Source: Klebsiella pneumoniae (lineage in GTDB: Bacteria; Desulfobacterota; Binatia; UBA12015). Taken from it: 64,000 bases of DNA. Below, piece by piece: positions 1-64,000 of the stretch; position 1 is the stretch's first letter; every line of letters starts with the position of its first letter. Under the pieces are notes generated by a model. That model was not told the DNA's origin and made no database searches. It saw only the letters and a program-made list of their open reading frames with translations. Location of the stretch: contig CAMBZJ010000016.1 in the NCBI GenBank assembly GCA_945872365.1, positions 1 to 64,000 of the forward strand, in the 5' to 3' direction. A program made the position numbers and the translations under genes.

Positions 1-11
1 AGCACGGTCGT

Positions 12-263
12 TCAGCGGACGGGCTCGGCGAAATGGCCGTTGGCGGCTTCGTCGACCGGGTGCGCGGCGGGAGCGGCTGCCCGCAGCGCCACTAGGCCCT
101 CGATCGCGCGACGGGCGAGTTTGCTCGGCTTCGCGTGGCCGTTTTCCCAGCGGTTCACCGTCGAAAAGGTGACTGCCACGGCATGGGCGAACTCCTCCTG
201 GGTGAGCCCCAGTCTCTTGCGCAGGCTGCGGATCTCGTCGCCGGACATCTCTTCCTTGAACAT
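12..263 (-). CDS. XRE-family helix-turn-helix regulator, 83 aa
   Basis: A small DNA-binding protein. Residues about 8-60 form an XRE/Cro-type HTH: IRSLRKRLGLTQEEFAHAVA followed by the recognition-helix region VTFSTVNRWENG. The ORF track runs to 485, but the ATG at 263 is preceded by a purine-rich GGGGAGAGAGGGAGCC and the residues upstream are low-complexity Gly/Arg/Ala, so I start at 263. The C-terminal 25 residues are Ala/Pro-rich with no recognisable domain. No toxin or partner gene is visible because only 11 nt follow the stop before the window edge, so a toxin-antitoxin role can be neither supported nor excluded. It is divergent from mrp. The fold is clear; the target is unknown. Confidence 0.85.
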   Translation of the reverse strand: MFKEEMSGDEIRSLRKRLGLTQEEFAHAVAVTFSTVNRWENGHAKPSKLARRAIEGLVALRAAAPAAHPVDEAANGHFAEPVR

Positions 264-473
264 GGCTCCCTCTCTCCCCTCGGCACCCGGAAGGGCGCAT
301 CCTCGTCTGTGTTCCAGAAGGTTCATCGGCAGGACAGCGGGATCGGTATAGTCCCCTGCCGGGACCGCCCTGTCGGCCCCCGCACATCCCCCGCTGTGGC
401 GGATGCCGCCCGCGCCCCCGCCCGGCCGGGCCGCGGGCTGTCCCCGGCCCCATCCCCCGCCCCATCCCCCGCC

Positions 474-501
474 TTGCCTGCTCACCGCGGTCGGCTACCG
501 T
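474..501 (+). promoter_or_regulatory. Candidate promoter of mrp/apbC (leaderless type)
   Basis: TTGCCT (474-479), a 16-nt spacer and TACCGT (496-501). The -10 element ends 7 nt before the ATG at 509, and no Shine-Dalgarno sequence precedes that ATG, so transcription would begin at or next to the start codon. The hexamers match consensus only partly. This is a prediction from spacing, strengthened by the same arrangement at several other genes in the window. Confidence 0.4.
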
Positions 502-508
502 TTGCCGC

Positions 509-1630
509 ATGGCGACCGCCCGAGAAATTCTCGAAGCACTCCGGCAGGTGAAATACCCCGGTTTTTCGCGCGATATCGTCTCCTTCGGCGTCGTGCGCGA
601 CGTCGAGGTGGGGGGACTCGCGACCACGATCACGATCGCGCCACCCGCCGACGCACCGGACCTGGCCGAGAAGATCCGCGCCGAGGTGGAGCGGGTCGTG
701 GCCGCGCTTCCCGGTTGCGGCCCGGTGACGCTGCGCAGCGAGAGTGCGCCGCCGCCGGGACGCTCGGCCGGCCCGGCTCCGACCGCCACGGGCGGGGCAG
801 GCAACGGGCCGGCGACGGCGGCGGCCCGACCGCGCGGCCCCCAGCCGATCCCCGGCGTGCGCCACGCGATCGCCGTCGCGAGCGGCAAGGGCGGCGTGGG
901 GAAGTCCACCGTGGCCGCCAACCTCGCGATGGCGCTGCGCGAGCACGGCTCGGTGGGGCTCCTCGACGCCGACGTCTACGGCCCGAGCGCCACCATCATG
1001 TTCGGCGTCGAGGACGTGGAGCCGCACGTGACGGCCGAGCGACGCATCACCCCGATCGAGGTCGAAGGCATCCGCATGATCTCGATGGGATCCTTCATCG
1101 AGCGCGACAAGCCGGTCATCTGGCGCGGCCCGATGGTGACCAAGCTGGTGAGCGAGTTCCTGTACAACGTCGAGTGGGGAGAACTCGACTTCCTCGTGCT
1201 CGACCTGCCGCCCGGGACCGGCGACGTCCAGCTCACGCTCTCGCAGCAACTCGCGATGAGCGGCGGCGTCATCGTGACCACCCCGCAGGACGTTGCCCTC
1301 GCCGACGTGCGGCGCGGCGTGCGCATGTTCCGCCAGGTGAACGTCCCGGTCCTCGGGGTCGTCGAGAACATGAGCGGTTGGACTTGCGGCTCCTGCGGGC
1401 ATTCCGAAGACCTGTTCGGCCGACGCGGCGGCGAGGCCATGGCCGCGGAACTCGGCATACCGTTCCTCGGCGCGATCCCGATCGCGCGCGACCTGCGGGA
1501 GGCGGCCGACGCCGGCCGCCCGATCGTCGCCGCGAACCCGCAGCACCCGATGTCGACCGGGTTCCGCGAGATCGCCGCCGCCGTGGTGCGCGCGGCAGAA
1601 CTGCGCGACGACCTCCGCGTCACCTCCTGA
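509..1630 (+). CDS. apbC: Mrp/NBP35-family Fe-S cluster carrier ATPase
   Basis: Cytosolic P-loop ATPase that carries and inserts iron-sulfur clusters. Residues 1-80 are a DUF59/MIP18-type domain (REILEALRQVKYPGFSRDIV), followed by an Ala/Pro-rich linker to about 115. The deviant Walker A motif SGKGGVGKST lies at 125-134, and VLDLPPGTGD is the Walker B/switch region. C293 and C296 (WTCGSCGH) are the CxxC pair that binds a bridging cluster between protomers in this family. The 373-aa length is normal for the DUF59-Mrp fusion. The ATG lacks a Shine-Dalgarno sequence (see the promoter entry). It stands alone, convergent with the exporter operon across a GC-rich hairpin. Family assignment is secure; cluster type and client proteins cannot be read from sequence. 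Confidence 0.95.
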   Translation: MATAREILEALRQVKYPGFSRDIVSFGVVRDVEVGGLATTITIAPPADAPDLAEKIRAEVERVVAALPGCGPVTLRSESAPPPGRSAGPAPTATGGAGNGPATAAARPRGPQPIPGVRHAIAVASGKGGVGKSTVAANLAMALREHGSVGLLDADVYGPSATIMFGVEDVEPHVTAERRITPIEVEGIRMISMGSFIERDKPVIWRGPMVTKLVSEFLYNVEWGELDFLVLDLPPGTGDVQLTLSQQLAMSGGVIVTTPQDVALADVRRGVRMFRQVNVPVLGVVENMSGWTCGSCGHSEDLFGRRGGEAMAAELGIPFLGAIPIARDLREAADAGRPIVAANPQHPMSTGFREIAAAVVRAAELRDDLRVTS

Positions 1631-1660
1631 GCGGCGGCCTAAGGCGCCCGGAACGACGAC

Positions 1661-1688
1661 GGGGCGCCCGGCCGTGGCCGGGCGCCCC
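1661..1688. terminator. Hairpin between convergent genes
   Basis: Perfect 13-bp inverted repeat GGGGCGCCCGGCC/GGCCGGGCGCCCC with a 2-nt loop, between the stops of mrp (+) and the DUF1329 gene (-). There is no U-tract on either strand. Its placement suggests a bidirectional terminator or a 3'-end stabiliser. Confidence 0.55.
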
Positions 1689-1727
1689 GCGAATTCGCCG
1701 CCGCCCTCGTCGACGGTCCGGGCGATC

Positions 1728-3014
1728 TCAGTCCGACAGCCGCGAAAGCGCCCGCAGAGAAAAGTAGTCCGGACTGAAAGCACGCTCGACGAACTGGCTC
1801 GAGTAGCGGCCGCCGAGCGCGGCACGGTCGGTCTTGTCGTTCACGCCCATCACCATGTTCGGGGTGGTCGCGCCGAAGGTACCGTCCTCGGTCTTCGACC
1901 AGTGGTAGCCGCACATGGCGGTGTAGAAGTACTCGCCCGCGCGGTTGTGCACGTTCTTCCAGTAGATCCGGTTCATGTCCTTGTCGACGTACATGATCAC
2001 CTTGCCGAAATTGTAGTAGGGGTCGGTCGACTCGCCCTCGAGGATCCACACCGGACGCGGAACGAACACCAGATTCTCGGTGATCTGCCAAGGCGCACCC
2101 TTCGAGCCGGGCGTCTCGTAACCGCCCTTCAGGTAGGGGATCGGCACATCGAAGCGCGTCGGGCTGCCGGTCGGCTTCATCGTGAAGGCGCTCGGTCCGA
2201 CGATCGGGGCCAGCACCTCGGACTCGCCGGTCAGCTTCCACTTGTAGTACTCGACCTTGCCCGCGTAGCAGTTCAGGTCGTCGGAGAAGATGTCGAGGCC
2301 CGCGACGGGATCAGACCTCGAGGCCGCGTTCACGCGCCGCGAGCGGCGGGTCTGCGGCACGTAGGCCCAGATGTTGTCCTGCGACGTCCAGTCGTTGATC
2401 TGCTGGCCGAGGATGTTTACGCCTTCGGCGTCGGCCGGCTCCATCGCGTGCGACAGCGTGGTGCCACGGAGGTTCTCCGGATTCTCCTTCGCCGGCTCGG
2501 TACGCCCCATGAAGGCGTTCGAGTGCAGCCACATCTTGATGCGGCGGAACTCGCCGTTGCGGTCGATGCCGTTGAGCGTGAACGTGGCGCCGATGCCCTC
2601 GCCGAGCTGGTTGGCGAGATAGAAGTTCCAGGCCACCTTGCAGCCGGCGAGCGGATCCTTCGGATCGATCTTCGGAAACGGCTTGCCGAAGACGTGGCCC
2701 GGCACCTTGCCGGTCGCCTTGTCCTTCAGGCCGCAGGTCGCGGGATCGAGGTCGTACTTGCCCTCGTTTGCCTCCGACGCGGCCCAGTACTTGGCCGTGA
2801 AGTTCTCCTTGAACTTCGCGTTGTCGACCGGGACGACCTTCATCTGGTAGTCGCCGGCCTTCACGCGCTTCAGGACAGGTTCGGGCAGCAGCTTCTCGGC
2901 TTTCTGCCAGTTCGACGAGTCGAGAACGTACTCCCCTTCGCCGTCGGCGGCGGCGATTCCGCTCGAGAGCAGAACGCACGCTGCGGCAAGGAGCCATCGG
3001 TGGGTCATTCGCAT
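1728..3014 (-). CDS. DUF1329 domain periplasmic protein
   Basis: A 428-aa exported protein. Residues 1-22 are a signal peptide (RWLLAAACVLLSSGIAAA), so the mature protein is periplasmic or outer-membrane associated. The rest matches the DUF1329 family (YYKWKLTGESEVLAPIVG, NLVFVPRPVWILEG, MYVDKDMNRIYWKN). The family usually accompanies DUF1302 proteins and RND exporters and has no settled function; a lipid- or hydrophobe-carrier role is inference. The start is fixed by AGGAGG 8 nt before the ATG. It is the last gene of the eight-gene minus-strand unit, 65 nt after the DUF4340 gene, with its own strong ribosome-binding site. It lies four genes away from the DUF1302/YCF48/RND set, separated by an ABC module. 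Confidence 0.9.
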   Translation of the reverse strand: MRMTHRWLLAAACVLLSSGIAAADGEGEYVLDSSNWQKAEKLLPEPVLKRVKAGDYQMKVVPVDNAKFKENFTAKYWAASEANEGKYDLDPATCGLKDKATGKVPGHVFGKPFPKIDPKDPLAGCKVAWNFYLANQLGEGIGATFTLNGIDRNGEFRRIKMWLHSNAFMGRTEPAKENPENLRGTTLSHAMEPADAEGVNILGQQINDWTSQDNIWAYVPQTRRSRRVNAASRSDPVAGLDIFSDDLNCYAGKVEYYKWKLTGESEVLAPIVGPSAFTMKPTGSPTRFDVPIPYLKGGYETPGSKGAPWQITENLVFVPRPVWILEGESTDPYYNFGKVIMYVDKDMNRIYWKNVHNRAGEYFYTAMCGYHWSKTEDGTFGATTPNMVMGVNDKTDRAALGGRYSSQFVERAFSPDYFSLRALSRLSD

Positions 3015-3079
3015 CTGGAAATCCTCCTAAAGGGTGCCGGAACCGAAGGTCCGATTGAATCCCGATTCCGGGGCTGTCG

Positions 3080-3679
3080 TCAACGATCCGGCCCGGGCGA
3101 ACCGGAATTCTCCGGGGCCTCCGGGACCCGGCGCAGTTCGCCGAGGAGTTTGTCCCACTCCCAGAGCAGCACCGACCCGACCATCTCGATCTCCGGGCTC
3201 GCGCCTCGCCTGACGTAGAGGGCGGTAAGCGGCGGATTGCGGTCCCCGATCGCCACCCGCACCTCCGGGTCGAGTCCGAGAGTGAAGGTTCCACGCGGTT
3301 CGGCAAGGCCGAAAGCGGCAAGATCGGGATCGACGAACTGCGTCAATCGCCCGAGGCCCGCCAAGGTACCGAGGAAACCCTCGACGAGTTCGCCGTCCAC
3401 CGGTCTCGACGGCGATCCCGGGACGGAGAGGGTCCACACGCCCCCGAGGCGCTCGAAGCGGCCGGCCCGCCCCTCGCCGGAGACGTCGATCGAGCGGACC
3501 TCCGACGCCACGAAATCGACCAGCGGCGATTCGGGCTGCGAGGCGGGGCTGGCGAGCCGCCGGGAAACCGAAACCCAGGTGGCCGGTGCGAGCAGGGCGA
3601 CCAAGGCCGCGAGGAGAGCAAGCCGACGCCACGGCAGGGGTTCGTCCACCGGCGCGAGGGCCAACGGAGGCGGCGTCAC
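3080..3679 (-). CDS. DUF4340 domain protein of the ABC-2 export module
   Basis: A 199-aa membrane-anchored protein with one N-terminal transmembrane segment (residues about 15-37, LALLAALVALLAPATWVSV) and an extracytoplasmic domain of DUF4340 type (SLVDFVASEVRSIDV-like opening, FERLGGVWTLSVP, TLGLDPEVRVAIGDRN). DUF4340 proteins typically follow GldG-like subunits in gliding-type ABC exporter loci, and this one does. The ORF track starts at 3706. I prefer the GTG at 3679, which gives a GTGA overlap with the GldG-like stop and has CGGAG upstream. Its function in the complex is unknown. At 199 aa it is short for the family, where longer or duplicated domains are common. Confidence 0.8.
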   Translation of the reverse strand: MTPPPLALAPVDEPLPWRRLALLAALVALLAPATWVSVSRRLASPASQPESPLVDFVASEVRSIDVSGEGRAGRFERLGGVWTLSVPGSPSRPVDGELVEGFLGTLAGLGRLTQFVDPDLAAFGLAEPRGTFTLGLDPEVRVAIGDRNPPLTALYVRRGASPEIEMVGSVLLWEWDKLLGELRRVPEAPENSGSPGPDR

Positions 3680-5139
3680 CGACCGCTCCGCAGGCGGCGG
3701 CGCCACCCGAGATAGGCTCCGATCGCGAGCACGATCGCCGGGAAGAGCACGACGCCGGTCCAGAAGAGGATGCGGGCCTGAGCCGCCGTCAAGTACAGTT
3801 GCGAAAACGTGCCCCCCGGAGCCGACGCGCCGCGGGTCGCGATGAGCGCCTCGGTGCGGGCCGCGAGGTGGGCGAGGTTCACGAAGAAGTCGCGGTTGCC
3901 GAGCGAACCGAAGTAGAGGTTGGTCGCGAACTCCGCGTCGCCGACGACGAGGATCGACCCGTCCTCCCGCCCCGCGGGCGTGCTGCCCGCCGGCGTCGCT
4001 GCGGGCGACGGTCCCGCGGGCACCGCTCCCACCTGCAGCGCGGCGCCTGCGCCCGGGGCGGCGGTGGCGCGGCCGAGGCGTGCGACGGCCGCAACCGGGA
4101 CCGGCCCCCGGCGGTCGATGCCTTCGCGGAAGACCGGCGGATGCCCCTCGCCACTCACTCGCTCGACGTCGCTCCAGGTGTCGCTGCCGGTGAAGGCGAA
4201 CGGAGCCAGGCGGACGTCGGGTTCCTGCGGCGCCACCACCTCGACCGATTGCGCGAGCGGCAGGAGCGCGGGCGGTGCACCGGTGTAGGGCATCACCTCC
4301 TCGTTGAACAGGGCCACCTGTGGTGCAAAGGCGTCGGCGAAGAAGAGCCGATTGCGCTCGTCGACCACCAGGTCGTTGCCGCAGACGAGTCCGAAACGCG
4401 CGAGCAGAGCCGCCACGCGCGGCGGTACGCCGGCTTCGAGCAGGAACAGGCTGCCGCCGCCCGCACGCAGGTACGCGACCACCGCCGCGACCTCACCCTC
4501 GGTGAAGTCGCCGGTCGGGTTTGCGACGACCAGGAGCGAGGTTTCCCCCGGGATTCCCCCGCGCAGGTCCTGCGAACGCTCGACGCGGAAGTTCTCGGTT
4601 TCGAGCGCCTTGGCGGCGAGCGAGAGCCCGCTGCGCGGATCGGCGTCGCCCGGGTCGTGCTCTCCGTGGCCGACCGCGAACAGGACGACCCGCTCGCGCC
4701 CCTCGACGAGCCGGATCAACTGGGTCGTGAGGTCCGCCTCCTCGACCCGCACTCCCTTGAGTCGCCGCCCGTAGCCCTCGAGGATCGCGGTGTCGTAGTT
4801 GACGGCACCGAGCCGGTCGGCGAGCAGCGGACTGCGGTCGAGATCGTACATCTTGTAGCGGAAGTGCGGCGATTGGTCGCCGAAGCGGCGCAGCAACTCG
4901 CGGATCTGCCGCACCCGTCCCTGGTCCTGGCTGTTGTAGAAGACGGTGACGTCCACGTCCTCGGACAGCCGGGCGGCGACGCGCTGCGCCGGGTCCGACA
5001 GCGTGTGCTCCCGCGTCGGGGTGAGGTCGAAGTTCACGTTGTGCGCCCAGGCGAGCGCCAGCAGCAGCGCCGCGGCCAGCGCCGCGAGCCCGAGCTCCGC
5101 GGCGAGAGCCGCGACCTGCCGCAGCGTCGCGCGCGACAT
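3676..5139 (-). CDS. GldG-like ABC transporter auxiliary subunit
   Basis: A 487-aa protein with an N-terminal membrane segment (ELGLAALAAALLLALAWAHN), a large extracytoplasmic domain of the GldG/ABC-transporter auxiliary type (VDVTVFYNSQDQGRVRQIRE, FRYKMYDLDRSPLLADRLGA, ERVVLFAVGHGEHDP) and a C-terminal membrane helix (FWTGVVLFPAIVLAIGAYLG) before a basic tail. Family members pair with GldA ATPase and GldF permease in gliding-motility or export systems. The start is the ATG at 5139, which overlaps the permease stop as TGATG; the ORF-track extension to 5529 runs through the permease gene. A Pro/Ala-rich insertion (about 400-425, GPSPAATPAGSTPAG) is a probable linker. The domain architecture is clear; the substrate is unknown. 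Confidence 0.88.
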   Translation of the reverse strand: MSRATLRQVAALAAELGLAALAAALLLALAWAHNVNFDLTPTREHTLSDPAQRVAARLSEDVDVTVFYNSQDQGRVRQIRELLRRFGDQSPHFRYKMYDLDRSPLLADRLGAVNYDTAILEGYGRRLKGVRVEEADLTTQLIRLVEGRERVVLFAVGHGEHDPGDADPRSGLSLAAKALETENFRVERSQDLRGGIPGETSLLVVANPTGDFTEGEVAAVVAYLRAGGGSLFLLEAGVPPRVAALLARFGLVCGNDLVVDERNRLFFADAFAPQVALFNEEVMPYTGAPPALLPLAQSVEVVAPQEPDVRLAPFAFTGSDTWSDVERVSGEGHPPVFREGIDRRGPVPVAAVARLGRATAAPGAGAALQVGAVPAGPSPAATPAGSTPAGREDGSILVVGDAEFATNLYFGSLGNRDFFVNLAHLAARTEALIATRGASAPGGTFSQLYLTAAQARILFWTGVVLFPAIVLAIGAYLGWRRRLRSGR

Positions 5140-5882
5140 CAGTCGACGCCGCGCCAAGAGCGGGTCTGCAACGAGCGCAGGGCCGCAAAGAGGAAGAAGG
5201 CCGTGAACAGGAGGAAGTACGCCACGTGCACGGTCTGTATCGTGCCGACCGCGAAGTCGTAGTAGTGGTCGAAGAGCGAGAAGAGCAGCAGGACCCGGAT
5301 CAGCCGTTCGTTGCCCGCCGCTTCGTTCCAGGTCATGAACCAGAAGAAGACGAGCAGGCCGTAGGTGAGCATCGCGGCGACGACCTGGTTCTCGGTGAGC
5401 GTCGAGGCGGCGAGCCCGCAGGCGACGAAGGCCGTACCCAGCAGGAGGAGCCCCAGCAGGCCCGCTGCGGGCGGCCCGAGGTCGAACGGGTGGAAGATGC
5501 GGAAGACCGCGAGCGGCAGCATCGCGCACACGATCAGGACGAGCACGAAGACCCAGGCGGCGAGGAACTTGCCGAGCACGAGTTGCACGTCGCGCACCGG
5601 AAACGTCCAGAGGAGTTCCATCGTCCCTAGCTTCCGCTCCTCGGAGAAGAGCCGCATCGTCACCAGCGGGACGACGAGCAGGGTCGCGAGCCGGAAGTCG
5701 ATGAACACGAAGCGCCAGAGGCCGGTCGCGAGGACCTGTGCGCCGAAGGTCACGAAGAAGGCGACGTCGGTGTAGAAGAACCAGCCGGTGAGCACGAGGT
5801 AGACCGCGAGCAGGATCCAGGCGATCGGCGAGCCGAAGATCGCGGCCAACTCGCGCCGGGCGATGGCTCTAATCGCGCGCAT
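5139..5882 (-). CDS. ABC-2 type permease (GldF-like)
   Basis: A 247-aa integral inner-membrane permease with about six hydrophobic segments (for example IAWILLAVYLVLTGWFF, FLAAWVFVLVLIVCAMLPLA, LGLLLLGTAFVACGLAAS, YFLLFTAFFLFAAL). The N-terminal RRELAAIFGSPIAWILLA is typical of GldF/NosY-like ABC-2 permeases, and the cytoplasmic loop SEERKLGTMELLWTFPV is the family's coupling motif. Its ATG overlaps the end of the ATPase gene by 14 nt and its stop shares a base with the GldG-like start, so the three subunits are translationally coupled. Substrate not predictable. Confidence 0.92.
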   Translation of the reverse strand: MRAIRAIARRELAAIFGSPIAWILLAVYLVLTGWFFYTDVAFFVTFGAQVLATGLWRFVFIDFRLATLLVVPLVTMRLFSEERKLGTMELLWTFPVRDVQLVLGKFLAAWVFVLVLIVCAMLPLAVFRIFHPFDLGPPAAGLLGLLLLGTAFVACGLAASTLTENQVVAAMLTYGLLVFFWFMTWNEAAGNERLIRVLLLFSLFDHYYDFAVGTIQTVHVAYFLLFTAFFLFAALRSLQTRSWRGVD

Positions 5883-6870
5883 GGATCTCCCCTCCGGGGG
5901 CCCCGTCCGGCGCGCCGCGGTCGCCCTTGCCGACGAGCGCGAGGAAGATCTCTTCGAGGCTCATCGGACGAGCGTGGATCTCGACCAGACCGAGTCCCGC
6001 GCCCACCACGGCCGCCGCGATCTCGCGCCGCGGGTCGACCGCCTGCGGCGAGCGCACCAGCCAGTCGATGCCATCGGGGCCGCGCTCCGCGACCACGGCC
6101 CCGGTGACGCCGGGCACGCCGAGCAGCGCCGCGCGCGCCGTCTCTTCGGCGCCCGCGACCCGGACGAAGGTCTCGCGGTGCTCGCGCAGCCGTCCCTCGA
6201 GCCGGTGCGGCTCGTCGACCGCCAGGATGCGACCGCGATTCATGACCATCACCCGCGAGCAGGTGCTCTCGACCTCGGACAGGATGTGGGTCGAAAGGAT
6301 GACGGTCCGCTCGGCACCGAGCCCGTGGACGAGTTGCCGGATTTCCGAGACCTGCTCCGGGTCGAGCCCGGAGGTGGGCTCGTCGAGGATGAGAACAGGT
6401 GGATCGCCGAGGAGCGCCTGTGCGATGCCCACGCGCTGGCGGTAGCCCTTGGAGAGATCGGCGATGCGACGGCGCGCGACCGGGCCGATCGCGGTCGCGT
6501 CCATTGCGCGTGCGACCGCAGAGCGCACCGCAGAGCGATCGACCCGCTTCATTTCAGCGACGAAGTCGAGGTAGCCCGAGACGTCCATGTCGCCGTAGAG
6601 AGCGGTGCGCTCGGGGAGGTAGCCGATCGCCTGGCGGGCCGCGAGCGGATCGCGCGCGACGTCGTGTCCGGCGACGAACGCCCGGCCCGACGAGGGCGGG
6701 AACACCCCCGTGAGCATGCGCATCGTGGTACTTTTCCCGGCCCCGTTGGGGCCGAGAAAACCCACCACCTCGCCACGGCCGACCTCGAAGGAGACATCGT
6801 CCACGGCTACAGTCGTGCCGAACTTCTTGCCGAGGCGTTCGACACGGATCGCCGGGACGGAGTCGTCCAT
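5869..6870 (-). CDS. ABC transporter ATPase (GldA-like)
   Basis: A 333-aa ATP-binding subunit. Walker A GPNGAGKST lies at about 39-47, the signature LSKGYRQR at about 138-145, Walker B VLILDEP with TSGLDP following, and the switch His in ILSTHILSEVE. The C-terminal 100 residues are the accessory region seen in ABC-2 ATPases (MSLEEIFLALVGKG). It drives the adjacent GldF-like permease. It begins 16 nt after the RND stop, so it is probably co-transcribed with the RND gene, and overlaps the permease by 14 nt. All catalytic motifs are intact. Confidence 0.95.
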   Translation of the reverse strand: MDDSVPAIRVERLGKKFGTTVAVDDVSFEVGRGEVVGFLGPNGAGKSTTMRMLTGVFPPSSGRAFVAGHDVARDPLAARQAIGYLPERTALYGDMDVSGYLDFVAEMKRVDRSAVRSAVARAMDATAIGPVARRRIADLSKGYRQRVGIAQALLGDPPVLILDEPTSGLDPEQVSEIRQLVHGLGAERTVILSTHILSEVESTCSRVMVMNRGRILAVDEPHRLEGRLREHRETFVRVAGAEETARAALLGVPGVTGAVVAERGPDGIDWLVRSPQAVDPRREIAAAVVGAGLGLVEIHARPMSLEEIFLALVGKGDRGAPDGAPGGEIHARD

Positions 6871-6886
6871 CAGGGTGCGCCGCGCG

Positions 6887-9319
6887 TCAGTGCTTGGATG
6901 CCGTGGCCGCTCCGCCCACGTGCGGCGGCGGCGGCGACTTGCCTTCGGCGGCGAGGCGGGCGCGCGCCTCGTCGCGGACCTTCAGCAGGAACTTGGGCCG
7001 GATGATCTTCACGAGAGCCGGCACGACGATCAGGCCGCCGAAGGTGTTCAGGATCATGAGGAGCGCGAGTAGCACGCCCATCTGCGCCTGAAACTTGAGC
7101 GAGGAGAAGAACCAGAAGATCGTACCCGCAAACATGGTCGTCGCGGTGAAAATGATCGCCTTGCCGGTCGTCGCCGTCGCGTAGTCGACGGCATCGTCCA
7201 CGTCGCGGCCCTCGTGAAAGCAATCCATGATCCGGCTGAAGTGGTAAATGCCATAGTCGACCCCGACGCCGGCGCCCGCGGCCGCGACCGGCAACGAGTT
7301 CACGTTCAAGTCGATGCCGAAGATCACCATGACCGCCTCGCAGATGAACTGCGAGAAAATGACGGGGATCATCAGGATGAGAGTCCCCATCCACGTCCCG
7401 TAGGTCAGGTAGAGACAGAAAGCGACGACCGAGAAGACGAGGAGCAGATTCGTCCAGTAGCTGCTCTCCACTTTTTCGTTCACGGCCGCGAGGATGCCGA
7501 ACATGCCGCCGGCGAGGCGGAAGGAGAGGTTCTCGGACTCGTACTTCTTCGCGAGCGCCTTTGCCTTCTCGATCGCGTTATTGATGATCCGATTCGAGTG
7601 GCCGCGGAACAACGTGACCACCGTGCCGTACTGGTAGGAGGGGTCCACGAAGCGGTCAAGATCGCCCGCCTGTCCGCTCTGGGTGAAGGTGTAGAAGAGC
7701 TGGGCGATGTTCTTCGGGTTCTCCGGGATGTAGCCCCACTTGGGGTCGCCCTCGTGGTAGAGCTTCGCGAGCTGCTTCACGATGTTGACGATCGAGACCG
7801 AGAGGGCCGCGCCCTCCACCTGCTCCATCTCCTCGCCGAATTCCTCCATCGCCTGGAGCGGGGCCTCGGTCTTGATCTGGTCGGGCGCCTTCGTGTCGGC
7901 GATCGCGATCAGCTGGTTGGCACCAAGGAAGTGCGCGTTCAGGTAGTCGTAGGCCTTGTTGTAGGGGTGGTCGGCGAAGAGCAGCGCCGCGCCCGGCGTC
8001 ATGTCGCCCACCTTCAACTGGCGGCCGAGGATGAACGAGCCGACGCCGAGGAAGAGCGTGAGCAGCACGACCGCCCAGCGCCGCCAGCCTTCGCTGGCCC
8101 AGATCACCGCGTCGGTGAGCGAGTTGTAGATCTTGTCGGATAGCCGGACCTTCTCGTTCCCGGTCGGCCGCGGTGGCGGCTCGATGTAGGCGAGGATGAT
8201 CGGGTGCAACGTGACGACGCTGATGAAGATCGAGAGGATCCAGAAGGAGGCGAAGAGAGCCACCTTCTGGATGAGGGGAATCGGCGCGACCGCGACGAGC
8301 AGGATGCCGAGGCCGTCGGTGATGATCGACGCCATCGCCGGTGCAAAGAGGTTGCCGTACGAGGTCTTGATCGCCTCGTCCTTGTCCTGCAACCGGTAGA
8401 ATTCCTCGTGGTAGCGCTCCATCGACTGGACGGAGTGACTGAGGGCCCGGGCGGTCAGGAAGATCGGCACGACCAGCACGAGCGGGTCGAGGTTGAAGCC
8501 GAGCAGCGTTCCGAAGGCGAGCCCCCAGACCGTCGAGAGGAGACCCGAGAAGATCGGCACCCAGACGCCCGTCCAGGTGCGGAAGTAGAACCAGAGGAGC
8601 ACGCTCAGCGACACGAATGTGAGCACGAAGACGCGCAGTACCTGTGGCGCGTAACTCATGACCGACGAGAACAGGTACGGGAAGCCCGTGATCATGATCT
8701 CGTGGTTGGCGTCGTCCTCCTTCGCCTTGATGTCGGCAAGTCGCTGATTCAGGTAGTTGAAGTCGAGCTTTTCCTCCCAGAACCCGGCCGAGACGAGCGC
8801 CGCCGTGTCGTCCTCGGCGACGTACACGCCGTGGATGCCCTTGGTCGCGTAGACGGCGAACTTGACCCGGTCGGCGTCCTCCTGCGCCTGCGGGACGCCC
8901 GGGTAGAAGACCTCGCGGATCTGGATCGAACCGCGGAAGGTGTTGATGCTCTTCATCTTCGGCGAGGCGATCGACAGCACCTGGTAGGGCACCACACCCT
9001 TGGTCTGGATGATCTCGCGGGTGATACGGTCCACCTTCTGCAGCGTCTCGGGGTTGTAGACGTCCTTGTACTTGCCTTCGGGCTTTACGCGAACCATGAC
9101 CTGCAGCACGTTCGCCGAGCCGAACATGCGGCGGAACTCGTTGTAGATCTTGATGTAGGGATGCTGCTTCGGATAGAAATCGAAGAAGTCGGTGTTGAGC
9201 CGCATGTCCTTCAGCGAGTACGCGAAGAACAATGTGATGATCGCGATGCCGATCGCCACCGCTCGCTTGTACTTGAGCAGGAACGACAGGTAGGCGTCGA
9301 TGACTTTCTGCGGAATCAT
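6887..9319 (-). CDS. RND/MMPL-family transporter
   Basis: An 810-aa polytopic inner-membrane protein with the RND/MMPL layout: TM1 near residues 18-36 (AVAIGIAIITLFFAYSLK), a large periplasmic loop, a TM2-6 block (VLRVFVLTFVSLSVLLWFYF onward), then the same pattern repeated (VVLLTLFLGVGSFILGRQ; FSVVAFCLYLTYGTWMGTLI; VNSLPVAAAGAGVGVDYGIY). It is shorter than the 1000-residue AcrB class and lacks an adjacent membrane-fusion protein or TolC, so it resembles hydrophobe/lipid exporters. The start at 9319 gives an ATGA overlap with the upstream YCF48-like gene; the ORF-track start lies inside that gene. The C-terminal tail is cytosolic, basic and Pro-rich. Substrate unknown. Confidence 0.93.
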   Translation of the reverse strand: MIPQKVIDAYLSFLLKYKRAVAIGIAIITLFFAYSLKDMRLNTDFFDFYPKQHPYIKIYNEFRRMFGSANVLQVMVRVKPEGKYKDVYNPETLQKVDRITREIIQTKGVVPYQVLSIASPKMKSINTFRGSIQIREVFYPGVPQAQEDADRVKFAVYATKGIHGVYVAEDDTAALVSAGFWEEKLDFNYLNQRLADIKAKEDDANHEIMITGFPYLFSSVMSYAPQVLRVFVLTFVSLSVLLWFYFRTWTGVWVPIFSGLLSTVWGLAFGTLLGFNLDPLVLVVPIFLTARALSHSVQSMERYHEEFYRLQDKDEAIKTSYGNLFAPAMASIITDGLGILLVAVAPIPLIQKVALFASFWILSIFISVVTLHPIILAYIEPPPRPTGNEKVRLSDKIYNSLTDAVIWASEGWRRWAVVLLTLFLGVGSFILGRQLKVGDMTPGAALLFADHPYNKAYDYLNAHFLGANQLIAIADTKAPDQIKTEAPLQAMEEFGEEMEQVEGAALSVSIVNIVKQLAKLYHEGDPKWGYIPENPKNIAQLFYTFTQSGQAGDLDRFVDPSYQYGTVVTLFRGHSNRIINNAIEKAKALAKKYESENLSFRLAGGMFGILAAVNEKVESSYWTNLLLVFSVVAFCLYLTYGTWMGTLILMIPVIFSQFICEAVMVIFGIDLNVNSLPVAAAGAGVGVDYGIYHFSRIMDCFHEGRDVDDAVDYATATTGKAIIFTATTMFAGTIFWFFSSLKFQAQMGVLLALLMILNTFGGLIVVPALVKIIRPKFLLKVRDEARARLAAEGKSPPPPHVGGAATASKH

Positions 9320-10359
9320 GGGTGTCCTTCCGAGTGTCCCGCGGTCTTCGTGCCCGGGTTCAGCAACACGGCGTCCTGTCCGTTGATCGCGTAGATCTTG
9401 CCCGACCCCCCGACGACGAGTCCGTGATCCCCGCGCAGGCCGATGCCGCGGAACCACTCGGACCAGACCTCTTTGGGCGTGGGGAAGTTCTTCCAGGTCT
9501 GGCCACCATCGTTGCTGGCGAGGATCATTCCCTGGTTGCCGGCGATCCAGGCGTTGCGGCCGGAGGCGGCGACTTCGTAGAGCGCCCTGTCCTGTACCGG
9601 CGCCGGAACCGGCTTCCAGGCGGCGCCGCCGTCCTCGGTCCTCAGGATCACGCTATCCATGCCGACCGCGATTCCATGCTGCGCGTCCGAGAAGCCGATG
9701 CCGAAGAGCGTCGTCTCCAAGCCGGACGACTGCTGCTTCCAGGTGGCGCCGCCGTCCTCGGTCTTGAGGATGGTGCCCCACTCGCCCGAGAGCCAGCCGT
9801 TGCGCTCGTCGGCGAAGGAAAGCCCGTAGAGCAGGGCGTCGTTGGACATGACGCCCTGGTCCTCGGCCGCGGCGGGGAGCTTGAAGTCCGCCGGAAGGGG
9901 AACCTCCGTCCAGGTGCTCCCGCCGTCGGCGGTGTGAACGATGATCCCGAAGTCGCCGACCGCGGTGCCGTTCTGCGGGGTGGTGAACACCACCTTGAAC
10001 AGGTTGCGCTTCGCGGGGGTCTGCTGAGCCTTCCAGGTGTTTCCGCCATCGGAGGTCGCGAAGATGGCCCCCGAGGTCGACGACACCCACGCGTGCTGGT
10101 CGTCCGGGCAGGAAATGCTGAACACCGGCCGCTTGCCGGCGACTTCCTGGGGTGTCCAGGTCTTGCCAGCGTCGGCAGTCCGATAGACGCGACCGAGGTC
10201 GCCGACCACCCAGCCCACCTGTGCACTCGGCGCGCAGGCACCGAAGAGGCCGAGCCGGATCTCGTGGACGGGAACGGCCTGCTCGGCCGAAGCGGTGCGC
10301 GACGACATGGCGCTCGCGAAGACGAGCACGGCCGTCAGGCGGGCGTACATGGCCCTCAT
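9316..10359 (-). CDS. YCF48/BNR-repeat periplasmic propeller protein
   Basis: A 347-aa exported beta-propeller. A signal peptide (YARLTAVLVFASAMSSRTASA) is followed by six repeats of the form YRTADAGKTW, FATSDGGNTW, VHTADGGSTW, LKTEDGGATW, LRTEDGGAAW and LASNDGGQTW, the YCF48/BNR signature. In photosynthetic organisms YCF48 assists PSII assembly, but non-photosynthetic homologues are commonly neighbours of RND and DUF1329/DUF1302 genes, as here; a scaffold or assembly role for the envelope machine is inference. I start at the second ATG (10359), which has AAAGGA about 9 nt upstream, rather than the ATG at 10377, which has none. The stop overlaps the RND start as ATGA. Family call is secure. 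Confidence 0.88.
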   Translation of the reverse strand: MRAMYARLTAVLVFASAMSSRTASAEQAVPVHEIRLGLFGACAPSAQVGWVVGDLGRVYRTADAGKTWTPQEVAGKRPVFSISCPDDQHAWVSSTSGAIFATSDGGNTWKAQQTPAKRNLFKVVFTTPQNGTAVGDFGIIVHTADGGSTWTEVPLPADFKLPAAAEDQGVMSNDALLYGLSFADERNGWLSGEWGTILKTEDGGATWKQQSSGLETTLFGIGFSDAQHGIAVGMDSVILRTEDGGAAWKPVPAPVQDRALYEVAASGRNAWIAGNQGMILASNDGGQTWKNFPTPKEVWSEWFRGIGLRGDHGLVVGGSGKIYAINGQDAVLLNPGTKTAGHSEGHP

Positions 10360-10509
10360 GAAGAGGTGTCCTTTCATTTTTGGATCGAGGCGAGGTGGTT
10401 CGGAGCTTCCGGGATCGGTCGAAGAACGACGAAGGCGGATGATGGCACCGCCGGCCCCGCCCGTCGAACGACGGAGCGGCCGGCGATGCCGCAATGCGTC
10501 AGCGGGGCA

Positions 10510-12360
10510 TCAGAGGACGTACTCGAACTGCATGCGGACGTTCGAGCGATCGCGGACGAGGCCCATCTGGTAGCGGTAGACCCCGCTGTTGATTGCCGAG
10601 TAGTCGACGATGAACCGGAAGGGGTCACGTACGAAGCGGATGTTCGGCTGGAACGTGAACATGCCCTGCCAGTCGTAGAACATGTTGAAGCCCGGGGTCA
10701 CCTGGAGGTTCACTTCGGTCATCGGGACCTTGGTGTTGTAAGTGGTGTTGATCGCCAGGGTCTGCAGGAACGAGTCCTGCACCAGCGGCACGACGCGCAC
10801 CGAGTTGTTCGGCTCGGGGATCGGGACGGCCAGGCGGCAACTCTGGCAGACCGAGCCGTTGCGGTCGAAGCCGAAGATGTGGCGATAGAAGAACTGGGTC
10901 GAGAGGAAGAACGTCTGGCTGGGATTGAGCCAGCGGACGTACTGGTTCGTGTCCCAGCCGAGCGCCATGTTGAAGGTATTGCGCCGCACGACGGTGTCGT
11001 AGGTGCCGTTGAGCACCGGGCTCAGGAACTCGGTCACGTACTGCCCGGTGAGGCCCTTGCCCGGGAACCCGGTCTCGGTCGGGCCGCGGAAGAGAGCCTC
11101 GTCCTTGAAGACCGCCGCCTCGGCCCGCAGCACGCTCTTGAGCGAGGGCAGCGCCGTGGTCATCGAGGCGCCGTTCACCCAGACCAGCGGTGCGGTCTGC
11201 TCGGCCGCGATGACCGACTGGAAGCCGGGTACGCCGGCGATCGCCAGCGAACTCGTGTAACCCGGATCAGTCGGCAAGGCGCCGCGAAAGCGCACCGCCG
11301 GGATGTCGAACATGGTCTGGTAGCTGGCGAGCGTGAAGGTGGTGTCCGCCGCGTTGAAGACCATGCGCGCGCCGCCGCGGAAGTTGTGCGCGGAGAGATC
11401 GGGGGCGTTGAGCAGCGCGAGGGTCTGTCCGGTGTACGGGCCGAGCGGATTCGCCCAAGGCGAGCCGGCGGGCGCACCCGGGACGAAGGCGACGGTGCGG
11501 TCGAAGGCCCAGTAGCCCTCGATGAACGCTTGGTCGAGGGGCCCCAGCGTGCCCAGGTTGTAGCTCACGCGCAGCATGTCGAGCGGGACGCGCCGCTCGT
11601 CGAGATCGAGGAAGAAGCCGCCGAAGCTATTGTCGACCGGGTTGATATTGTCGAGCAGGCGGAAGACGTCGGTCTCACCCCAGGCGAGGCTCTGGCGGCC
11701 GAAGCGCATGAAGAAGGGCCCCTGCTCCCAGTCGACGAACGCCTGAAAGAGGCGGTTGCGGTAGTCGCCCACGGCGCGCAGCCGGTTGCGCATGCGATCG
11801 ACGCGGTACTGGGACACCTGTCGGAGGGCTTCGCCGTTCAGGTTTCCGTTGGACGCGACGAAGATCTGGGTTTCGATCTCCTTGAGGCTCTGCCCCTGGT
11901 GGCTGTAAGGGCTGGGGCCCCAATTGTAGATGCTGTCGGCCTCGCCGCGGTAGGTCAGGTAGTAGCGGAACGAAGTCACGTCGGGCAGCGTCTTGCCCAT
12001 GGCGGTCGCGGCCATGTTCCACGGCGTGTACTTCAGGTACTGTTCCGTCCAGGGGAGCAGGTCGTGCTGCCACTTCATCTCGAGGAAGTAGCGGTTCTGG
12101 ATCACGTCGCCGGCGTGCGAGAAAGGGGAGGTGCCCCCGAAGACGCAGTTCTCCGCGTTCGGGGTCGCGTAGCACTCCGCCGGCTGGTTGGCCGGGCGGG
12201 TGGACTGCTTGTCCATCGTGCCGATGCGCAGGTTGCCGTACGCGCGCACGGTCAGGTTGATCGTGTCGGTGATCTTGAGGGCCTGCGCTTCGCGCGCGGC
12301 CAGGAGACCCGTCGCGGCAAGTGCGACGGCGAGCCATCGTCTGCTCGGCCTGTGTGCCAT
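10510..12360 (-). CDS. DUF1302 outer-membrane beta-barrel protein
   Basis: A 616-aa exported protein with a signal peptide (WLAVALAATGLLAAREAQA) and a long run of alternating, aromatic-rich segments ending in a C-terminal pattern RDRSNVRMQFEYVL, typical of outer-membrane barrels. QSLAWGETDVFRLLDNINP and FLDLDERRVPLDMLR are hallmarks of DUF1302. The family is predicted to be porin-like and usually co-occurs with DUF1329. The start ATG has GGGAGGATCCG upstream; the ORF-track extension to 13224 is a shadow of the transglycosylase gene. It is the promoter-proximal gene of the eight-gene unit, 150 nt ahead of the YCF48-like gene. Probably the outer-membrane exit or entry point of the system; that role is inferred. 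Confidence 0.9.
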   Translation of the reverse strand: MAHRPSRRWLAVALAATGLLAAREAQALKITDTINLTVRAYGNLRIGTMDKQSTRPANQPAECYATPNAENCVFGGTSPFSHAGDVIQNRYFLEMKWQHDLLPWTEQYLKYTPWNMAATAMGKTLPDVTSFRYYLTYRGEADSIYNWGPSPYSHQGQSLKEIETQIFVASNGNLNGEALRQVSQYRVDRMRNRLRAVGDYRNRLFQAFVDWEQGPFFMRFGRQSLAWGETDVFRLLDNINPVDNSFGGFFLDLDERRVPLDMLRVSYNLGTLGPLDQAFIEGYWAFDRTVAFVPGAPAGSPWANPLGPYTGQTLALLNAPDLSAHNFRGGARMVFNAADTTFTLASYQTMFDIPAVRFRGALPTDPGYTSSLAIAGVPGFQSVIAAEQTAPLVWVNGASMTTALPSLKSVLRAEAAVFKDEALFRGPTETGFPGKGLTGQYVTEFLSPVLNGTYDTVVRRNTFNMALGWDTNQYVRWLNPSQTFFLSTQFFYRHIFGFDRNGSVCQSCRLAVPIPEPNNSVRVVPLVQDSFLQTLAINTTYNTKVPMTEVNLQVTPGFNMFYDWQGMFTFQPNIRFVRDPFRFIVDYSAINSGVYRYQMGLVRDRSNVRMQFEYVL

Positions 12361-12654
12361 CGGATCCTCCCTCGGTCTGGGCTCCTCGCGAGCCTGAAGT
12401 TTGCCGCCCTTACCCGGTTCGTGCAGATGGTCGGCACCGCCCGGGCCACGCCTTCTGGACCGACTCTCCCTGCGTGTCAACCGCGCGCCACGGCACCGCC
12501 CTTCGCGCTGCGTCGAAAAGACTTTCGGCAGCCGATTCTCCGGCCCCTCGCGCCGCCTTACCGACGCACCGGCTTGGCCTGCACCCGCCGGTTGAGTCGT
12601 CCGCCCGGGTCTGCTTTCGTCGGCCGCGACCGGAGAAGCTGTCGGGAGGTGGGC
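12361..12654. other. Divergent intergenic region, 294 nt
   Basis: Separates the DUF1302-led operon (-) from the lytic transglycosylase gene (+). It holds one TTGACA box on the minus strand (listed separately) and strong Shine-Dalgarno sequences at both ends. I see no coding sequence on either strand that resembles a protein. Confidence 0.6.
12452..12480 (-). promoter_or_regulatory. Candidate promoter of the exporter operon
   Basis: On the minus strand: TTGACA (12480-12475), a 17-nt spacer and CAGAAG (12457-12452). The -35 is a perfect consensus; the -10 matches 3 of 6. It leaves a leader of roughly 85 nt before the DUF1302 ATG, which has its own ribosome-binding site. No other promoter-like element is obvious in the 10 kb downstream on this strand. 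Confidence 0.4.
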
Positions 12655-14115
12655 ATGGGGTCGAATCGGTCCCTTTGCCGCAGGCTCCTGTTCCTGGTGG
12701 CGGTGGTCGGTTGGTGTTGCGGGGGGTTCGCCTCCCGGGCGAGTGGGAACGAGCCGCGGCTCGAATTTGAAGAGGTCCTCGAGGTGCCCAGGAGCATCGA
12801 GGCCCGGGTGCGCTTCTGGGTCGACGTCTTCACGCAGTGGAGCGTGGAGGACGCGATCGTCCAGGACCGGGATCACCCGTGGGTCGTATTCGCGGTCGTG
12901 CCCATCGCGAAACCCTCGCGCGAAGAACTCGGACGGGTGCGTCAGGAGTACACGGCGCTCGCCCGGCGGGTCGAACGCGCCCTCGAGCGGCCCGAGACCC
13001 CCGCCGCAAAGGCGCTCGTCGGCGAGGACGGGGAACTCTGGCGGCGACTTCGCCCCCCCGTGCTCCCGGCCGCCTTCGCGGAAGCCCGCGACCGCATCGA
13101 GGTGCGGCCGGGCCAGCGGGAGATCTTCCTCGACAGCCTGGCGCGCTCCAAGTCGTATGTGGCGGCCATGCGGCGGCTCATGCGCGACGCGGGCCTTCCC
13201 GAGGAGATCGCCTGGCTGCCGCACGTCGAATCGTCGTTCAACGCCGACGCGCGCTCCAACGTCGGCGCCGTCGGCATCTGGCAGCTCATGCCCGAGACTG
13301 CGCGGCGAACCTTGCGCGTGGACGGCGGCGTGGACGAGCGGCGCGATCCGGTGCGCTCAACCCTCGCCGCTGCCAGGTACTTCCGCGAAGCGCACGACGC
13401 GCTGGGCAACTGGCCGCTCGCGGTGACCTCCTACAACTACGGCGTGAACGGCATGCGCCGGGCGATCGAGGCGCTCGGAACCGCCGACCTGGGCGACGTG
13501 ATCGAGCGGCACGACAGCCCCGCCTTCGGATACTCGGCGAAGAACTTCTTCGCGCAGTTCCTCGCGGCCGTGCACATCTCGCAACACGAGTCCTTCTACT
13601 TCCCTCGGCGTACACGAGCCGGCGGAGGCGATCCCCCGCCCCTGCGACCCGCGCGGGTGACCGTGCTCTGCACGCTGCGGCCGGGTGCGACGACGCTGCT
13701 CGAGCCGCCCTCGCCTCCGACGCTCGCGGCCTTCGTTCCCGGCCTGCCGGGACCGGAAACCACCGCGTCGCCGTCTCCGGCGTTGGTGTTCGAAGCGGGC
13801 CCGGCAGACCGACGCCTCGTGCGTACAGGCTCCGCGCCGCCCGTCGTCCAGGCCACGCGGGGGGGCGGAGCCACGGCGCACGACGGTGCGGCCGGCGAAC
13901 CGCGTGGGCGCCCCGGCCGGATCGCGCCGCCCTCTCCCGATCCACCGGTCGCGACGGCGCGGGCCGCCCGGGAGTACGTCGTCCGCAAGGGCGACACGCT
14001 CTGGACGATCGCGCGCCAGCACGGCACGACGGTCGAGGCGATCCGCTTGGCGAATCGCGCCGTGCCGCAGTCGGCCCAGTTGCAGCTCGGGCAGCGACTG
14101 CTCATCACCGGCTGA
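12655..14115 (+). CDS. MltD-like lytic transglycosylase with LysM domain
   Basis: A 486-aa periplasmic murein lytic transglycosylase. Residues 1-30 are a signal peptide (LLFLVAVVGWCCGGFASRAS); Cys21-22 could lipidate it but the lipobox is poor. The SLT domain spans about 155-300, with catalytic Glu192 in HVESSFNADARS, then VGAVGIWQLMPETAR and LAVTSYNYGVNGMRRA. A Pro/Ala-rich linker of about 130 residues precedes one C-terminal LysM (YVVRKGDTLWTIARQ to QLQLGQRLLITG) that binds peptidoglycan. GGGAGG lies 5 nt before the ATG. The huge ORF-track entry from 9322 is a shadow of the minus-strand operon. MltD usually has two or more LysM repeats; here there is one. Confidence 0.9.
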   Translation: MGSNRSLCRRLLFLVAVVGWCCGGFASRASGNEPRLEFEEVLEVPRSIEARVRFWVDVFTQWSVEDAIVQDRDHPWVVFAVVPIAKPSREELGRVRQEYTALARRVERALERPETPAAKALVGEDGELWRRLRPPVLPAAFAEARDRIEVRPGQREIFLDSLARSKSYVAAMRRLMRDAGLPEEIAWLPHVESSFNADARSNVGAVGIWQLMPETARRTLRVDGGVDERRDPVRSTLAAARYFREAHDALGNWPLAVTSYNYGVNGMRRAIEALGTADLGDVIERHDSPAFGYSAKNFFAQFLAAVHISQHESFYFPRRTRAGGGDPPPLRPARVTVLCTLRPGATTLLEPPSPPTLAAFVPGLPGPETTASPSPALVFEAGPADRRLVRTGSAPPVVQATRGGGATAHDGAAGEPRGRPGRIAPPSPDPPVATARAAREYVVRKGDTLWTIARQHGTTVEAIRLANRAVPQSAQLQLGQRLLITG

Positions 14116-14151
14116 GGGTCGGTGACCCGCGTGGCAACGGAGGATCTCGCG

Positions 14152-14916
14152 ATGGCCGGTGCGGCGCGGGTCCTCGTCGGTGCGCGCCACGCGATCGCGC
14201 TCACCGGCGCGGGGCTCTCGGTCGAGAGCGGAATCCCTCCCTTCCGCGGCCCCGGCGGTCTGTGGACCAGGCACGGCGAGCCGCCGCTCGACGGGTGGCA
14301 GCGCTTCCTCGCCGATCCGAAGGCCTTCTGGGAGTCGCGACTGCGACCGAGCGGCCCGATGCTCGAACTCGCCCGCACCCTCGACGCGGCGCAGCCCAAC
14401 CCGGGCCATGCGGCGCTGGTCGAGCTGGAGGGACTGGGGATCATGCGCTGCGTCGTGACGCAGAATATCGACGACCTGCACCGCCGTGCCGGGCAGCGCT
14501 TCCTCGCCGAGATCCACGGCAACGCGCACCTGGTCCGCTGCATCGCGTGCTCGGCGCGATGGCCGCGCGAGGAGATCCCCGTCGAGGTGCTGCCCCCGAC
14601 GTGCGGACGCTGCGGTGGGCTGCTCAAGTCCGACACCGTGTCCTTCGGCGAGCCGATCCCGTCCGACGTGCTGCACCGCAGTCTCGACGAGGCGGCGCAC
14701 GCCGACTGCATCCTGGTCGCCGGCACCTCGGCGACCGTCCACCCGGCCGCCTCCCTGCCCCACTCCGTCCTCGAGCGCGGCGGCACGCTCATCGAGGTGA
14801 ATCCGCACGAGAGCGAACTCTCCGGCTTCGCGACCTTCACCCTGCGCGGTCCTGCCGGCGAGATCCTCCCGCGACTGGTGCAAGCGGTGCGGCGGCTGCG
14901 AGACCAGCCGGCCTGA
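14152..14916 (+). CDS. Sirtuin-type NAD-dependent protein deacylase
   Basis: A 254-aa SIR2-family enzyme that removes acyl groups from lysine using NAD+. The NAD-binding motif GAGLSVESGIPPFRG lies near residues 19-33, then TQNIDDLH, the catalytic His in EIHGNAH, and a zinc ribbon CIAC...CGRC. FGEPIPSDVL and VAGTSATVHPAA complete the Rossmann core. The ORF track uses a GTG at 14122; the ATG at 14152 has GGAGG 8 nt upstream and starts closer to the usual family N terminus, so I prefer it. It follows the transglycosylase by 36 nt on the same strand, so co-transcription is likely, though no functional link is evident. Acyl preference (acetyl or succinyl) cannot be read here. Confidence 0.92.
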   Translation: MAGAARVLVGARHAIALTGAGLSVESGIPPFRGPGGLWTRHGEPPLDGWQRFLADPKAFWESRLRPSGPMLELARTLDAAQPNPGHAALVELEGLGIMRCVVTQNIDDLHRRAGQRFLAEIHGNAHLVRCIACSARWPREEIPVEVLPPTCGRCGGLLKSDTVSFGEPIPSDVLHRSLDEAAHADCILVAGTSATVHPAASLPHSVLERGGTLIEVNPHESELSGFATFTLRGPAGEILPRLVQAVRRLRDQPA

Positions 14917-15005
14917 GGGTCGACGACGGCCGCGAACGACCGCCGACGCACGCCACGACGGCACCACCGCGAGCGGCACCACGTTCGCGCCCGAGCGGGC
15001 GCGCC

Positions 15006-15911
15006 TCAGGTTTCCGTTGCGAAGAACGCCTCGATGCTGCCGCTCGTGACGTCGATCTCCAACGAACGCCGGTCGCGCGAGACTGCGAGCAGAATCCGGT
15101 CGCCGCTCGCGTGCCGCCAGATCGCCTCGAAGAGCGAGGCGCGATCGTGCACCGGTCGGCCGTCGATCGCATCGACGACGTCTCCGGGGGCGAGCCCTGC
15201 CCGAGCCGACGGGCTCTCCGGAATCACCCCGGCGATCACCAGATTCTCGCCGATCGGGTAGCAGGTGAGGCCGAGCCAGGCGCGGCGAGGGCCGGGCAAC
15301 GGAGGTGCTCCGACCGCGACCGCGTCGACGAGACCGACCGCGAGCGAGGTCGGAACCGCGAACGTGGCGCGGCCGATCTCGGCCAGGGATAGCGAGGCGA
15401 TACCCATCACCCGGCCCCGGACGTCGACGAGTGGGCCGCCGCCGAGTCCGGGCATCTCCGCGCTGGCGAGGATGCCGCGCTCGACGCGATATTCCCAGAA
15501 GGCCTCGAAGGGGCCGACCGCCGTGACCATGCCGCTGCGCACCTCTCGCCCGGCGCCGGTGCTGGCGACGACGAAGCAATCCTCGCCCGGCATCACATCC
15601 GGGTTCGGGCGCATCGGCAGCACGCGCGGCAGGGGCCCCTCGACCTCGACGACCGCGAGCCCGCTCGCATAGTCGATCGCGGCGACGCGCCCCTCGGCAG
15701 TCGAGCCGTCGGGCCAGGTCGCGCGGACGGCACGGGCCCCGATCGCGACATAATGCGCGGTGACGATCGCGCCGCTTCCGCCGAGCAGGACGCCGGTGCC
15801 CATCCGCTCCGCACCGAGGATCGGAGCCGACGGATGGCCGGGAGCGACATCCGAGACCAGGTGGGCGGTCGACGGGAGCACCCGCTGGAGGAGGTGAAGG
15901 GATGCGTTCAA
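15006..15911 (-). CDS. HtrA-like trypsin-fold PDZ protein, catalytic triad lost
   Basis: A 301-aa protein with an HtrA/DegP layout: a trypsin-fold domain (about 10-200) and a PDZ domain (about 210-290, RAWLGLTCYPIGENLVIAGV, SPSARAGLAPGDVVDAIDGR). Catalytic His is kept (H53 in IVTAHYV), but the Asp position reads Gly84 (DYASGLAVVEV against TDLAV) and the nucleophile position reads Gly158 (GLGGGPLVD against GNSGGPLVN). It should therefore be proteolytically dead. No signal peptide is visible, so its compartment is uncertain. No ATG lies in a sensible place; I chose the TTG at 15911, with a GTG at 15881 as alternative. The ORF track runs to 17354 only because pabB shadows it. Divergent from pabB. 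Confidence 0.75.
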   Translation of the reverse strand: MNASLHLLQRVLPSTAHLVSDVAPGHPSAPILGAERMGTGVLLGGSGAIVTAHYVAIGARAVRATWPDGSTAEGRVAAIDYASGLAVVEVEGPLPRVLPMRPNPDVMPGEDCFVVASTGAGREVRSGMVTAVGPFEAFWEYRVERGILASAEMPGLGGGPLVDVRGRVMGIASLSLAEIGRATFAVPTSLAVGLVDAVAVGAPPLPGPRRAWLGLTCYPIGENLVIAGVIPESPSARAGLAPGDVVDAIDGRPVHDRASLFEAIWRHASGDRILLAVSRDRRSLEIDVTSGSIEAFFATET

Positions 15912-15944
15912 CGGGCTAACCGTGTCGGCTGGGAAAGCGATCGC

Positions 15945-17375
15945 ATGTGGAACTCCAACCTCGACCCGGCGCAAGCGGAGCCGGCCCGGCTCTTCGAGCG
16001 GCTCGCCGGGGAACCCGGCGCCTTCTGGATCGACGCCGGCGACGGCACGGACGCGTTTCTCTCCGCCTGGCCCGACGCCCGATTGTCGATCGAGCGCGGG
16101 GGTCAGGTCAAGCTCGAAGACGGCGGCCGGCATCGAACCTTGGCCGACGACCCGCTCGCGGCACTGGAGCGCTTCGTCTCCGAGGGCACCTCGGCGGCAC
16201 CAGCCGGGCGCGCGCCGCGGGTCGTCGGCGCCCTCGCCTACGACCTCGGTCCGTCGATCGAGCCGCGCATGCGGCTCGCCCGTGGCGCGGGCGACGGCCT
16301 GCCGCTCGCCGTACTCGCCCGCTACCCGGCGGTGGCGGTCTGCCGGCGCGAGCGGCCTGACGCGGCCTGGTCGGTGCACGTCGAGGCCGATCGCCCCGAA
16401 GCGGCGGAGCGACTGGTCGCCGCACTGCGCGCGCCTGCATCCGCGCGCCCGGTCGCGCAGGCCGCTTCGGTGCTGACGGAGTCGCCGGACCGCGAGGAGT
16501 ACCTGCGTGCGGTGGCACGAGCGCAGGAACTCATCGCGCGGGGCGACCTCTACCAGGTGAACCTCGCGCAGCGCTTCGTCGTCGACGACGTCGCCGACCC
16601 GGCCCGGATCTTCCTGCGGTTGCGCGAGGTGCAGCCGATGGCGCGCGGATGCTTCCTCGACGCGGGCGGGTTCACCCTCCTCTCGAACTCGCCCGAGAGG
16701 TTCCTGCGCGTCCGTGACGACGGGATCGAGACCGAGCCGATCAAGGGCACGCGCCCCCGCGGAGCGTCGGCGCCCGAGGACGACGCCCAGCGGCACGACC
16801 TCACGTCCGACACGAAGGAGCGCGCCGAGCACGTCATGATCGTCGACCTCGAGCGCAACGACCTGGGCCGCGTCTGTCGCAGCGGCAGCGTCACCGTGCC
16901 CTCCCTCATGCGGGTCGAATCCTTCGCGACGCTGCACCACATGGTCTCGACGGTGCGGGGCCGCCTGCGACCGGAGGTCGGCCTCGCCGACCTGCTGCGC
17001 GCGACCTTTCCCGGCGGATCGGTGACCGGCGCGCCCAAGATCCGGGCGACGCAGGTGATCGCGGAACTCGAGGCCGGACCGCGCGGCTTCTACACCGGGG
17101 CGCTGCTGTGGTTTCGCGGCCCGCGCGACTTCGATTCGAACATTGCGATCCGCACCGCCGTCGTCCGCGACGGGCGACTCGTCCACAGCGTCGGTGCGGG
17201 TATCGTCGCCGACTCCGACGCCGAGCGCGAGGTCCGCGAGTGCCGCCTGAAGGCCGCTCCGCTTCTCCGTGCGGCGGGACTCTCCGACGATGCCGTCGCG
17301 GTACGAAGGTCGCCCGCGAACGCCGGCCTCGCCTCCCCGGTCGTCGAGGGGCACGGCACGGAGCCGTCGCGGTGA
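15945..17375 (+). CDS. pabB: Aminodeoxychorismate synthase component I
   Basis: A 476-aa chorismate-binding enzyme making 4-amino-4-deoxychorismate for folate. The core motifs are RGDLYQVNLAQRF, FLRVRDDGIETEPIKGTRPR, ERAEHVMIVDLERNDLGRVC and FPGGSVTGAPKIRA. PIKGT, with Lys, is the ADC synthase signature; anthranilate synthase has PIAGT, so this is PabB rather than TrpE. No glutamine amidotransferase domain is fused and none is adjacent, so PabA must be encoded elsewhere. The start at 15945 has only a weak GGGAAAG upstream. The stop overlaps the pabC start as GTGA, so the two folate enzymes are translationally coupled. Confidence 0.93.
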   Translation: MWNSNLDPAQAEPARLFERLAGEPGAFWIDAGDGTDAFLSAWPDARLSIERGGQVKLEDGGRHRTLADDPLAALERFVSEGTSAAPAGRAPRVVGALAYDLGPSIEPRMRLARGAGDGLPLAVLARYPAVAVCRRERPDAAWSVHVEADRPEAAERLVAALRAPASARPVAQAASVLTESPDREEYLRAVARAQELIARGDLYQVNLAQRFVVDDVADPARIFLRLREVQPMARGCFLDAGGFTLLSNSPERFLRVRDDGIETEPIKGTRPRGASAPEDDAQRHDLTSDTKERAEHVMIVDLERNDLGRVCRSGSVTVPSLMRVESFATLHHMVSTVRGRLRPEVGLADLLRATFPGGSVTGAPKIRATQVIAELEAGPRGFYTGALLWFRGPRDFDSNIAIRTAVVRDGRLVHSVGAGIVADSDAEREVRECRLKAAPLLRAAGLSDDAVAVRRSPANAGLASPVVEGHGTEPSR

Positions 17376-18358
17376 GGCACGTGCGACCGCCGCGGCCGAA
17401 CGCCGGCTTCGCCTGGGTCGACGGTACCATCCTCCCCGCCGCGCGCGCGTCCGTCCCGGTCTTCGACCGAGGCTTCCTCTACGGCGAGGCGTTCTTCGAG
17501 ACGCTGCTCGTCCGCGATGGACGCCCGCTTCTGTGGCGACCTCACCTCAAGCGCCTGCATGCGAGCCTCGCGCACTTCGCGATCCCACGTCCCGAACACG
17601 ACCTCGGGAGCGCCGCGGCGGATCTGCTCGCGGCCTGCCGGCTTCGCGACGCGGCACTGCGCATCACGGTCACGCGCGGCACGGGCGAGGGACTCGCCGC
17701 GCCAGAGGGAACGCGCCCCACCGTCGTGATGACGCTGCGCCCCCTGCCGCCCGGACTCGACGAGAACCGCGTGCACGGCATCACCGCGGTGAGGCTCGCT
17801 TTCGGGCAGGGGCTCGCTCGGCCCGCCGCAGGCCACAAGAACGTCGACTACCTCGCGGCAATCGCCGGCCGGCGTGCGGCCGTGCGCGACGGCGCAAGCG
17901 ACGCGATCTTCGTCGAAGCCGATGGCCGGGTGAGCGAGGCGACGACGAGCAACCTCTTCATGGTCCGCCGAGGACGCCTGGCGACGCCTCCCGACGCGGC
18001 GGGCTGCCTCCCCGGCGTCACCCGCGACGTCGTGCTCGTCCTCGCCCGCCGCGCGGGTCTCGACGTGCGCGAGGCGCCGATCGCGGCGGCCGCACTCGAC
18101 CGCGCCGACGAGATCCTGCTCACCTCCTCCATCGCCGAGGTGGTTCCGGTCGTTGTCCTCGACGGACGACCGGTCGGAAGCGGGCGCCCGGGGCCGGTCG
18201 CCCTGCGATTACAGGAACTCTACCGGGCCTTCCTCGCTCGCTCGCTCGCCGCGACGACGCCGCGAGGGCGACGGCGCCCGTCCATACCCGGGCCGCATCC
18301 ACCCTCGCGGCGAGGGGCTTGGCGGTCGCAAGCCCGGCTGGCACGCGGCCGGCCATGA
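17372..18358 (+). CDS. pabC: Class IV aminotransferase, probable aminodeoxychorismate lyase
   Basis: A 328-aa PLP-dependent fold-type IV enzyme. Next to pabB it most likely removes pyruvate from aminodeoxychorismate to give p-aminobenzoate; the family also includes branched-chain and D-amino acid aminotransferases. Motifs: VFDRGFLYGEAFFETLLV, PLP lysine K156 in GHKNVDYLA, VSEATTSNLFMV and LPGVTRDVVL. The GTG start at 17372 overlaps the pabB stop by 4 nt. Typical family members end near residue 285; the last 40-50 residues here (from about 18220) are Arg/Pro/Ser-rich without family resemblance and run up to a permease remnant, so the C terminus may be a read-through tail created by decay of the downstream DNA. 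Confidence 0.87.
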   Translation: MRHVRPPRPNAGFAWVDGTILPAARASVPVFDRGFLYGEAFFETLLVRDGRPLLWRPHLKRLHASLAHFAIPRPEHDLGSAAADLLAACRLRDAALRITVTRGTGEGLAAPEGTRPTVVMTLRPLPPGLDENRVHGITAVRLAFGQGLARPAAGHKNVDYLAAIAGRRAAVRDGASDAIFVEADGRVSEATTSNLFMVRRGRLATPPDAAGCLPGVTRDVVLVLARRAGLDVREAPIAAAALDRADEILLTSSIAEVVPVVVLDGRPVGSGRPGPVALRLQELYRAFLARSLAATTPRGRRRPSIPGPHPPSRRGAWRSQARLARGRP

Positions 18359-18372
18359 CGCGGATCCGACAG

Positions 18373-18590
18373 ATCCACGGCCAAGCCGATCGAGTTGCTC
18401 TTCGAAGAGATGGCCGGCACACCGGCCGGAGATGGTCCTCGGGCAGATGACCCTGAGCGCGCTCGGCATCGGCTGCATCATCGGCGCCGGCATCTTCGTG
18501 CGGACGCGGCTCGCAGCGAACCGGTTCGCGGGCCCCGGACTCGTCCTCTCGTTCGTCGTCGCCGGAATCGGCTGTGCCCTGCGTCGGGCC
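18373..18590 (+). pseudogene. Remnant of an amino acid permease (APC family), frameshifted
   Basis: Two pieces of the N terminus of an APC-type amino acid permease in different frames. The first reads TAKPIELLFEEMAGTPAG, matching the usual KPIEQLL-type opening. Near 18430 the reading shifts by one frame and continues VLGQMTLSALGIGCIIGAGI and FVRTRLAANRFAGPGLVLSF, the first two transmembrane segments of the family with the conserved GIGAIIGAGIF-type motif. Nothing of the remaining ten or so helices follows; the opposite-strand lipoprotein gene starts at 18595. This is a decayed, truncated gene and not expressed as a transporter. Confidence 0.75.
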
Positions 18591-18594
18591 GTCC

Positions 18595-19097
18595 TCAGGT
18601 GCCGAGCAGGAACGGCAGCGCCGTCATGCCTGCGCCGATCAGGATGCTGAGCGTCGACATCGCGGCCTCCTCCGCCTTCTCGGAGAACGGCCGTTCCTCG
18701 TGGCCCGCCGACGGGGCCTTGCCGGTCTCGTGACCATGACGGTCGGGTTCGCCCGGATCCTCGAGCAGTTCGCCCGCACCCGCGGTGGTCGCGGAACGCT
18801 CCTGGCGGAGCGCCTCGACCTCGCTGCCCGCATCAAAGGGTTCGCCGCCGACCGGCTCCCCGTCGGCGGCGTCGCGGGGCTCGCGATTCGGGTCGGCCAG
18901 CCAACCGACGCTGGGTGCGTTCTCGTGCCAGACCTCGTTGGTCCACTTCGTGCCGAAGCCGTCGTCGAAGAACGGGTCCTCGAAGGGATCGTTGGCCGCG
19001 TCGTGCTTGGTGCCGCTGCAGGCCGCGAACAGGAAGAGCGCCATCGCGACCGCGATCGCGGCGGCCCGGCGGATCCGGCTCGTCGGATGGACCGGTG

Positions 19098-19101
<4 letters not shown>
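18595..19101 (-). CDS. Putative lipoprotein coupled to uvrA
   Basis: A 168-aa protein I do not recognise. It has an N-terminal signal with a lipobox ([10 protein letters not shown], Cys about 28), an acidic aromatic patch ([20 protein letters not shown]), a charged middle rich in Glu/Gly/Asp and a hydrophobic C-terminal segment ([19 protein letters not shown]) that could be a second anchor or an amphipathic tail. GGAGG lies 5 nt before the ATG. The ATG overlaps the uvrA stop as ATGA, so it is translated from the uvrA mRNA even though an envelope lipoprotein has no obvious DNA-repair role. The ORF track extends it to 20664 through uvrA in another frame, which is a shadow. Confidence 0.75.
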
Positions 19102-21980
<2,879 letters not shown>

Positions 21981-22188
21981 GAACCACTTCCGACTCTAGC
22001 GCGCCGCGCGACCGCGGGCCACGTCGGCGGTCGCGCCACGAGACGCGGGGCCCGAGCGCGGCGTCGAGGGCCGGCGGCCGGTCCGCCCCGGCCTGCCGGC
22101 GGGGGAGACCGAGGGCGGTGCCGCGGGTCGGGACCGCGGACCTCGCGCGCGCCGGCCCGACCAAGGCGCCCCCACCGTCCCCGGAATC

Positions 22189-22590
22189 TCAGCGACAATC
22201 AGCGGTGCAGTTGGCGGCCGTCTCGGGTCCATCACAGGTGCCGTCGCCGCAGCAGGAGGAAGTCTGTCCGGCGACGCACGGGGTGGGGTCGTCCCCGCCG
22301 GGGACGGGCTCTACTCCACCTGCGCCCCGCACGGCGGTCTCGCCATGCAGGCAACCGATGAACAGGTTCTCGCCGGCGCCAGCGACATGGTAGTGATACC
22401 CGCGGGTCGCGTCGCGATGGCCGCGACAGTCGTCGAGATCCGTCGGCGTCGTGCCGTCACCTTCCGACATCGCGTGCATCGCGTATCCGTCGATGGCGAA
22501 GCCGATCAGCGCCGCATGGCCGTCACCTTTCTCGATCTTTCGAGAGCAGCCCGTGGCTGCATGGTAGTGGTATCCCACGGCGAGGTTCAC
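22189..22590 (-). pseudogene. YHYH-domain protein fragment, 5' end missing
   Basis: 133 codons from a GTG at 22590. They contain the second half of a YHYH domain: NLAVGYHYHAATGCS, ALIGFAIDGYAMHAM, LDDCRGHRDATRGYHYHVAG, NLFIGCLHG. After a Gly/Pro linker comes a Cys-rich tail, CCGDGTCDGPETAANCTADC, a motif common in secreted delta-type proteins. Intact family members carry a signal peptide and about 100 more residues before this point; here there is neither. The open frame continues upstream as REHFGGHVN, and fragments of related look (LDYVGGGVGS) appear in a neighbouring frame, suggesting 5' frameshifts. I treat it as a truncated remnant; a short functional version cannot be excluded. Confidence 0.55.
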
Positions 22591-22767
22591 GTGCCCGCCA
22601 AAGTGCTCCCGACTCCGCCGCCGACGTAGTCGAGTGTCCGGGGGAGTGCGGGTCGCACTCGCAACGGAAGACCCTCCCGGGGCCGGATTCGTTAGGGCGA
22701 TTCTGGGGCGGCCCGGGATGATTCACCCGGGCCTTGCACAACGGCCGCCCTGCGGGAAGATCCAAGG

Positions 22768-22995
22768 GTGCCCGACCGCGACGCCGACGATTCGGTCCCC
22801 GCTTCCCGTGCAACCGGGGCGCGGACGGGCCCCGACCCCGGGCTGTGCGGCTCCTGCACCCACGTGCGCGTCGTCGAGACTCGGCGCGGCAGCGAGTTCT
22901 GGATGTGCGGTCTCGCCGCGAGCGACCCGGGGTTTAGGCGCTATCCCGCTTTGCCGGTCCGGACATGCGCGGGGTGGCGGTCGTCGGAGCGCTGA
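22768..22995 (+). CDS. Small conserved Cys-containing protein, 75 aa
   Basis: A short protein whose C-terminal 50 residues look like a conserved, uncharacterised module: CGSCTHVRVVETRRGSEFWM, then CGLAASDPGFRRYPALPV and RTCAGW. The CxxC...C...C spacing suggests a zinc-ribbon-like or metal-binding knuckle. The RGS-x-F...C...D-x-x-F-x-x-YP-x-LPV pattern is one I recall from small proteins of high-GC bacteria, without a known function. The N-terminal 25 residues are disordered-looking. The start is a GTG with weak GGGAAGA upstream. It stands alone between a YHYH fragment and a convergent amidohydrolase, with a hairpin 22 nt after its stop. Confidence 0.65.
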   Translation: MPDRDADDSVPASRATGARTGPDPGLCGSCTHVRVVETRRGSEFWMCGLAASDPGFRRYPALPVRTCAGWRSSER

Positions 22996-23016
22996 CCACC
23001 GTCGGCGTGGTTATTC

Positions 23017-23051
23017 CTGCGGGCGCGACAGCCGTCGCCGCGCGCCCGCAG
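23017..23051. terminator. Hairpin between convergent genes
   Basis: Perfect 11-bp stem CTGCGGGCGCG/CGCGCCCGCAG with a 13-nt loop, between the small Cys protein (+) and the amidohydrolase (-). No U-tract on either strand. Confidence 0.5.
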
Positions 23052-23061
23052 GCCCGACCGA

Positions 23062-24177
23062 TTACTGGAGCTTGTAGAGCTTGATCGCGTTACCGGCGAG
23101 GATCTTGTGCAATTCGTCGGCCGGCACGCCCTGCGCCATCTCGCGGATCTGCTTGCGCGAATAGGGCCACTCGGTGCCGTGGTGCGGGTAGTCGGTCGAC
23201 CACATGAGGTTGTCGACGCCGATCCGGTGCCGATTCTCGAGCGCGTAGGTGTCCTTCATGAAGGTCGAGTGCCAGTTGCGGCGGTAGTAGTCCGAGGGCT
23301 GCATCTTGAGATTGCAGTTCGCCCAGCGGCGGTTGCGCCAGTAGCGATCGTCGAGTTGCTCGAGGAAGTAGGGGATCCAGCCCGATCCGGCCTCGACGCC
23401 GACCATCTGCAGGCGCGGGAAGCGGTCGAACACCTCGGAGATGATCATCTGGCCCATGAACTTCGGCATGTCGAGCATGCCGGTGGTGGCGAGACCCGGG
23501 ATGTCGCCGCCCTGCTGCCCGGTCGCCTTGGGCGGAGGAGAGAAACGCTGCGTGAGGCGCACGTGGATGTGGATCGGGACGTCGAGATCCTGAGCCTTCG
23601 CCCAGAACGGATCGTCGGCGGTCGAGAGCTGATCGTTGCCGCTCGGCCAGCAGACGATCGCCGCTCCCTTGGCCCCCATCTTCACGACGCGCTCGAGCTC
23701 GGCGGCGGCCGCGGCCGCGCCGATCGCGGGGATGTAGGCGAGGCCGATGAGTCGATTGCGATCGGGCTTGCAGAACTCCTGGAAGATCCAGTTGTTGAGC
23801 GCCTGCAGTCCGGCGACCTGCGCCTCGTCGTCCTTCATCCGGTAAAAGTGGCCGAGCATGCGACCGCTGCTGAAGATGACCTCCGCGTCGACGCCGTCGC
23901 GGTCCTGCTCGAGCAGGCGCGGCTCTCCCTTGAAGTAGCCCTGGTGCATCGTGTCATAGGTGACGCCGGTCCACTTGAGCGAGTGCTCGTCCTTGCCGGC
24001 GGCTGCGTAGATCCCCAGCGGCGAGGGTTCCCCCGCACCGTAGTCCCACGCATCGCCGCCGTCACTGTCCTTGACGAGCGTGGGGGCGATGCCCTGCCAC
24101 TTCGCCGGGAGCCAGTCCGACCACAGGTTGGGCGGCTCGATGAAGTGCGCGTCAGCAGAGACCAATCGGTGTGCCAT
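23062..24177 (-). CDS. Amidohydrolase-2 family protein
   Basis: A 371-aa TIM-barrel metal-dependent hydrolase or decarboxylase of the amidohydrolase_2 type. Likely metal ligands: DAHFIE near the N terminus (D-x-H), IHIHV in the middle, and the late Asp in STDYPHHGTEWP. MVGVEAGSGWIPYFLEQLDD is a family hallmark. Relatives include aminocarboxymuconate-semialdehyde decarboxylase and many uncharacterised proteins in aromatic or terpenoid breakdown gene sets, so the reaction cannot be fixed. The ATG at 24177 has GGGAGGGGA about 8 nt upstream; the ORF-track start at 24255 has none. It stands alone, in the same direction as pdxB but 134 nt apart. Confidence 0.88.
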   Translation of the reverse strand: MAHRLVSADAHFIEPPNLWSDWLPAKWQGIAPTLVKDSDGGDAWDYGAGEPSPLGIYAAAGKDEHSLKWTGVTYDTMHQGYFKGEPRLLEQDRDGVDAEVIFSSGRMLGHFYRMKDDEAQVAGLQALNNWIFQEFCKPDRNRLIGLAYIPAIGAAAAAAELERVVKMGAKGAAIVCWPSGNDQLSTADDPFWAKAQDLDVPIHIHVRLTQRFSPPPKATGQQGGDIPGLATTGMLDMPKFMGQMIISEVFDRFPRLQMVGVEAGSGWIPYFLEQLDDRYWRNRRWANCNLKMQPSDYYRRNWHSTFMKDTYALENRHRIGVDNLMWSTDYPHHGTEWPYSRKQIREMAQGVPADELHKILAGNAIKLYKLQ

Positions 24178-24311
24178 GATCCATCCCCTCCCGGGCAGGC
24201 GAAAAAGTCCGAACGAAGATTCGGAAGTCCAAACAGTACTTCGGCAAGTCCTCATCGACTAACTACCCGGGATGTCGGCCGACGCAAGGGCCCCTCCCCG
24301 CCGCGGCCCGT

Positions 24312-25457
24312 TCAGGTCCCGGGCCGGGCGAAACCCAGGTCCTCGAGCACCTGCCGCTCGGCTGGACCGATCCCGGCCCCGGGGATCCGGAAGGACCCGA
24401 ACTCCCGGCGTTGCGGGTAGTTGCGGCGCAGTGCGTCGAAGGCTTGCCCCCGGCCCACGGCAGGGCCCGCGCAAGCCGCGCGCAGGGCCGCGTCGTCGCG
24501 TCGCAGCGGCACCGCGGCGGCCACCGCGGCGCGGATCGCCGCCCGGCCACTCCCCCCGACCCGGAGATCGGTCGGCCCTTCCTCGAGCGCGACCGTCGAC
24601 TCCTCGAAGGACTCGCCGAGGAAGTGCGCCAGCGCGCGGGCGATCATCCGCGTGCCCTCCACCTTGCCGTCGAGCGAGTAGCCGGCGACGTGCGGGGTAC
24701 CGAAGGCCACGCGCTCGACGAGCGCGGGATCCGGTTCGGGTTCGCCCTCCCAGACGTCGAGGACTGCGAGGGGCGGTGTTTCCGATGCGAGCGCGCGCAA
24801 CAGCGCCGGGCCGTCCACCACCGGACCGCGCGAGGAGTTGAGCAGCATCGCTCGCTCGACGAACCGGGCGAGTTCCGCCGAGCCGACCAGGTGATGCGTC
24901 GGATGCGGGCCGCCTCGCACCAGCGGCACGTGCAGCGTGATCGCGTCGGCCGCGTCGAGCAACTGCTCGAAGGGAACGAAACCCGTCACCCCCTCGGCCT
25001 GCGCCCGCGGCGGATCGCAGCACAGGACGCGGAGCCCGAGTGCGGGCGCGAGCCGGGCGACGAGCGATCCGACGTGGCCCACACCGACGACGCCGAGCGT
25101 GCGCCCTTCCCAGGAGAGACCGCGTTCGGCCTCCACCTCCAGCAGCGCCGCGATCACCCATTCCGCCACCGAACGCGCGTTGCAACCCGGTGCGCTCGCG
25201 AACGCGATGCCGCGGCGATCGAGGAAGTCGACGTCGACGTGGTCGATGCCGATCGTCGCCGTGCCGACGAAGCGCACCGGGCTGCCCGCGAGCAGGGCCT
25301 CGTCCACCCGCGTCACCGAGCGGACGACGAGCGCGTCGGCCCAGGCCACCGCGGCACCGTCGATCGCCCGACCGGGAGCCCGTCGCACCTCGCCGAAGCG
25401 CGCGAAGGCCGCCTCGGCCAGCGGGACCGCCTCGTCGACCAGAATGCGCAGCGCCAT
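24312..25457 (-). CDS. pdxB: 4-phosphoerythronate dehydrogenase
   Basis: A 381-aa NAD-dependent 2-hydroxyacid dehydrogenase that oxidises 4-phosphoerythronate in pyridoxal phosphate synthesis. PdxB-specific motifs are present: GTATIGIDHVDVDFL, APGCNARSVAEWVIAAL, VVGVGHVGSLVAR (nucleotide-binding GxGxxG) and HVAGYSLDGKVEGT. RRNYPQRREFGSFRIP belongs to the C-terminal dimerisation region. The length matches E. coli PdxB (378). With pdxA at 46969 it indicates the DXP-dependent B6 route. The ATG at 25457 begins a canonical MALRILVDEAVPLAEAAF. No operon partners in B6 synthesis are adjacent. Confidence 0.93.
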   Translation of the reverse strand: MALRILVDEAVPLAEAAFARFGEVRRAPGRAIDGAAVAWADALVVRSVTRVDEALLAGSPVRFVGTATIGIDHVDVDFLDRRGIAFASAPGCNARSVAEWVIAALLEVEAERGLSWEGRTLGVVGVGHVGSLVARLAPALGLRVLCCDPPRAQAEGVTGFVPFEQLLDAADAITLHVPLVRGGPHPTHHLVGSAELARFVERAMLLNSSRGPVVDGPALLRALASETPPLAVLDVWEGEPEPDPALVERVAFGTPHVAGYSLDGKVEGTRMIARALAHFLGESFEESTVALEEGPTDLRVGGSGRAAIRAAVAAAVPLRRDDAALRAACAGPAVGRGQAFDALRRNYPQRREFGSFRIPGAGIGPAERQVLEDLGFARPGT

Positions 25458-25532
25458 GCGCGTGGCTTAGCCGGCAAGGTCGTGGCACCGCCACCACTGG
25501 CGTGAGCCGCCGCGCGATGGCACGGTGTCGGA

Positions 25533-26174
25533 ATGCTCTCCGCCACGCAGGATCCCGGCCGACTCTCCCCGGAGCTGCGCCGCGCGATGGGCGAGCGCCT
25601 CGCCGGTTTTGCGAGAGTCGCCTGCGCACCGGAGGGGCGCGCCCCGGCCGCGGTCGCGATCGCACTGCTCGACGACGAGCAAGGACGTGCCTGCTTCGTG
25701 CTCACCCGCAGGGCCTCGCGGCTCTCGAATCACGGCGGACAATGGGCCCTCCCAGGCGGGCGGCTCGACGACGGGGAGGATGCCGTCGCCGCGGCGCTGC
25801 GCGAGTTGCGCGAGGAGGTCGGCCTCGACGCCGAACCCCGCGACGTGATCGGCCTGCTCGACGACTACCCGACGCGTTCGGGCTTCGTCATCACGCCCGT
25901 CGTGGTCTGGGCCGGTGCGTCGGCGGACCTGCTTCCCGATCCGCGCGAGGTCGCGGCCGCCTACCGGATTCCCCTCGAGGAACTCGACCATCCCGAGATC
26001 CCCCGCCTGCGCAGGATCCCGGAGAGCGATCGGCCGGTGATCTCGATCCCGCTCGCCGGCCACGACGTACATGCACCGACCGCTGCGGTCGTCTACCAGT
26101 TCCGCGAGGTCGCACTCCATGGGCGCGAGACCCGCGTCGCCCACTTCGAGCAACCGGTCTTCGCCTGGCGCTGA
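25533..26174 (+). CDS. Nudix hydrolase, CoA pyrophosphatase-like
   Basis: A 213-aa pyrophosphohydrolase. The Nudix box is complete: GGRLDDGEDAVAAALRELRE followed by EVGLD, with the preceding SNHGGQWALPGG resembling the CoA/ADP-ribose class (the family hallmark is LSxHxGQxxFPGG, here SNHGGQWALPGG). It probably hydrolyses CoA or a related dinucleotide in the cytosol; specificity is uncertain. The ATG at 25533 has no strong ribosome-binding site. It is divergent from pdxB and convergent with a broken dienelactone hydrolase whose 3' end lies 12 nt after its stop. Confidence 0.88.
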   Translation: MLSATQDPGRLSPELRRAMGERLAGFARVACAPEGRAPAAVAIALLDDEQGRACFVLTRRASRLSNHGGQWALPGGRLDDGEDAVAAALRELREEVGLDAEPRDVIGLLDDYPTRSGFVITPVVVWAGASADLLPDPREVAAAYRIPLEELDHPEIPRLRRIPESDRPVISIPLAGHDVHAPTAAVVYQFREVALHGRETRVAHFEQPVFAWR

Positions 26175-26186
26175 GGCCCGGGGCTC

Positions 26187-26563
26187 TCAGCTGCGCAGCG
26201 TGCGATCGAGAAACGCCGTCGCGCGACGCCACGCGAGTTCGGCACAGGCCGCGTCGTAGACCTCCGGTCGCCGCTCGTTCATGAAGGCGTGCTGCGCGTC
26301 GTAGCGGAACAGCTCGGCGGCGACGCCACCGGCCTTCATCGCCGCCTCGAGCGAATCCACCGCGGCCGGCGTGCACCAGTCGTCGCGGTGGGCGAAGTGG
26401 CCGCTGAAGGGTACGCGGATCTTCGCGGGGTCGGCGGCCGCGACCGGCCCCACCACTCCTGGATCATGACGAAGCCGGGGCTGCCCGCCCCGGCCGGCGG
26501 GACCGCGACGTAGGCCGGGCAGCCGCCGCCGTCGGGACGTAAGACCTCGATCATCTCACCCAT
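26187..26563 (-). pseudogene. Dienelactone hydrolase, internal deletion with frameshift
   Basis: Both ends of a dienelactone hydrolase are present and the middle is missing. From an ATG at 26563 with AAGGAGGAATCGCAC upstream the reading is MGEMIEVLRPDGGGCPAYVA...FVMIQEWWG, the normal N terminus. At about 26441-26458 it jumps, in another frame, to GPVAAADPAKIRVPFSGHFA, then HRDDWCTPAAVDSLEAAMKA and YDAQHAFMNERRPEVYDAAC, the normal C terminus. The gap removes roughly 100 residues, including the nucleophile-Cys elbow; the later Asp (HRDDW) and His (QHAF) remain. The join contains GGGGCC, a possible microhomology. The product cannot be a functional hydrolase. Assembly error is an alternative. Confidence 0.85.
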
Positions 26564-26724
26564 GTGCGATTCCTCCTTCGCCGGGCAGGATGCCCGGAAG
26601 TGGCGACTCGGCACGACCCTTGAGAGCCGCGCCGAGTCGCCGCATCGAGTGTCGTGATTTTTTTCCCAGAGGCGCAACCCCAACGGTCGGGGCCTGTTTT
26701 ATCGCGACAGGAGGGTTCCTGACG

Positions 26725-27162
26725 ATGAAAAGATTCCTGGTCTCGCTCGCGGTTCTCGGCTCGGTGGCCCTGGCTGCTCCCGATCGGGCGCAGGCGTGGG
26801 TCGGGTTCTCGGTGAACGCCGGTGTTCCGGGTTACGGTTACGGCTACGGCTACCCGGGTGCCGTCGGGGTGGTGGTTCCGCCGGTCGCGGTGGTGCCCCC
26901 CGGCTACGGATGCGGCTATTACGGCTGCGCCGGCGCGGTCGTCGTCGCCCCCCCGGTGGTCATCGGCGGCGGTTGGGGCGGTGGCTACTACGGCCCGGGT
27001 TGGGGCGGTGGCTACTACGGCGGTTACCGGTCCGGCTGGGGCGGTGGCGGCTGGCGCGGCGGCGGCCCGCGTTACCAGGGTGCCGGCTGGCGCGGCGGCG
27101 GCCCCGGTTACCAAGGTGGCGGCTGGCGCGGCGGCGGTGGCTGGCGCGGCGGACGCCGCTGA
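26725..27162 (+). CDS. Gly/Tyr-rich secreted protein
   Basis: A 145-aa protein with a signal peptide (MKRFLVSLAVLGSVALAAPDRAQA, cleavage after AQA). The mature part is low-complexity: YGYGYGYPGAVGVVVPPVAVV, two Cys in GYGCGYYGCAG, WGGGYYGPGWGGGYYGGYR, and a C-terminal repeat of the type GGGWRGGGPGYQG present about three times. Such small Gly-rich exported proteins are often surface or matrix proteins; I assign no function. GGAGGG lies about 10 nt before the ATG. It is monocistronic, ending in the only canonical rho-independent terminator I found in the window, which suggests strong expression. The ORF-track start at 26590 is upstream noise. Confidence 0.8.
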   Translation: MKRFLVSLAVLGSVALAAPDRAQAWVGFSVNAGVPGYGYGYGYPGAVGVVVPPVAVVPPGYGCGYYGCAGAVVVAPPVVIGGGWGGGYYGPGWGGGYYGGYRSGWGGGGWRGGGPRYQGAGWRGGGPGYQGGGWRGGGGWRGGRR

Positions 27163-27186
27163 CCCGATTCCCATTCCCCCTCGACG

Positions 27187-27223
27187 GAGCGCGTCCGGAT
27201 CCTTCCGGACGCGCTCTTTTTTT
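27187..27223 (+). terminator. Rho-independent terminator of the Gly-rich gene
   Basis: Perfect 13-bp stem GAGCGCGTCCGGA/TCCGGACGCGCTC with a 4-nt loop, followed directly by seven T residues on the plus strand. It lies 24 nt after the stop codon and is also placed to affect transcripts leaving gltD on the opposite strand. Confidence 0.92.
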
Positions 27224-27240
27224 GCCCGCCTGCGAGCCGC

Positions 27241-28692
27241 TTAGTTGAGCGGACTCGCCGCGAGCCGGGTTTCGCCCATGAGATAGGTGTCGACACCGCG
27301 AGCCGCTTCGCGGCCCTCCCAGATCGCCCAGACCACGAGCGACTGGCCGCGGCGCATGTCGCCGCAGGAGAACACGCCGGGTACGCTCGTCGCGTAACTC
27401 GAACCCGCCTGGACGTTGCCGCGCGGGTCGAGTTCGAGGCCGAGGTCGGTGAGCAGCGGGCCCTTCTCCGGTCCGACGAAGCCGAGCGCGAGCAGCACGA
27501 GGTCGCAGTCGATCTCGAACTCGCTGCCAGGCGCCTCGACCATCCTCGGCGGCCCGCCGTTCTGCTTCTGCCACTCCAGGCGAACACCGTGCAGCTTTTT
27601 CACGTTGCCGTGCTCATCGCCCGAGAAATGCCTGGTGTTCACGCTCCAGTCGCGCACGACGCCCTCCTCGTGCGACGAGGATGTCCGCAGCGTCATCGGC
27701 CAGTAAGGCCAGGGGGCGACGTCCTCGGTGCGCGCGCTCGGCGGCATCGGCAGCAACTCGAACTGGTGGACCGAGAGCGCACCGTGCCGGTTCGAGGTTC
27801 CCAGGCAGTCCGAGCCGGTGTCGCCGCCGCCCAGGATCACCACCCGCTTGCCCGTCGCGAGGATCCGGTCGGGCACGGCGTCGCCCGCCACCGTCTTGTT
27901 CTGCATGGGCAGGAAGTCCATCGCGAAGTGGATGCCCGCGAGTTCGCGGCCGGGCACCGCGAGATCGCGCGGCGTCGTCGAGCCGCCGGCGAGGACTGTG
28001 GCGTCGAAGAGCCGGCGCAGGTCGGCCGCGGAGATGTCGGTTCCGACGTTGGTGCCGGGCCGGAACGTGACCCCCTCGGCCTCCATCTGCGCCATGCGGC
28101 GGTCGATCAGGTGCTTCTCCATCTTGAAGTCGGGGATCCCGTAGCGCAGCAGCCCGCCGATCCGGTCGGCGCGCTCGAAGAGGGTCACGTCATGGCCGGC
28201 GCGGGCGAGCTGCTGGGCGCAGGCGAGCCCCGCGGGGCCCGAGCCCACGACCGCGACCTTCTTGCCGGTCTTGCGCAAGGGCGGGCGCGGCACGACCCAG
28301 CCCTCCTTCCACGCATGCTCGATGATCTGCTTCTCGACCTGCTTGATCGTGACCGGGCTGTCGCTGATGCTCAGGACGCACGCCTCCTCGCAGGGTGCCG
28401 GGCAGATGCGGCCGGTGAACTCGGGGAAGTTATTCGTCGAGTGCAGGCGGTCGATCGCGTCCCGCCAGCGGTCGCGGTAGACGAGGTCGTTCCACTCCGG
28501 GATCAGGTTCCCGAGCGGGCAGCCCTGGTGGCAGAACGGAATGCCGCAGTCCATGCAGCGCGCGCCCTGGTCGCGCAATTCGGGCTCGGGCAGCTTTTCG
28601 TCGAACTCGCGCCAGTCCTTGAGCCTCTCCTCGACCGGCCGGCGCGACGGGAGATGGCGTTCGATCTCGAGGAATCCGGTGATCTTTCCCAT
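27241..28692 (-). CDS. gltD: Glutamate synthase small (beta) subunit
   Basis: A 483-aa flavoprotein that passes NAD(P)H electrons to GltB. The N-terminal Fe-S region has [17 protein letters not shown] and [11 protein letters not shown]; the FAD site is [20 protein letters not shown]; the NAD(P) site is [16 protein letters not shown]. The C-terminal [19 protein letters not shown] is the usual second FAD contact. Full length for the family. It begins 17 nt after gltB and is co-transcribed with it and with the upstream Lrp regulator. Related small subunits occur in other reductases, but pairing with GltB settles the call. Confidence 0.97.
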
Positions 28693-28709
28693 GTTCGGTT
28701 GCTCTCAGG

Positions 28710-33278
<4,569 letters not shown>

Positions 33279-33342
33279 GTCCTGCCTCGCTTGAGCCGCC
33301 CGTGGATCGGGTGACGGGTTCCTTCGCACGGCTAGCCGCCGT

Positions 33343-33912
33343 TCAGGTCTTCGATGCGGTCGCGAACCTCCTGTCGGAGGCCATTCGCGAGGAGCGCCGC
33401 CGCGGGGACTCCGTGCCCGCCGTCGCCGCGAGGAGTTCCTCCATCGGCACCTGCGTGCGCTCGCAGTGGGTCGAGAGCACGACCATCGTCTCGGTCCGCG
33501 CAACACCCGGAATGCCGCGGATGCGGCTGATGAGTTGCTCGAGCGTCGACGTGCTCTCCGTCTTCACCTTGAGCAGCAGGGTGTGCTGCCCGGTGACGTG
33601 GTGGCACTCGAGAACGCCCTCGAGAGAGGCGACGCGCTCCTCGAAATCGGCCAGGCCGCGCGGGTGATCGACCATCACGCCGATGAAGGCCGTCACGTCG
33701 AGTCCGAGGTGACGCGAGTCGAGCAGCGCATGGTAGCCGCGAATCACACCGACCTGCTCGAGTTTCTTGATCCGCTCGATGACCGAAGGCGCGGAAAGGC
33801 CCACCTGCTCGCCGATGCGGGCGAGCGAGATCTTGCAGTCCTGCTGCAGGGTCTGGAGGATCTGGAGATCGGTGAAATCCAGGTCCAGCCCGTCGCTGGT
33901 TCCTAATTTCAT
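33343..33912 (-). CDS. Lrp/AsnC-family regulator upstream of gltBD
   Basis: A 189-aa amino-acid-responsive regulator. The N-terminal HTH is [20 protein letters not shown] and [20 protein letters not shown], followed by a RAM ligand-binding/dimerisation domain ([55 protein letters not shown]). A basic C-terminal tail of about 30 residues exceeds the usual 150-165-residue length. It lies 64 nt upstream of gltB on the same strand, so it is probably the local regulator of glutamate synthase, as Lrp is in E. coli; that is inference from position. The start ATG lies in an AT-richer patch (CCTTATGAAATTAGG). Confidence 0.9.
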
Positions 33913-33938
33913 AAGGTATGTCCGGGGAAACGCCTCAC

Positions 33939-33967
33939 GGACTACGGTTTGGGTCGCTGAATGTCAA
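33939..33967 (-). promoter_or_regulatory. Candidate promoter of lrp-gltBD
   Basis: Minus strand: consensus TTGACA (33967-33962), a 17-nt spacer and a poor TAGTCC at 33944-33939, leaving a leader of about 20 nt before the lrp ATG. Only the -35 is convincing. Confidence 0.3.
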
Positions 33968-34126
33968 CGGTTCATTCCGCAAGTTCGCGACATGGCGGAA
34001 GACAGCCCGCCGCGGGGGGCCTCGCTGCCCGGCCCCGGCGATCTTTCCGGGCTGACCGAAGCCCCGGGCCGGTGCTACGACCGGAGCCTCGACCGGCCCC
34101 CCCTTCCCGCCGGCGACGGAGGAGAC

Positions 34127-34516
34127 ATGCCCAAGACGATCGTGAACCCGCCGAACATGGCGCCGCCGACCGGCTATTCCTACGCCGTCAAGAAGACCGG
34201 GACGCCGGTCTTCGTCTCCGGGCAGGTCGCCCTCGACGAACGCGGCCAGGTCGTGGGCAAGGGGGATGCCGAAGCCCAGACCGAGCAGGTCTTCAAGAAC
34301 CTCACGACCGTGGTCGCGGCGTGCGGCGGCTCGATGAGCGACGTCGTGAAACTCAACGTCTACGTGACCGACCCCGCCCACCGACCGGCCGTCGCGGCGG
34401 CGCGGCTGCGCCACTTCACCGCGGGCGAGTACCCCGCGAGCACCTACGTCGTCGTCTCCGCCCTCGCCATCCCCGAGCTGCTGGTCGAGGTCGAGGCGGT
34501 GGCGATGATCGACTGA
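34127..34516 (+). CDS. ridA: RidA-family enamine/imine deaminase
   Basis: A 129-aa RidA/YjgF/Rid-family protein that hydrolyses reactive enamine/imine intermediates from PLP enzymes. Motifs: GTPVFVSGQVALDERGQVVG, QTEQVFKNLTTVVAACGGSM, VVKLNVYVTD, YPASTYVVVSAL and PELLVEVEAVAMID. The conserved Arg of the RidA active site is normally found in a stretch of the form PxRTxV; here the equivalent region reads YPASTYVVV, so Arg is replaced by Ser/Thr and deaminase activity is doubtful, as in other Rid subfamilies. GGAGGAGAC directly precedes the ATG. It is the first gene of a two-gene unit with the GH5 enzyme, 23 nt apart. Confidence 0.87.
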   Translation: MPKTIVNPPNMAPPTGYSYAVKKTGTPVFVSGQVALDERGQVVGKGDAEAQTEQVFKNLTTVVAACGGSMSDVVKLNVYVTDPAHRPAVAAARLRHFTAGEYPASTYVVVSALAIPELLVEVEAVAMID

Positions 34517-34539
34517 AGACGAAGCGAAAGGTGACGGCC

Positions 34540-36126
34540 ATGCACACTGCGACCCCGGAGACGAAGCGGCCTTGCCGGCCCGGCCTCGCGCGCACCTCGG
34601 CCCTGCTGCTCGCCGGCGCGCTCGCGATCCTGTCGAACGGCTGCGGCGAGACCTCGGGCAGCGCCACGGCCCCCGTCGCGACGCGTCTCGTCGCCCTGCA
34701 CGCGGAACCCGATCCGGTCGCCGGCGGGCGGGTCGTCGACGCGGAGGGCCGCGAAGTTCTGCTGCGCGGCGCCAACGTGAACGCCTACAACGACTACTGG
34801 AAGGGCATCGACTTCCCGACCGTGTTCCCGTTCACCGGCGCCGATGCCGATCGCATGTCGGAAATCGGCTGGAACGCGGTGCGCCTGCTCGTCGCCTGGT
34901 CGCGGGTCGAACCGGCACCGGGCGCGTACGACGAGGTCTATCTCGACGAGGTCGACGGGGCCGTGCGCGAACTCGCCGCCCGCGGGATCTACTCGGTGAT
35001 CGACCTGCACCAGGACGCCTGGAGCGCGACCCTCGCCGCCGCGCCCGGTGCGACCTGCCCCGCCGGTTCGCGCCCGGCCATCGGCTGGGACGGGGCCCCC
35101 GCGTGGGCGACGCTCGACGGCGGCGCCGCACGCTGCGCAGTCGCGGGAATCCGCGAGACGAGTCCCGCGGTCCGCGCCGCCTGGACAAACTTCTGGGCGG
35201 ATGCTCCCGGACCGGGCGGTGTCGGCGTCCGCACGCGCTACGCCCGCATGCTCGCCCACCTCGCCGCACGCTGGGCCGGCCGTCCCGAGGTCGCGGGCTT
35301 CGACCTGATGAACGAGCCCAACGCCTTCGGCGACACCGAGCAGCGCCAGATGTCGGCGATGTACGGCGAGGCGATCACGGCGATCCGCGCGGCCGAGGAC
35401 GCGGCCGGCAAGGGTCGCCACCTGGTGTTTTTCGAGCCCTCGGCGCTGTGGTCGTCCAATGGTCGCGGCGCGCCTCCCGACTTCCCGCACGACGCCGACG
35501 TCGTCTACGCGCCGCACCTCTACACCGGCGGTTTCACCGGCGGCCCGATCTCGGCCTCCGCCTTCGAGATCGCCGTCGAGGAGGCACGCGCGTTCGGCGG
35601 TGCGCCGATCTTCTCCGGCGAGTGGGGAGCGGGGCCGGAGCGGGCATCGGATCCCACCGACGGCTACTTTCTTTCGCACCAGGCGCTGCAGGACCGCTTC
35701 CACGCCGGGGCAACGATCTGGACTTGGCGCGAATCCTGCGGGGACCCGCACAAGTCGGGACCGATCCTCAATGGCGAGATTCCCGGGGTGTGGGGCGAGT
35801 TCGAGGTCGACTGCCGCACGAACGCGATCCTCGGCGAACGCACCGATCTGGTGGACGACCTGACGCGCGGCTACCTGCGCGCCGCGCCCGGGCGGATCGG
35901 ACAGGCGACCTACGACGACCGGACGGGCGAATTTGCCGCGAGCGGCGAGGCGGCCCCACGCGGTGCCGAACTGGTCGCCTTCTACCCGGCCGCCAAGCAC
36001 GGTGCCCCGGCGATCGAGGCGACCGGCCTCTCCGACGTGCGCACCGAGTCCGCACCCGGTGGCCAAGGCTTCCTCGTCGGACGCGCTTTGGGGGGTGTCT
36101 GGTCGATCGTGGCGCGTCCGCGCTGA
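34540..36126 (+). CDS. GH5 glycoside hydrolase, endoglycoceramidase-like, exported
   Basis: A 528-aa secreted or lipid-anchored glycosidase. The N-terminal signal LLLAGALAILSNGC ends in a weak lipobox (Cys35). The GH5 barrel spans about 60-440: LRGANVNAYNDYWKG, YSVIDLHQDAW, acid/base Glu259 in FDLMNEPNAFG and nucleophile Glu361 in IFSGEWGAG. WTWRESCGDPH and the C-terminal small beta domain (GAELVAFYPAAKHG) match the endoglycoceramidase/cellulase-like branch of GH5 that cleaves glycosphingolipids or beta-glucosides; the true substrate is unproven. Start at 34540; the ORF-track start at 33961 includes the ridA region. Paired with ridA, and convergent with a cupin gene only 13 nt away. Confidence 0.85.
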   Translation: MHTATPETKRPCRPGLARTSALLLAGALAILSNGCGETSGSATAPVATRLVALHAEPDPVAGGRVVDAEGREVLLRGANVNAYNDYWKGIDFPTVFPFTGADADRMSEIGWNAVRLLVAWSRVEPAPGAYDEVYLDEVDGAVRELAARGIYSVIDLHQDAWSATLAAAPGATCPAGSRPAIGWDGAPAWATLDGGAARCAVAGIRETSPAVRAAWTNFWADAPGPGGVGVRTRYARMLAHLAARWAGRPEVAGFDLMNEPNAFGDTEQRQMSAMYGEAITAIRAAEDAAGKGRHLVFFEPSALWSSNGRGAPPDFPHDADVVYAPHLYTGGFTGGPISASAFEIAVEEARAFGGAPIFSGEWGAGPERASDPTDGYFLSHQALQDRFHAGATIWTWRESCGDPHKSGPILNGEIPGVWGEFEVDCRTNAILGERTDLVDDLTRGYLRAAPGRIGQATYDDRTGEFAASGEAAPRGAELVAFYPAAKHGAPAIEATGLSDVRTESAPGGQGFLVGRALGGVWSIVARPR

Positions 36127-36139
36127 GACCGGGCCTCTC

Positions 36140-36649
36140 TCAGGCTTCCCCGAGCGAGGCGCTGCCCGCGAGGCGGCGCAGCCAATCCGCGGCGCCGGCG
36201 TTCCCTTCGGCCGGCGCCCAGAGGGCGCGTTCAGCCTCTGCCATCGGCAAATAGGGACCCGCTTTCGACTCGAAGAACACCGTCCCGGGGTCGAGCGCCC
36301 AGAGCGTGTGGAAAGTACCGTGCGGAACGTCGACCCCGAAGAGGTCGCCTCCCGCCGCGAGCGCCACCCGAGAGGTCTCGCGCCCTTCGTCGTCGAAGAC
36401 GACGACGATCAGGCGACCGCGCAGGACGACGATGGTCTCGTCCTTCGCCGCATCGAGGTGGCGATGCGGAGCGACGTACGATCCCGGTTCGATCGCGTTC
36501 ATCAGCCGGTGACACGGGTCGCCGTCGGCGAGGTGCAGGTTGAAGTTGCGCCGTCCACGCGGCGAGTTGCGCGCCTCGGCCGACACGCGGTCGAGCAACG
36601 CGGAATCGAGCACCCGGGGATCTCGCTCGCTGGCCATCGCCTGCACCAT
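36140..36649 (-). CDS. WbuC-type cupin metalloprotein
   Basis: A 169-aa cupin-fold protein resembling the WbuC family. The family signature is clear: SPRGRRNFNLHLADGDPCHR, NAIEPGSYVAPHRHLDA (metal-binding His), KDETIVVLRGRLIVVVFDDE and GDLFGVDVPHGTFHTLWAL. WbuC proteins occur in polysaccharide gene clusters without a defined activity. C-terminal to the cupin is a region (LPMAEAERALWAPAEGNAGA) that packs on it. The start is uncertain: ATG 36649 (MVQAMAS) or 36637 (MASERD); neither has a good ribosome-binding site. It lies 79 nt downstream of the SGNH gene on the same strand. Confidence 0.82.
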   Translation of the reverse strand: MVQAMASERDPRVLDSALLDRVSAEARNSPRGRRNFNLHLADGDPCHRLMNAIEPGSYVAPHRHLDAAKDETIVVLRGRLIVVVFDDEGRETSRVALAAGGDLFGVDVPHGTFHTLWALDPGTVFFESKAGPYLPMAEAERALWAPAEGNAGAADWLRRLAGSASLGEA

Positions 36650-36728
36650 GGCGGGCCGGGCGTCGACCGGCAAGCCGGGACCGGGGCGAGTGCCCGATCG
36701 GTCGGAAGTCGGGAACCCGGCCGGGGCG

Positions 36729-37958
36729 TCAGCGCGCCGCGTCCGGCGCTTGCACCGGCGGGGCCGCGAGCGCGGGTGGAGCCGGGGCCGCCTTCGCGCC
36801 GCAGACCTCCGCGCCCGCCCCCCCGCAGAGGCGTCGCCGCAGTTCGGCGGCGACGAGCGCGTGTCCGGCCGGGTTCCAGTGCCGGTCGCCGGGAAGCCGA
36901 AGCGTGTCCCCTCCCCGTTCGGCGGCGCGCACGAGCGGTCCGATCTCGACGAAGTCGACGCCGAGGATGCCGGCCAGCCGCCGCAGTTCGGCGCTAGCCT
37001 CGGGTCGGTCGTCATCGATGTCCACGAGGACGAAGCGGGCCCCGTCGTCACGCACCTCGGCGGCGAAGCGTTCGACGAGAGCCCGCGTGAGCTGCCAGGC
37101 GCGGCCGGTCGTCCGCAGCTCGGCGCGGGCGCGCAGGTTGCGGACGCGTTGCCAGAGCCAGCGTGCGAGCACGCTGCGGTCGGCCAGCGGCGACGGGCCC
37201 TCGTCGGCCGCGGCGGGCGCGAGCGCGAACCGCTCCGGCGACTCGATCGGCCCGTTGGCGCGGCGGAGTTCCCCGTTCGCATCGAGTTCGAAGCGGGGCT
37301 TCGCATAGAAGCTGAAGTCGGTCGAGTTGCGGTCGGCGTGAAACCAGGCGAACGCGAGGACCACCACGTCGGGCCGGAAGCGACGGCCGTCGACCTCGTA
37401 GCGCAGCAGCATCTGGTCGGTGCCGTAGCCGTGCACTCCGAAGTTGAGGACCTCGACGCCGGGCAACCCTCGACCGAGCAGGGCGCTGAACGTCTGGTCG
37501 TCCTCCACCCCTTCGCCGAAGGTCTGCGAGTCGCCGAAGACGGCGATGCGCAGGACGCCCGGTGGATGCTCCGGCGGTACCGGCGCCGCGCCGCGCAGCC
37601 CCTGCTCGTTCGCGCGGACGGCGACGTTGTAGGAGCCGGGTTTGACGCTTCGTACGTCGGCCCGCGGGCGCAGGCGCCAGCCGAGTTCGGGGTCCGGCTC
37701 GTCGAATCCGTAGGGGTCGCCGCTGGCTGCGGCACGCCGCGCCCGCCACTGCAACTTCCGCTCGCCCGCCGCGTCGACGAAGGCGCGTGGCAGGCCCGCG
37801 ATGCCGTCGCGACCGAGCAGCAGGCGCAGGGCGAACTCGCCGCCGAGCACGACGAGCGCGAGCGAAGCCATGGCCAGCAGCGGTGCGGCGACGCGATCGA
37901 GCCGTCGCCGACTGGTGCGGCGACGCGAGGCCGGTCGTGCTCCGGGATCCCGGGTCAT
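36729..37958 (-). CDS. SGNH/GDSL-like membrane-anchored hydrolase
   Basis: A 409-aa protein with an N-terminal basic stretch and one transmembrane segment (VAAPLLAMASLALVVLGGEFALRLLL), then an SGNH hydrolase fold. Block I is RIAVFGDSQTFGEGVEDDQT (Ser nucleophile), block V is DRHWNPAGHALVAAELRRRL (catalytic Asp-x-x-His), and NFGVHGYGTDQMLLRY is a hallmark of alginate-acetylase-like SGNH proteins. The active site is probably periplasmic. Members O-acylate or deacylate polysaccharides or hydrolyse esters; the substrate is unknown. It starts 10 nt after the second dynamin-like GTPase, so it is part of that unit. The C-terminal tail is Pro/Ala-rich. Confidence 0.85.
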   Translation of the reverse strand: MTRDPGARPASRRRTSRRRLDRVAAPLLAMASLALVVLGGEFALRLLLGRDGIAGLPRAFVDAAGERKLQWRARRAAASGDPYGFDEPDPELGWRLRPRADVRSVKPGSYNVAVRANEQGLRGAAPVPPEHPPGVLRIAVFGDSQTFGEGVEDDQTFSALLGRGLPGVEVLNFGVHGYGTDQMLLRYEVDGRRFRPDVVVLAFAWFHADRNSTDFSFYAKPRFELDANGELRRANGPIESPERFALAPAAADEGPSPLADRSVLARWLWQRVRNLRARAELRTTGRAWQLTRALVERFAAEVRDDGARFVLVDIDDDRPEASAELRRLAGILGVDFVEIGPLVRAAERGGDTLRLPGDRHWNPAGHALVAAELRRRLCGGAGAEVCGAKAAPAPPALAAPPVQAPDAAR

Positions 37959-37968
37959 GGCTCTTTCG

Positions 37969-39729
37969 TCAGCGGGCGAGTTCCGCCCGCCAGGCGTCTT
38001 CCAGGCCGGCGAGTTCGTCGAGCGCCGACGCGATTCGGCCGGTCGCCTGGTGCACGCGCTCCCTCGCCTCGACGGCCGCGTGCCCGAGTGCGCCGCGCGC
38101 GTTCTCGATCACGCCGGCGAGCAAGCCGCGCGCCCGGCGGGCCAGACCGCGTCGGACCACGAACCGCAGCGCGAAGAGATAGGCCGCGAGCAGCAGGGCC
38201 GCGCTCAGCAGGAAGTCGAAGCCGGCGTAGCGTTGCTCGAGAAAACCCTCGGCGACCTTCCAGAGGACCCATGCGCCGAGCGCGTAGACCGGCAGGTCGA
38301 GCAGCCAGCCGAATCTGCGCAGCAGGCCGTGCTCGGCGGCAGCCGGCAGGTCGCGTCCGACCAGTCGCGACCAGGCCTCCGCGACCGCACCGCCCGCAGC
38401 CGTGCGCCCCTGCTCCGCATCGGGCATCCCGAGTGCCTCGGGCGAGCGGGCCAGGCGACCCGCCCGCACCCGCGCCTGCGACAGGGAGTCGGCATGCCAG
38501 GAGGCGAACTCGCCCGGGGTCGGCAACAGCGTTCCGGCATCCCCGAGACGCTGCTCCCGCCACGAGCGCTGCACCTGCTCGGCGGCGAGCGCACCGGCGG
38601 CAGTGCCGGCGGCGGCCAGCGGGTTGCGGGTGGCGAGTACCGCGCTCGCACCGAGGCCGAGCGAGGCGAGGCCCCCGGTGCGGATCGCCCAGCCGCCCGG
38701 GCCGTCCCAGCGGCGCGAGGCCTCGGCCCAGAGCAACTCGCAGACGTCGGCGCGGCGCAGCGCGAGGCGCTCGCCGACCTCCTCGGCGCAGCGCTCGCCG
38801 AGGCGATCGAAGCCGTCGCTCGCATCCTGCGGCAGCGCCTCGAGGTCGGGAGCGGCCTCGCGGCGCACCTCGTCGAAGACCGTCCCGAGCCGTGTCGCCG
38901 TACCGAGGGCGTTCAGCCGCCGGACACCGCTGATGACGCCGTCTTGGACCAGGTGCTGGAGGGCCTGGCAGAACTCGGCCCAACCCTCGGAACGCGGCTG
39001 CGACTGGGCCGTGCGCGCGCTGATCGCCAGCACCGGCGCGTCGGGGGCGCGCCATCGGCCCGCGGCCATGCCGCGGATCTGTTCGAGGATCGCGTCGCGG
39101 GATTCCGGGGTGAGTTCGTCGCTGCGGTTCAGGACAAAGATCATGTGGCGACGACCCGCGAACGCGTCGAGGAAGGACACCGAGGCCTCCTCGAGGACCG
39201 ACTGGTGGTGCAGGACCACGACCAGCACGTCGCTGCGCTCGGCGAGCGCCGTCACGGTCGCCCGGTTGCGCTCGTCGATGCTGTTCATGTCGGGGGCGTC
39301 GACCAGCACCTGGGCGGTCCAGGGTCCACTCGATGCGTCGTAGCGGGCGACTGCCACGCCCGGAGCGTCGGGTCCGGTTCCGCCCACGCCCTCGACGAGT
39401 TCGCCGAGGTCGGCGTCCTCGGGGGCATAGACGACCGGCTCGCGCGTGGTCGGGCGGTTCACGCCCTCCTGCGCGATGCGCCTGCCTGCGAGCGCGTTCA
39501 GCAGCGTGGACTTGCCCGCTCCCGTCGAACCGACGAGCGTGATTACCGCGGCCCGGTGGACGCGCTCGACCTGCCGGTCGAGATCGAGAAGCAGGCGGTC
39601 GATCTCGGGGCGGCGCCGCTCGACGGCGCGCAGGACCGCGACCTCGCCCACGTTCTCGCGCAGCCGCGCGCGCAGTCCTTCCAGGGTCGCGCGCAGGCGG
39701 GTCGTACCGTCGTCCGAGAAGGCTTTCAC
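37969..39729 (-). CDS. Dynamin-like GTPase B (membrane-associated)
   Basis: A 586-aa GTPase of the dynamin/50S-binding-GTPase-like superfamily. Motifs: G1 VGSTGAGKSTLLNAL (about residues 66-80), G2 Thr in GVNRPTTREPV, G3 LVDAPDMNSIDE (the usual DxPG reads DAPD) and G4 LNRSDE. The helical middle is followed by a probable membrane hairpin (WLLDLPVYALGAWVLWKVAE, LLSAALLLAAYLFALRFVV) and a C-terminal helical stalk (ARERVHQATGRIASALDELA). This is the layout of bacterial dynamin-like proteins that act in pairs on membranes. It begins 9 nt after GTPase A and ends 10 nt before the SGNH gene. Function is inferred from fold only. Confidence 0.82.
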   Translation of the reverse strand: MKAFSDDGTTRLRATLEGLRARLRENVGEVAVLRAVERRRPEIDRLLLDLDRQVERVHRAAVITLVGSTGAGKSTLLNALAGRRIAQEGVNRPTTREPVVYAPEDADLGELVEGVGGTGPDAPGVAVARYDASSGPWTAQVLVDAPDMNSIDERNRATVTALAERSDVLVVVLHHQSVLEEASVSFLDAFAGRRHMIFVLNRSDELTPESRDAILEQIRGMAAGRWRAPDAPVLAISARTAQSQPRSEGWAEFCQALQHLVQDGVISGVRRLNALGTATRLGTVFDEVRREAAPDLEALPQDASDGFDRLGERCAEEVGERLALRRADVCELLWAEASRRWDGPGGWAIRTGGLASLGLGASAVLATRNPLAAAGTAAGALAAEQVQRSWREQRLGDAGTLLPTPGEFASWHADSLSQARVRAGRLARSPEALGMPDAEQGRTAAGGAVAEAWSRLVGRDLPAAAEHGLLRRFGWLLDLPVYALGAWVLWKVAEGFLEQRYAGFDFLLSAALLLAAYLFALRFVVRRGLARRARGLLAGVIENARGALGHAAVEARERVHQATGRIASALDELAGLEDAWRAELAR

Positions 39730-39738
39730 CCGATCCCC

Positions 39739-41490
39739 TCAGGCGCGCAAGGCGACGCGCAGGTCCTGCAGTCCGGAGGCGATCCGACCGTCCTCCACGA
39801 GCCGCTCCCGGATCCGGGAGGCCGTCTCCGGGAGCGCCCCATCCACCAGCGTGTGGGCGAGTTGCCGGCCACGCACCTCGGTCCAGCGGCGGCGGGCTTC
39901 GGACATGATGCCCGAGCCCAGCACGTGTGCGTACTTCTCGAACAGCACCGTCCCCAGGAACCCGCCGCCGACGGCCGCGAGATCGGAGCCGAAGCCGCCG
40001 GTACTGACAATGACCGCCGCCGCGAGGGCGATCGGAACGAGGGTCGCGAGGTCGGCCGCGGCCTGGATGTCGATGTCGAAGCCGCGGTCCTCGATCGCCT
40101 TCTCGACCAGTTGCTCGCAGGCGCGCTGGAACTCGGCGACGTCGGAATCCCGCATCGAGAGCCCATCGAGCGCAGCGGCCTCGGCCGAGGCGCGGCGGCC
40201 GTCGTCGAGGTCTCGGTCGAGCGAGGCCGCCACGTCGGGCGAGGCCCCCTGGCGGGCGGGATGGCGCGCCTCCCGGCCGAGGTCGCGCGCCACCTCTTCC
40301 CAGAACGACGGCCAGGCCTTGCGGAGTTCGTCGCGTTCGATCGTTCCCAGCGTGGCAGCCGGCTGTTCCTGCTTGGGATGCGGCGCGCCACGGAGCACTG
40401 CCGGCACGCTCTCGATGCCGAGCCGGATCCGCCGCAGGGTCGTCCGCCAACTGCGGCTGAGCGGGTTGCTGCGCCGGTCGAGCACCGCGCGGAAAGCGTC
40501 GACGAAGGGCCGGGCCGGCATGGCTGCAGAGGCGATGCGCATCCCGGACTCGACGCCACGGGCCTCGGCCGCCTGCAGGACCGCACCGGCGCGCTGCGAG
40601 TCGCCGGCGAGCGCGCTGCCGGTGTCGCGCAGCGCGTCGTCGAGTCGCGCCATCGCCGCGTCGACGGCCTGCTTCTTCACGAAGGCGATCTCGTCGACGT
40701 CGAACAGCACCTCGCGCAGCGGGCGGCCGCCGTCGATCGCGACCGGCGCGAGCGGCGCCGTCCCCTTCTGGACCTCGAGACTGTGCGGCGCCCAGAAGGA
40801 TGCGATCGGGCTCGTCCCGACGTCGGCTGCGAGCTTCTCGGTATGGGCACGGGCGACGTCCGCGTCGCTGGCCTCGTTGTAGACCAGCATCCACGGACGA
40901 CCGTGCTGCAGCCAGCGCTCGAGGAACGTCACCACCGCCTTGTTCTGGTAGGAGTGCCGCGTGACCACCGCGACGACCAGGTCGGCGACGGTCAACAGGG
41001 ACTCGCTGGCCAGCCGGTTGTCCTCGAGGATGCTGTCGAAGTCGGGCGTGTCGATGAGCATGAGACCGCGCGGCAGGCCCGGCTCCTCCGCGTAGAGCAG
41101 GGTCGCCGGATCGACCGCCCGATCGAGCGGTGCCCCGCTCCCGGCCGCCCCGAGCGGCTCGAGCCGAAATCGGGCCAGCGTCGGCTCGGCGCGCAGCTCC
41201 GCGAGCAGTTCGGGGTGGAGCACCCCCACCAGCCGGCGAGTCGCCCCACCGGTCGGCAGGGACGGGCTCAACAGCCGGCCGGCGAGCGCGTTGAACAGCG
41301 CCGACTTACCGGCGTTGTTCGGTCCGACGATCCCGGCGACCAGGTAAGCGTCACCACCCGCGGAGCGCGGCAGGAGGTCCCGCTGCAGGACGTCGAGGGC
41401 CGCCGCGGCGGACGGCAGCCGGTCGCGCAGCGGCAGAACCGCGTCCCGGGCCGCCCGCAGCAGCTCGGATCGCTCCATCGGAGCCATCAT
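39739..41490 (-). CDS. Dynamin-like GTPase A (membrane-associated)
   Basis: A 583-aa partner of GTPase B. Motifs: G1 VGPNNAGKSALFNALAG (about 54-70), G2 Thr in PTGGATRRLVG, G3 MLIDTPDFDSILEDN and a G4-like MLVYNEASDADV, which departs from N/TKxD and may weaken guanine specificity. A C-terminal hydrophobic hairpin (IQAAADLATLVPIALAAAVI to GGFLGTVLFEKYAHVLG) precedes a helical end. Three possible ATGs cluster at 41490, 41487 and 41478; no good ribosome-binding site marks one, and I chose the first. It heads the minus-strand unit GTPase A, GTPase B, SGNH, cupin. Paired dynamin-like GTPases in bacteria remodel or protect membranes. Confidence 0.82.
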   Translation of the reverse strand: MMAPMERSELLRAARDAVLPLRDRLPSAAAALDVLQRDLLPRSAGGDAYLVAGIVGPNNAGKSALFNALAGRLLSPSLPTGGATRRLVGVLHPELLAELRAEPTLARFRLEPLGAAGSGAPLDRAVDPATLLYAEEPGLPRGLMLIDTPDFDSILEDNRLASESLLTVADLVVAVVTRHSYQNKAVVTFLERWLQHGRPWMLVYNEASDADVARAHTEKLAADVGTSPIASFWAPHSLEVQKGTAPLAPVAIDGGRPLREVLFDVDEIAFVKKQAVDAAMARLDDALRDTGSALAGDSQRAGAVLQAAEARGVESGMRIASAAMPARPFVDAFRAVLDRRSNPLSRSWRTTLRRIRLGIESVPAVLRGAPHPKQEQPAATLGTIERDELRKAWPSFWEEVARDLGREARHPARQGASPDVAASLDRDLDDGRRASAEAAALDGLSMRDSDVAEFQRACEQLVEKAIEDRGFDIDIQAAADLATLVPIALAAAVIVSTGGFGSDLAAVGGGFLGTVLFEKYAHVLGSGIMSEARRRWTEVRGRQLAHTLVDGALPETASRIRERLVEDGRIASGLQDLRVALRA

Positions 41491-41808
41491 CGGCGCGCAG
41501 GAAACCACAGCCCCGCCAGCTGCACAACGCATCCGGTCACGGGACGGAAGAACGAACGCGTGCGCGCTCCGAAACGGAGTCGACGGCGCTCGCTCGCATC
41601 ACCCGGAAGGCGCGACGACGCTTACCGATGCAGCATTGGCCGCCCCCGCTCGGCGCACCACAAAGACGTTCACGACAATTTCGTGGGGAAAGCGCATGAT
41701 TTCGCTTCCATAATATTCCATTCGTGGTAAAACGGCATTAGTGAATGCCGGGGCCTTCGACGTGCGCGAAGGGTGCACGTACTCCCGGCGGCAAGGAGGA
41801 GGGGATTG
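41491..41808. other. Intergenic region upstream of the basic repeat protein, 318 nt
   Basis: Divergent region between GTPase A (-) and the basic protein (+). Around 41668-41745 the sequence is unusually AT-rich for this genome (CATGATTTCGCTTCCATAATATTCCATTCGTGG), the likely promoter patch for the basic protein, with TAATAT or CATTAG as possible -10 elements. A short inverted pair CACGA-N5-TCGTG lies just before it. I found no convincing -35 and no coding sequence. Confidence 0.45.
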
Positions 41809-42480
41809 ATGGCTGTGAGGAAGACGGCTGCCCGCAGGCGGGTGGTCAAGAGGGTGGTGGGGGCAGTTCCGGAAGTCACCGTGGCGAAGGTTCGCCGACC
41901 GGCGGGTCGTCGCCGGGTCGTGGCGGTGGCGAAGTTGGTCGCAAAGCGTGCGGTGCGCCGTACGGCGACGCGCAAGGCGGTCGCCCGCAAGATCGCGGTG
42001 AAGGCCGTGCGCGTGGCCGCGGTGAAGCGCGTCGTGCGCAAGGCGGTGGCGAAGCGTGTCGTGCGCAAGGCCGTCGTTCAGCGCGTCGTCCGCAAGGCAG
42101 CGACCCGCCGTGTGGTCCGCAAGGCGGTCGCCCGGCGCGTCGTGCGCCGCGCGGTCAAGCGCGCGGTCGTCCGCTCGGCGGTCAAGCGGACCGTCGTGCG
42201 GCGCGTGGTGCGCAAGGCGGTACGTCGCGCGGTCGTCCGCAAGGTCGTTCGTCGCGCGGTTGTCCGTCGCGCGGTGCGCCGTGCGGTCGTTCGTGGCGCG
42301 GTCAAGCGCGCCGTCGTCCGCCGCGTGGTGAAGCGCGCGGTCGTGCGCCGCGCGGTCAAACGCGCCGTCATCGGCGCGGTGGTGAAGCGCGCGGTCGCCC
42401 GCAGGGTCGTCCGCCGCAGGGCGCCGCTCCTGCAGAATCTCGGCGGTCTCGACTTCGGGCGGCCTCTCGGCCAGTTCTGA
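41809..42480 (+). CDS. Extremely basic Val/Arg/Ala repeat protein
   Basis: A 223-aa protein composed almost wholly of Val, Arg, Ala and Lys, with only one Glu and one Asp. Residues about 45-205 are degenerate repeats such as VVRKAVAKRVVRKAV and KRAVVRRAVKRAVVRR, with hydrophobic pairs and basic pairs alternating every 3-4 residues. The N terminus (MAVRKTAARRRVVKRVVG) resembles H1-like bacterial histones, but those are Lys/Ala/Pro-rich, not Val/Arg-rich. The C terminus is a distinct non-basic tag, LLQNLGGLDFGRPLGQF. AAGGAGGAGGGG precedes the ATG. A DNA- or RNA-condensing role is plausible; membrane binding is the alternative because each repeat would form an amphipathic helix. Several other frames stay open only because of the repeat. 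Confidence 0.75.
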   Translation: MAVRKTAARRRVVKRVVGAVPEVTVAKVRRPAGRRRVVAVAKLVAKRAVRRTATRKAVARKIAVKAVRVAAVKRVVRKAVAKRVVRKAVVQRVVRKAATRRVVRKAVARRVVRRAVKRAVVRSAVKRTVVRRVVRKAVRRAVVRKVVRRAVVRRAVRRAVVRGAVKRAVVRRVVKRAVVRRAVKRAVIGAVVKRAVARRVVRRRAPLLQNLGGLDFGRPLGQF

Positions 42481-42489
42481 TTCGGATCC

Positions 42490-42528
42490 GCGAAGCGCCC
42501 CGTCGACGGATTCGACGGGGCGCTTCGC
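42490..42528. terminator. Bidirectional hairpin between basic protein and thiolase
   Basis: Perfect 17-bp stem GCGAAGCGCCCCGTCGA/TCGACGGGGCGCTTCGC with a 5-nt loop, 9 nt after the stop of the basic protein and 21 nt beyond the thiolase stop on the other strand. No U-tract. Confidence 0.65.
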
Positions 42529-42549
42529 CACTTCGCTCGGTGCGGCGGT

Positions 42550-43713
42550 TCAGAGCCTCTCGATGATGGTTCCGGTGCCAAGCCCCCCGCCGCAGCACAT
42601 CGCGATCAGCCCGTAGCGACCGCCGGTCCGCTCCAGTTCGTGGAGCGCGGTCGTCAGCAGGCGGGCCCCGGTGCTCCCGGTCGGATGCCCGAGGGCGATC
42701 GCGCCGCCGTTGGGATTCACCCGCTCCGGGTTCGGGCGGAGATCCTTCTCCCAGGCGAGGACGACCGAGGCGAAGGCTTCGTTCACCTCGAAGGTGTCGA
42801 TCTGGTCGATCGAGAGCCCCGCCTGCGCGAGAACCTTCCGGCTGGCCGGGATCGGCCCCTTGAGCATCGTCACCGGGTCCACCCCGACGAGCGTCGTCGC
42901 TACGATGCGCGCACGCGGGCGTAGCCCGAGTGCCTTCGCCCGCTCCGGGGAAGCGAGCAGCACGGCCGAGGCGCCGTCGGAGACCTGGGAGGAGGTGCCC
43001 GCGGTGTGGATCCCGTCGGGGACGATCGGGGCGAGGGTGGCGAGTTTCTCGAGCGAGGTCTCGCGCAGCCCTTCGTCCCGCGCGACCGCGCGGCTCTCGC
43101 CGGTCGGCTTGCCTTCCGCGTCGAGCACGGGGGCCGCGACCGGCACGATCTCGCGGTCGAAGCGTTGCTCGTCCCAGGCGCGACGGGCGGACTGCTGGCT
43201 GCGCAACCCGAAGCGATCGGTGTCCTCGCGGCCGATGCCGTATTCCTTCGCGATCATCTCCGCGCCCTGGAACTGCGAGGTCGGCTCGAAGTGCGCGAGA
43301 TAGCCCGGCGAGAGCGGCGATCCAACCTTCATGTTCGTGCCGAGCGGCACCCGGGTCATCATCTCGATGCCGCAGGCCAGCACCACGTCCTCGATGCCCG
43401 CGCCGATCATCCCCGCCGCGAGCGAGGTCGCCTGTTGCGACGAGCCGCATTGGCTGTCGACCGTGGTCGCCGCGACCTGCATCGGGAAGCCCTGCCCCAA
43501 CCAGGCGACGCGCGCCAGATTGAAGGACTGCTCGCCGACCTGCGAGACGCAGCCGCCGATCACCTGCCCGACCGCACCGGGGTTGATTCCCGACCGCTCG
43601 AGGGCCGCGCGCTGCACGGCCCCGAGGAGGTCCGCGGGATGAAGCCCGGCCAGGCCGCCCTTGCGGCGTCCGATCGGACTGCGAACGGCCTCGACGATGA
43701 ACACTTCGCGCAT
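42550..43713 (-). CDS. Acetyl-CoA acyltransferase (thiolase)
   Basis: A 387-aa thiolase. Acyl-accepting Cys89 lies in TTVDSQCGSSQQATS, His in ALGHPTGSTGARL and the second catalytic Cys in AMCCGGGLGTGTIIE. EVNEAFASVVLAW is the fourth conserved block. Sequence flavour (VDSQCGSSQQ in place of VNRxCxSGxQ) is that of degradative thiolases of fatty-acid or steroid side-chain catabolism, as in high-GC actinobacteria, rather than the biosynthetic class; this is from memory. GGGAGGAGTC precedes the ATG at 43713; the ORF-track start at 44157 overlaps the acyl-CoA dehydrogenase. Divergent from that gene. Confidence 0.93.
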   Translation of the reverse strand: MREVFIVEAVRSPIGRRKGGLAGLHPADLLGAVQRAALERSGINPGAVGQVIGGCVSQVGEQSFNLARVAWLGQGFPMQVAATTVDSQCGSSQQATSLAAGMIGAGIEDVVLACGIEMMTRVPLGTNMKVGSPLSPGYLAHFEPTSQFQGAEMIAKEYGIGREDTDRFGLRSQQSARRAWDEQRFDREIVPVAAPVLDAEGKPTGESRAVARDEGLRETSLEKLATLAPIVPDGIHTAGTSSQVSDGASAVLLASPERAKALGLRPRARIVATTLVGVDPVTMLKGPIPASRKVLAQAGLSIDQIDTFEVNEAFASVVLAWEKDLRPNPERVNPNGGAIALGHPTGSTGARLLTTALHELERTGGRYGLIAMCCGGGLGTGTIIERL

Positions 43714-43861
43714 GATCGACTCCTCCCGCGCCGCCCGGCGGCGGGCTGATTGCGAAAGACCTCCCGCTAGCGGACCGGCCGCGGACACGCGAGCGGCGCG
43801 AGCCGCGCCAGGGATGCCCGACGACTCGCCACGACGGGAGGGCTGCGCTAGTCCTGCCGGC

Positions 43862-45040
43862 ATGGAGATCACCCTGAACGACGAGGACCGGGCGTTCCGC
43901 GACGAAGTGCGGGACTTCCTCGGGCGCGAGATCCCGCGGGATTGGCCCCACCCACCGGGCACCGGCTCCTTCGAAGTGACCGACGCCGAGTTTCCGCGCC
44001 TGCGCACGTGGCAGAAGAAGCTCTTCGACGCGCGCCTGATCGGCATCACCTGGCCGCGGGAGTACGGCGGCCGCGATGCCTCGCCCCACCATGACGCGCT
44101 CCTGCAGGACGAGATGGTGCGCGCCGGCGCCCCGCCGACGATCAACCTCCTCGGCATCAGCCTCTGCGGCCCGGCCCTGCTCCACTACGGCAGTCCGGCG
44201 CAGAAGGAGCGCTACCTGGCCAGGATGCTCTCCGGCGAGGAGGTTTGGTGCCAGGGATACTCGGAGCCCGGATCGGGGTCCGACCTCGCGAGCCTGCGCA
44301 CGAGCGCCGTGCTGCGCGGCGACGACTACGTGGTGAACGGGCAGAAGGTCTGGACCACCGACGGCAAGGTCGCCGACTGGATGTTCTGCCTCGTGCGCAC
44401 CGAGCCCGAAGCCCCCAAGCACAAGGGCATCGGATTCCTGCTCATCGACATGCGCACGCCCGGCGTCGACGTCCGGCCGCTGCGCCAGATCACCGGCGGA
44501 ACCGAGTTCTGCGAGGTCTTCTTCAACGACGTCGTCGTCCCGCGCTCGAACATGGTGGGCCACCCGACGCAGGGCTGGCTCATCGCCAACACCGTGCTCG
44601 GCTACGAGCGCGGGACCGGGGCGCTCGCGGCTGCGTCGGCCTTCGACGCCGACTTCGGCCGGTTGGCCGGCAGCCTGCGCGACGGCGGACGTGCCGCCGA
44701 CCCGCGCGTCCGCCAGCAGGCGGCGCAGCTCCGGATCGACCTGACGATCCTGCGGCTGCTCGGCCTGCGCGTGCTCACCGGGCTGCGCGAGGGCAAGGCG
44801 CCGGGTTCCGAGGCGAGCATGATCAAGCTCTTCAAGTCGGAGCTGGAACAGCGGCTCTACGGTCTCGCGGTCGACCTCCAGGGCCCCCGCGGCGCGGTCT
44901 GGGCCGGCGAGCACGCGGTCGATAACGGGCACTGGCACTGGCGCATGCTCTGGTCGCGGGCCGGCACCATCTATGCCGGGACGAGCGAGGTACAGCGCAA
45001 CATCATCGCCCAGCGGGTCCTGGGCCTGCCGCGGGGTTGA
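43862..45040 (+). CDS. Acyl-CoA dehydrogenase
   Basis: A 392-aa FAD enzyme introducing a 2,3-double bond in acyl-CoA. The family blocks are intact: EVWCQGYSEPGSGSDLASLR, YVVNGQKVWTTDGKVADWMF, TGGTEFCEVFFNDVVVPRSN and the C-terminal TIYAGTSEVQRNIIAQRVLG. ANTVLGYERGTGALAAAS lies at the helix that holds the active-site base in several subfamilies. Chain-length and substrate specificity are not evident; relatives act on branched, aromatic or steroid acyl-CoA. The ATG lacks an obvious ribosome-binding site. It is divergent from the thiolase and 32 nt ahead of bacterioferritin. Confidence 0.94.
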   Translation: MEITLNDEDRAFRDEVRDFLGREIPRDWPHPPGTGSFEVTDAEFPRLRTWQKKLFDARLIGITWPREYGGRDASPHHDALLQDEMVRAGAPPTINLLGISLCGPALLHYGSPAQKERYLARMLSGEEVWCQGYSEPGSGSDLASLRTSAVLRGDDYVVNGQKVWTTDGKVADWMFCLVRTEPEAPKHKGIGFLLIDMRTPGVDVRPLRQITGGTEFCEVFFNDVVVPRSNMVGHPTQGWLIANTVLGYERGTGALAAASAFDADFGRLAGSLRDGGRAADPRVRQQAAQLRIDLTILRLLGLRVLTGLREGKAPGSEASMIKLFKSELEQRLYGLAVDLQGPRGAVWAGEHAVDNGHWHWRMLWSRAGTIYAGTSEVQRNIIAQRVLGLPRG

Positions 45041-45072
45041 GCCGGCCGGCCGGCTCCGAGGAGACACGAATC

Positions 45073-45543
45073 ATGAAGGGAAACCCGAAGATCATCGAGA
45101 TGCTCAACCGCATCCTCACCGGCGAATTGACCGGCGTAAACCAGTACTTCATCCACTCCCGTATGTGCCGGAACTGGGGCTACCAGCGCCTCGCCAAGCA
45201 CTCCTGGGAGGAGTCGATCGGCGAGATGAAGCACGCCGACGAGTTGATCGAGCGCATCCTCTTCCTCGAAGGCGTTCCGAACATGCAGCGCTACAACAAG
45301 ATCCGTGTCGGTGAGACCGTCCCCGAGCAACTCTCGCTCGACCGCGATCTGGAGGTCGAGGCGGTAGCGCTGCTGAACGAAGCCGTCGAACTGGCGGTCG
45401 CGGTACACGACAACGGCTCGCGAGACCTGGTCGAGAAGATCCTGCGCTCCGAAGAGGAGCACCTCGACTGGCTCGAGTCGCAGCTGGAACTCATCCGCCA
45501 GATCGGCGAGCAGAACTACCTCGCCCAGCAGATCCGGGAGTGA
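45073..45543 (+). CDS. bfr: Bacterioferritin
   Basis: A 156-aa iron-storage protein of a 24-mer cage. The N terminus MKGNPKIIEMLNRILTGELT is canonical, the haem ligand Met52 is present (SIGEMKHADELIERI), and the ferroxidase residues fall in GELTGVNQYF, EMKHAD and RSEEEHLDWLE. QNYLAQQIRE is the usual C terminus. GAGGAGA lies about 8 nt before the ATG. It follows the acyl-CoA dehydrogenase closely but has its own ribosome-binding site and a hairpin after the stop. No bacterioferritin-associated ferredoxin is next to it. Confidence 0.97.
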   Translation: MKGNPKIIEMLNRILTGELTGVNQYFIHSRMCRNWGYQRLAKHSWEESIGEMKHADELIERILFLEGVPNMQRYNKIRVGETVPEQLSLDRDLEVEAVALLNEAVELAVAVHDNGSRDLVEKILRSEEEHLDWLESQLELIRQIGEQNYLAQQIRE

Positions 45544-45547
45544 GCTC

Positions 45548-45581
45548 GCGGGGCGGGTCCGGCCATCGGACCCCGCCCCGC
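45548..45581 (+). terminator. Hairpin downstream of bfr
   Basis: Stem GCGGGGCGGGTCCG with CGGACCCCGCCCCGC (one bulged base, 5-nt loop), followed by CCCTTTC on the plus strand. It lies 4 nt after the bfr stop and just beyond the phosphomannomutase stop on the other strand. Confidence 0.65.
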
Positions 45582-45586
45582 CCCTT

Positions 45587-46972
45587 TCAAGCCGGGTGCT
45601 CGACCTCCGCGCGGACCTCGTGGACGACCTTCTCCACGGCCGCACGGTGCGCGTCGCGCAAGGCCTCGCTCGACGCCTCGAAGCGCAGGACGAGCGCGGG
45701 CTGGGTGTTCGAGGCCCGCACCAGGCCCCAACCGTCGGCGAACTTGACCCGCACGCCGTCGACGTCGGAAAGCTCGTGGTCCTTTGCGAGCCGGTCGCGC
45801 ACCCTGCGCACGACCTCGAACTTGAACTCGTCGGGGCAATCCACCCGCAACTCCGGAGTATTGTGGGCGGTCGGGAGTCCTTCGAGCAGGTCCGCGACCC
45901 CGCCGGTGGTCCGGGACAGGATCTCGAGCAGCCGGCAGGTGGCGTAGATCGCGTCGTCGTAGCCGAGGAAGCGGTCCGCGAAGAACATGTGGCCGCTCAT
46001 CTCGCCACCGACCTCGGCACCGGTTTCCTTCATCTTCGCCTTGATGAGCGAGTGGCCGGCCTTCCACATGAGCGGCCGGCCGCCGTGGGCGGCGATGTCG
46101 TCGAAGAGCCGCTGCGAGCACTTCACCTCGCTGATGACGACCGCCCCCGGCTTCCGCGACAGGATCTCGCGCGCGAAGATCACCAGGAGTTCGTCGCCCC
46201 AGAGAATGCGGCCCCCGGGCGCGACCACGCCAACCCGGTCGCCGTCGCCGTCGTAGGCGATGCCGACGTCGGCGCGCTCCGACTCGACCATGCGCATCAG
46301 GTCCGCCAGATTCTCCGGAACGGTGGGATCCGGATGGTGATTCGGGAAGCGGCCGTCGGCGTCGCAGAATAGCTCGACCACCTCGCAGCCCAGGGCGCGC
46401 AGGATCGACGGTGCCACCGGGCCGCTCGCCCCGTTGCCGGCGTCGACGACGACCTTCAAGTGCCGCGGGAGCAGGCCGAACTGCCCGGTCACGTAGCTGG
46501 CGTATTCCGGCAGAATCGCGTGGTGGCGGGTCGTGCCGCGGCCGGTCGCAAAGGCGCCGCGTTCGACCTCGTCGCGCAGGCGCGTGATCGACTCGCCGTA
46601 GATCGAGTCGCGGCCGATGCACACCTTGAAGCCGTTGTACTCCGAGGCGTTGTGGCTCGCGGTCACCTGGATGCCCCCGTGGACCGGCAGGCGGAAGAGC
46701 GCGAAGTAGAGGATCGGCGTCGGCACCATGCCGATGTCGATCACGTCCACGCCACTCTCGTTCGCGCCCGCGGCGACCGCCTCCGCGTAGGGATCCGACG
46801 TGGCGCGGCAGTCGCGTCCGACGGCAAGCGCCGGTCTCTCCAAGTCGGGGTGGGCCTCGCGCAGGCGGGTCGCGACCGCGCGGCCGAGAGTGCGGGCGAA
46901 CCCGGCGTCCATGTCCTGCTCGGCGATGCCTCGCAAATCGTACTCGCGGAAGATCGCAGGGTTCATCTTCAT
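45587..46972 (-). CDS. Phosphomannomutase/phosphoglucomutase
   Basis: A 461-aa alpha-D-phosphohexomutase interconverting the 1- and 6-phosphates of mannose or glucose, feeding GDP-mannose or UDP-glucose for surface polysaccharides. The four domains are present: phosphoserine loop TASHNASEYNGFK, metal loop YDGDGDRVGVV, sugar-binding GGEMSGHMFF and phosphate-binding RASNTQPALVLRFE. NPAIFREYDLRGIAEQD is the AlgC/ManB N terminus. The ATG at 46972 overlaps the pdxA stop as ATGA (a second ATG follows two codons later). Last gene of the surA-pdxA-mutase unit. Which sugar it prefers is not predictable. Confidence 0.94.
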   Translation of the reverse strand: MKMNPAIFREYDLRGIAEQDMDAGFARTLGRAVATRLREAHPDLERPALAVGRDCRATSDPYAEAVAAGANESGVDVIDIGMVPTPILYFALFRLPVHGGIQVTASHNASEYNGFKVCIGRDSIYGESITRLRDEVERGAFATGRGTTRHHAILPEYASYVTGQFGLLPRHLKVVVDAGNGASGPVAPSILRALGCEVVELFCDADGRFPNHHPDPTVPENLADLMRMVESERADVGIAYDGDGDRVGVVAPGGRILWGDELLVIFAREILSRKPGAVVISEVKCSQRLFDDIAAHGGRPLMWKAGHSLIKAKMKETGAEVGGEMSGHMFFADRFLGYDDAIYATCRLLEILSRTTGGVADLLEGLPTAHNTPELRVDCPDEFKFEVVRRVRDRLAKDHELSDVDGVRVKFADGWGLVRASNTQPALVLRFEASSEALRDAHRAAVEKVVHEVRAEVEHPA

Positions 46973-48072
46973 CGGTGGACTCCTCGTTGGGCGCGCCGGG
47001 TCGCGGGGATGTCCGCCCGGGCCGTGCGCCGGGCGCTGCGTCCGGCGAGGTCGACTGCCAGCGCGAGCGCCGATTCCATGCTGCGCGGGTCCGCCGCCCG
47101 CCGGCCCGCGAGGTCGAAGGCCGTGCCGTGGTCCGGAGAGGTCCGCACGAAGGGCAGGCCTAGCGTCACGTTCACGGCGTGGTGTACGTCCGCCTGCTTG
47201 ATCGGGATCAGTCCCTGGTCGTGGTACATCGCAACCACCGCGTCGCAGGCCGGGCCCATCGCCGAGAAGAGTGCGTCGGCCGGGACCGGGCCGAAGGCGT
47301 CGATCCCGGCCCGTCGGGCCCGGGCGATCGCCGGGGCGATGATGCGCGCCTCCTCGTCACCGTAGACGCCGCCGTCGCCGGCATGGGGGTTGAGCGCCGC
47401 GACCGCGATGCGCGGCCGGCCGATCGACCACCAGGCGGAGAGGTGGGCCGCCGTCACGCGGATCGTCTCGAGGATCCCCGCGGTGCGCAAGGCGCCGGGA
47501 ACGTCGCGCAGGGCGAGGTGCGTCGTCGCGAGAACCACCCGGAACCCGTCGAGCGCCATCATGAGACGCACGCCGCGGGAACGCGTCAGCGCGGCGAGGA
47601 TCTCGGTGTGCCCGGTGCTGGCCACGCCCGCCCGGTCGAACCATTCCTTGCTGATCGGCGCCGTGCAGATCGCCTCCACGACGCCGCTGCGGGCGAGCGC
47701 GGTCGCGGTGCGGATCGACTCGTAGGCGGAACGCGCGGCGGCCTCGCAGGGACGGCCGGGGCGGCGCTCGGAGGCCGCCAGCGGGCCGAGCGGCGCCGCC
47801 AGACCCGGGGCGACGACCCGGAGTTCGCCACATACCGGTTCCGAGAGTGCCGCCGCCGCCTCCGCGGCCGAGCAGGCGCGCAGGCGGACGCTTGCGCCCA
47901 ACCGCTCCGCCGCGACCTGCGCCGCACCGAGGTCGCCGACCAGCAGGAGGTTCGCCGCCGCTCCACGTTCGGACCGACGGAGCCCCCCGAGTGCCGCCGC
48001 CACCGCGACCTCGGGCCCGATGCCGCAGGGATCGCCGAGCGTGATCGCGACGGGGATGGAACGGGCACGCAT
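46969..48072 (-). CDS. pdxA: 4-hydroxythreonine-4-phosphate dehydrogenase
   Basis: A 367-aa enzyme oxidising 4-phosphohydroxy-L-threonine in pyridoxal phosphate synthesis. Family blocks: PVAITLGDPCGIGPEVAVAA, CTAPISKEWFDRAGVASTGH (with metal His in TGHTEI), ALNPHAGDGGVYGDEEARII and AMYHDQGLIPIKQADVHHAV, then PFVRTSPDHGTAFDLAG. The tail after about residue 345 (RSARRTARADIPATRRAQRG) is basic and non-conserved. The start at 48072 is 26 nt after the surA-like gene; the surA-pdxA order is conserved in many proteobacteria, including E. coli. The ORF-track extension to 49170 shadows the surA-like gene. Confidence 0.95.
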   Translation of the reverse strand: MRARSIPVAITLGDPCGIGPEVAVAAALGGLRRSERGAAANLLLVGDLGAAQVAAERLGASVRLRACSAAEAAAALSEPVCGELRVVAPGLAAPLGPLAASERRPGRPCEAAARSAYESIRTATALARSGVVEAICTAPISKEWFDRAGVASTGHTEILAALTRSRGVRLMMALDGFRVVLATTHLALRDVPGALRTAGILETIRVTAAHLSAWWSIGRPRIAVAALNPHAGDGGVYGDEEARIIAPAIARARRAGIDAFGPVPADALFSAMGPACDAVVAMYHDQGLIPIKQADVHHAVNVTLGLPFVRTSPDHGTAFDLAGRRAADPRSMESALALAVDLAGRSARRTARADIPATRRAQRGVHR

Positions 48073-48098
48073 GGAATGTCGGCGCCGAAGCGAAGCGG

Positions 48099-49109
48099 CT
48101 ACTTGATCACGACGTCGTGCGACTTGCGGAGATCCTGCTCGACCCAGCGGGTGTAACGATCCTCGAGGGCCTTCGCGTAAAGCTTCTCCTTGATCTGGTC
48201 GCGCACCTTCTCGATGTCGGCGGACTTCGCCACGGCGCGCTCCGACACCCGCAGAACGTGCAGTCCGCCCTCGCCACGCACCGGCGGACCGACCTCGCCT
48301 TCCTTGAGCTTGAACGCCGCCTCGTCGAGCACCGGGACCATCTGTCCGCGCTTCATGGTGCCGAGGTCGCCGCCGATCGCGCGACCCGGGCCGGCCGCCG
48401 CTTCGCGCGAGACGACTTCGAACTTTTCGCCGGCCTGCAGGCGCTCTTGGGCGCGCTTGGCCTCGGCGAGCAATTGTTCCGCCTCGGCCACGCTCATGCC
48501 CTCCCGGAACGGGAAGAGGATGTGCTGTACGTGGACCGACTCGGCGGTGGCGAATTCCTCGGGGTGATCGGCGAAGTACTTCTCGACCTCCTCGGGGGTG
48601 ACCGTGACCTGGCCCTTCACGCGGCGCGCGACGAGCGAGGAGCGCTGCAACTCGCGTGCGACCTGCTCCCGGTAGCGCTCGCGCGTCATTCCCTGGGCTT
48701 CGAGCGCCTGGTCGAGTTTCTCGTCGTCGAGGTTGTTCCTCTTCTTGATCTGCTCGACGTACATGTCGATCTCGTCGGCCGAGGGGCTGATGCCGAGACT
48801 CTGGGTCTCGGACTGCACGATCATGTCGTTGACGAGCGAGTCGAGCGCGCGGCGACGGTCGGTCTCGCCGATCTCGGCGGGATCCGCGGACCCGGCCGCG
48901 CGGAGGAAGGCATCGAGTTGGTGCGAGGTGATCGGCTGGCCGTCGACGGTCGCGACGACCCGGTCGACCGTGACCGCGCGCGCGCCCTGCGGCGCGGCGA
49001 GCGCCAACGCCAGAATCGCGAACGCGCCCGTGCTCTGCGGGCGCACCACCGCCCGCGCGCGACGAGCCACCGCGCCGCTCTGCACCGTCACCGACCGGGA
49101 TGCCGCCAT
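48099..49109 (-). CDS. SurA-like periplasmic peptidyl-prolyl isomerase
   Basis: A 336-aa outer-membrane-protein chaperone. Signal segment STGAFAILALALAAPQGARA, then a SurA N-terminal domain (VDRVVATVDGQPITSHQLDA, DSLVNDMIVQSETQSLGISP), one parvulin domain (HVQHILFPFREGMSVAEAEQ, GGDLGTMKRGQMVPVLDEAA, KEGEVGPPVRGEGGLHVLRV) and a C-terminal helix. E. coli SurA has two parvulin domains; this has one, as is common in delta-type bacteria. It likely serves barrels such as the DUF1302 protein. ATG 49109 has no Shine-Dalgarno sequence but a TATACT box 8 nt upstream (see the promoter entry). First gene of surA-pdxA-mutase. Confidence 0.9.
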   Translation of the reverse strand: MAASRSVTVQSGAVARRARAVVRPQSTGAFAILALALAAPQGARAVTVDRVVATVDGQPITSHQLDAFLRAAGSADPAEIGETDRRRALDSLVNDMIVQSETQSLGISPSADEIDMYVEQIKKRNNLDDEKLDQALEAQGMTRERYREQVARELQRSSLVARRVKGQVTVTPEEVEKYFADHPEEFATAESVHVQHILFPFREGMSVAEAEQLLAEAKRAQERLQAGEKFEVVSREAAAGPGRAIGGDLGTMKRGQMVPVLDEAAFKLKEGEVGPPVRGEGGLHVLRVSERAVAKSADIEKVRDQIKEKLYAKALEDRYTRWVEQDLRKSHDVVIK

Positions 49110-49117
49110 GGGGCCGG

Positions 49118-49123
49118 AGTATA
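49118..49123 (-). promoter_or_regulatory. Candidate -10 element of the surA-like gene (leaderless type)
   Basis: TATACT on the minus strand ends 8 nt before the ATG, with no Shine-Dalgarno sequence. A -35 at the expected 16-18 nt distance would fall in a pentanucleotide repeat (49141-49165) and matches consensus poorly. Confidence 0.35.
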
Positions 49124-49140
49124 CGCCGTCGGGCGACCGC

Positions 49141-49165
49141 ATGCCATGCCATGCCGTGCCGTGCC
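49141..49165. repeat. Pentanucleotide tandem repeat
   Basis: Five consecutive 5-nt units, ATGCC three times then GTGCC twice, in the spacer between the surA-like gene (-) and the HAD gene (+). It sits where the -35 region of the surA-like promoter would be expected. Confidence 0.8.
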
Positions 49166-49218
49166 GCCACCGGGAGCCGGGGCTACCGTTCCGGCCGCGG
49201 GTCTGGCATTCGTGACTC

Positions 49219-49890
49219 ATGCCCCTTGCCCGGCCCGCCTCCGCGGTCGTCTTCGACATGGACGGCGTCCTGCTCGACACCGAGCGCTTCTATACCGAGG
49301 TGACGCAGTCGATCGTGGGGCGCTGGGGACACACCTTCGACTGGTCGCTCAAGTCGAACATGGTCGGGAGGCCGGCGATCGAGTCGGCCCGCTACCTGGT
49401 CGGGGCGCTCGGGCTGCCCATCTCGCCGGAGGAGTACCTCGCGGAGCGCGAGGCGGCGCTCGAACGCCTCATGCCCGACGCCGGGCCCATGCCGGGCGCC
49501 CTCGAACTCACCCGGGCGATTGCGGCGGCGGGCGCGCCCCAGGCGGTCGCGACGAGCAGCGACGCGCGGTTCTTCGAGTTGAAGACGCAGCGCCACCGGG
49601 ACTGGTTCCGGACTTTCGCCGCGATCGTACTCGGCGACGACCCGCGGCTCGCGCGCGGCAAGCCGGCCCCCGACATCTTCCTCCTCGCGGCGCGCGACCT
49701 CGGCGTCGAGCCGCGCGACTGCGTCGTGGTCGAGGACGCGCCCGCCGGCGTGGAGGCCGCACGTGCCGCCGGAATGCAGGTCGTCGCGGTGCCGTATCCC
49801 GGCATGAATCCGGCGAAGCTCGCCGGTGCCGACCGGGTGTTGCCGACGCTCGCGGGCGTGACGCCGGCGGACCTCGGGCTGTGCCGCTGA
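49219..49890 (+). CDS. HAD-superfamily phosphatase (beta-phosphoglucomutase/HDHD1-like)
   Basis: A 223-aa haloacid-dehalogenase-type phosphohydrolase. Motif [17 protein letters not shown], motif II VATSSD, motif III Lys in [20 protein letters not shown] and motif [20 protein letters not shown] are intact. The helical cap between motifs I and II resembles pseudouridine-5'-phosphatase and sugar-phosphate phosphatases; the substrate cannot be fixed. The start ATG at 49219 follows directly on a spacer shared with the surA-like gene. Monocistronic, convergent with the MaoC gene. Confidence 0.9.
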
Positions 49891-49917
49891 CGGTGTTCCC
49901 GTCCGCGGCCACCGGCC

Positions 49918-49950
49918 GGCCGGACGCCCGCGCACGGCGGACGTCCGGCC
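49918..49950. terminator. Weak hairpin between HAD and MaoC genes
   Basis: 9-bp stem GGCCGGACG/CGTCCGGCC with a 15-nt loop in the convergent spacer. No U-tract. Support is mainly positional. Confidence 0.35.
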
Positions 49951-49963
49951 AGCGTGGAACCGC

Positions 49964-50380
49964 TCAGGCGAGCGCGAGGGTCGCGCTGCCCACGATCGAT
50001 TTCGTACCCGGCTTGGTTTCGCACTGGAGTTCGACGTCGACGAGCTTCTCGCCGCCCTCCTCCCGCTTGCCCGTCACCTTGCCGGTGCAGGTGACCTTCT
50101 CCCCCGGCCAGGTGATCGCGCGGAACTGCACGTCGAAGCGCTTGACCGACCCGGGACCGGCCCAGGCGACGACCACGTTCGAGAGAAGTCCCATCGAGAA
50201 CATCCCGTGCGCGAACACCGACGGCAGCCCGACCTTCGTCGCGAGCGTCTCGTCGTGGTGCATCGGGTTGTAGTCGCCCGAGGCACCCGCGTACTTCACG
50301 AGGTCGGTACGGGTGACGCTCTCGTGCTCCCACGTCGGCAGCGGGTCGCCGACCTTCACGTCCTGCCAAAGGGTCGCCAT
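49964..50380 (-). CDS. MaoC-like hydratase subunit (HadB-like)
   Basis: A 138-aa hot-dog-fold enoyl-CoA/ACP hydratase. The catalytic Asp-x4-His motif is in YAGASGDYNPMHHDE, followed by VGLPSVFAHGMFSMGL, typical of R-hydratases. It lies 2 nt after an N-terminal-type MaoC partner lacking this motif, giving a split HadA-HadB-like heterodimer as in mycobacterial FAS-II or steroid-degradation hydratases. ATG at 50380. In vivo substrate unknown, but fits with the acyl-CoA dehydrogenase and thiolase elsewhere in the window. Confidence 0.9.
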   Translation of the reverse strand: MATLWQDVKVGDPLPTWEHESVTRTDLVKYAGASGDYNPMHHDETLATKVGLPSVFAHGMFSMGLLSNVVVAWAGPGSVKRFDVQFRAITWPGEKVTCTGKVTGKREEGGEKLVDVELQCETKPGTKSIVGSATLALA

Positions 50381-50382
50381 GG

Positions 50383-50838
50383 TCACTGGCCCTCCGAGGT
50401 GCGGATCAGGAGCGCACAGACGCGCTTGCCCTGCGGGTCGTAGAAGGCGTTCTCCATCGTGTAGATCGTGCGCACGCCGGACTTGCCCTCGCGGGTGCCG
50501 ATCGACTTCAGCTGGCCCTTCATGGTCAGCACGTCCCCGGCGAAGATCGGGCGGTCGTAGACGATCTCGGTGCCTTCGTGGAGCAGCTTGCGGACGTCCC
50601 ATTTCACCTGGGGCAGGGAGCCCGCGCCAGGCTCCGCGTCCTGACCGAGAGCGATCGGGAGGGTCGGCGGCGCGATCAGGCTCGGATAACCGCGCCGCTT
50701 TGCCTCGGCCTCGTCGAAGTAGGCCGGGTCGGTGAGCCCGACCGAACGGGCGAATTGCCGGATGCGTGAGCGATCGACGTGGATCGTCGCCGGCGGACCT
50801 TCCCTGCCGACCAGCGCCTGGTTGGGGTTCTCGGCCAT
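50383..50838 (-). CDS. FAS1-like/MaoC N-terminal dehydratase subunit (HadA-like)
   Basis: A 151-aa hot-dog protein with the non-catalytic-half signature: IRQFARSVGLTDPAYFDEAE, GYPSLIAPPTLPIALGQD, VRKLLHEGTEIVYDRPIFAG and SGVRTIYTMENAFYDPQGKR. In HadAB-type enzymes this subunit shapes the acyl pocket while the adjacent MaoC subunit supplies Asp/His. The ATG at 50838 begins MAENPNQALVGREGPPATIH. Two-gene operon with the downstream hydratase. Confidence 0.88.
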   Translation of the reverse strand: MAENPNQALVGREGPPATIHVDRSRIRQFARSVGLTDPAYFDEAEAKRRGYPSLIAPPTLPIALGQDAEPGAGSLPQVKWDVRKLLHEGTEIVYDRPIFAGDVLTMKGQLKSIGTREGKSGVRTIYTMENAFYDPQGKRVCALLIRTSEGQ

Positions 50839-50968
50839 CGTTGCTTTCCACCTCCGCTTGACTGGGTTGCTCGGTCTTCCCGACGGGAGACCGCGGGACT
50901 GTCACCCGATCCCGCACCCGACGCAAGCGGCCGGGACTCTCCGCGTACCGCTGGAGCCCACCCGGCGG

Positions 50969-51433
50969 TCAGGCCAGGGCGCGCAGGGCCGCGATCGCGC
51001 CGTCGACGTGCGAGTCCATGCTGAGTTCGCTCGCGACGACCCGCCGGACGACTCCGCCGCGGTCGATCACGAAGGTGACGCGCTTCACCGGGAGGAACGG
51101 CAGCCAGCCACCCAGCCGGGTCACGCCGAAGGCCCCGGCGACGGCCCCGTCGGTGTCCGCGATGAGCGGAAAGTTCAGCCGGTGGTCGGCAACGAACTTC
51201 CGGTGCGAGTCGGCGGAGTCCATGCTCACGCCGACGAGCGACGCGCCGAGCCGGTCGATCTCGGCGCGGTGGTCGCGGAAGCCGCATGCCTCCTTCGTAC
51301 AACCGGGCGTGTTGTCCTTCGGGTAGAAATAGAGCACGAGCGCCCGCGTGCCGCGGAAGTCGGCGAGCGAGATTCGCTCGCCGTCCTGGGTCGTGCCCGA
51401 AAAGTCGGGAGCCGGCTGTCCTTCAGCGATCAT
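50969..51433 (-). CDS. bcp: Peroxiredoxin, Bcp/PrxQ type
   Basis: A 154-aa thiol peroxidase. The peroxidatic Cys45 and resolving Cys50 lie in YPKDNTPGCTKEACGFRDH, the five-residue spacing of the atypical 2-Cys Bcp group. GVSMDSADSHRKFVADHRLN, FPLIADTDGAVAGAFGV and RVTFVIDRGGVVRRVV follow. ATG at 51433 overlaps the O-methyltransferase stop as ATGA. Reduces peroxides with thioredoxin-type donors in the cytosol. Confidence 0.94.
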   Translation of the reverse strand: MIAEGQPAPDFSGTTQDGERISLADFRGTRALVLYFYPKDNTPGCTKEACGFRDHRAEIDRLGASLVGVSMDSADSHRKFVADHRLNFPLIADTDGAVAGAFGVTRLGGWLPFLPVKRVTFVIDRGGVVRRVVASELSMDSHVDGAIAALRALA

Positions 51434-52113
51434 GTCTCTCCTCCTCGCTCCTCCGCGGAACGCTTGCGGACCAGGGTGAGGCCGTCTGCGACCGGAATCA
51501 TGACGCACTCGACGCGCCGGTCGATCGGCAGGAAGTCGTTCAGTTCGCGCAGTGCACGGGTGTCCTCCGTCGTGTCCTCGGGATCGATGACCGCGCCGGA
51601 CCACAGGACGTTGTCGAAGAGCAGCAGCCCGTTCGGGCGCAACCGCGGCAGGATCTCCTCGTAATAGGAGCGATAACCCGTCTTGTCGGCGTCGATGAAG
51701 GCGAAGTCGATCCACTCACCCGCCGGCAACGCGCGCAAGGTCTCGATCGCGGGCGCCACGCGCAACTCGATCCGGTCCCCGAGTCCGGCGCGCGCGAAGT
51801 GGCGGCGAGCGATCTCGGACCACGGCTCGCTCACGTCGCAGCACAGCAGCCGCCCGCCCGGAGCGAGTCCACGCGCGATCGAGATGGCGCTGTAGCCGGT
51901 GAAGGTCCCGACCTCCACGGCGCTTCGCGCACCGATGGCGCGGGTGAGCAGGCCGAGCAGCGCACCCTGTTCGGGGGAGACCTGCATCGCCGCCGCGCGG
52001 CCGAGGCCCGCGGTCTCCTCGGCGAGTTCGGCGAGGGCCGGGTCGTGCTCGGTGCGGCGTTCGCAGAGGTAGGCGTAGAGCTCGGGCGTGATCGCCGTGA
52101 ACTTCGACCTCAT
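51430..52113 (-). CDS. SAM-dependent O-methyltransferase, CCoAOMT-like
   Basis: A 227-aa class I methyltransferase. SAM motif I is VEVGTFTGYSAISIARGL, with CDVSEPWSEIARRHF next. Metal and catalytic region FAFIDADKTGYRSYYEEILP and LLLFDNVLWSGAVIDPED match the catechol/caffeoyl-CoA O-methyltransferase group that methylates vicinal hydroxyls using a divalent cation. Substrate unknown. The ATG has no Shine-Dalgarno sequence but a TTGACA promoter ends 6 nt before it. Coupled to the peroxiredoxin by a 4-nt overlap. Confidence 0.92.
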   Translation of the reverse strand: MRSKFTAITPELYAYLCERRTEHDPALAELAEETAGLGRAAAMQVSPEQGALLGLLTRAIGARSAVEVGTFTGYSAISIARGLAPGGRLLCCDVSEPWSEIARRHFARAGLGDRIELRVAPAIETLRALPAGEWIDFAFIDADKTGYRSYYEEILPRLRPNGLLLFDNVLWSGAVIDPEDTTEDTRALRELNDFLPIDRRVECVMIPVADGLTLVRKRSAEERGGET

Positions 52114-52119
52114 CGCCGG

Positions 52120-52148
52120 ACCTTGGGCCGGGACGACGGACCTGTCAA
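52120..52148 (-). promoter_or_regulatory. Candidate promoter of the O-methyltransferase-bcp pair (leaderless type)
   Basis: Minus strand: consensus TTGACA (52148-52143), a 17-nt spacer and CAAGGT (52125-52120), which ends 6 nt before the ATG at 52113. The -35 is perfect; the -10 is poor. Predicted transcript has essentially no leader. Confidence 0.45.
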
Positions 52149-52192
52149 CGATCGGCGATCCGACCGGGCACGGTCGCCCCCGGCGCGGCCGG

Positions 52193-53542
52193 TCAGAGGA
52201 GCGTACCCGACAGGATCGCGTTCGCGACGGTGAAGTAGATCGTGATGCCGCTCACGTCGACGAGAGTGGCCACGAAGGGCGCCGAGGCGCTGGCCGGGTC
52301 GAAGCCGAGCCAGCGCAGCAGGAACGGGAGCATCGATCCGGCCATGGTGCCCCAGAGGACGACGCCGATCAGGCTCAACGAGACGGTGATCGCAATCAGC
52401 AAGTAGTGCTCGCCGTAGGCATTCATCATGCGCCCCCAGACGAGGATCCGCACGAAGCCGATCGCCGCGAGAATCAGGCCAAGGCTCAGCCCGGCCAGGA
52501 ATTCGCGGCGCACGACGCGCCACCAGTCGCGCAGGCGGAGTTCGCCGAGCGCCATCGCGCGGATCACGAGCGTCGTCGCCTGGGAGCCGGAATTGCCACC
52601 GCTCGAGATGATGAGGGGTACGAAGAGGGCGAGCACCACCGCACGGGCGATGTCTTCCTCGTAGGACTTCATGGCCGTCGCGGTGAGCATCTCGCCGATG
52701 AAGAGGGCGGCGAGCCAGACCGCGCGCTTGCGGATCATCGCTGGCAAGCCGATCTCGAGGTAGGGCGCGTCGAGGGCCTCGGTACCGCCGATCTTCTGGA
52801 TGTCCTCGGTCGCCTCCTCCTCGACGACGTCGACGATGTCGTCGACGGTGACGATGCCCTTCATCCGGCCATCGGAGTCGACGACCGGCATCGCCGTCAG
52901 GTCGTGCCGGGCGAAGAGCCGGCCCACGCTCTCCTGGTCCATGTCCGCCGGCACCGTGACGACGTCGATGCGCATGATGTCGCGCACCGGCTGCGTTCCG
53001 CGCGCGGCGAAGAGTTCGCGGAAGGACACGACTCCCAGGATGCGCTGCTCGGCGTCGAGGACGTAGGTGTAGTAGATGGTCTCGATGTCCTCGCGGGCCT
53101 GACGGCGCAGGTAGGTGATGGCCTCGTCGACGGTCATCTCCGGCCGTACCCGCGCGTAGCGCGGGCTCATGAGACCACCGGCCTTGTCCTCGGCGTACGC
53201 GAGCAGGGCCTGCACCTCGCGCATCGTCGGGGCGTCGAGGAGCGAGAGCAGCGGGTCGCGTTCCTCCTCCGCGGCCTCCTGCACGAGGTCGACGACGTCG
53301 TCGGGGGCGAGTTGTCGCAGCCAGGAGCGGCGCTCGAGGGGCGGCAGATCGAGCAGGAGTTCGGCCTGGTCGCGCGAACTCAAGGAGAAGAAGAAGTCCT
53401 CGGCGACCGGGCGCTCGAGCATCCGGAAGCCCTCCATCCGGGCGGACGGGTCGAGCAGCTGCCAGGCCTCGGCTAGTTCGTCGGGTGACAGTCGCTCGTC
53501 CGTCGGACGGTGATCGAGGGTCTCCTCCACCCGAGAGGGCAT
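52193..53542 (-). CDS. mgtE: Magnesium transporter MgtE
   Basis: A 449-aa Mg2+ channel of the inner membrane. The N-terminal MgtE-N superhelical domain (residues about 20-130, LLDLPPLERRSWLRQLAPDD), a CBS pair (about 130-255, LMSPRYARVRPEMTVDEAIT; MPVVDSDGRMKGIVTVDDIV), a plug helix and five transmembrane segments from about 275 (RAVWLAALFIGEMLTATAMK; SSGGNSGSQATTLVIRAMAL) are all present. The pore region GNSGSQATTLVIRA is the family hallmark. Full length. The gating domains sense cytosolic Mg2+. Stands alone on the minus strand. Confidence 0.96.
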   Translation of the reverse strand: MPSRVEETLDHRPTDERLSPDELAEAWQLLDPSARMEGFRMLERPVAEDFFFSLSSRDQAELLLDLPPLERRSWLRQLAPDDVVDLVQEAAEEERDPLLSLLDAPTMREVQALLAYAEDKAGGLMSPRYARVRPEMTVDEAITYLRRQAREDIETIYYTYVLDAEQRILGVVSFRELFAARGTQPVRDIMRIDVVTVPADMDQESVGRLFARHDLTAMPVVDSDGRMKGIVTVDDIVDVVEEEATEDIQKIGGTEALDAPYLEIGLPAMIRKRAVWLAALFIGEMLTATAMKSYEEDIARAVVLALFVPLIISSGGNSGSQATTLVIRAMALGELRLRDWWRVVRREFLAGLSLGLILAAIGFVRILVWGRMMNAYGEHYLLIAITVSLSLIGVVLWGTMAGSMLPFLLRWLGFDPASASAPFVATLVDVSGITIYFTVANAILSGTLL

Positions 53543-53659
53543 GACATACGCGGCACGGCTGCGAAACCCGGATGCCCGGCGATCAGCATCGGCGGAGGCG
53601 GTCGGAGGCTTCGGGTGAACCCGCTGTCCGACCGGTCGCTCCGCCGCCGCGGACGCCGG

Positions 53660-54760
53660 TCAGCGCAACTCGCTCAGCACCCAGGCCGCGGTGTCCTCCG
53701 GCAGCTCGGGCACCAAGCGCAGGAACTCCTCGACGTCGTGGCCCACGACCTCCGCACCGAGATTCCTGCACAGGAACTCGTGGTAGTGCGCGGCGACGCG
53801 CTCCGAGAGCAGGCCGCAGCGCTTGAGCGTCGGGATCACGAAGCCTTGAACCGGTCCCATGCGCCGGCCCCGGGCCGGCTTGTCGCCGATCTCGGGCGAC
53901 TCGCGCTGCAGGCAGGCGAGCATCTCCATCGGGTCGATCCCCGCCTCCGTCCAGACCCGCAGGACCGCGGCGAAGAGAGTCTCGGGGCTGCGGTTGTCGA
54001 TGAGCGTCCGCGCCGCAGAGAGGGCGAAGTCCTCGAGGTCCCTGAGTTGCGCCTCGCCGAGCAGTGGCACGCAGCGATCCACGTACTGCACGCCATAGGC
54101 GTGATGCCGGGATTCGTCTCGGGCGACGTAGGTCAGGACGTCGCGCAGCAGCGGCTCCTGCGTGAGCGCGCGCATGTCGCGGAAGCTGTAGAGGGCCAGG
54201 CCCTCGACGACGATCTGCATGCCGACGAGCTTCTTCAGCCAGTCGTCGGTCTCCAGCGTCGCGTCGAGGACGCTCTTGAGGGCCGGGGCGATCGGCTGCA
54301 CCTCGTCGAGCTTCTGGATGTAGCGGGCGAAGACCTCGACGTGGCGTGCCTCGTCCATCGTCTGGGTCGCCGCATAGAACTTCGCGTCGGTGTGCGGCAC
54401 CGCGTTGACGAGTTGAGCGGCCACCATGAGGGCGCCCTGTTCGCCGTGCAGGAAGTTGCTCAGCCTGAACCCGGCCGTCCGCCGGGTGACGTTCCAGCGC
54501 AACTCGTCGTCGAGGCTCTTCCAGTAGGAGGTGCGCTCGATCGGGAGCGGCGAGCCGAGTGGCGTCGTCGCGAAGAGGTCGCGGTCGATCGGCCGGTCCC
54601 AGTCGATGTCGCGCTCCGCGACCCACTGGGCCTCGGTCGCCTTGTGGTAGAGGCTCCGCAGTTCCTCCACGTCGGGGTCATAGTTCCATTGGTAGACGAC
54701 CTTCATCGCCGTATCGAGGCCCGGCTCCTCGGTTCCCGTCGTCAGCTGGAATTCGCTCAT
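53660..54760 (-). CDS. AurF-like di-iron protein 1
   Basis: A 366-aa ferritin-like four-helix-bundle di-iron protein. Iron ligands by pattern: E107 (NFLHGEQGAL), E137 and H140 (MDEARHVEVF), E186 (IVVEGLALYS), E216 and H219 (RDESRHHAYG). The E, ExxH, E, ExxH arrangement is that of R2-like oxidases and AurF-type N-oxygenases; the reaction is not predictable. It shares long blocks with the divergent gene at 56550 (HGEQGAL, DAKFYA, DEARHVEV, VEGLAL), so they are paralogues. ATG 54760 overlaps the GntR regulator stop as ATGA, so the pair is co-translated and likely under that regulator. ORF-track start at 55048 shadows gntR. Confidence 0.85.
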   Translation of the reverse strand: MSEFQLTTGTEEPGLDTAMKVVYQWNYDPDVEELRSLYHKATEAQWVAERDIDWDRPIDRDLFATTPLGSPLPIERTSYWKSLDDELRWNVTRRTAGFRLSNFLHGEQGALMVAAQLVNAVPHTDAKFYAATQTMDEARHVEVFARYIQKLDEVQPIAPALKSVLDATLETDDWLKKLVGMQIVVEGLALYSFRDMRALTQEPLLRDVLTYVARDESRHHAYGVQYVDRCVPLLGEAQLRDLEDFALSAARTLIDNRSPETLFAAVLRVWTEAGIDPMEMLACLQRESPEIGDKPARGRRMGPVQGFVIPTLKRCGLLSERVAAHYHEFLCRNLGAEVVGHDVEEFLRLVPELPEDTAAWVLSELR

Positions 54761-55560
54761 CCTGGTACTCCGTCGTCGGTCGGCGGCTGGGCACGACGCC
54801 CGCCTCGGTTTCGCTCGGTTCCCAGCCGCGGCGCCGTCTTCGCCACGGCTCGCATCGGCTCGCCGAGCCGGTCGATCACCTGGTCGAGGGCCTCGAGCGC
54901 CACTGCGGACCGGCCCGCCTCGAGCGCCGCGAGGCAGAGGTCCATCCCCGGCACGAATCGCGCCGGGTCGCTGCCGAGTCGCTCGTTGGCCTCGCGAATC
55001 GGAGCGGACCGCAGGAAACTCTCCGTCCGTCGGGCGAGCATCTGCCACACGCGATTGCCGGTCATGTCGGACAGGAAGACGAGAATCTCGCGCAGCGCCG
55101 AGACCTGGGACGTCCGCCCGGCGCCGGCATCGGCGATCCGGTCCCGCAGCGCGCGGAGACCCTCGACGTCGGCCGGCTCGTGGCGCTGGATCGCGAGCCG
55201 TCCCATCTCGCGCAGCAACGGCATCATGAAGGCGTGCAGTTCTCCGAGCAGCGGCACATCGACCCGGTCGCCGTGCAGGATCATCGCCGGAAGGGCATCG
55301 AAGGAGGCGTCGACGAGCGGCAGGACGGTGGCACCGTCCCCCTGGCGGACGCGGACCAGGCCGAGGCCGGCGAGGACGCCGATCGCCTCACGGACCGAGG
55401 TGCGGTTCACCTGAAACTCGAGGGCGAGTTCGCGCTCCGGCGGCAACTTTTCGCCGGCCGCGAAGCGGCCGTCGAGGATCGCGTCGCGCAATTGCTCGGC
55501 GACGTCCTCGTGGAGGCGGCGCCTCTGGGGCGGCTGGAAGGCGAGGACACCGCGCGGCAT
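54757..55560 (-). CDS. GntR-family regulator, FadR subfamily
   Basis: A 267-aa transcriptional regulator. The N-terminal winged helix is EDVAEQLRDAILDGRFAAGE, KLPPERELALEFQVNRTSVR, EAIGVLAGLGLVRVRQGDGA; the C-terminal all-helical ligand-binding domain matches the FadR rather than UxuR length. ATG at 55560; the promoter upstream carries a TGGT-N3-ACCA site between -35 and -10, so autoregulation is expected. FadR-type regulators usually sense acyl-CoA or carboxylates, which fits the lipid-leaning neighbourhood, but the ligand is unknown. Overlaps di-iron protein 1 by 4 nt. The last 35 residues are basic and Pro-rich, outside the domain. Confidence 0.9.
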   Translation of the reverse strand: MPRGVLAFQPPQRRRLHEDVAEQLRDAILDGRFAAGEKLPPERELALEFQVNRTSVREAIGVLAGLGLVRVRQGDGATVLPLVDASFDALPAMILHGDRVDVPLLGELHAFMMPLLREMGRLAIQRHEPADVEGLRALRDRIADAGAGRTSQVSALREILVFLSDMTGNRVWQMLARRTESFLRSAPIREANERLGSDPARFVPGMDLCLAALEAGRSAVALEALDQVIDRLGEPMRAVAKTAPRLGTERNRGGRRAQPPTDDGVPG

Positions 55561-55567
55561 GGGTTGG

Positions 55568-55595
55568 CATATCGACTGGTCCAACCAATTGTCAA
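55568..55595 (-). promoter_or_regulatory. gntR promoter with embedded FadR-type operator
   Basis: Minus strand: TTGACA (55595-55590), a 16-nt spacer, GATATG (55573-55568), then 7 nt to the ATG at 55560. The spacer contains TGGTTGGACCA (plus strand TGGTCCAACCA, 55577-55587), matching TGGT-N3-ACCA, the core recognised by FadR-subfamily GntR proteins. On the plus strand GACTGGTCCAACCAATT is close to the FadR consensus AACTGGTCNGACCAGTT as I recall it. A bound regulator would cover the promoter. Confidence 0.6.
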
Positions 55596-55631
55596 GCGCG
55601 GGCCTAGTCTCGGGTGCCGGGGCGACGACTC

Positions 55632-56423
55632 TCAGCGCCGTCCGAGCCGCGTCAGCACGTCGCGGCCCACGTCGGGCCGGTCGGTCACGATGCCGTCGAC
55701 ACCGAGGCGCAGCAGGCGTTCCATCTCGGCCGGATCGTCGATCGTCCAGACGTGGACTTCGAGCCCGACGTCGTGCGCGGCGGCGACCGAATCCGCAGTC
55801 ACGAGCTGCTTCCCCCCCCAGGCGGGAGGAATCTGCAAGGCGACACCGGGCGGGCAATATTCGGCGAGCCGGCCGCTTTCGAACCGGTCAAAGAATTCCA
55901 GGACGTCGGCCACCGAGGAACTCGTCCGAGCGCCGGGTGCGGCGCGCCGGATGGCGGCCATGATCTCCGGAGACTCCGCGGCGAGCAGCACGCGCTCGCG
56001 GGCTGTCGCCCGGTCGAGGTCGCCAAGGACCGCCCCGACGATGTCCGGCTCGGCCTGCTTGATCTCGATGTTGAGTGGCGCGTCCGGAAGCGCGTCGAGC
56101 AGTTCGGCGAGCGTGGGAACTCGGATCCCCCGCCCGCGGAAGGGATGCACCCCTTCGGCGCTCGCGAAGCGGTAGCCCGCGTCGAGGCGGCGCAATTCGG
56201 CGAGCGTCGTGCGTCTGACCTCGCCCGTGCCGTCGGTGGTGCGGTCGAGCGTCGGATCGTGGAGGACCACGATCGCCCCGTCCGCCGTCGCGTGCACGTC
56301 GAGTTCCAGGTGATCGGCGCCGGCGGCGAGACCGCCCCGGAAAGCCTCGAGCGTGTTCTCGGGGGCGAGCGCCGAGCCGCCGCGATGGGCGAACAGGCGC
56401 GGGCGAGGTGCCATCCGTCCCAT
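55632..56423 (-). CDS. Glycerophosphodiester phosphodiesterase family protein
   Basis: A 263-aa TIM-barrel phosphodiesterase hydrolysing glycerophosphodiesters to glycerol-3-phosphate and an alcohol. Family residues: LFAHRGGSALAPENTLEAFR (catalytic His), HLELDVHATADGAIVVLHDP (Glu/Asp metal ligands and second His), NIEIKQAEPD and VHVWTIDDPAEMERLLRLGV with VDGIVTDRP. No signal peptide, so cytosolic. The start is 56423 (MGRMAP) or 56414; neither has a clear ribosome-binding site. The ORF-track entry to 57527 shadows di-iron protein 2. It lies upstream of gntR on the same strand and diverges from di-iron protein 2 across the twin palindromes. Confidence 0.9.
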   Translation of the reverse strand: MGRMAPRPRLFAHRGGSALAPENTLEAFRGGLAAGADHLELDVHATADGAIVVLHDPTLDRTTDGTGEVRRTTLAELRRLDAGYRFASAEGVHPFRGRGIRVPTLAELLDALPDAPLNIEIKQAEPDIVGAVLGDLDRATARERVLLAAESPEIMAAIRRAAPGARTSSSVADVLEFFDRFESGRLAEYCPPGVALQIPPAWGGKQLVTADSVAAAHDVGLEVHVWTIDDPAEMERLLRLGVDGIVTDRPDVGRDVLTRLGRR

Positions 56424-56476
56424 ATGATCCGGCCGGATAGCATGGCCCGAGTCGCGGGCGAACTCGCCCGAGGTTG

Positions 56477-56494
56477 ACATACGACTTCGTATGT
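56477..56494. promoter_or_regulatory. Operator-like palindrome 1 upstream of di-iron protein 2
   Basis: ACATACGACTTCGTATGT, 18 nt, palindromic except the central CT. Its left arm overlaps a consensus TTGACA -35 box at 56474-56479. A matching site lies 34 nt away centre to centre (56511-56528). No matching -10 at normal distance was found. Confidence 0.7.
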
Positions 56495-56510
56495 GGGAAG
56501 TGAGTTTTCC

Positions 56511-56528
56511 ACATACGAATTCGTATGT
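56511..56528. promoter_or_regulatory. Operator-like palindrome 2 upstream of di-iron protein 2
   Basis: ACATACGAATTCGTATGT, a perfect 18-nt palindrome, ending 2 nt before the AAGGAGG ribosome-binding site of di-iron protein 2. Same half-site, ACATACGA, as palindrome 1. It does not resemble the TGGT-N3-ACCA site at gntR, so another regulator, perhaps TetR type, probably binds. No such regulator is in the window. Confidence 0.75.
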
Positions 56529-56549
56529 CCAAGGAGGATCAGCCCGATC

Positions 56550-57653
56550 ATGGACCATCGCATCGAAATGCCCCTGCCGCCCGGCGGACCCCTCGAGTTC
56601 GTGCCGGGGGGCGCGCCCACCGCGTTCAACTGGGAGTACCGGGACGACCGGGAGCACCTCGCCACCCTCTACGAAAAGTCGAAACTCCTGCAGTGGAACG
56701 CGACGACCGACATCGACTGGTCGATCGACGTGGATCTGGAGCGCAACCCGCCGGGCTTCACGCCCGAAATCTTCAACCTGCTGACGCGGCCGCCGAAGCC
56801 CTTCGACGACAAGATGCTGCTCGAGTTCAAGACGCATCGCACGGCCTGGATGCTCTCCCAGTTCATGCACGGAGAGCAGGGAGCGCTGGTCGCGACAGCG
56901 GCGCTCGCGAGCGCGGTGCCCGATCTCGACGCGAAGTTCTACGCCTCGCAGCAGGTCGCGGACGAGGCGCGTCACGTCGAGGTCTATCGCCGGTACCTCA
57001 CGACCAAGGTAGGGCTCGCCTACCCGGTGAACCCGCACCTCGACACCCTGCTGGGCCAGATCGTGAGCGACAACCGCTGGGACATGATCTACCTCGGCAT
57101 GCAGATCATGGTCGAAGGTCTCGCGCTCGCCGCCTTCGGCTTCATGAACATCATGGAGCCCGAGGAGAAGCTGATCAACCAGATCACGACCTACGTGATC
57201 CGCGACGAAGCGCGCCACGTCGGCTTCGGCGTGCTCGCCCTGGGCGACGTCTACCGGCAGATGACCGCCTCCGAGATGAGGGTGCGCGAGGAGTTCGTCG
57301 TCGAGGCGTCCTACCTGATGCGCGACCGGCTCCTCATGGAGGAGGTCTGGGAGCGCATCGGGCTCGACAAGAAGACCTGGGTGGAGTGGTCGCTGCAGAC
57401 GCCGTTCATGAACGGCTTCCGGCAGATCCTGTTCTCCAAGATCGTGCCGAACCTGCGCCGGCTCGGGTTGCTCACGCCCTACGTGCGCGAGCACCTCGAC
57501 AAGATCGGCGTGCTGCAGTTCGAGCACCTGCCCGACTCGACGCAGGACGAGGGCGTCGCGATCCCGCCCGCGCTTATGCAGTTCTTCGGACAGCTCATGG
57601 CGCAGGGCGTGCAGATCGAGGTGCCGGCGGCACCCAACGGCTCGAAGTCCTGA
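56550..57653 (+). CDS. AurF-like di-iron protein 2
   Basis: A 367-aa paralogue of the protein at 53660. Di-iron ligands by pattern: E109 (FMHGEQGALV), E139 and H142 (ADEARHVEVY), E189 (IMVEGLALAA), E220 and H223 (RDEARHVGFG). Like its paralogue it starts with an unconserved 25-residue segment and an FNWEYRDD/YQWNYDPD motif, then the helical bundle. Possible oxygenase or oxidase on hydrophobic or amino-aromatic substrates; unproven. AAGGAGG lies 12 nt before the ATG at 56550. An in-frame earlier ATG at 56493 lies inside palindrome 1 and is unlikely. Expressed from the twin-palindrome promoter region. Confidence 0.85.
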   Translation: MDHRIEMPLPPGGPLEFVPGGAPTAFNWEYRDDREHLATLYEKSKLLQWNATTDIDWSIDVDLERNPPGFTPEIFNLLTRPPKPFDDKMLLEFKTHRTAWMLSQFMHGEQGALVATAALASAVPDLDAKFYASQQVADEARHVEVYRRYLTTKVGLAYPVNPHLDTLLGQIVSDNRWDMIYLGMQIMVEGLALAAFGFMNIMEPEEKLINQITTYVIRDEARHVGFGVLALGDVYRQMTASEMRVREEFVVEASYLMRDRLLMEEVWERIGLDKKTWVEWSLQTPFMNGFRQILFSKIVPNLRRLGLLTPYVREHLDKIGVLQFEHLPDSTQDEGVAIPPALMQFFGQLMAQGVQIEVPAAPNGSKS

Positions 57654-57663
57654 AGCGACTTCC

Positions 57664-57697
57664 GGCGCGCCCGCGACTCACCAGTCGTGGGCGCGCC
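57664..57697. terminator. Hairpin at the convergent ends of di-iron protein 2 and the membrane protein
   Basis: 15-nt arms GGCGCGCCCGCGACT and AGTCGTGGGCGCGCC (one mismatch, 4-nt loop). One arm covers the last codons of the minus-strand membrane protein. No U-tract. Confidence 0.5.
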
Positions 57698-58895
57698 ACC
57701 ACCACGCGCCCCACAGGTTCACCGCGATGCTGAGCGCGACCAGCGCCGGCAGCGGCCACCGGCGCAGTCCCGGGCGGTCGTCGTTGCGCAGGGCGAGCGC
57801 GACGATCAGGAACGGCGTGAAGTCGAGCGTGTAGCGAGCGCCGAATTGCCGCCAACCGTCCCAGAAGTAGCAGAGGTAGAGGAAGAGGGTGACCGCGCAG
57901 GCGGCGAGCGCGAGTCGGCCGACCGTGCGTGCGTCGGGAGTCCGCTCGCTCCACCCGCGACGCAGCAGCAGGAGGACGGCCGGCGTGGTCGCGACCAGGC
58001 CGAGTCCGTGGTCGGTGAGCGTGAGCCACGGCGCTGTCGACTGGAGCCCGGGGAAGCGCAGGAAGTAGACGACCAGGTTCCGGGGGATGTAGCGCAGGCT
58101 GAACGAGCCGAACTCGGGACGCAGCAGCGCCTGGTTGGCGAGCAGGTAGCCGTTGTTGGTCCACTCGCCGAAGCGGGCATGGTTGTAGAAGCCGAGCAGG
58201 AGTGCCGTCGCTGCGAGCGGTGCGGCGAACTCGACCGCCGTGCGCAGCGAAGGCCGGCGGCGCAGGGCCAGCACGAGGAATACCGGCGCGCCGAGCAGCG
58301 CGGGCGAACGACTGGTCGCCGCCACGGCCGAGAACAGACCCAGCAACCAAGGGTTGGCGGCGCCGGCCGCCTCGAGCCAGGCCAGGGTCAGCCCGGTGAC
58401 CGCGCAGAGGTGGGCGAGCAGCCAGGTGTTGCCGTACTGGGCGGCGAAGAGATGGACCGTCCCGAAGGCGAAGAGCAGCGTGCAGAGGTTCGCTGTTCGA
58501 CGCCCCACGCCGAGGGCGCCGAGGGCGAGGCGCATGAAGGCGACGTTGAGCGCCGCGAGCCCAATCGAGACGACGGCGATGTTGACCTGGTCGCCCCAGA
58601 GCCATGCAAAGGGTAGGAGGAGAACGGCGGGAAAAGGATCGAAGTAGACGTAGGCCTTGCCTTCGGAGTAGGCGAACTCGGTGAGCCAAGACGGGGGCTT
58701 GGGGATGTAGAGCCGTCCCTCGAGAAACGCGATCGAGAGGTGCAGGTGATAGTTGAAGAACATGAACCGGCCGTTGTAGGCGAGCCAGTAGACGAACAGC
58801 GCGAGCAGTCCGAGCAGGAGCGCGTCGACACGGACATGGGCCGGGCGATTTTCACCCGCCAAGGGAGCCTCCCTCGCCGCGTTCGTGGAGCCCAC
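57678..58895 (-). CDS. Polytopic membrane protein, possible GT-C glycosyltransferase
   Basis: A 405-aa integral membrane protein with about ten hydrophobic segments (LLLGLLALFVYWLAYNG, VNIAVVSIGLAALNVAFM, LAHLCAVTGLTLAWLEA, LGLVATTPAVLLLLRRG, VTLFLYLCYFWDGW). The first luminal loop holds FFNYHLHLSIAFLEGRLYIP and an acidic YFDPFPAV. GT-C enzymes of the GT39/PMT-like kind have this shape, and the divergent neighbour is a polyprenyl-phosphate-type GT2, which supports a lipid-linked sugar role; I cannot show a catalytic motif. The start GTG at 58895 is 2 nt from the neighbour's ATG; an internal start (TTG after GGGAGG, MAGENRP) is possible. Confidence 0.7.
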   Translation of the reverse strand: MGSTNAAREAPLAGENRPAHVRVDALLLGLLALFVYWLAYNGRFMFFNYHLHLSIAFLEGRLYIPKPPSWLTEFAYSEGKAYVYFDPFPAVLLLPFAWLWGDQVNIAVVSIGLAALNVAFMRLALGALGVGRRTANLCTLLFAFGTVHLFAAQYGNTWLLAHLCAVTGLTLAWLEAAGAANPWLLGLFSAVAATSRSPALLGAPVFLVLALRRRPSLRTAVEFAAPLAATALLLGFYNHARFGEWTNNGYLLANQALLRPEFGSFSLRYIPRNLVVYFLRFPGLQSTAPWLTLTDHGLGLVATTPAVLLLLRRGWSERTPDARTVGRLALAACAVTLFLYLCYFWDGWRQFGARYTLDFTPFLIVALALRNDDRPGLRRWPLPALVALSIAVNLWGAWWWRAHDW

Positions 58896-58897
58896 GC

Positions 58898-59602
58898 ATG
58901 AGCAAGCGCCTTTCCAGCCTCTCGGCCTCCTTCCCCGCCCACAACGAGGAAGACAACGTCGGGCCGATGATCGAGGACCTGGTCACCGCACTACCCGACT
59001 TCGCCGAGCGCTTCGAGGTGATCGTCGTGGACGACGGTTCCCGTGACCGCACCTTCGAGCGCGCTTCGGCGATCGCCGCGCGCGATCAGCGGGTGCGCGT
59101 GATCCGCCACGAGGTGAATCGCGGATACGGGGCGGCGGTCTGGACCGGGCTCGCGTCGGGCACCATGGACTACGCGTTCTTCACCGATGGCGACCGCCAG
59201 TTCGACGTCCGCCAGGTCGGCGACCTGATCGCGCGGATCGACGGCGCCGACGTCGTCGTCGGCTGGCGGCTCGACCGCAAGGACAACGCGATCCGCATCG
59301 CAAATGCACACGCCTGGAACGGGCTGATCCGCAACCTGCTCAACGTCCCGGTGCGCGACGTCGACTGCGCGTTCAAGCTCTTCCGCCGCGAGGTGCTCGC
59401 CGGACTCGAGATCGAGGCCGGCGGTGCGATGTTCTCCTCCGAACTGCTCGCGCGCCTCGCGGCGCGTGGTGTGCGGATCGTCGAGGTGCCGGTGCGCCAT
59501 CTGCCGCGGGAGCATGGGAAGTCCTCGGGCGGTAACCCGCGCGTCATCGCGCGGGCCTTCTACGAACTCTTCAAGCTGTACCGCAAGCTCCAGCGTACCT
59601 GA
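58898..59602 (+). CDS. GT2 glycosyltransferase (polyprenyl-phosphate sugar synthase-like)
   Basis: A 234-aa family 2 glycosyltransferase. FPAHNEEDNVGPMIEDLVTA and VIVVDDGSRDRTFERASAI form the nucleotide-sugar site, FFTDGDRQFDVRQVGDLI is the DxD-like block, and DVDCAFKLFRREVL follows, as in dolichyl/undecaprenyl-phosphate mannose or glucose synthases. No C-terminal transmembrane helices, so it is a soluble type. GTGGAG lies about 8 nt before the ATG. Divergent from the polytopic protein and probably supplying it with a lipid-linked sugar. Confidence 0.9.
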   Translation: MSKRLSSLSASFPAHNEEDNVGPMIEDLVTALPDFAERFEVIVVDDGSRDRTFERASAIAARDQRVRVIRHEVNRGYGAAVWTGLASGTMDYAFFTDGDRQFDVRQVGDLIARIDGADVVVGWRLDRKDNAIRIANAHAWNGLIRNLLNVPVRDVDCAFKLFRREVLAGLEIEAGGAMFSSELLARLAARGVRIVEVPVRHLPREHGKSSGGNPRVIARAFYELFKLYRKLQRT

Positions 59603-59622
59603 TCCGTCGAGTCGGAGGCCTC

Positions 59623-60606
59623 TCAGCTCCCCTTCTGCAGTTCGGGATCGATGATCGCCTTGAAGGACTCGAGCGGCATGGCGCCGGCTAGACGTCGCCC
59701 GTTCACGAAGAAGGTCGGGGTCGAACTGACGCCGACCTCCTCGGCCTCGGCGAGCGAAGTGGCGATCGCTGCCTTGGTCTCGCCCTTGTCGAGGCAGTCC
59801 TTCACCTTGGCTCCGTCCGCACCCGACTCCTTGGCGACCTTGAGCAGCGCGTCGGTCGCGCCCTCGGCCTCGATCGAGGCGGCCTTCGCGAACACCGCCG
59901 AGTGGTACTTCCAGTAGGCATCGTTGCCGGAGAGCTTGTTGATGCAGAGGCCGATCAGCGAGGCGGTCTCCGCCCAGGGATGGATCTGCGTGAGCGGGAA
60001 CTGCTTGTAGACGAAGCGCACCTTGTCGCCGTAGGCCTTGAGGACCTCCTGCTCGATGATGACATGCGCCTTGGCGCAGTAGGGGCACTGGAAGTCCGAG
60101 TACTCGACGATCGTCACCTTGGCGTCCTTGGGGCCGCGCGACGGGTCCTCGGGGTGGATCTTGATCTTCTCGAGCACCGCCATGACCGGGTCGACCGTCA
60201 GGTCGATCGGTTCCGCCTTCATGAACCAGCGCCCATCCTGGGAGAGCAGGAACTTGAGTTCCTGCGACTGCTCGCCGCGGGACAACTTCAACGTGACGTC
60301 GTAAAGGCCCGGGACCTGCGAGGGTTTCATCTCGCCCACGTCCAGAGTGACGTCGGCGGGGATCTGTCCCTGGCCCTCGAAGTAGCGCTTCACCTGTTCG
60401 GCGACCTTGGCGCGGTCGGGCACGGCGGCCGGGGCGGCGGCGGGTGCGGCCGCCGCAGGGGCTGCATGGTCGGACGCGGCGGCGTGCGGCGCCTCCTTCG
60501 AAGCGCCCGAGGGAACCTCTCCGGGGGCGGCGCAGGCCGCAAAGCTCGTCGCGAGCAGGACCGGGAGGGCAAAACGGCGCGTGAGGCGCGCGGTGCGATC
60601 ATTCAT
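59623..60606 (-). CDS. DsbA-family thioredoxin-fold lipoprotein
   Basis: A 327-aa exported thiol-disulfide protein. The N terminus ends in a lipobox (LLATSFAAC, Cys25), followed by an Ala/Pro linker to about 63, a small beta domain (VKRYFEGQGQIPADVTLDVG to LLSQDGRWFMKAEP) and a DsbA-like domain with active site C174-PYC177 in VEYSDFQCPYCAKAH and cis-Pro in GVSSTPTFFVNGRRL. CPYC resembles reductase-type sites, so it may oxidise or isomerise. AAGGAGA lies 8 nt before the ATG; the ORF-track entry to 63378 is a shadow. Convergent with GT2; followed upstream by a broken SDR. Confidence 0.9.
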   Translation of the reverse strand: MNDRTARLTRRFALPVLLATSFAACAAPGEVPSGASKEAPHAAASDHAAPAAAAPAAAPAAVPDRAKVAEQVKRYFEGQGQIPADVTLDVGEMKPSQVPGLYDVTLKLSRGEQSQELKFLLSQDGRWFMKAEPIDLTVDPVMAVLEKIKIHPEDPSRGPKDAKVTIVEYSDFQCPYCAKAHVIIEQEVLKAYGDKVRFVYKQFPLTQIHPWAETASLIGLCINKLSGNDAYWKYHSAVFAKAASIEAEGATDALLKVAKESGADGAKVKDCLDKGETKAAIATSLAEAEEVGVSSTPTFFVNGRRLAGAMPLESFKAIIDPELQKGS

Positions 60607-60785
60607 TTGAGAGTCTCCTTCGGGCGCGCGGCTGCGCACCTCCCGTTCGGGCGGCGGACACGGCTCCGCAGGCGGCCGCGCAAGATCGGGCGAGGTGTAA
60701 GCCCAGCCCCCTGCCCTGTCAAACCTGCCGTCCCCGGGCGCGCGACCGAGGGGCTTGCGCCGGGGACGCCTGCACCAGGCCCCGC

Positions 60786-61381
60786 TCAGGCGAGTCCCGA
60801 CATCTCCTTCATGAGATCCTCCATGCTCTGCTTCGGCGGCGGGGCCGCGAAGAAGGCCTCGTCCATCGCCGCACCGAGCGCCTCCGGCTCCCAGACCGCG
60901 TGCTTGAAGTCCCCGACCTGTCGCACCGCCTGCCAGCCGCGGAACAGGTTGAAACGACCGTTGCCCGCGCGGAACACCTCGCCGTGGACGTGGCCGGCAC
61001 GAACACTCGCCAGCCAGACCACGAGCGGCGCGACATGGGCCGGTCCCGCCGCGTCCATCATCTTTGCCGGCACCTGCTCGACGGTCCCGCGGCCCATGGC
61101 CTCGGTGGTAAGCCGGGTGATCGCGCTCGGTGCGATCGCGTTCGCGGTCACACCGTAGCGCGCCATCTCCTTGTCGACGATGACCGTGAGCGCCGCGATG
61201 CCCGCCTTGGCGGCGCCGTAGTTCGTCTGGCCGACGTTGCAGAGGAGCCCGGAGTCCGAAGACGTATTGATGATGCGCCCCTGCAGGTCGTTGCCCTTCT
61301 TGTGCTCCTCGCGCCAGTAGACGCAGGCATGGCGCGAAAGGTTGAAGGTGTGACGATCGCAACCCTTCCTTCGAGCAACAT
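60786..61381 (-). pseudogene. Short-chain dehydrogenase, internal deletion with frameshift
   Basis: An SDR whose N and C termini are intact but whose middle is missing. From ATG 61381, with GGGAGGACAAC upstream, the reading is MLLEGRVAIVT, then stops matching. Around 61346-61352 it jumps frame to TFNLSRHACVYWREEHKKGN, GRIINTSSDSGLLCNVGQTN, YGAAKAGIAALTVIVDKEMA (catalytic Y-x3-K) and continues to the normal end MSMEDLMKEMSGLA-like (QSMEDLMKEMSGLA). About 100 residues, including the GxxxGIG cofactor loop and NNAG motif, are gone. The product cannot bind NAD(P). Its original role was probably a 3-hydroxyacyl-type SDR of lipid or steroid metabolism, judged by similar full-length proteins I recall. 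Confidence 0.85.
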
Positions 61382-61481
61382 GTTGTCCTCCCGGTTCCGT
61401 TTCCGCAGGGCCGGGCCGACCGACCGTGGAGCGGCACGACTAGCGCGCGGCGCGCGCGGCAGGCAAACGGAGACGCCCGGG

Positions 61482-61510
61482 TTGTGTGCCGGCTGCGTCG
61501 CGTGCAGAAT
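61482..61510 (+). promoter_or_regulatory. Candidate promoter of lemA (leaderless type)
   Basis: TTGTGT (61482-61487), a 17-nt spacer and CAGAAT (61505-61510), which ends 8 nt before the lemA ATG at 61519. No Shine-Dalgarno sequence precedes that ATG. Confidence 0.42.
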
Positions 61511-61518
61511 GCGAAGTC

Positions 61519-62091
61519 ATGCCTCTCCTGCTGCTGCTCGGGCTGGTCGTCGCGGCGGTCCTCTGGGCGATCGCGACCTACAACGGACTCGTCTCGCTCA
61601 AGAACGGCGCCGACGGCGCCTGGCGGCAGATCGACGTCCAGCTCCGCCGCAGGCACGACCTGGTTCCGAACCTCGTCGAGACGGTCCGCGGCGCGATGGA
61701 CTTCGAGAAGAGCACCCTTGAATCGGTCATCGCGGCGCGCGCGCGCGCGGTCGACGCCCGGGGACCGGCCGAGTCCGCCACGGCCGAGCGCGAACTCACG
61801 AGTTCCCTCGGGCGCCTCTTTGCGGTCGTCGAGCACTACCCCGACCTGAAGTCGAACCAGAACATTCTCCAGCTCCAGGAGGAACTGACCAACACCGAGA
61901 ACCTCGTGTCGTTCGCCCGCCAGCGCTACAACGACGTCGCCCAGCGCCTCAACACCCGCCGCGAGGCCTTCCCCGGGAACCTGATCGCGGCGCGTTTCGG
62001 CTTCGCTGCGCGCGAGTACTTCGAGGCGAGTGCCGTCGACGCGGAACCGCCGCGGGTCTCGCTCGGTGCCCCGCCCGCGCCGCGCACCTGA
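61519..62091 (+). CDS. lemA: LemA family protein
   Basis: A 190-aa membrane-anchored coiled protein. One N-terminal transmembrane segment (LLLLLGLVVAAVLWAIATYN) and the LemA core: GLVSLKNGADGAWRQIDVQL, RRHDLVPNLVETVRGAMDFE, FAVVEHYPDLKSNQNILQLQ, EELTNTENLVSFARQRYNDV. The family is widespread and of unknown function; here, as often, it is followed by an HtpX-like M48 peptidase (22 nt). ATG at 61519 lacks a Shine-Dalgarno sequence and has a promoter 8 nt upstream. Confidence 0.92.
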   Translation: MPLLLLLGLVVAAVLWAIATYNGLVSLKNGADGAWRQIDVQLRRRHDLVPNLVETVRGAMDFEKSTLESVIAARARAVDARGPAESATAERELTSSLGRLFAVVEHYPDLKSNQNILQLQEELTNTENLVSFARQRYNDVAQRLNTRREAFPGNLIAARFGFAAREYFEASAVDAEPPRVSLGAPPAPRT

Positions 62092-62113
62092 CGACTCGGG
62101 CGGCGAGGCGGCG

Positions 62114-63040
62114 ATGATCGACTTCGCGAGCGCCGCTGCGTCCAACCGCCGTCGCTCGGGGCTCCTGATCGCGCTGCTGGCGTTCATCGCCCTGGCGACC
62201 GGGCTCGCGCTCGACGCCTCCGGCCCGGGCCTGCCCCTGTTCACGCTCGGCATGCTCGGCGGGACCGTGGGCGGCACGCTGCTCGCCGACCGCTCGGGCG
62301 ACGCCATGGTCCTGGCGTCGCTCCGGGCCCGCCCGGTCGACGAGGCCATCCCGGAACAGGCGCAGTTCGCGAACCTGGTCGAGGAGATGGCCGTCTCGGC
62401 CGGCCTGCCCACGCCCCGCGTCATGCTGGTCGACGACCCCGCGCCCAATGCTCTCGCGACCGGACGCGACCCGGAGCACGCGACCATCGCGGCGACCACG
62501 GGGCTCCTCGCCACGCTCGACCGGGCGGAGACGCAGGGCGTCGTCGCACACGAGATGGCGCACGTCGGCAACCGCGACACGCGCATCGGCGTCGTGCTCG
62601 CCGTGCTGCTGGGCGCGATCGCACTCGTCGCCGACTTCGCCTGGCGGCTCGGGATGGACGACGACGGAAACGACCGAGACCGTTCCCTCGGGCCGATCTT
62701 CCTCCTCGCCGCCGCGCTGGCGCCGGTCGCCTCCCGTCTGGTCGCCTTCGCCATCTCGCGCCAGCGCGAGTACCTGGCCGACGCGACCGCGGTCGAACTC
62801 ACCCGCAATCCGCTCGCCCTCGCGAGCGCCCTCGAACGGATCTCCTCGCACCCGCGGCCCACCCGACGCGGCGTGCAGGGCACCGCCCACCTCTTCTTCG
62901 CGGCCCCCCGGACCACCTGGGGCGACCGCCGTCGCGGCTGGCTCGCCGATCTCTGGGCGACGCACCCCCCGGTCGCGGACCGGATCGCGCGCCTGCTCGC
63001 GATGGCCGGGGCCGGCGACGGTTCGCACGACCATGCCTGA
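62114..63040 (+). CDS. HtpX-like M48 membrane metallopeptidase
   Basis: A 308-aa zinc peptidase of the inner membrane. Two N-terminal hydrophobic segments (LIALLAFIALATGLAL, LFTLGMLGGTVGGTLL), the zinc motif HEMAH in GVVAHEMAHVGNRDTRIGVV, a further hydrophobic pair, and the third ligand Glu in QREYLADATAVELTR. HtpX degrades misfolded membrane proteins; it is not next to the usual heat-shock genes, but pairing with LemA is a common variant. ATG 62114 has only a weak GAGG. Overlaps the next gene by 8 nt. Confidence 0.9.
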   Translation: MIDFASAAASNRRRSGLLIALLAFIALATGLALDASGPGLPLFTLGMLGGTVGGTLLADRSGDAMVLASLRARPVDEAIPEQAQFANLVEEMAVSAGLPTPRVMLVDDPAPNALATGRDPEHATIAATTGLLATLDRAETQGVVAHEMAHVGNRDTRIGVVLAVLLGAIALVADFAWRLGMDDDGNDRDRSLGPIFLLAAALAPVASRLVAFAISRQREYLADATAVELTRNPLALASALERISSHPRPTRRGVQGTAHLFFAAPRTTWGDRRRGWLADLWATHPPVADRIARLLAMAGAGDGSHDHA

Positions 63041-63896
63041 ACCGCTCCTGTACCGCGTCCCGCATTCCCAGGTGGATGTCCTCGCCGAGTGGCGGATGTC
63101 GGGCCTGCTCGGACTGCTCGAACAGGCCGCGATCGAGGCCTCGACCGATGTCGGCCTCGGACCGGCCTGGTACGCGCGGTCGCGGCGGACGTGGATCGTG
63201 CGGCGCACGCGGGTCGAACGGCGACTCCCGGTGGGCGGCGGTGACCTGCTCGAGGTGCGGACCCGGGTGCTCGACTGGCGGCGCGCGCGCTCGCTGCGCC
63301 GCTACGAGGTCCGGCTGCACGCGCCCGGGCGCGACACGCGCATCGCGGCGCCACCCCTCGAACCCGATGGCAGCGCACCGCTGGTCGCCGTCGCCGTCAC
63401 CGACTGGGTGTTCTACGACACCGCGAGCCGGCGTCCGGCGAGCATCCCCGAAGAGGTGTGCCGGGCCTTCGCGGGTGACCATCCAGTCGAGAACATGGCA
63501 CGCGCGACGGCGCCCGCAGCACCGGGCGGAGCCGCGACGACCCGAACCCTCGTGCGCGTGCGGCCGTCGCACGTCGATCACCTCGGACATCCGAACAACG
63601 CCGTCTGGGCCGAGTTCCTCGAGGACGCCGCGCGCGACCTGCTCGGCGTGCGAACCGTCGCCGGCACACCGGCCGACGACGACGAAGGCGGCGCGACGCC
63701 GCGCCTGACCGCCCTCGACGTCGAGTACCTGGGCGACGCGGCGGTCGGCGACGAGGTCGAGATCGAAAGCGGGTCGACGGGCGATCTTGGGATCGCGCAG
63801 CAGGCCCGGCGAGGGAGCACGCGCCTGGTGCGGGCCGCCAGCCTCTGGGGCCGGGCGCGCCGCTCGACGATCCTCGGCGGCCCGCCCGGGACCTGA
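63033..63896 (+). CDS. Double hot-dog acyl-CoA/ACP thioesterase-like protein
   Basis: A 287-aa protein with two hot-dog halves, resembling acyl-ACP thioesterases. First half: LYRVPHSQVDVLAEWRMSGL, ARSRRTWIVRRTRVERRLPV. Second half: TLVRVRPSHVDHLGHPNNAV, WAEFLEDAARDLLGV, with the HVDHLGHPNNAVW block where catalytic Asn/His lie in the family. The interdomain linker is Pro/Ala-rich. It overlaps the peptidase gene by 8 nt, so is co-translated with it. Acyl specificity unknown; consistent with lipid metabolism elsewhere in the window. Confidence 0.8.
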   Translation: MPEPLLYRVPHSQVDVLAEWRMSGLLGLLEQAAIEASTDVGLGPAWYARSRRTWIVRRTRVERRLPVGGGDLLEVRTRVLDWRRARSLRRYEVRLHAPGRDTRIAAPPLEPDGSAPLVAVAVTDWVFYDTASRRPASIPEEVCRAFAGDHPVENMARATAPAAPGGAATTRTLVRVRPSHVDHLGHPNNAVWAEFLEDAARDLLGVRTVAGTPADDDEGGATPRLTALDVEYLGDAAVGDEVEIESGSTGDLGIAQQARRGSTRLVRAASLWGRARRSTILGGPPGT

Positions 63897-63900
63897 GGTC

Positions 63901-63928
63901 GGGGCGGGGTGGACCGTCGGCCCGCCCC
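63901..63928. terminator. Hairpin between thioesterase and the next convergent gene
   Basis: 8-bp stem GGGGCGGG/CCCGCCCC with a 12-nt loop, in the 42-nt convergent spacer. No U-tract. Confidence 0.45.
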
Positions 63929-63938
63929 GCCCGCCGTC

Positions 63939-64000
63939 TCAGTGCGCGGTCGAGAAGCCCGCGTCGGGCAGGTCGAGGACGCTGCGGTCCTGCGACTGCA
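63939..64000 (-). CDS. Partial CDS, 3' end only
   Basis: The minus strand reads QSQDRSVLDLPDAGFSTAH then TGA at 63941-63939, with codon usage like its neighbours and a position just after a convergent hairpin. Only the last 20 codons are in the window, so I cannot assign a family. Confidence 0.55.
   Translation of the reverse strand, partial: QSQDRSVLDLPDAGFSTAH

Follow-up and report, generated by a model that had tools for sequence, protein, structure and literature searches.

The short-chain dehydrogenase (SDR) gene at positions 60786-61381 (minus strand, contig C16) of the window, meaning the whole 64,000-nucleotide stretch of DNA analyzed here, is very probably a recent, ordinary deletion pseudogene in a genome that is losing redundant catabolic paralogs. 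We propose that a single spontaneous deletion of the illegitimate (repeat-independent) type took 346 bp out of a dispensable SDR gene in an uncultured Candidatus Binatia bacterium, and that loss of the cofactor-binding half, together with displacement of the remainder out of frame, would leave no working enzyme. The genome to which the window belongs (G000; 3.12 Mb, 57 contigs, 97% complete) has metagenome-assembled Candidatus Binatia and deltaproteobacterial genomes as its nearest named relatives.

Remnants of an SDR gene in two frames

Translation of the locus showed that both the start and the end of the SDR gene are kept, in different frames. The features of the locus and of its two neighbors (assigned to families by sequence resemblance) are as follows, in window coordinates:

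59623-60606, minus: DsbA-like lipoprotein neighbor, intact; syntenic in G002 and G008
60786-61349, minus: SDR C-terminal remnant, TFNLSRHACVYWREEH...MKEMSGLA-stop; in another frame than the start, with no internal stops in the translation
61148-61381, minus: ORF opened by the native SDR start; 77 codons, out of frame after residue 11
61345-61352, minus: deletion join GTCAC/ACCTTC with a 1-bp overlap at 61350 (blastn arm boundaries, alignment and junction sequences)
61349-61381, minus: surviving SDR start, MLLEGRVAIVT; 28 bp with 96% identity to the starts of the intact G004 and G008 orthologs
61519-62091, plus: LemA-family neighbor, intact; syntenic with G004 and G008, adjoins dsbA in G002

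Specifically, the first 11 codons (MLLEGRVAIVT) run out of frame into the last ~187 codons near 61350, and the end of the gene reads ...MEDLMKEMSGLA in a frame differing from that of the start. The remnant frame shares 77-78% amino-acid identity with the G004 and G008 orthologs, matches Pfam PF13561 at positions 122-231 only, and keeps the catalytic Ser and YxxxK (INTSSDSG and NYGAAKAG / YGAAK), both out of reach of the native start; a profile search with the 77-codon ORF opened by that start returned no family match. Absent from the window gene are the cofactor loop (TGxxxGxG) and the NNAG motif. The missing interval corresponds to about residues 13-127 of the 313 residues in the intact G004 protein and includes both GAGRGIG (residues 13-19) and NNAG (residue 99). 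A preliminary description of the locus had proposed this out-of-frame junction to an SDR C-terminal part and the loss of these two motifs, and both are borne out by the translation, the blastn arms and the missing 346 bp. With 346 of ~940 bp missing and the frame broken relative to intact orthologs, where loss of >20% of the protein or a disrupted frame marks a pseudogene, the locus should on sequence grounds be annotated as a pseudogene and not as a short dehydrogenase.

The 346-bp deletion and its join

Both blastn arms against the two sister-genus orthologs (G004 and G008) end exactly at window position 61350. The arms share 1 base and have 345 reference bases between them, giving a net deletion of 346 bp, a length not divisible by 3; an independent search with the more distant homolog from G003 again found 346 bp missing. 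As judged from these alignments, the signal is far beyond chance, because a 28-bp 5′ arm 96% identical to both orthologs lies in the right place and orientation.

In the join sequence, GTCACACCTTC, the left flank contributes GTCAC and the right flank CACCTTC or ACCTTC. In the junction sequences and alignment, no exact direct repeat was found at the join beyond the 1-bp overlap, and the longest repeat that the G004 flanks have in common measures 9 bp, lies away from the join and falls short of k-mer length. The join of a second broken gene in the window, a dienelactone hydrolase, reads GTGGGGCCGGTC and again overlaps by 1 bp with no collapse of a repeat. Microhomology at the join sites, which the preliminary description had suggested looking for, thus amounts to a 1-bp overlap in both cases, and slippage between short repeats was rejected as an explanation; nor is there a k-mer-sized repeat through which an assembler could have taken a shortcut.

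Identity of the intact gene

The intact G004 ortholog scores above the cut-off of NF005861 (PRK07791, SDR family oxidoreductase; 374.5 versus 373 bits). The window copy reaches 175.6 bits, under the cut-off, through a match at profile positions 127-295; it lacks roughly profile positions 12-126, and is a remnant rather than a member able to work. Among solved structures, PDB 3qlj (short chain dehydrogenase) is matched by the intact ortholog over 289 residues, and the best relatives include 2et6, the (3R)-hydroxyacyl-CoA dehydrogenase domain of peroxisomal multifunctional enzyme type 2 (E 8e-90), and 17-beta-HSD4 (1zbq and 1gz6, about 1e-50). Unlike 2et6 and 17-beta-HSD4, the intact ortholog is a stand-alone bacterial gene, and the window copy is broken. 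The closest solved relatives are 2et6 and 3qlj. By resemblance, the lost SDR is a putative (3R)-hydroxyacyl-CoA dehydrogenase of the PRK07791 type.

Genomic neighborhood and age of the deletion

The nearest orthologs, those of the sister genus (G004 and G008), are full length and both adjoin the same lemA neighbor. In the congener G002 the SDR gene is gone, with dsbA and lemA ~76 bp apart in the matching interval; the gene is therefore dispensable in the genus. No SDR ortholog above 56% identity was found in the congeners G001 and G002 (the G001 contig ends before the locus), and G000 itself keeps a full-length SDR paralog, at 56% identity, on contig C40.

Codon changes were compared by NG86 and by raw codon-position counts. 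Changes at codon positions 1 and 2 relative to those at position 3 gave a ratio of 0.71-0.73 in the SDR remnant and of 0.67-1.3 in intact neighbors compared with the same genomes, and amino-acid change in the remnant was no greater than in the neighboring intact genes. Since this ratio falls within the range of intact neighbors, the lesion is either young relative to the split or present only in the assembly; we read the codon pattern as a sign of little neutral decay after a deletion that is probably recent.

Other broken genes in the window and the genome

The SDR had been described as the second gene in 64 kb with intact ends and a missing middle, and this count proved correct, the other being the dienelactone hydrolase, for which intact orthologs exist in G002, G003, G004 and G008. 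A fragment of an amino-acid permease brings the broken genes in the window to three, and at least four genes of G000 have a missing-middle or joined-ends structure:

Window 18432-18650, plus: amino-acid permease (family assigned by eye), first ~50 residues (LSALGIGCIIGAGIFV...AGPGLVLSFVVAGIGCAL), rest missing
Window 26187-26572, minus: dienelactone hydrolase, middle missing; 298-301 bp lost, out of frame, ends kept; 1-bp join overlap near 26448
G000:C1:169300-171700: CoA-transferase scrap, interrupted by two in-frame stops and flanked by cytochrome P450-like and MaoC-like genes
G000:C11:26450-26757: CaiB/BaiF CoA transferase, start MSGPLCGIKVVEIGFWVAGPA joined out of frame to LIDGADVFVSNLRPG...; C-terminal part also missing
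G000:C48:9500-12800, about 10940-11362, minus: enoyl-CoA hydratase, ends kept, stretch before the end missing, frame changed

The CoA-transferase scrap on C1 is an older pseudogene. Including the one on C48, three enoyl-CoA hydratases are broken in G000 (on C1, C48 and C5), as are SDRs on C5 and C14. Deletion sizes among the broken genes were about 200, 298, 346, 455 and 1970 bp, a spread by which a match to the library insert size was rejected. The relative G003 carries an SDR pseudogene of its own (G003:C16:204800-206600, minus), which lacks profile positions 61-163 and changes frame.

Separately, a 26-30 bp palindrome lies upstream of a putative regulator gene on contig C5 (L237, 2178-2207) and is matched at 97-100% identity in G003, which belongs to another genus and whose copies of the flanking genes are about 76% identical; it is probably an operator.

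Frequency of broken genes

Within the SDR, enoyl-CoA hydratase and CoA-transferase families, about 8 of 84 genes were broken in G000, compared with 2 of 125 for G003 (Fisher P about 0.02, a rough value, from small counts in families picked after the cases had been seen and with G000 inspected more closely). Two partial SDR matches, C1:85737 (covered end to end) and C3:146735, were left out of the broken count. Because of the post hoc choice of families and the closer look at G000, the modest excess of broken paralogs over G003 is suggestive only. Open-frame length was rejected as a test for broken genes, as spurious frames stay long in DNA of 70% G+C.

We also compared 731 kb of G000 with 1.24 Mb of G003 in both directions by an arm-joining screen that recovers known cases; it replaced a full-coverage ortholog screen, which had missed the known dienelactone hydrolase and in which comparator gene starts were over-extended. 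The arm-joining screen, for which the G003 counterparts of the two window genes were fetched deliberately, returned three frame-breaking internal deletions in G000, namely the two window genes and a CoA transferase. Reverse hits (deletions in G003) mostly look like domain-count or N-terminal differences, although they were not individually checked. In the comparison with G003, out-of-frame internal deletions were seen solely in dispensable-type genes.

In most prokaryotes 1-5% of genes are pseudogenes (PMC3899985), and since such a load is normal, two to three broken genes among about 57 in the window are near the ordinary range. The preliminary description had called the pair of lesions unusual, had taken it to point to a shared cause and had proposed a count of internally deleted genes. 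Counts in three families gave the modest excess, which fits ongoing genome reduction, and the 731-kb screen gave only one additional case; the idea of a shared cause is weakly supported, and the near-normal load and the like lesion in G003 stand against it.

Discussion

According to the model we favor, the SDR would be one of several redundant catabolic paralogs turned into deletion pseudogenes, in a genome of smaller size than those of its relatives; the deletion would be present in living cells, not only in the assembly, and would be tolerated through redundant function. Two observations count against the recent-pseudogene reading: the remnant carries neither a further stop nor a further frameshift, as would equally suit a deletion confined to the assembly, and the presence of two events of similar size (298 and 346 bp) within the 64 kb hints slightly at a common cause.

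An artefact of assembly, chimerism or strain mixture, whereby the cells or most strains have a full-length SDR and the draft took a wrong or minority path, is unlikely. It would suit a draft genome in 57 contigs whose nearest named relatives are all metagenome-assembled, as well as a remnant still under coding-like constraint, but no k-mer-length repeat exists at the SDR join, deletion sizes differ widely (~200 to ~2000 bp), the assembly is 97% complete and in the comparison with G003 its out-of-frame internal deletions were confined to dispensable-type genes, G002 has lost the same gene entirely, and the CoA-transferase remnant on C1 already has two stop codons, as in real old pseudogenes. 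Mis-assembly, one of the causes first put forward, is on these grounds (1-bp joins without repeats, varied sizes, dispensable paralogs and a congener lacking the gene) not favored.

We give a similarly low probability to the reading that this Binatia lineage is in active genome reduction with an elevated rate of few-hundred-bp, repeat-independent deletions, so that a good number of catabolic paralogs still retain both their ends. Less probable again is a deletion-prone condition of the whole lineage, such as a repair defect, that yields numerous internal deletions, each a few hundred bases long: the family counts and the four or more missing-middle or joined-ends genes would agree with it, but those counts are small, post hoc and drawn from unequal scrutiny, G003 shows the same kind of lesion, the 731-kb sample contained one further frame-breaking internal deletion besides the window's two (with G003 references), and ordinary genome reduction gives the same picture. 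It is most improbable that a shortened product of the C-terminal 126-189 residues is still translated and used, as the open frame without a stop and the constrained codon pattern might suggest, given that the cofactor-binding half is absent, the best internal ATG (61166) lies past the catalytic YxxxK, and translation from the native start passes into a foreign frame beyond residue 11.

By itself the SDR finding is of little weight beyond correcting an annotation, while the small set of young deletion pseudogenes from an uncultured lineage may be of use for studying the loss of catabolic paralogs. The recent deletion pseudogene we favor is a normal step of gene loss, and nothing exotic was seen. 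Like ordinary bacterial deletion pseudogenes, the window SDR lacks >20% of the protein, is redundant in function and has orthologs that are intact in relatives (PMC3899985), and we find no essential difference between the two.
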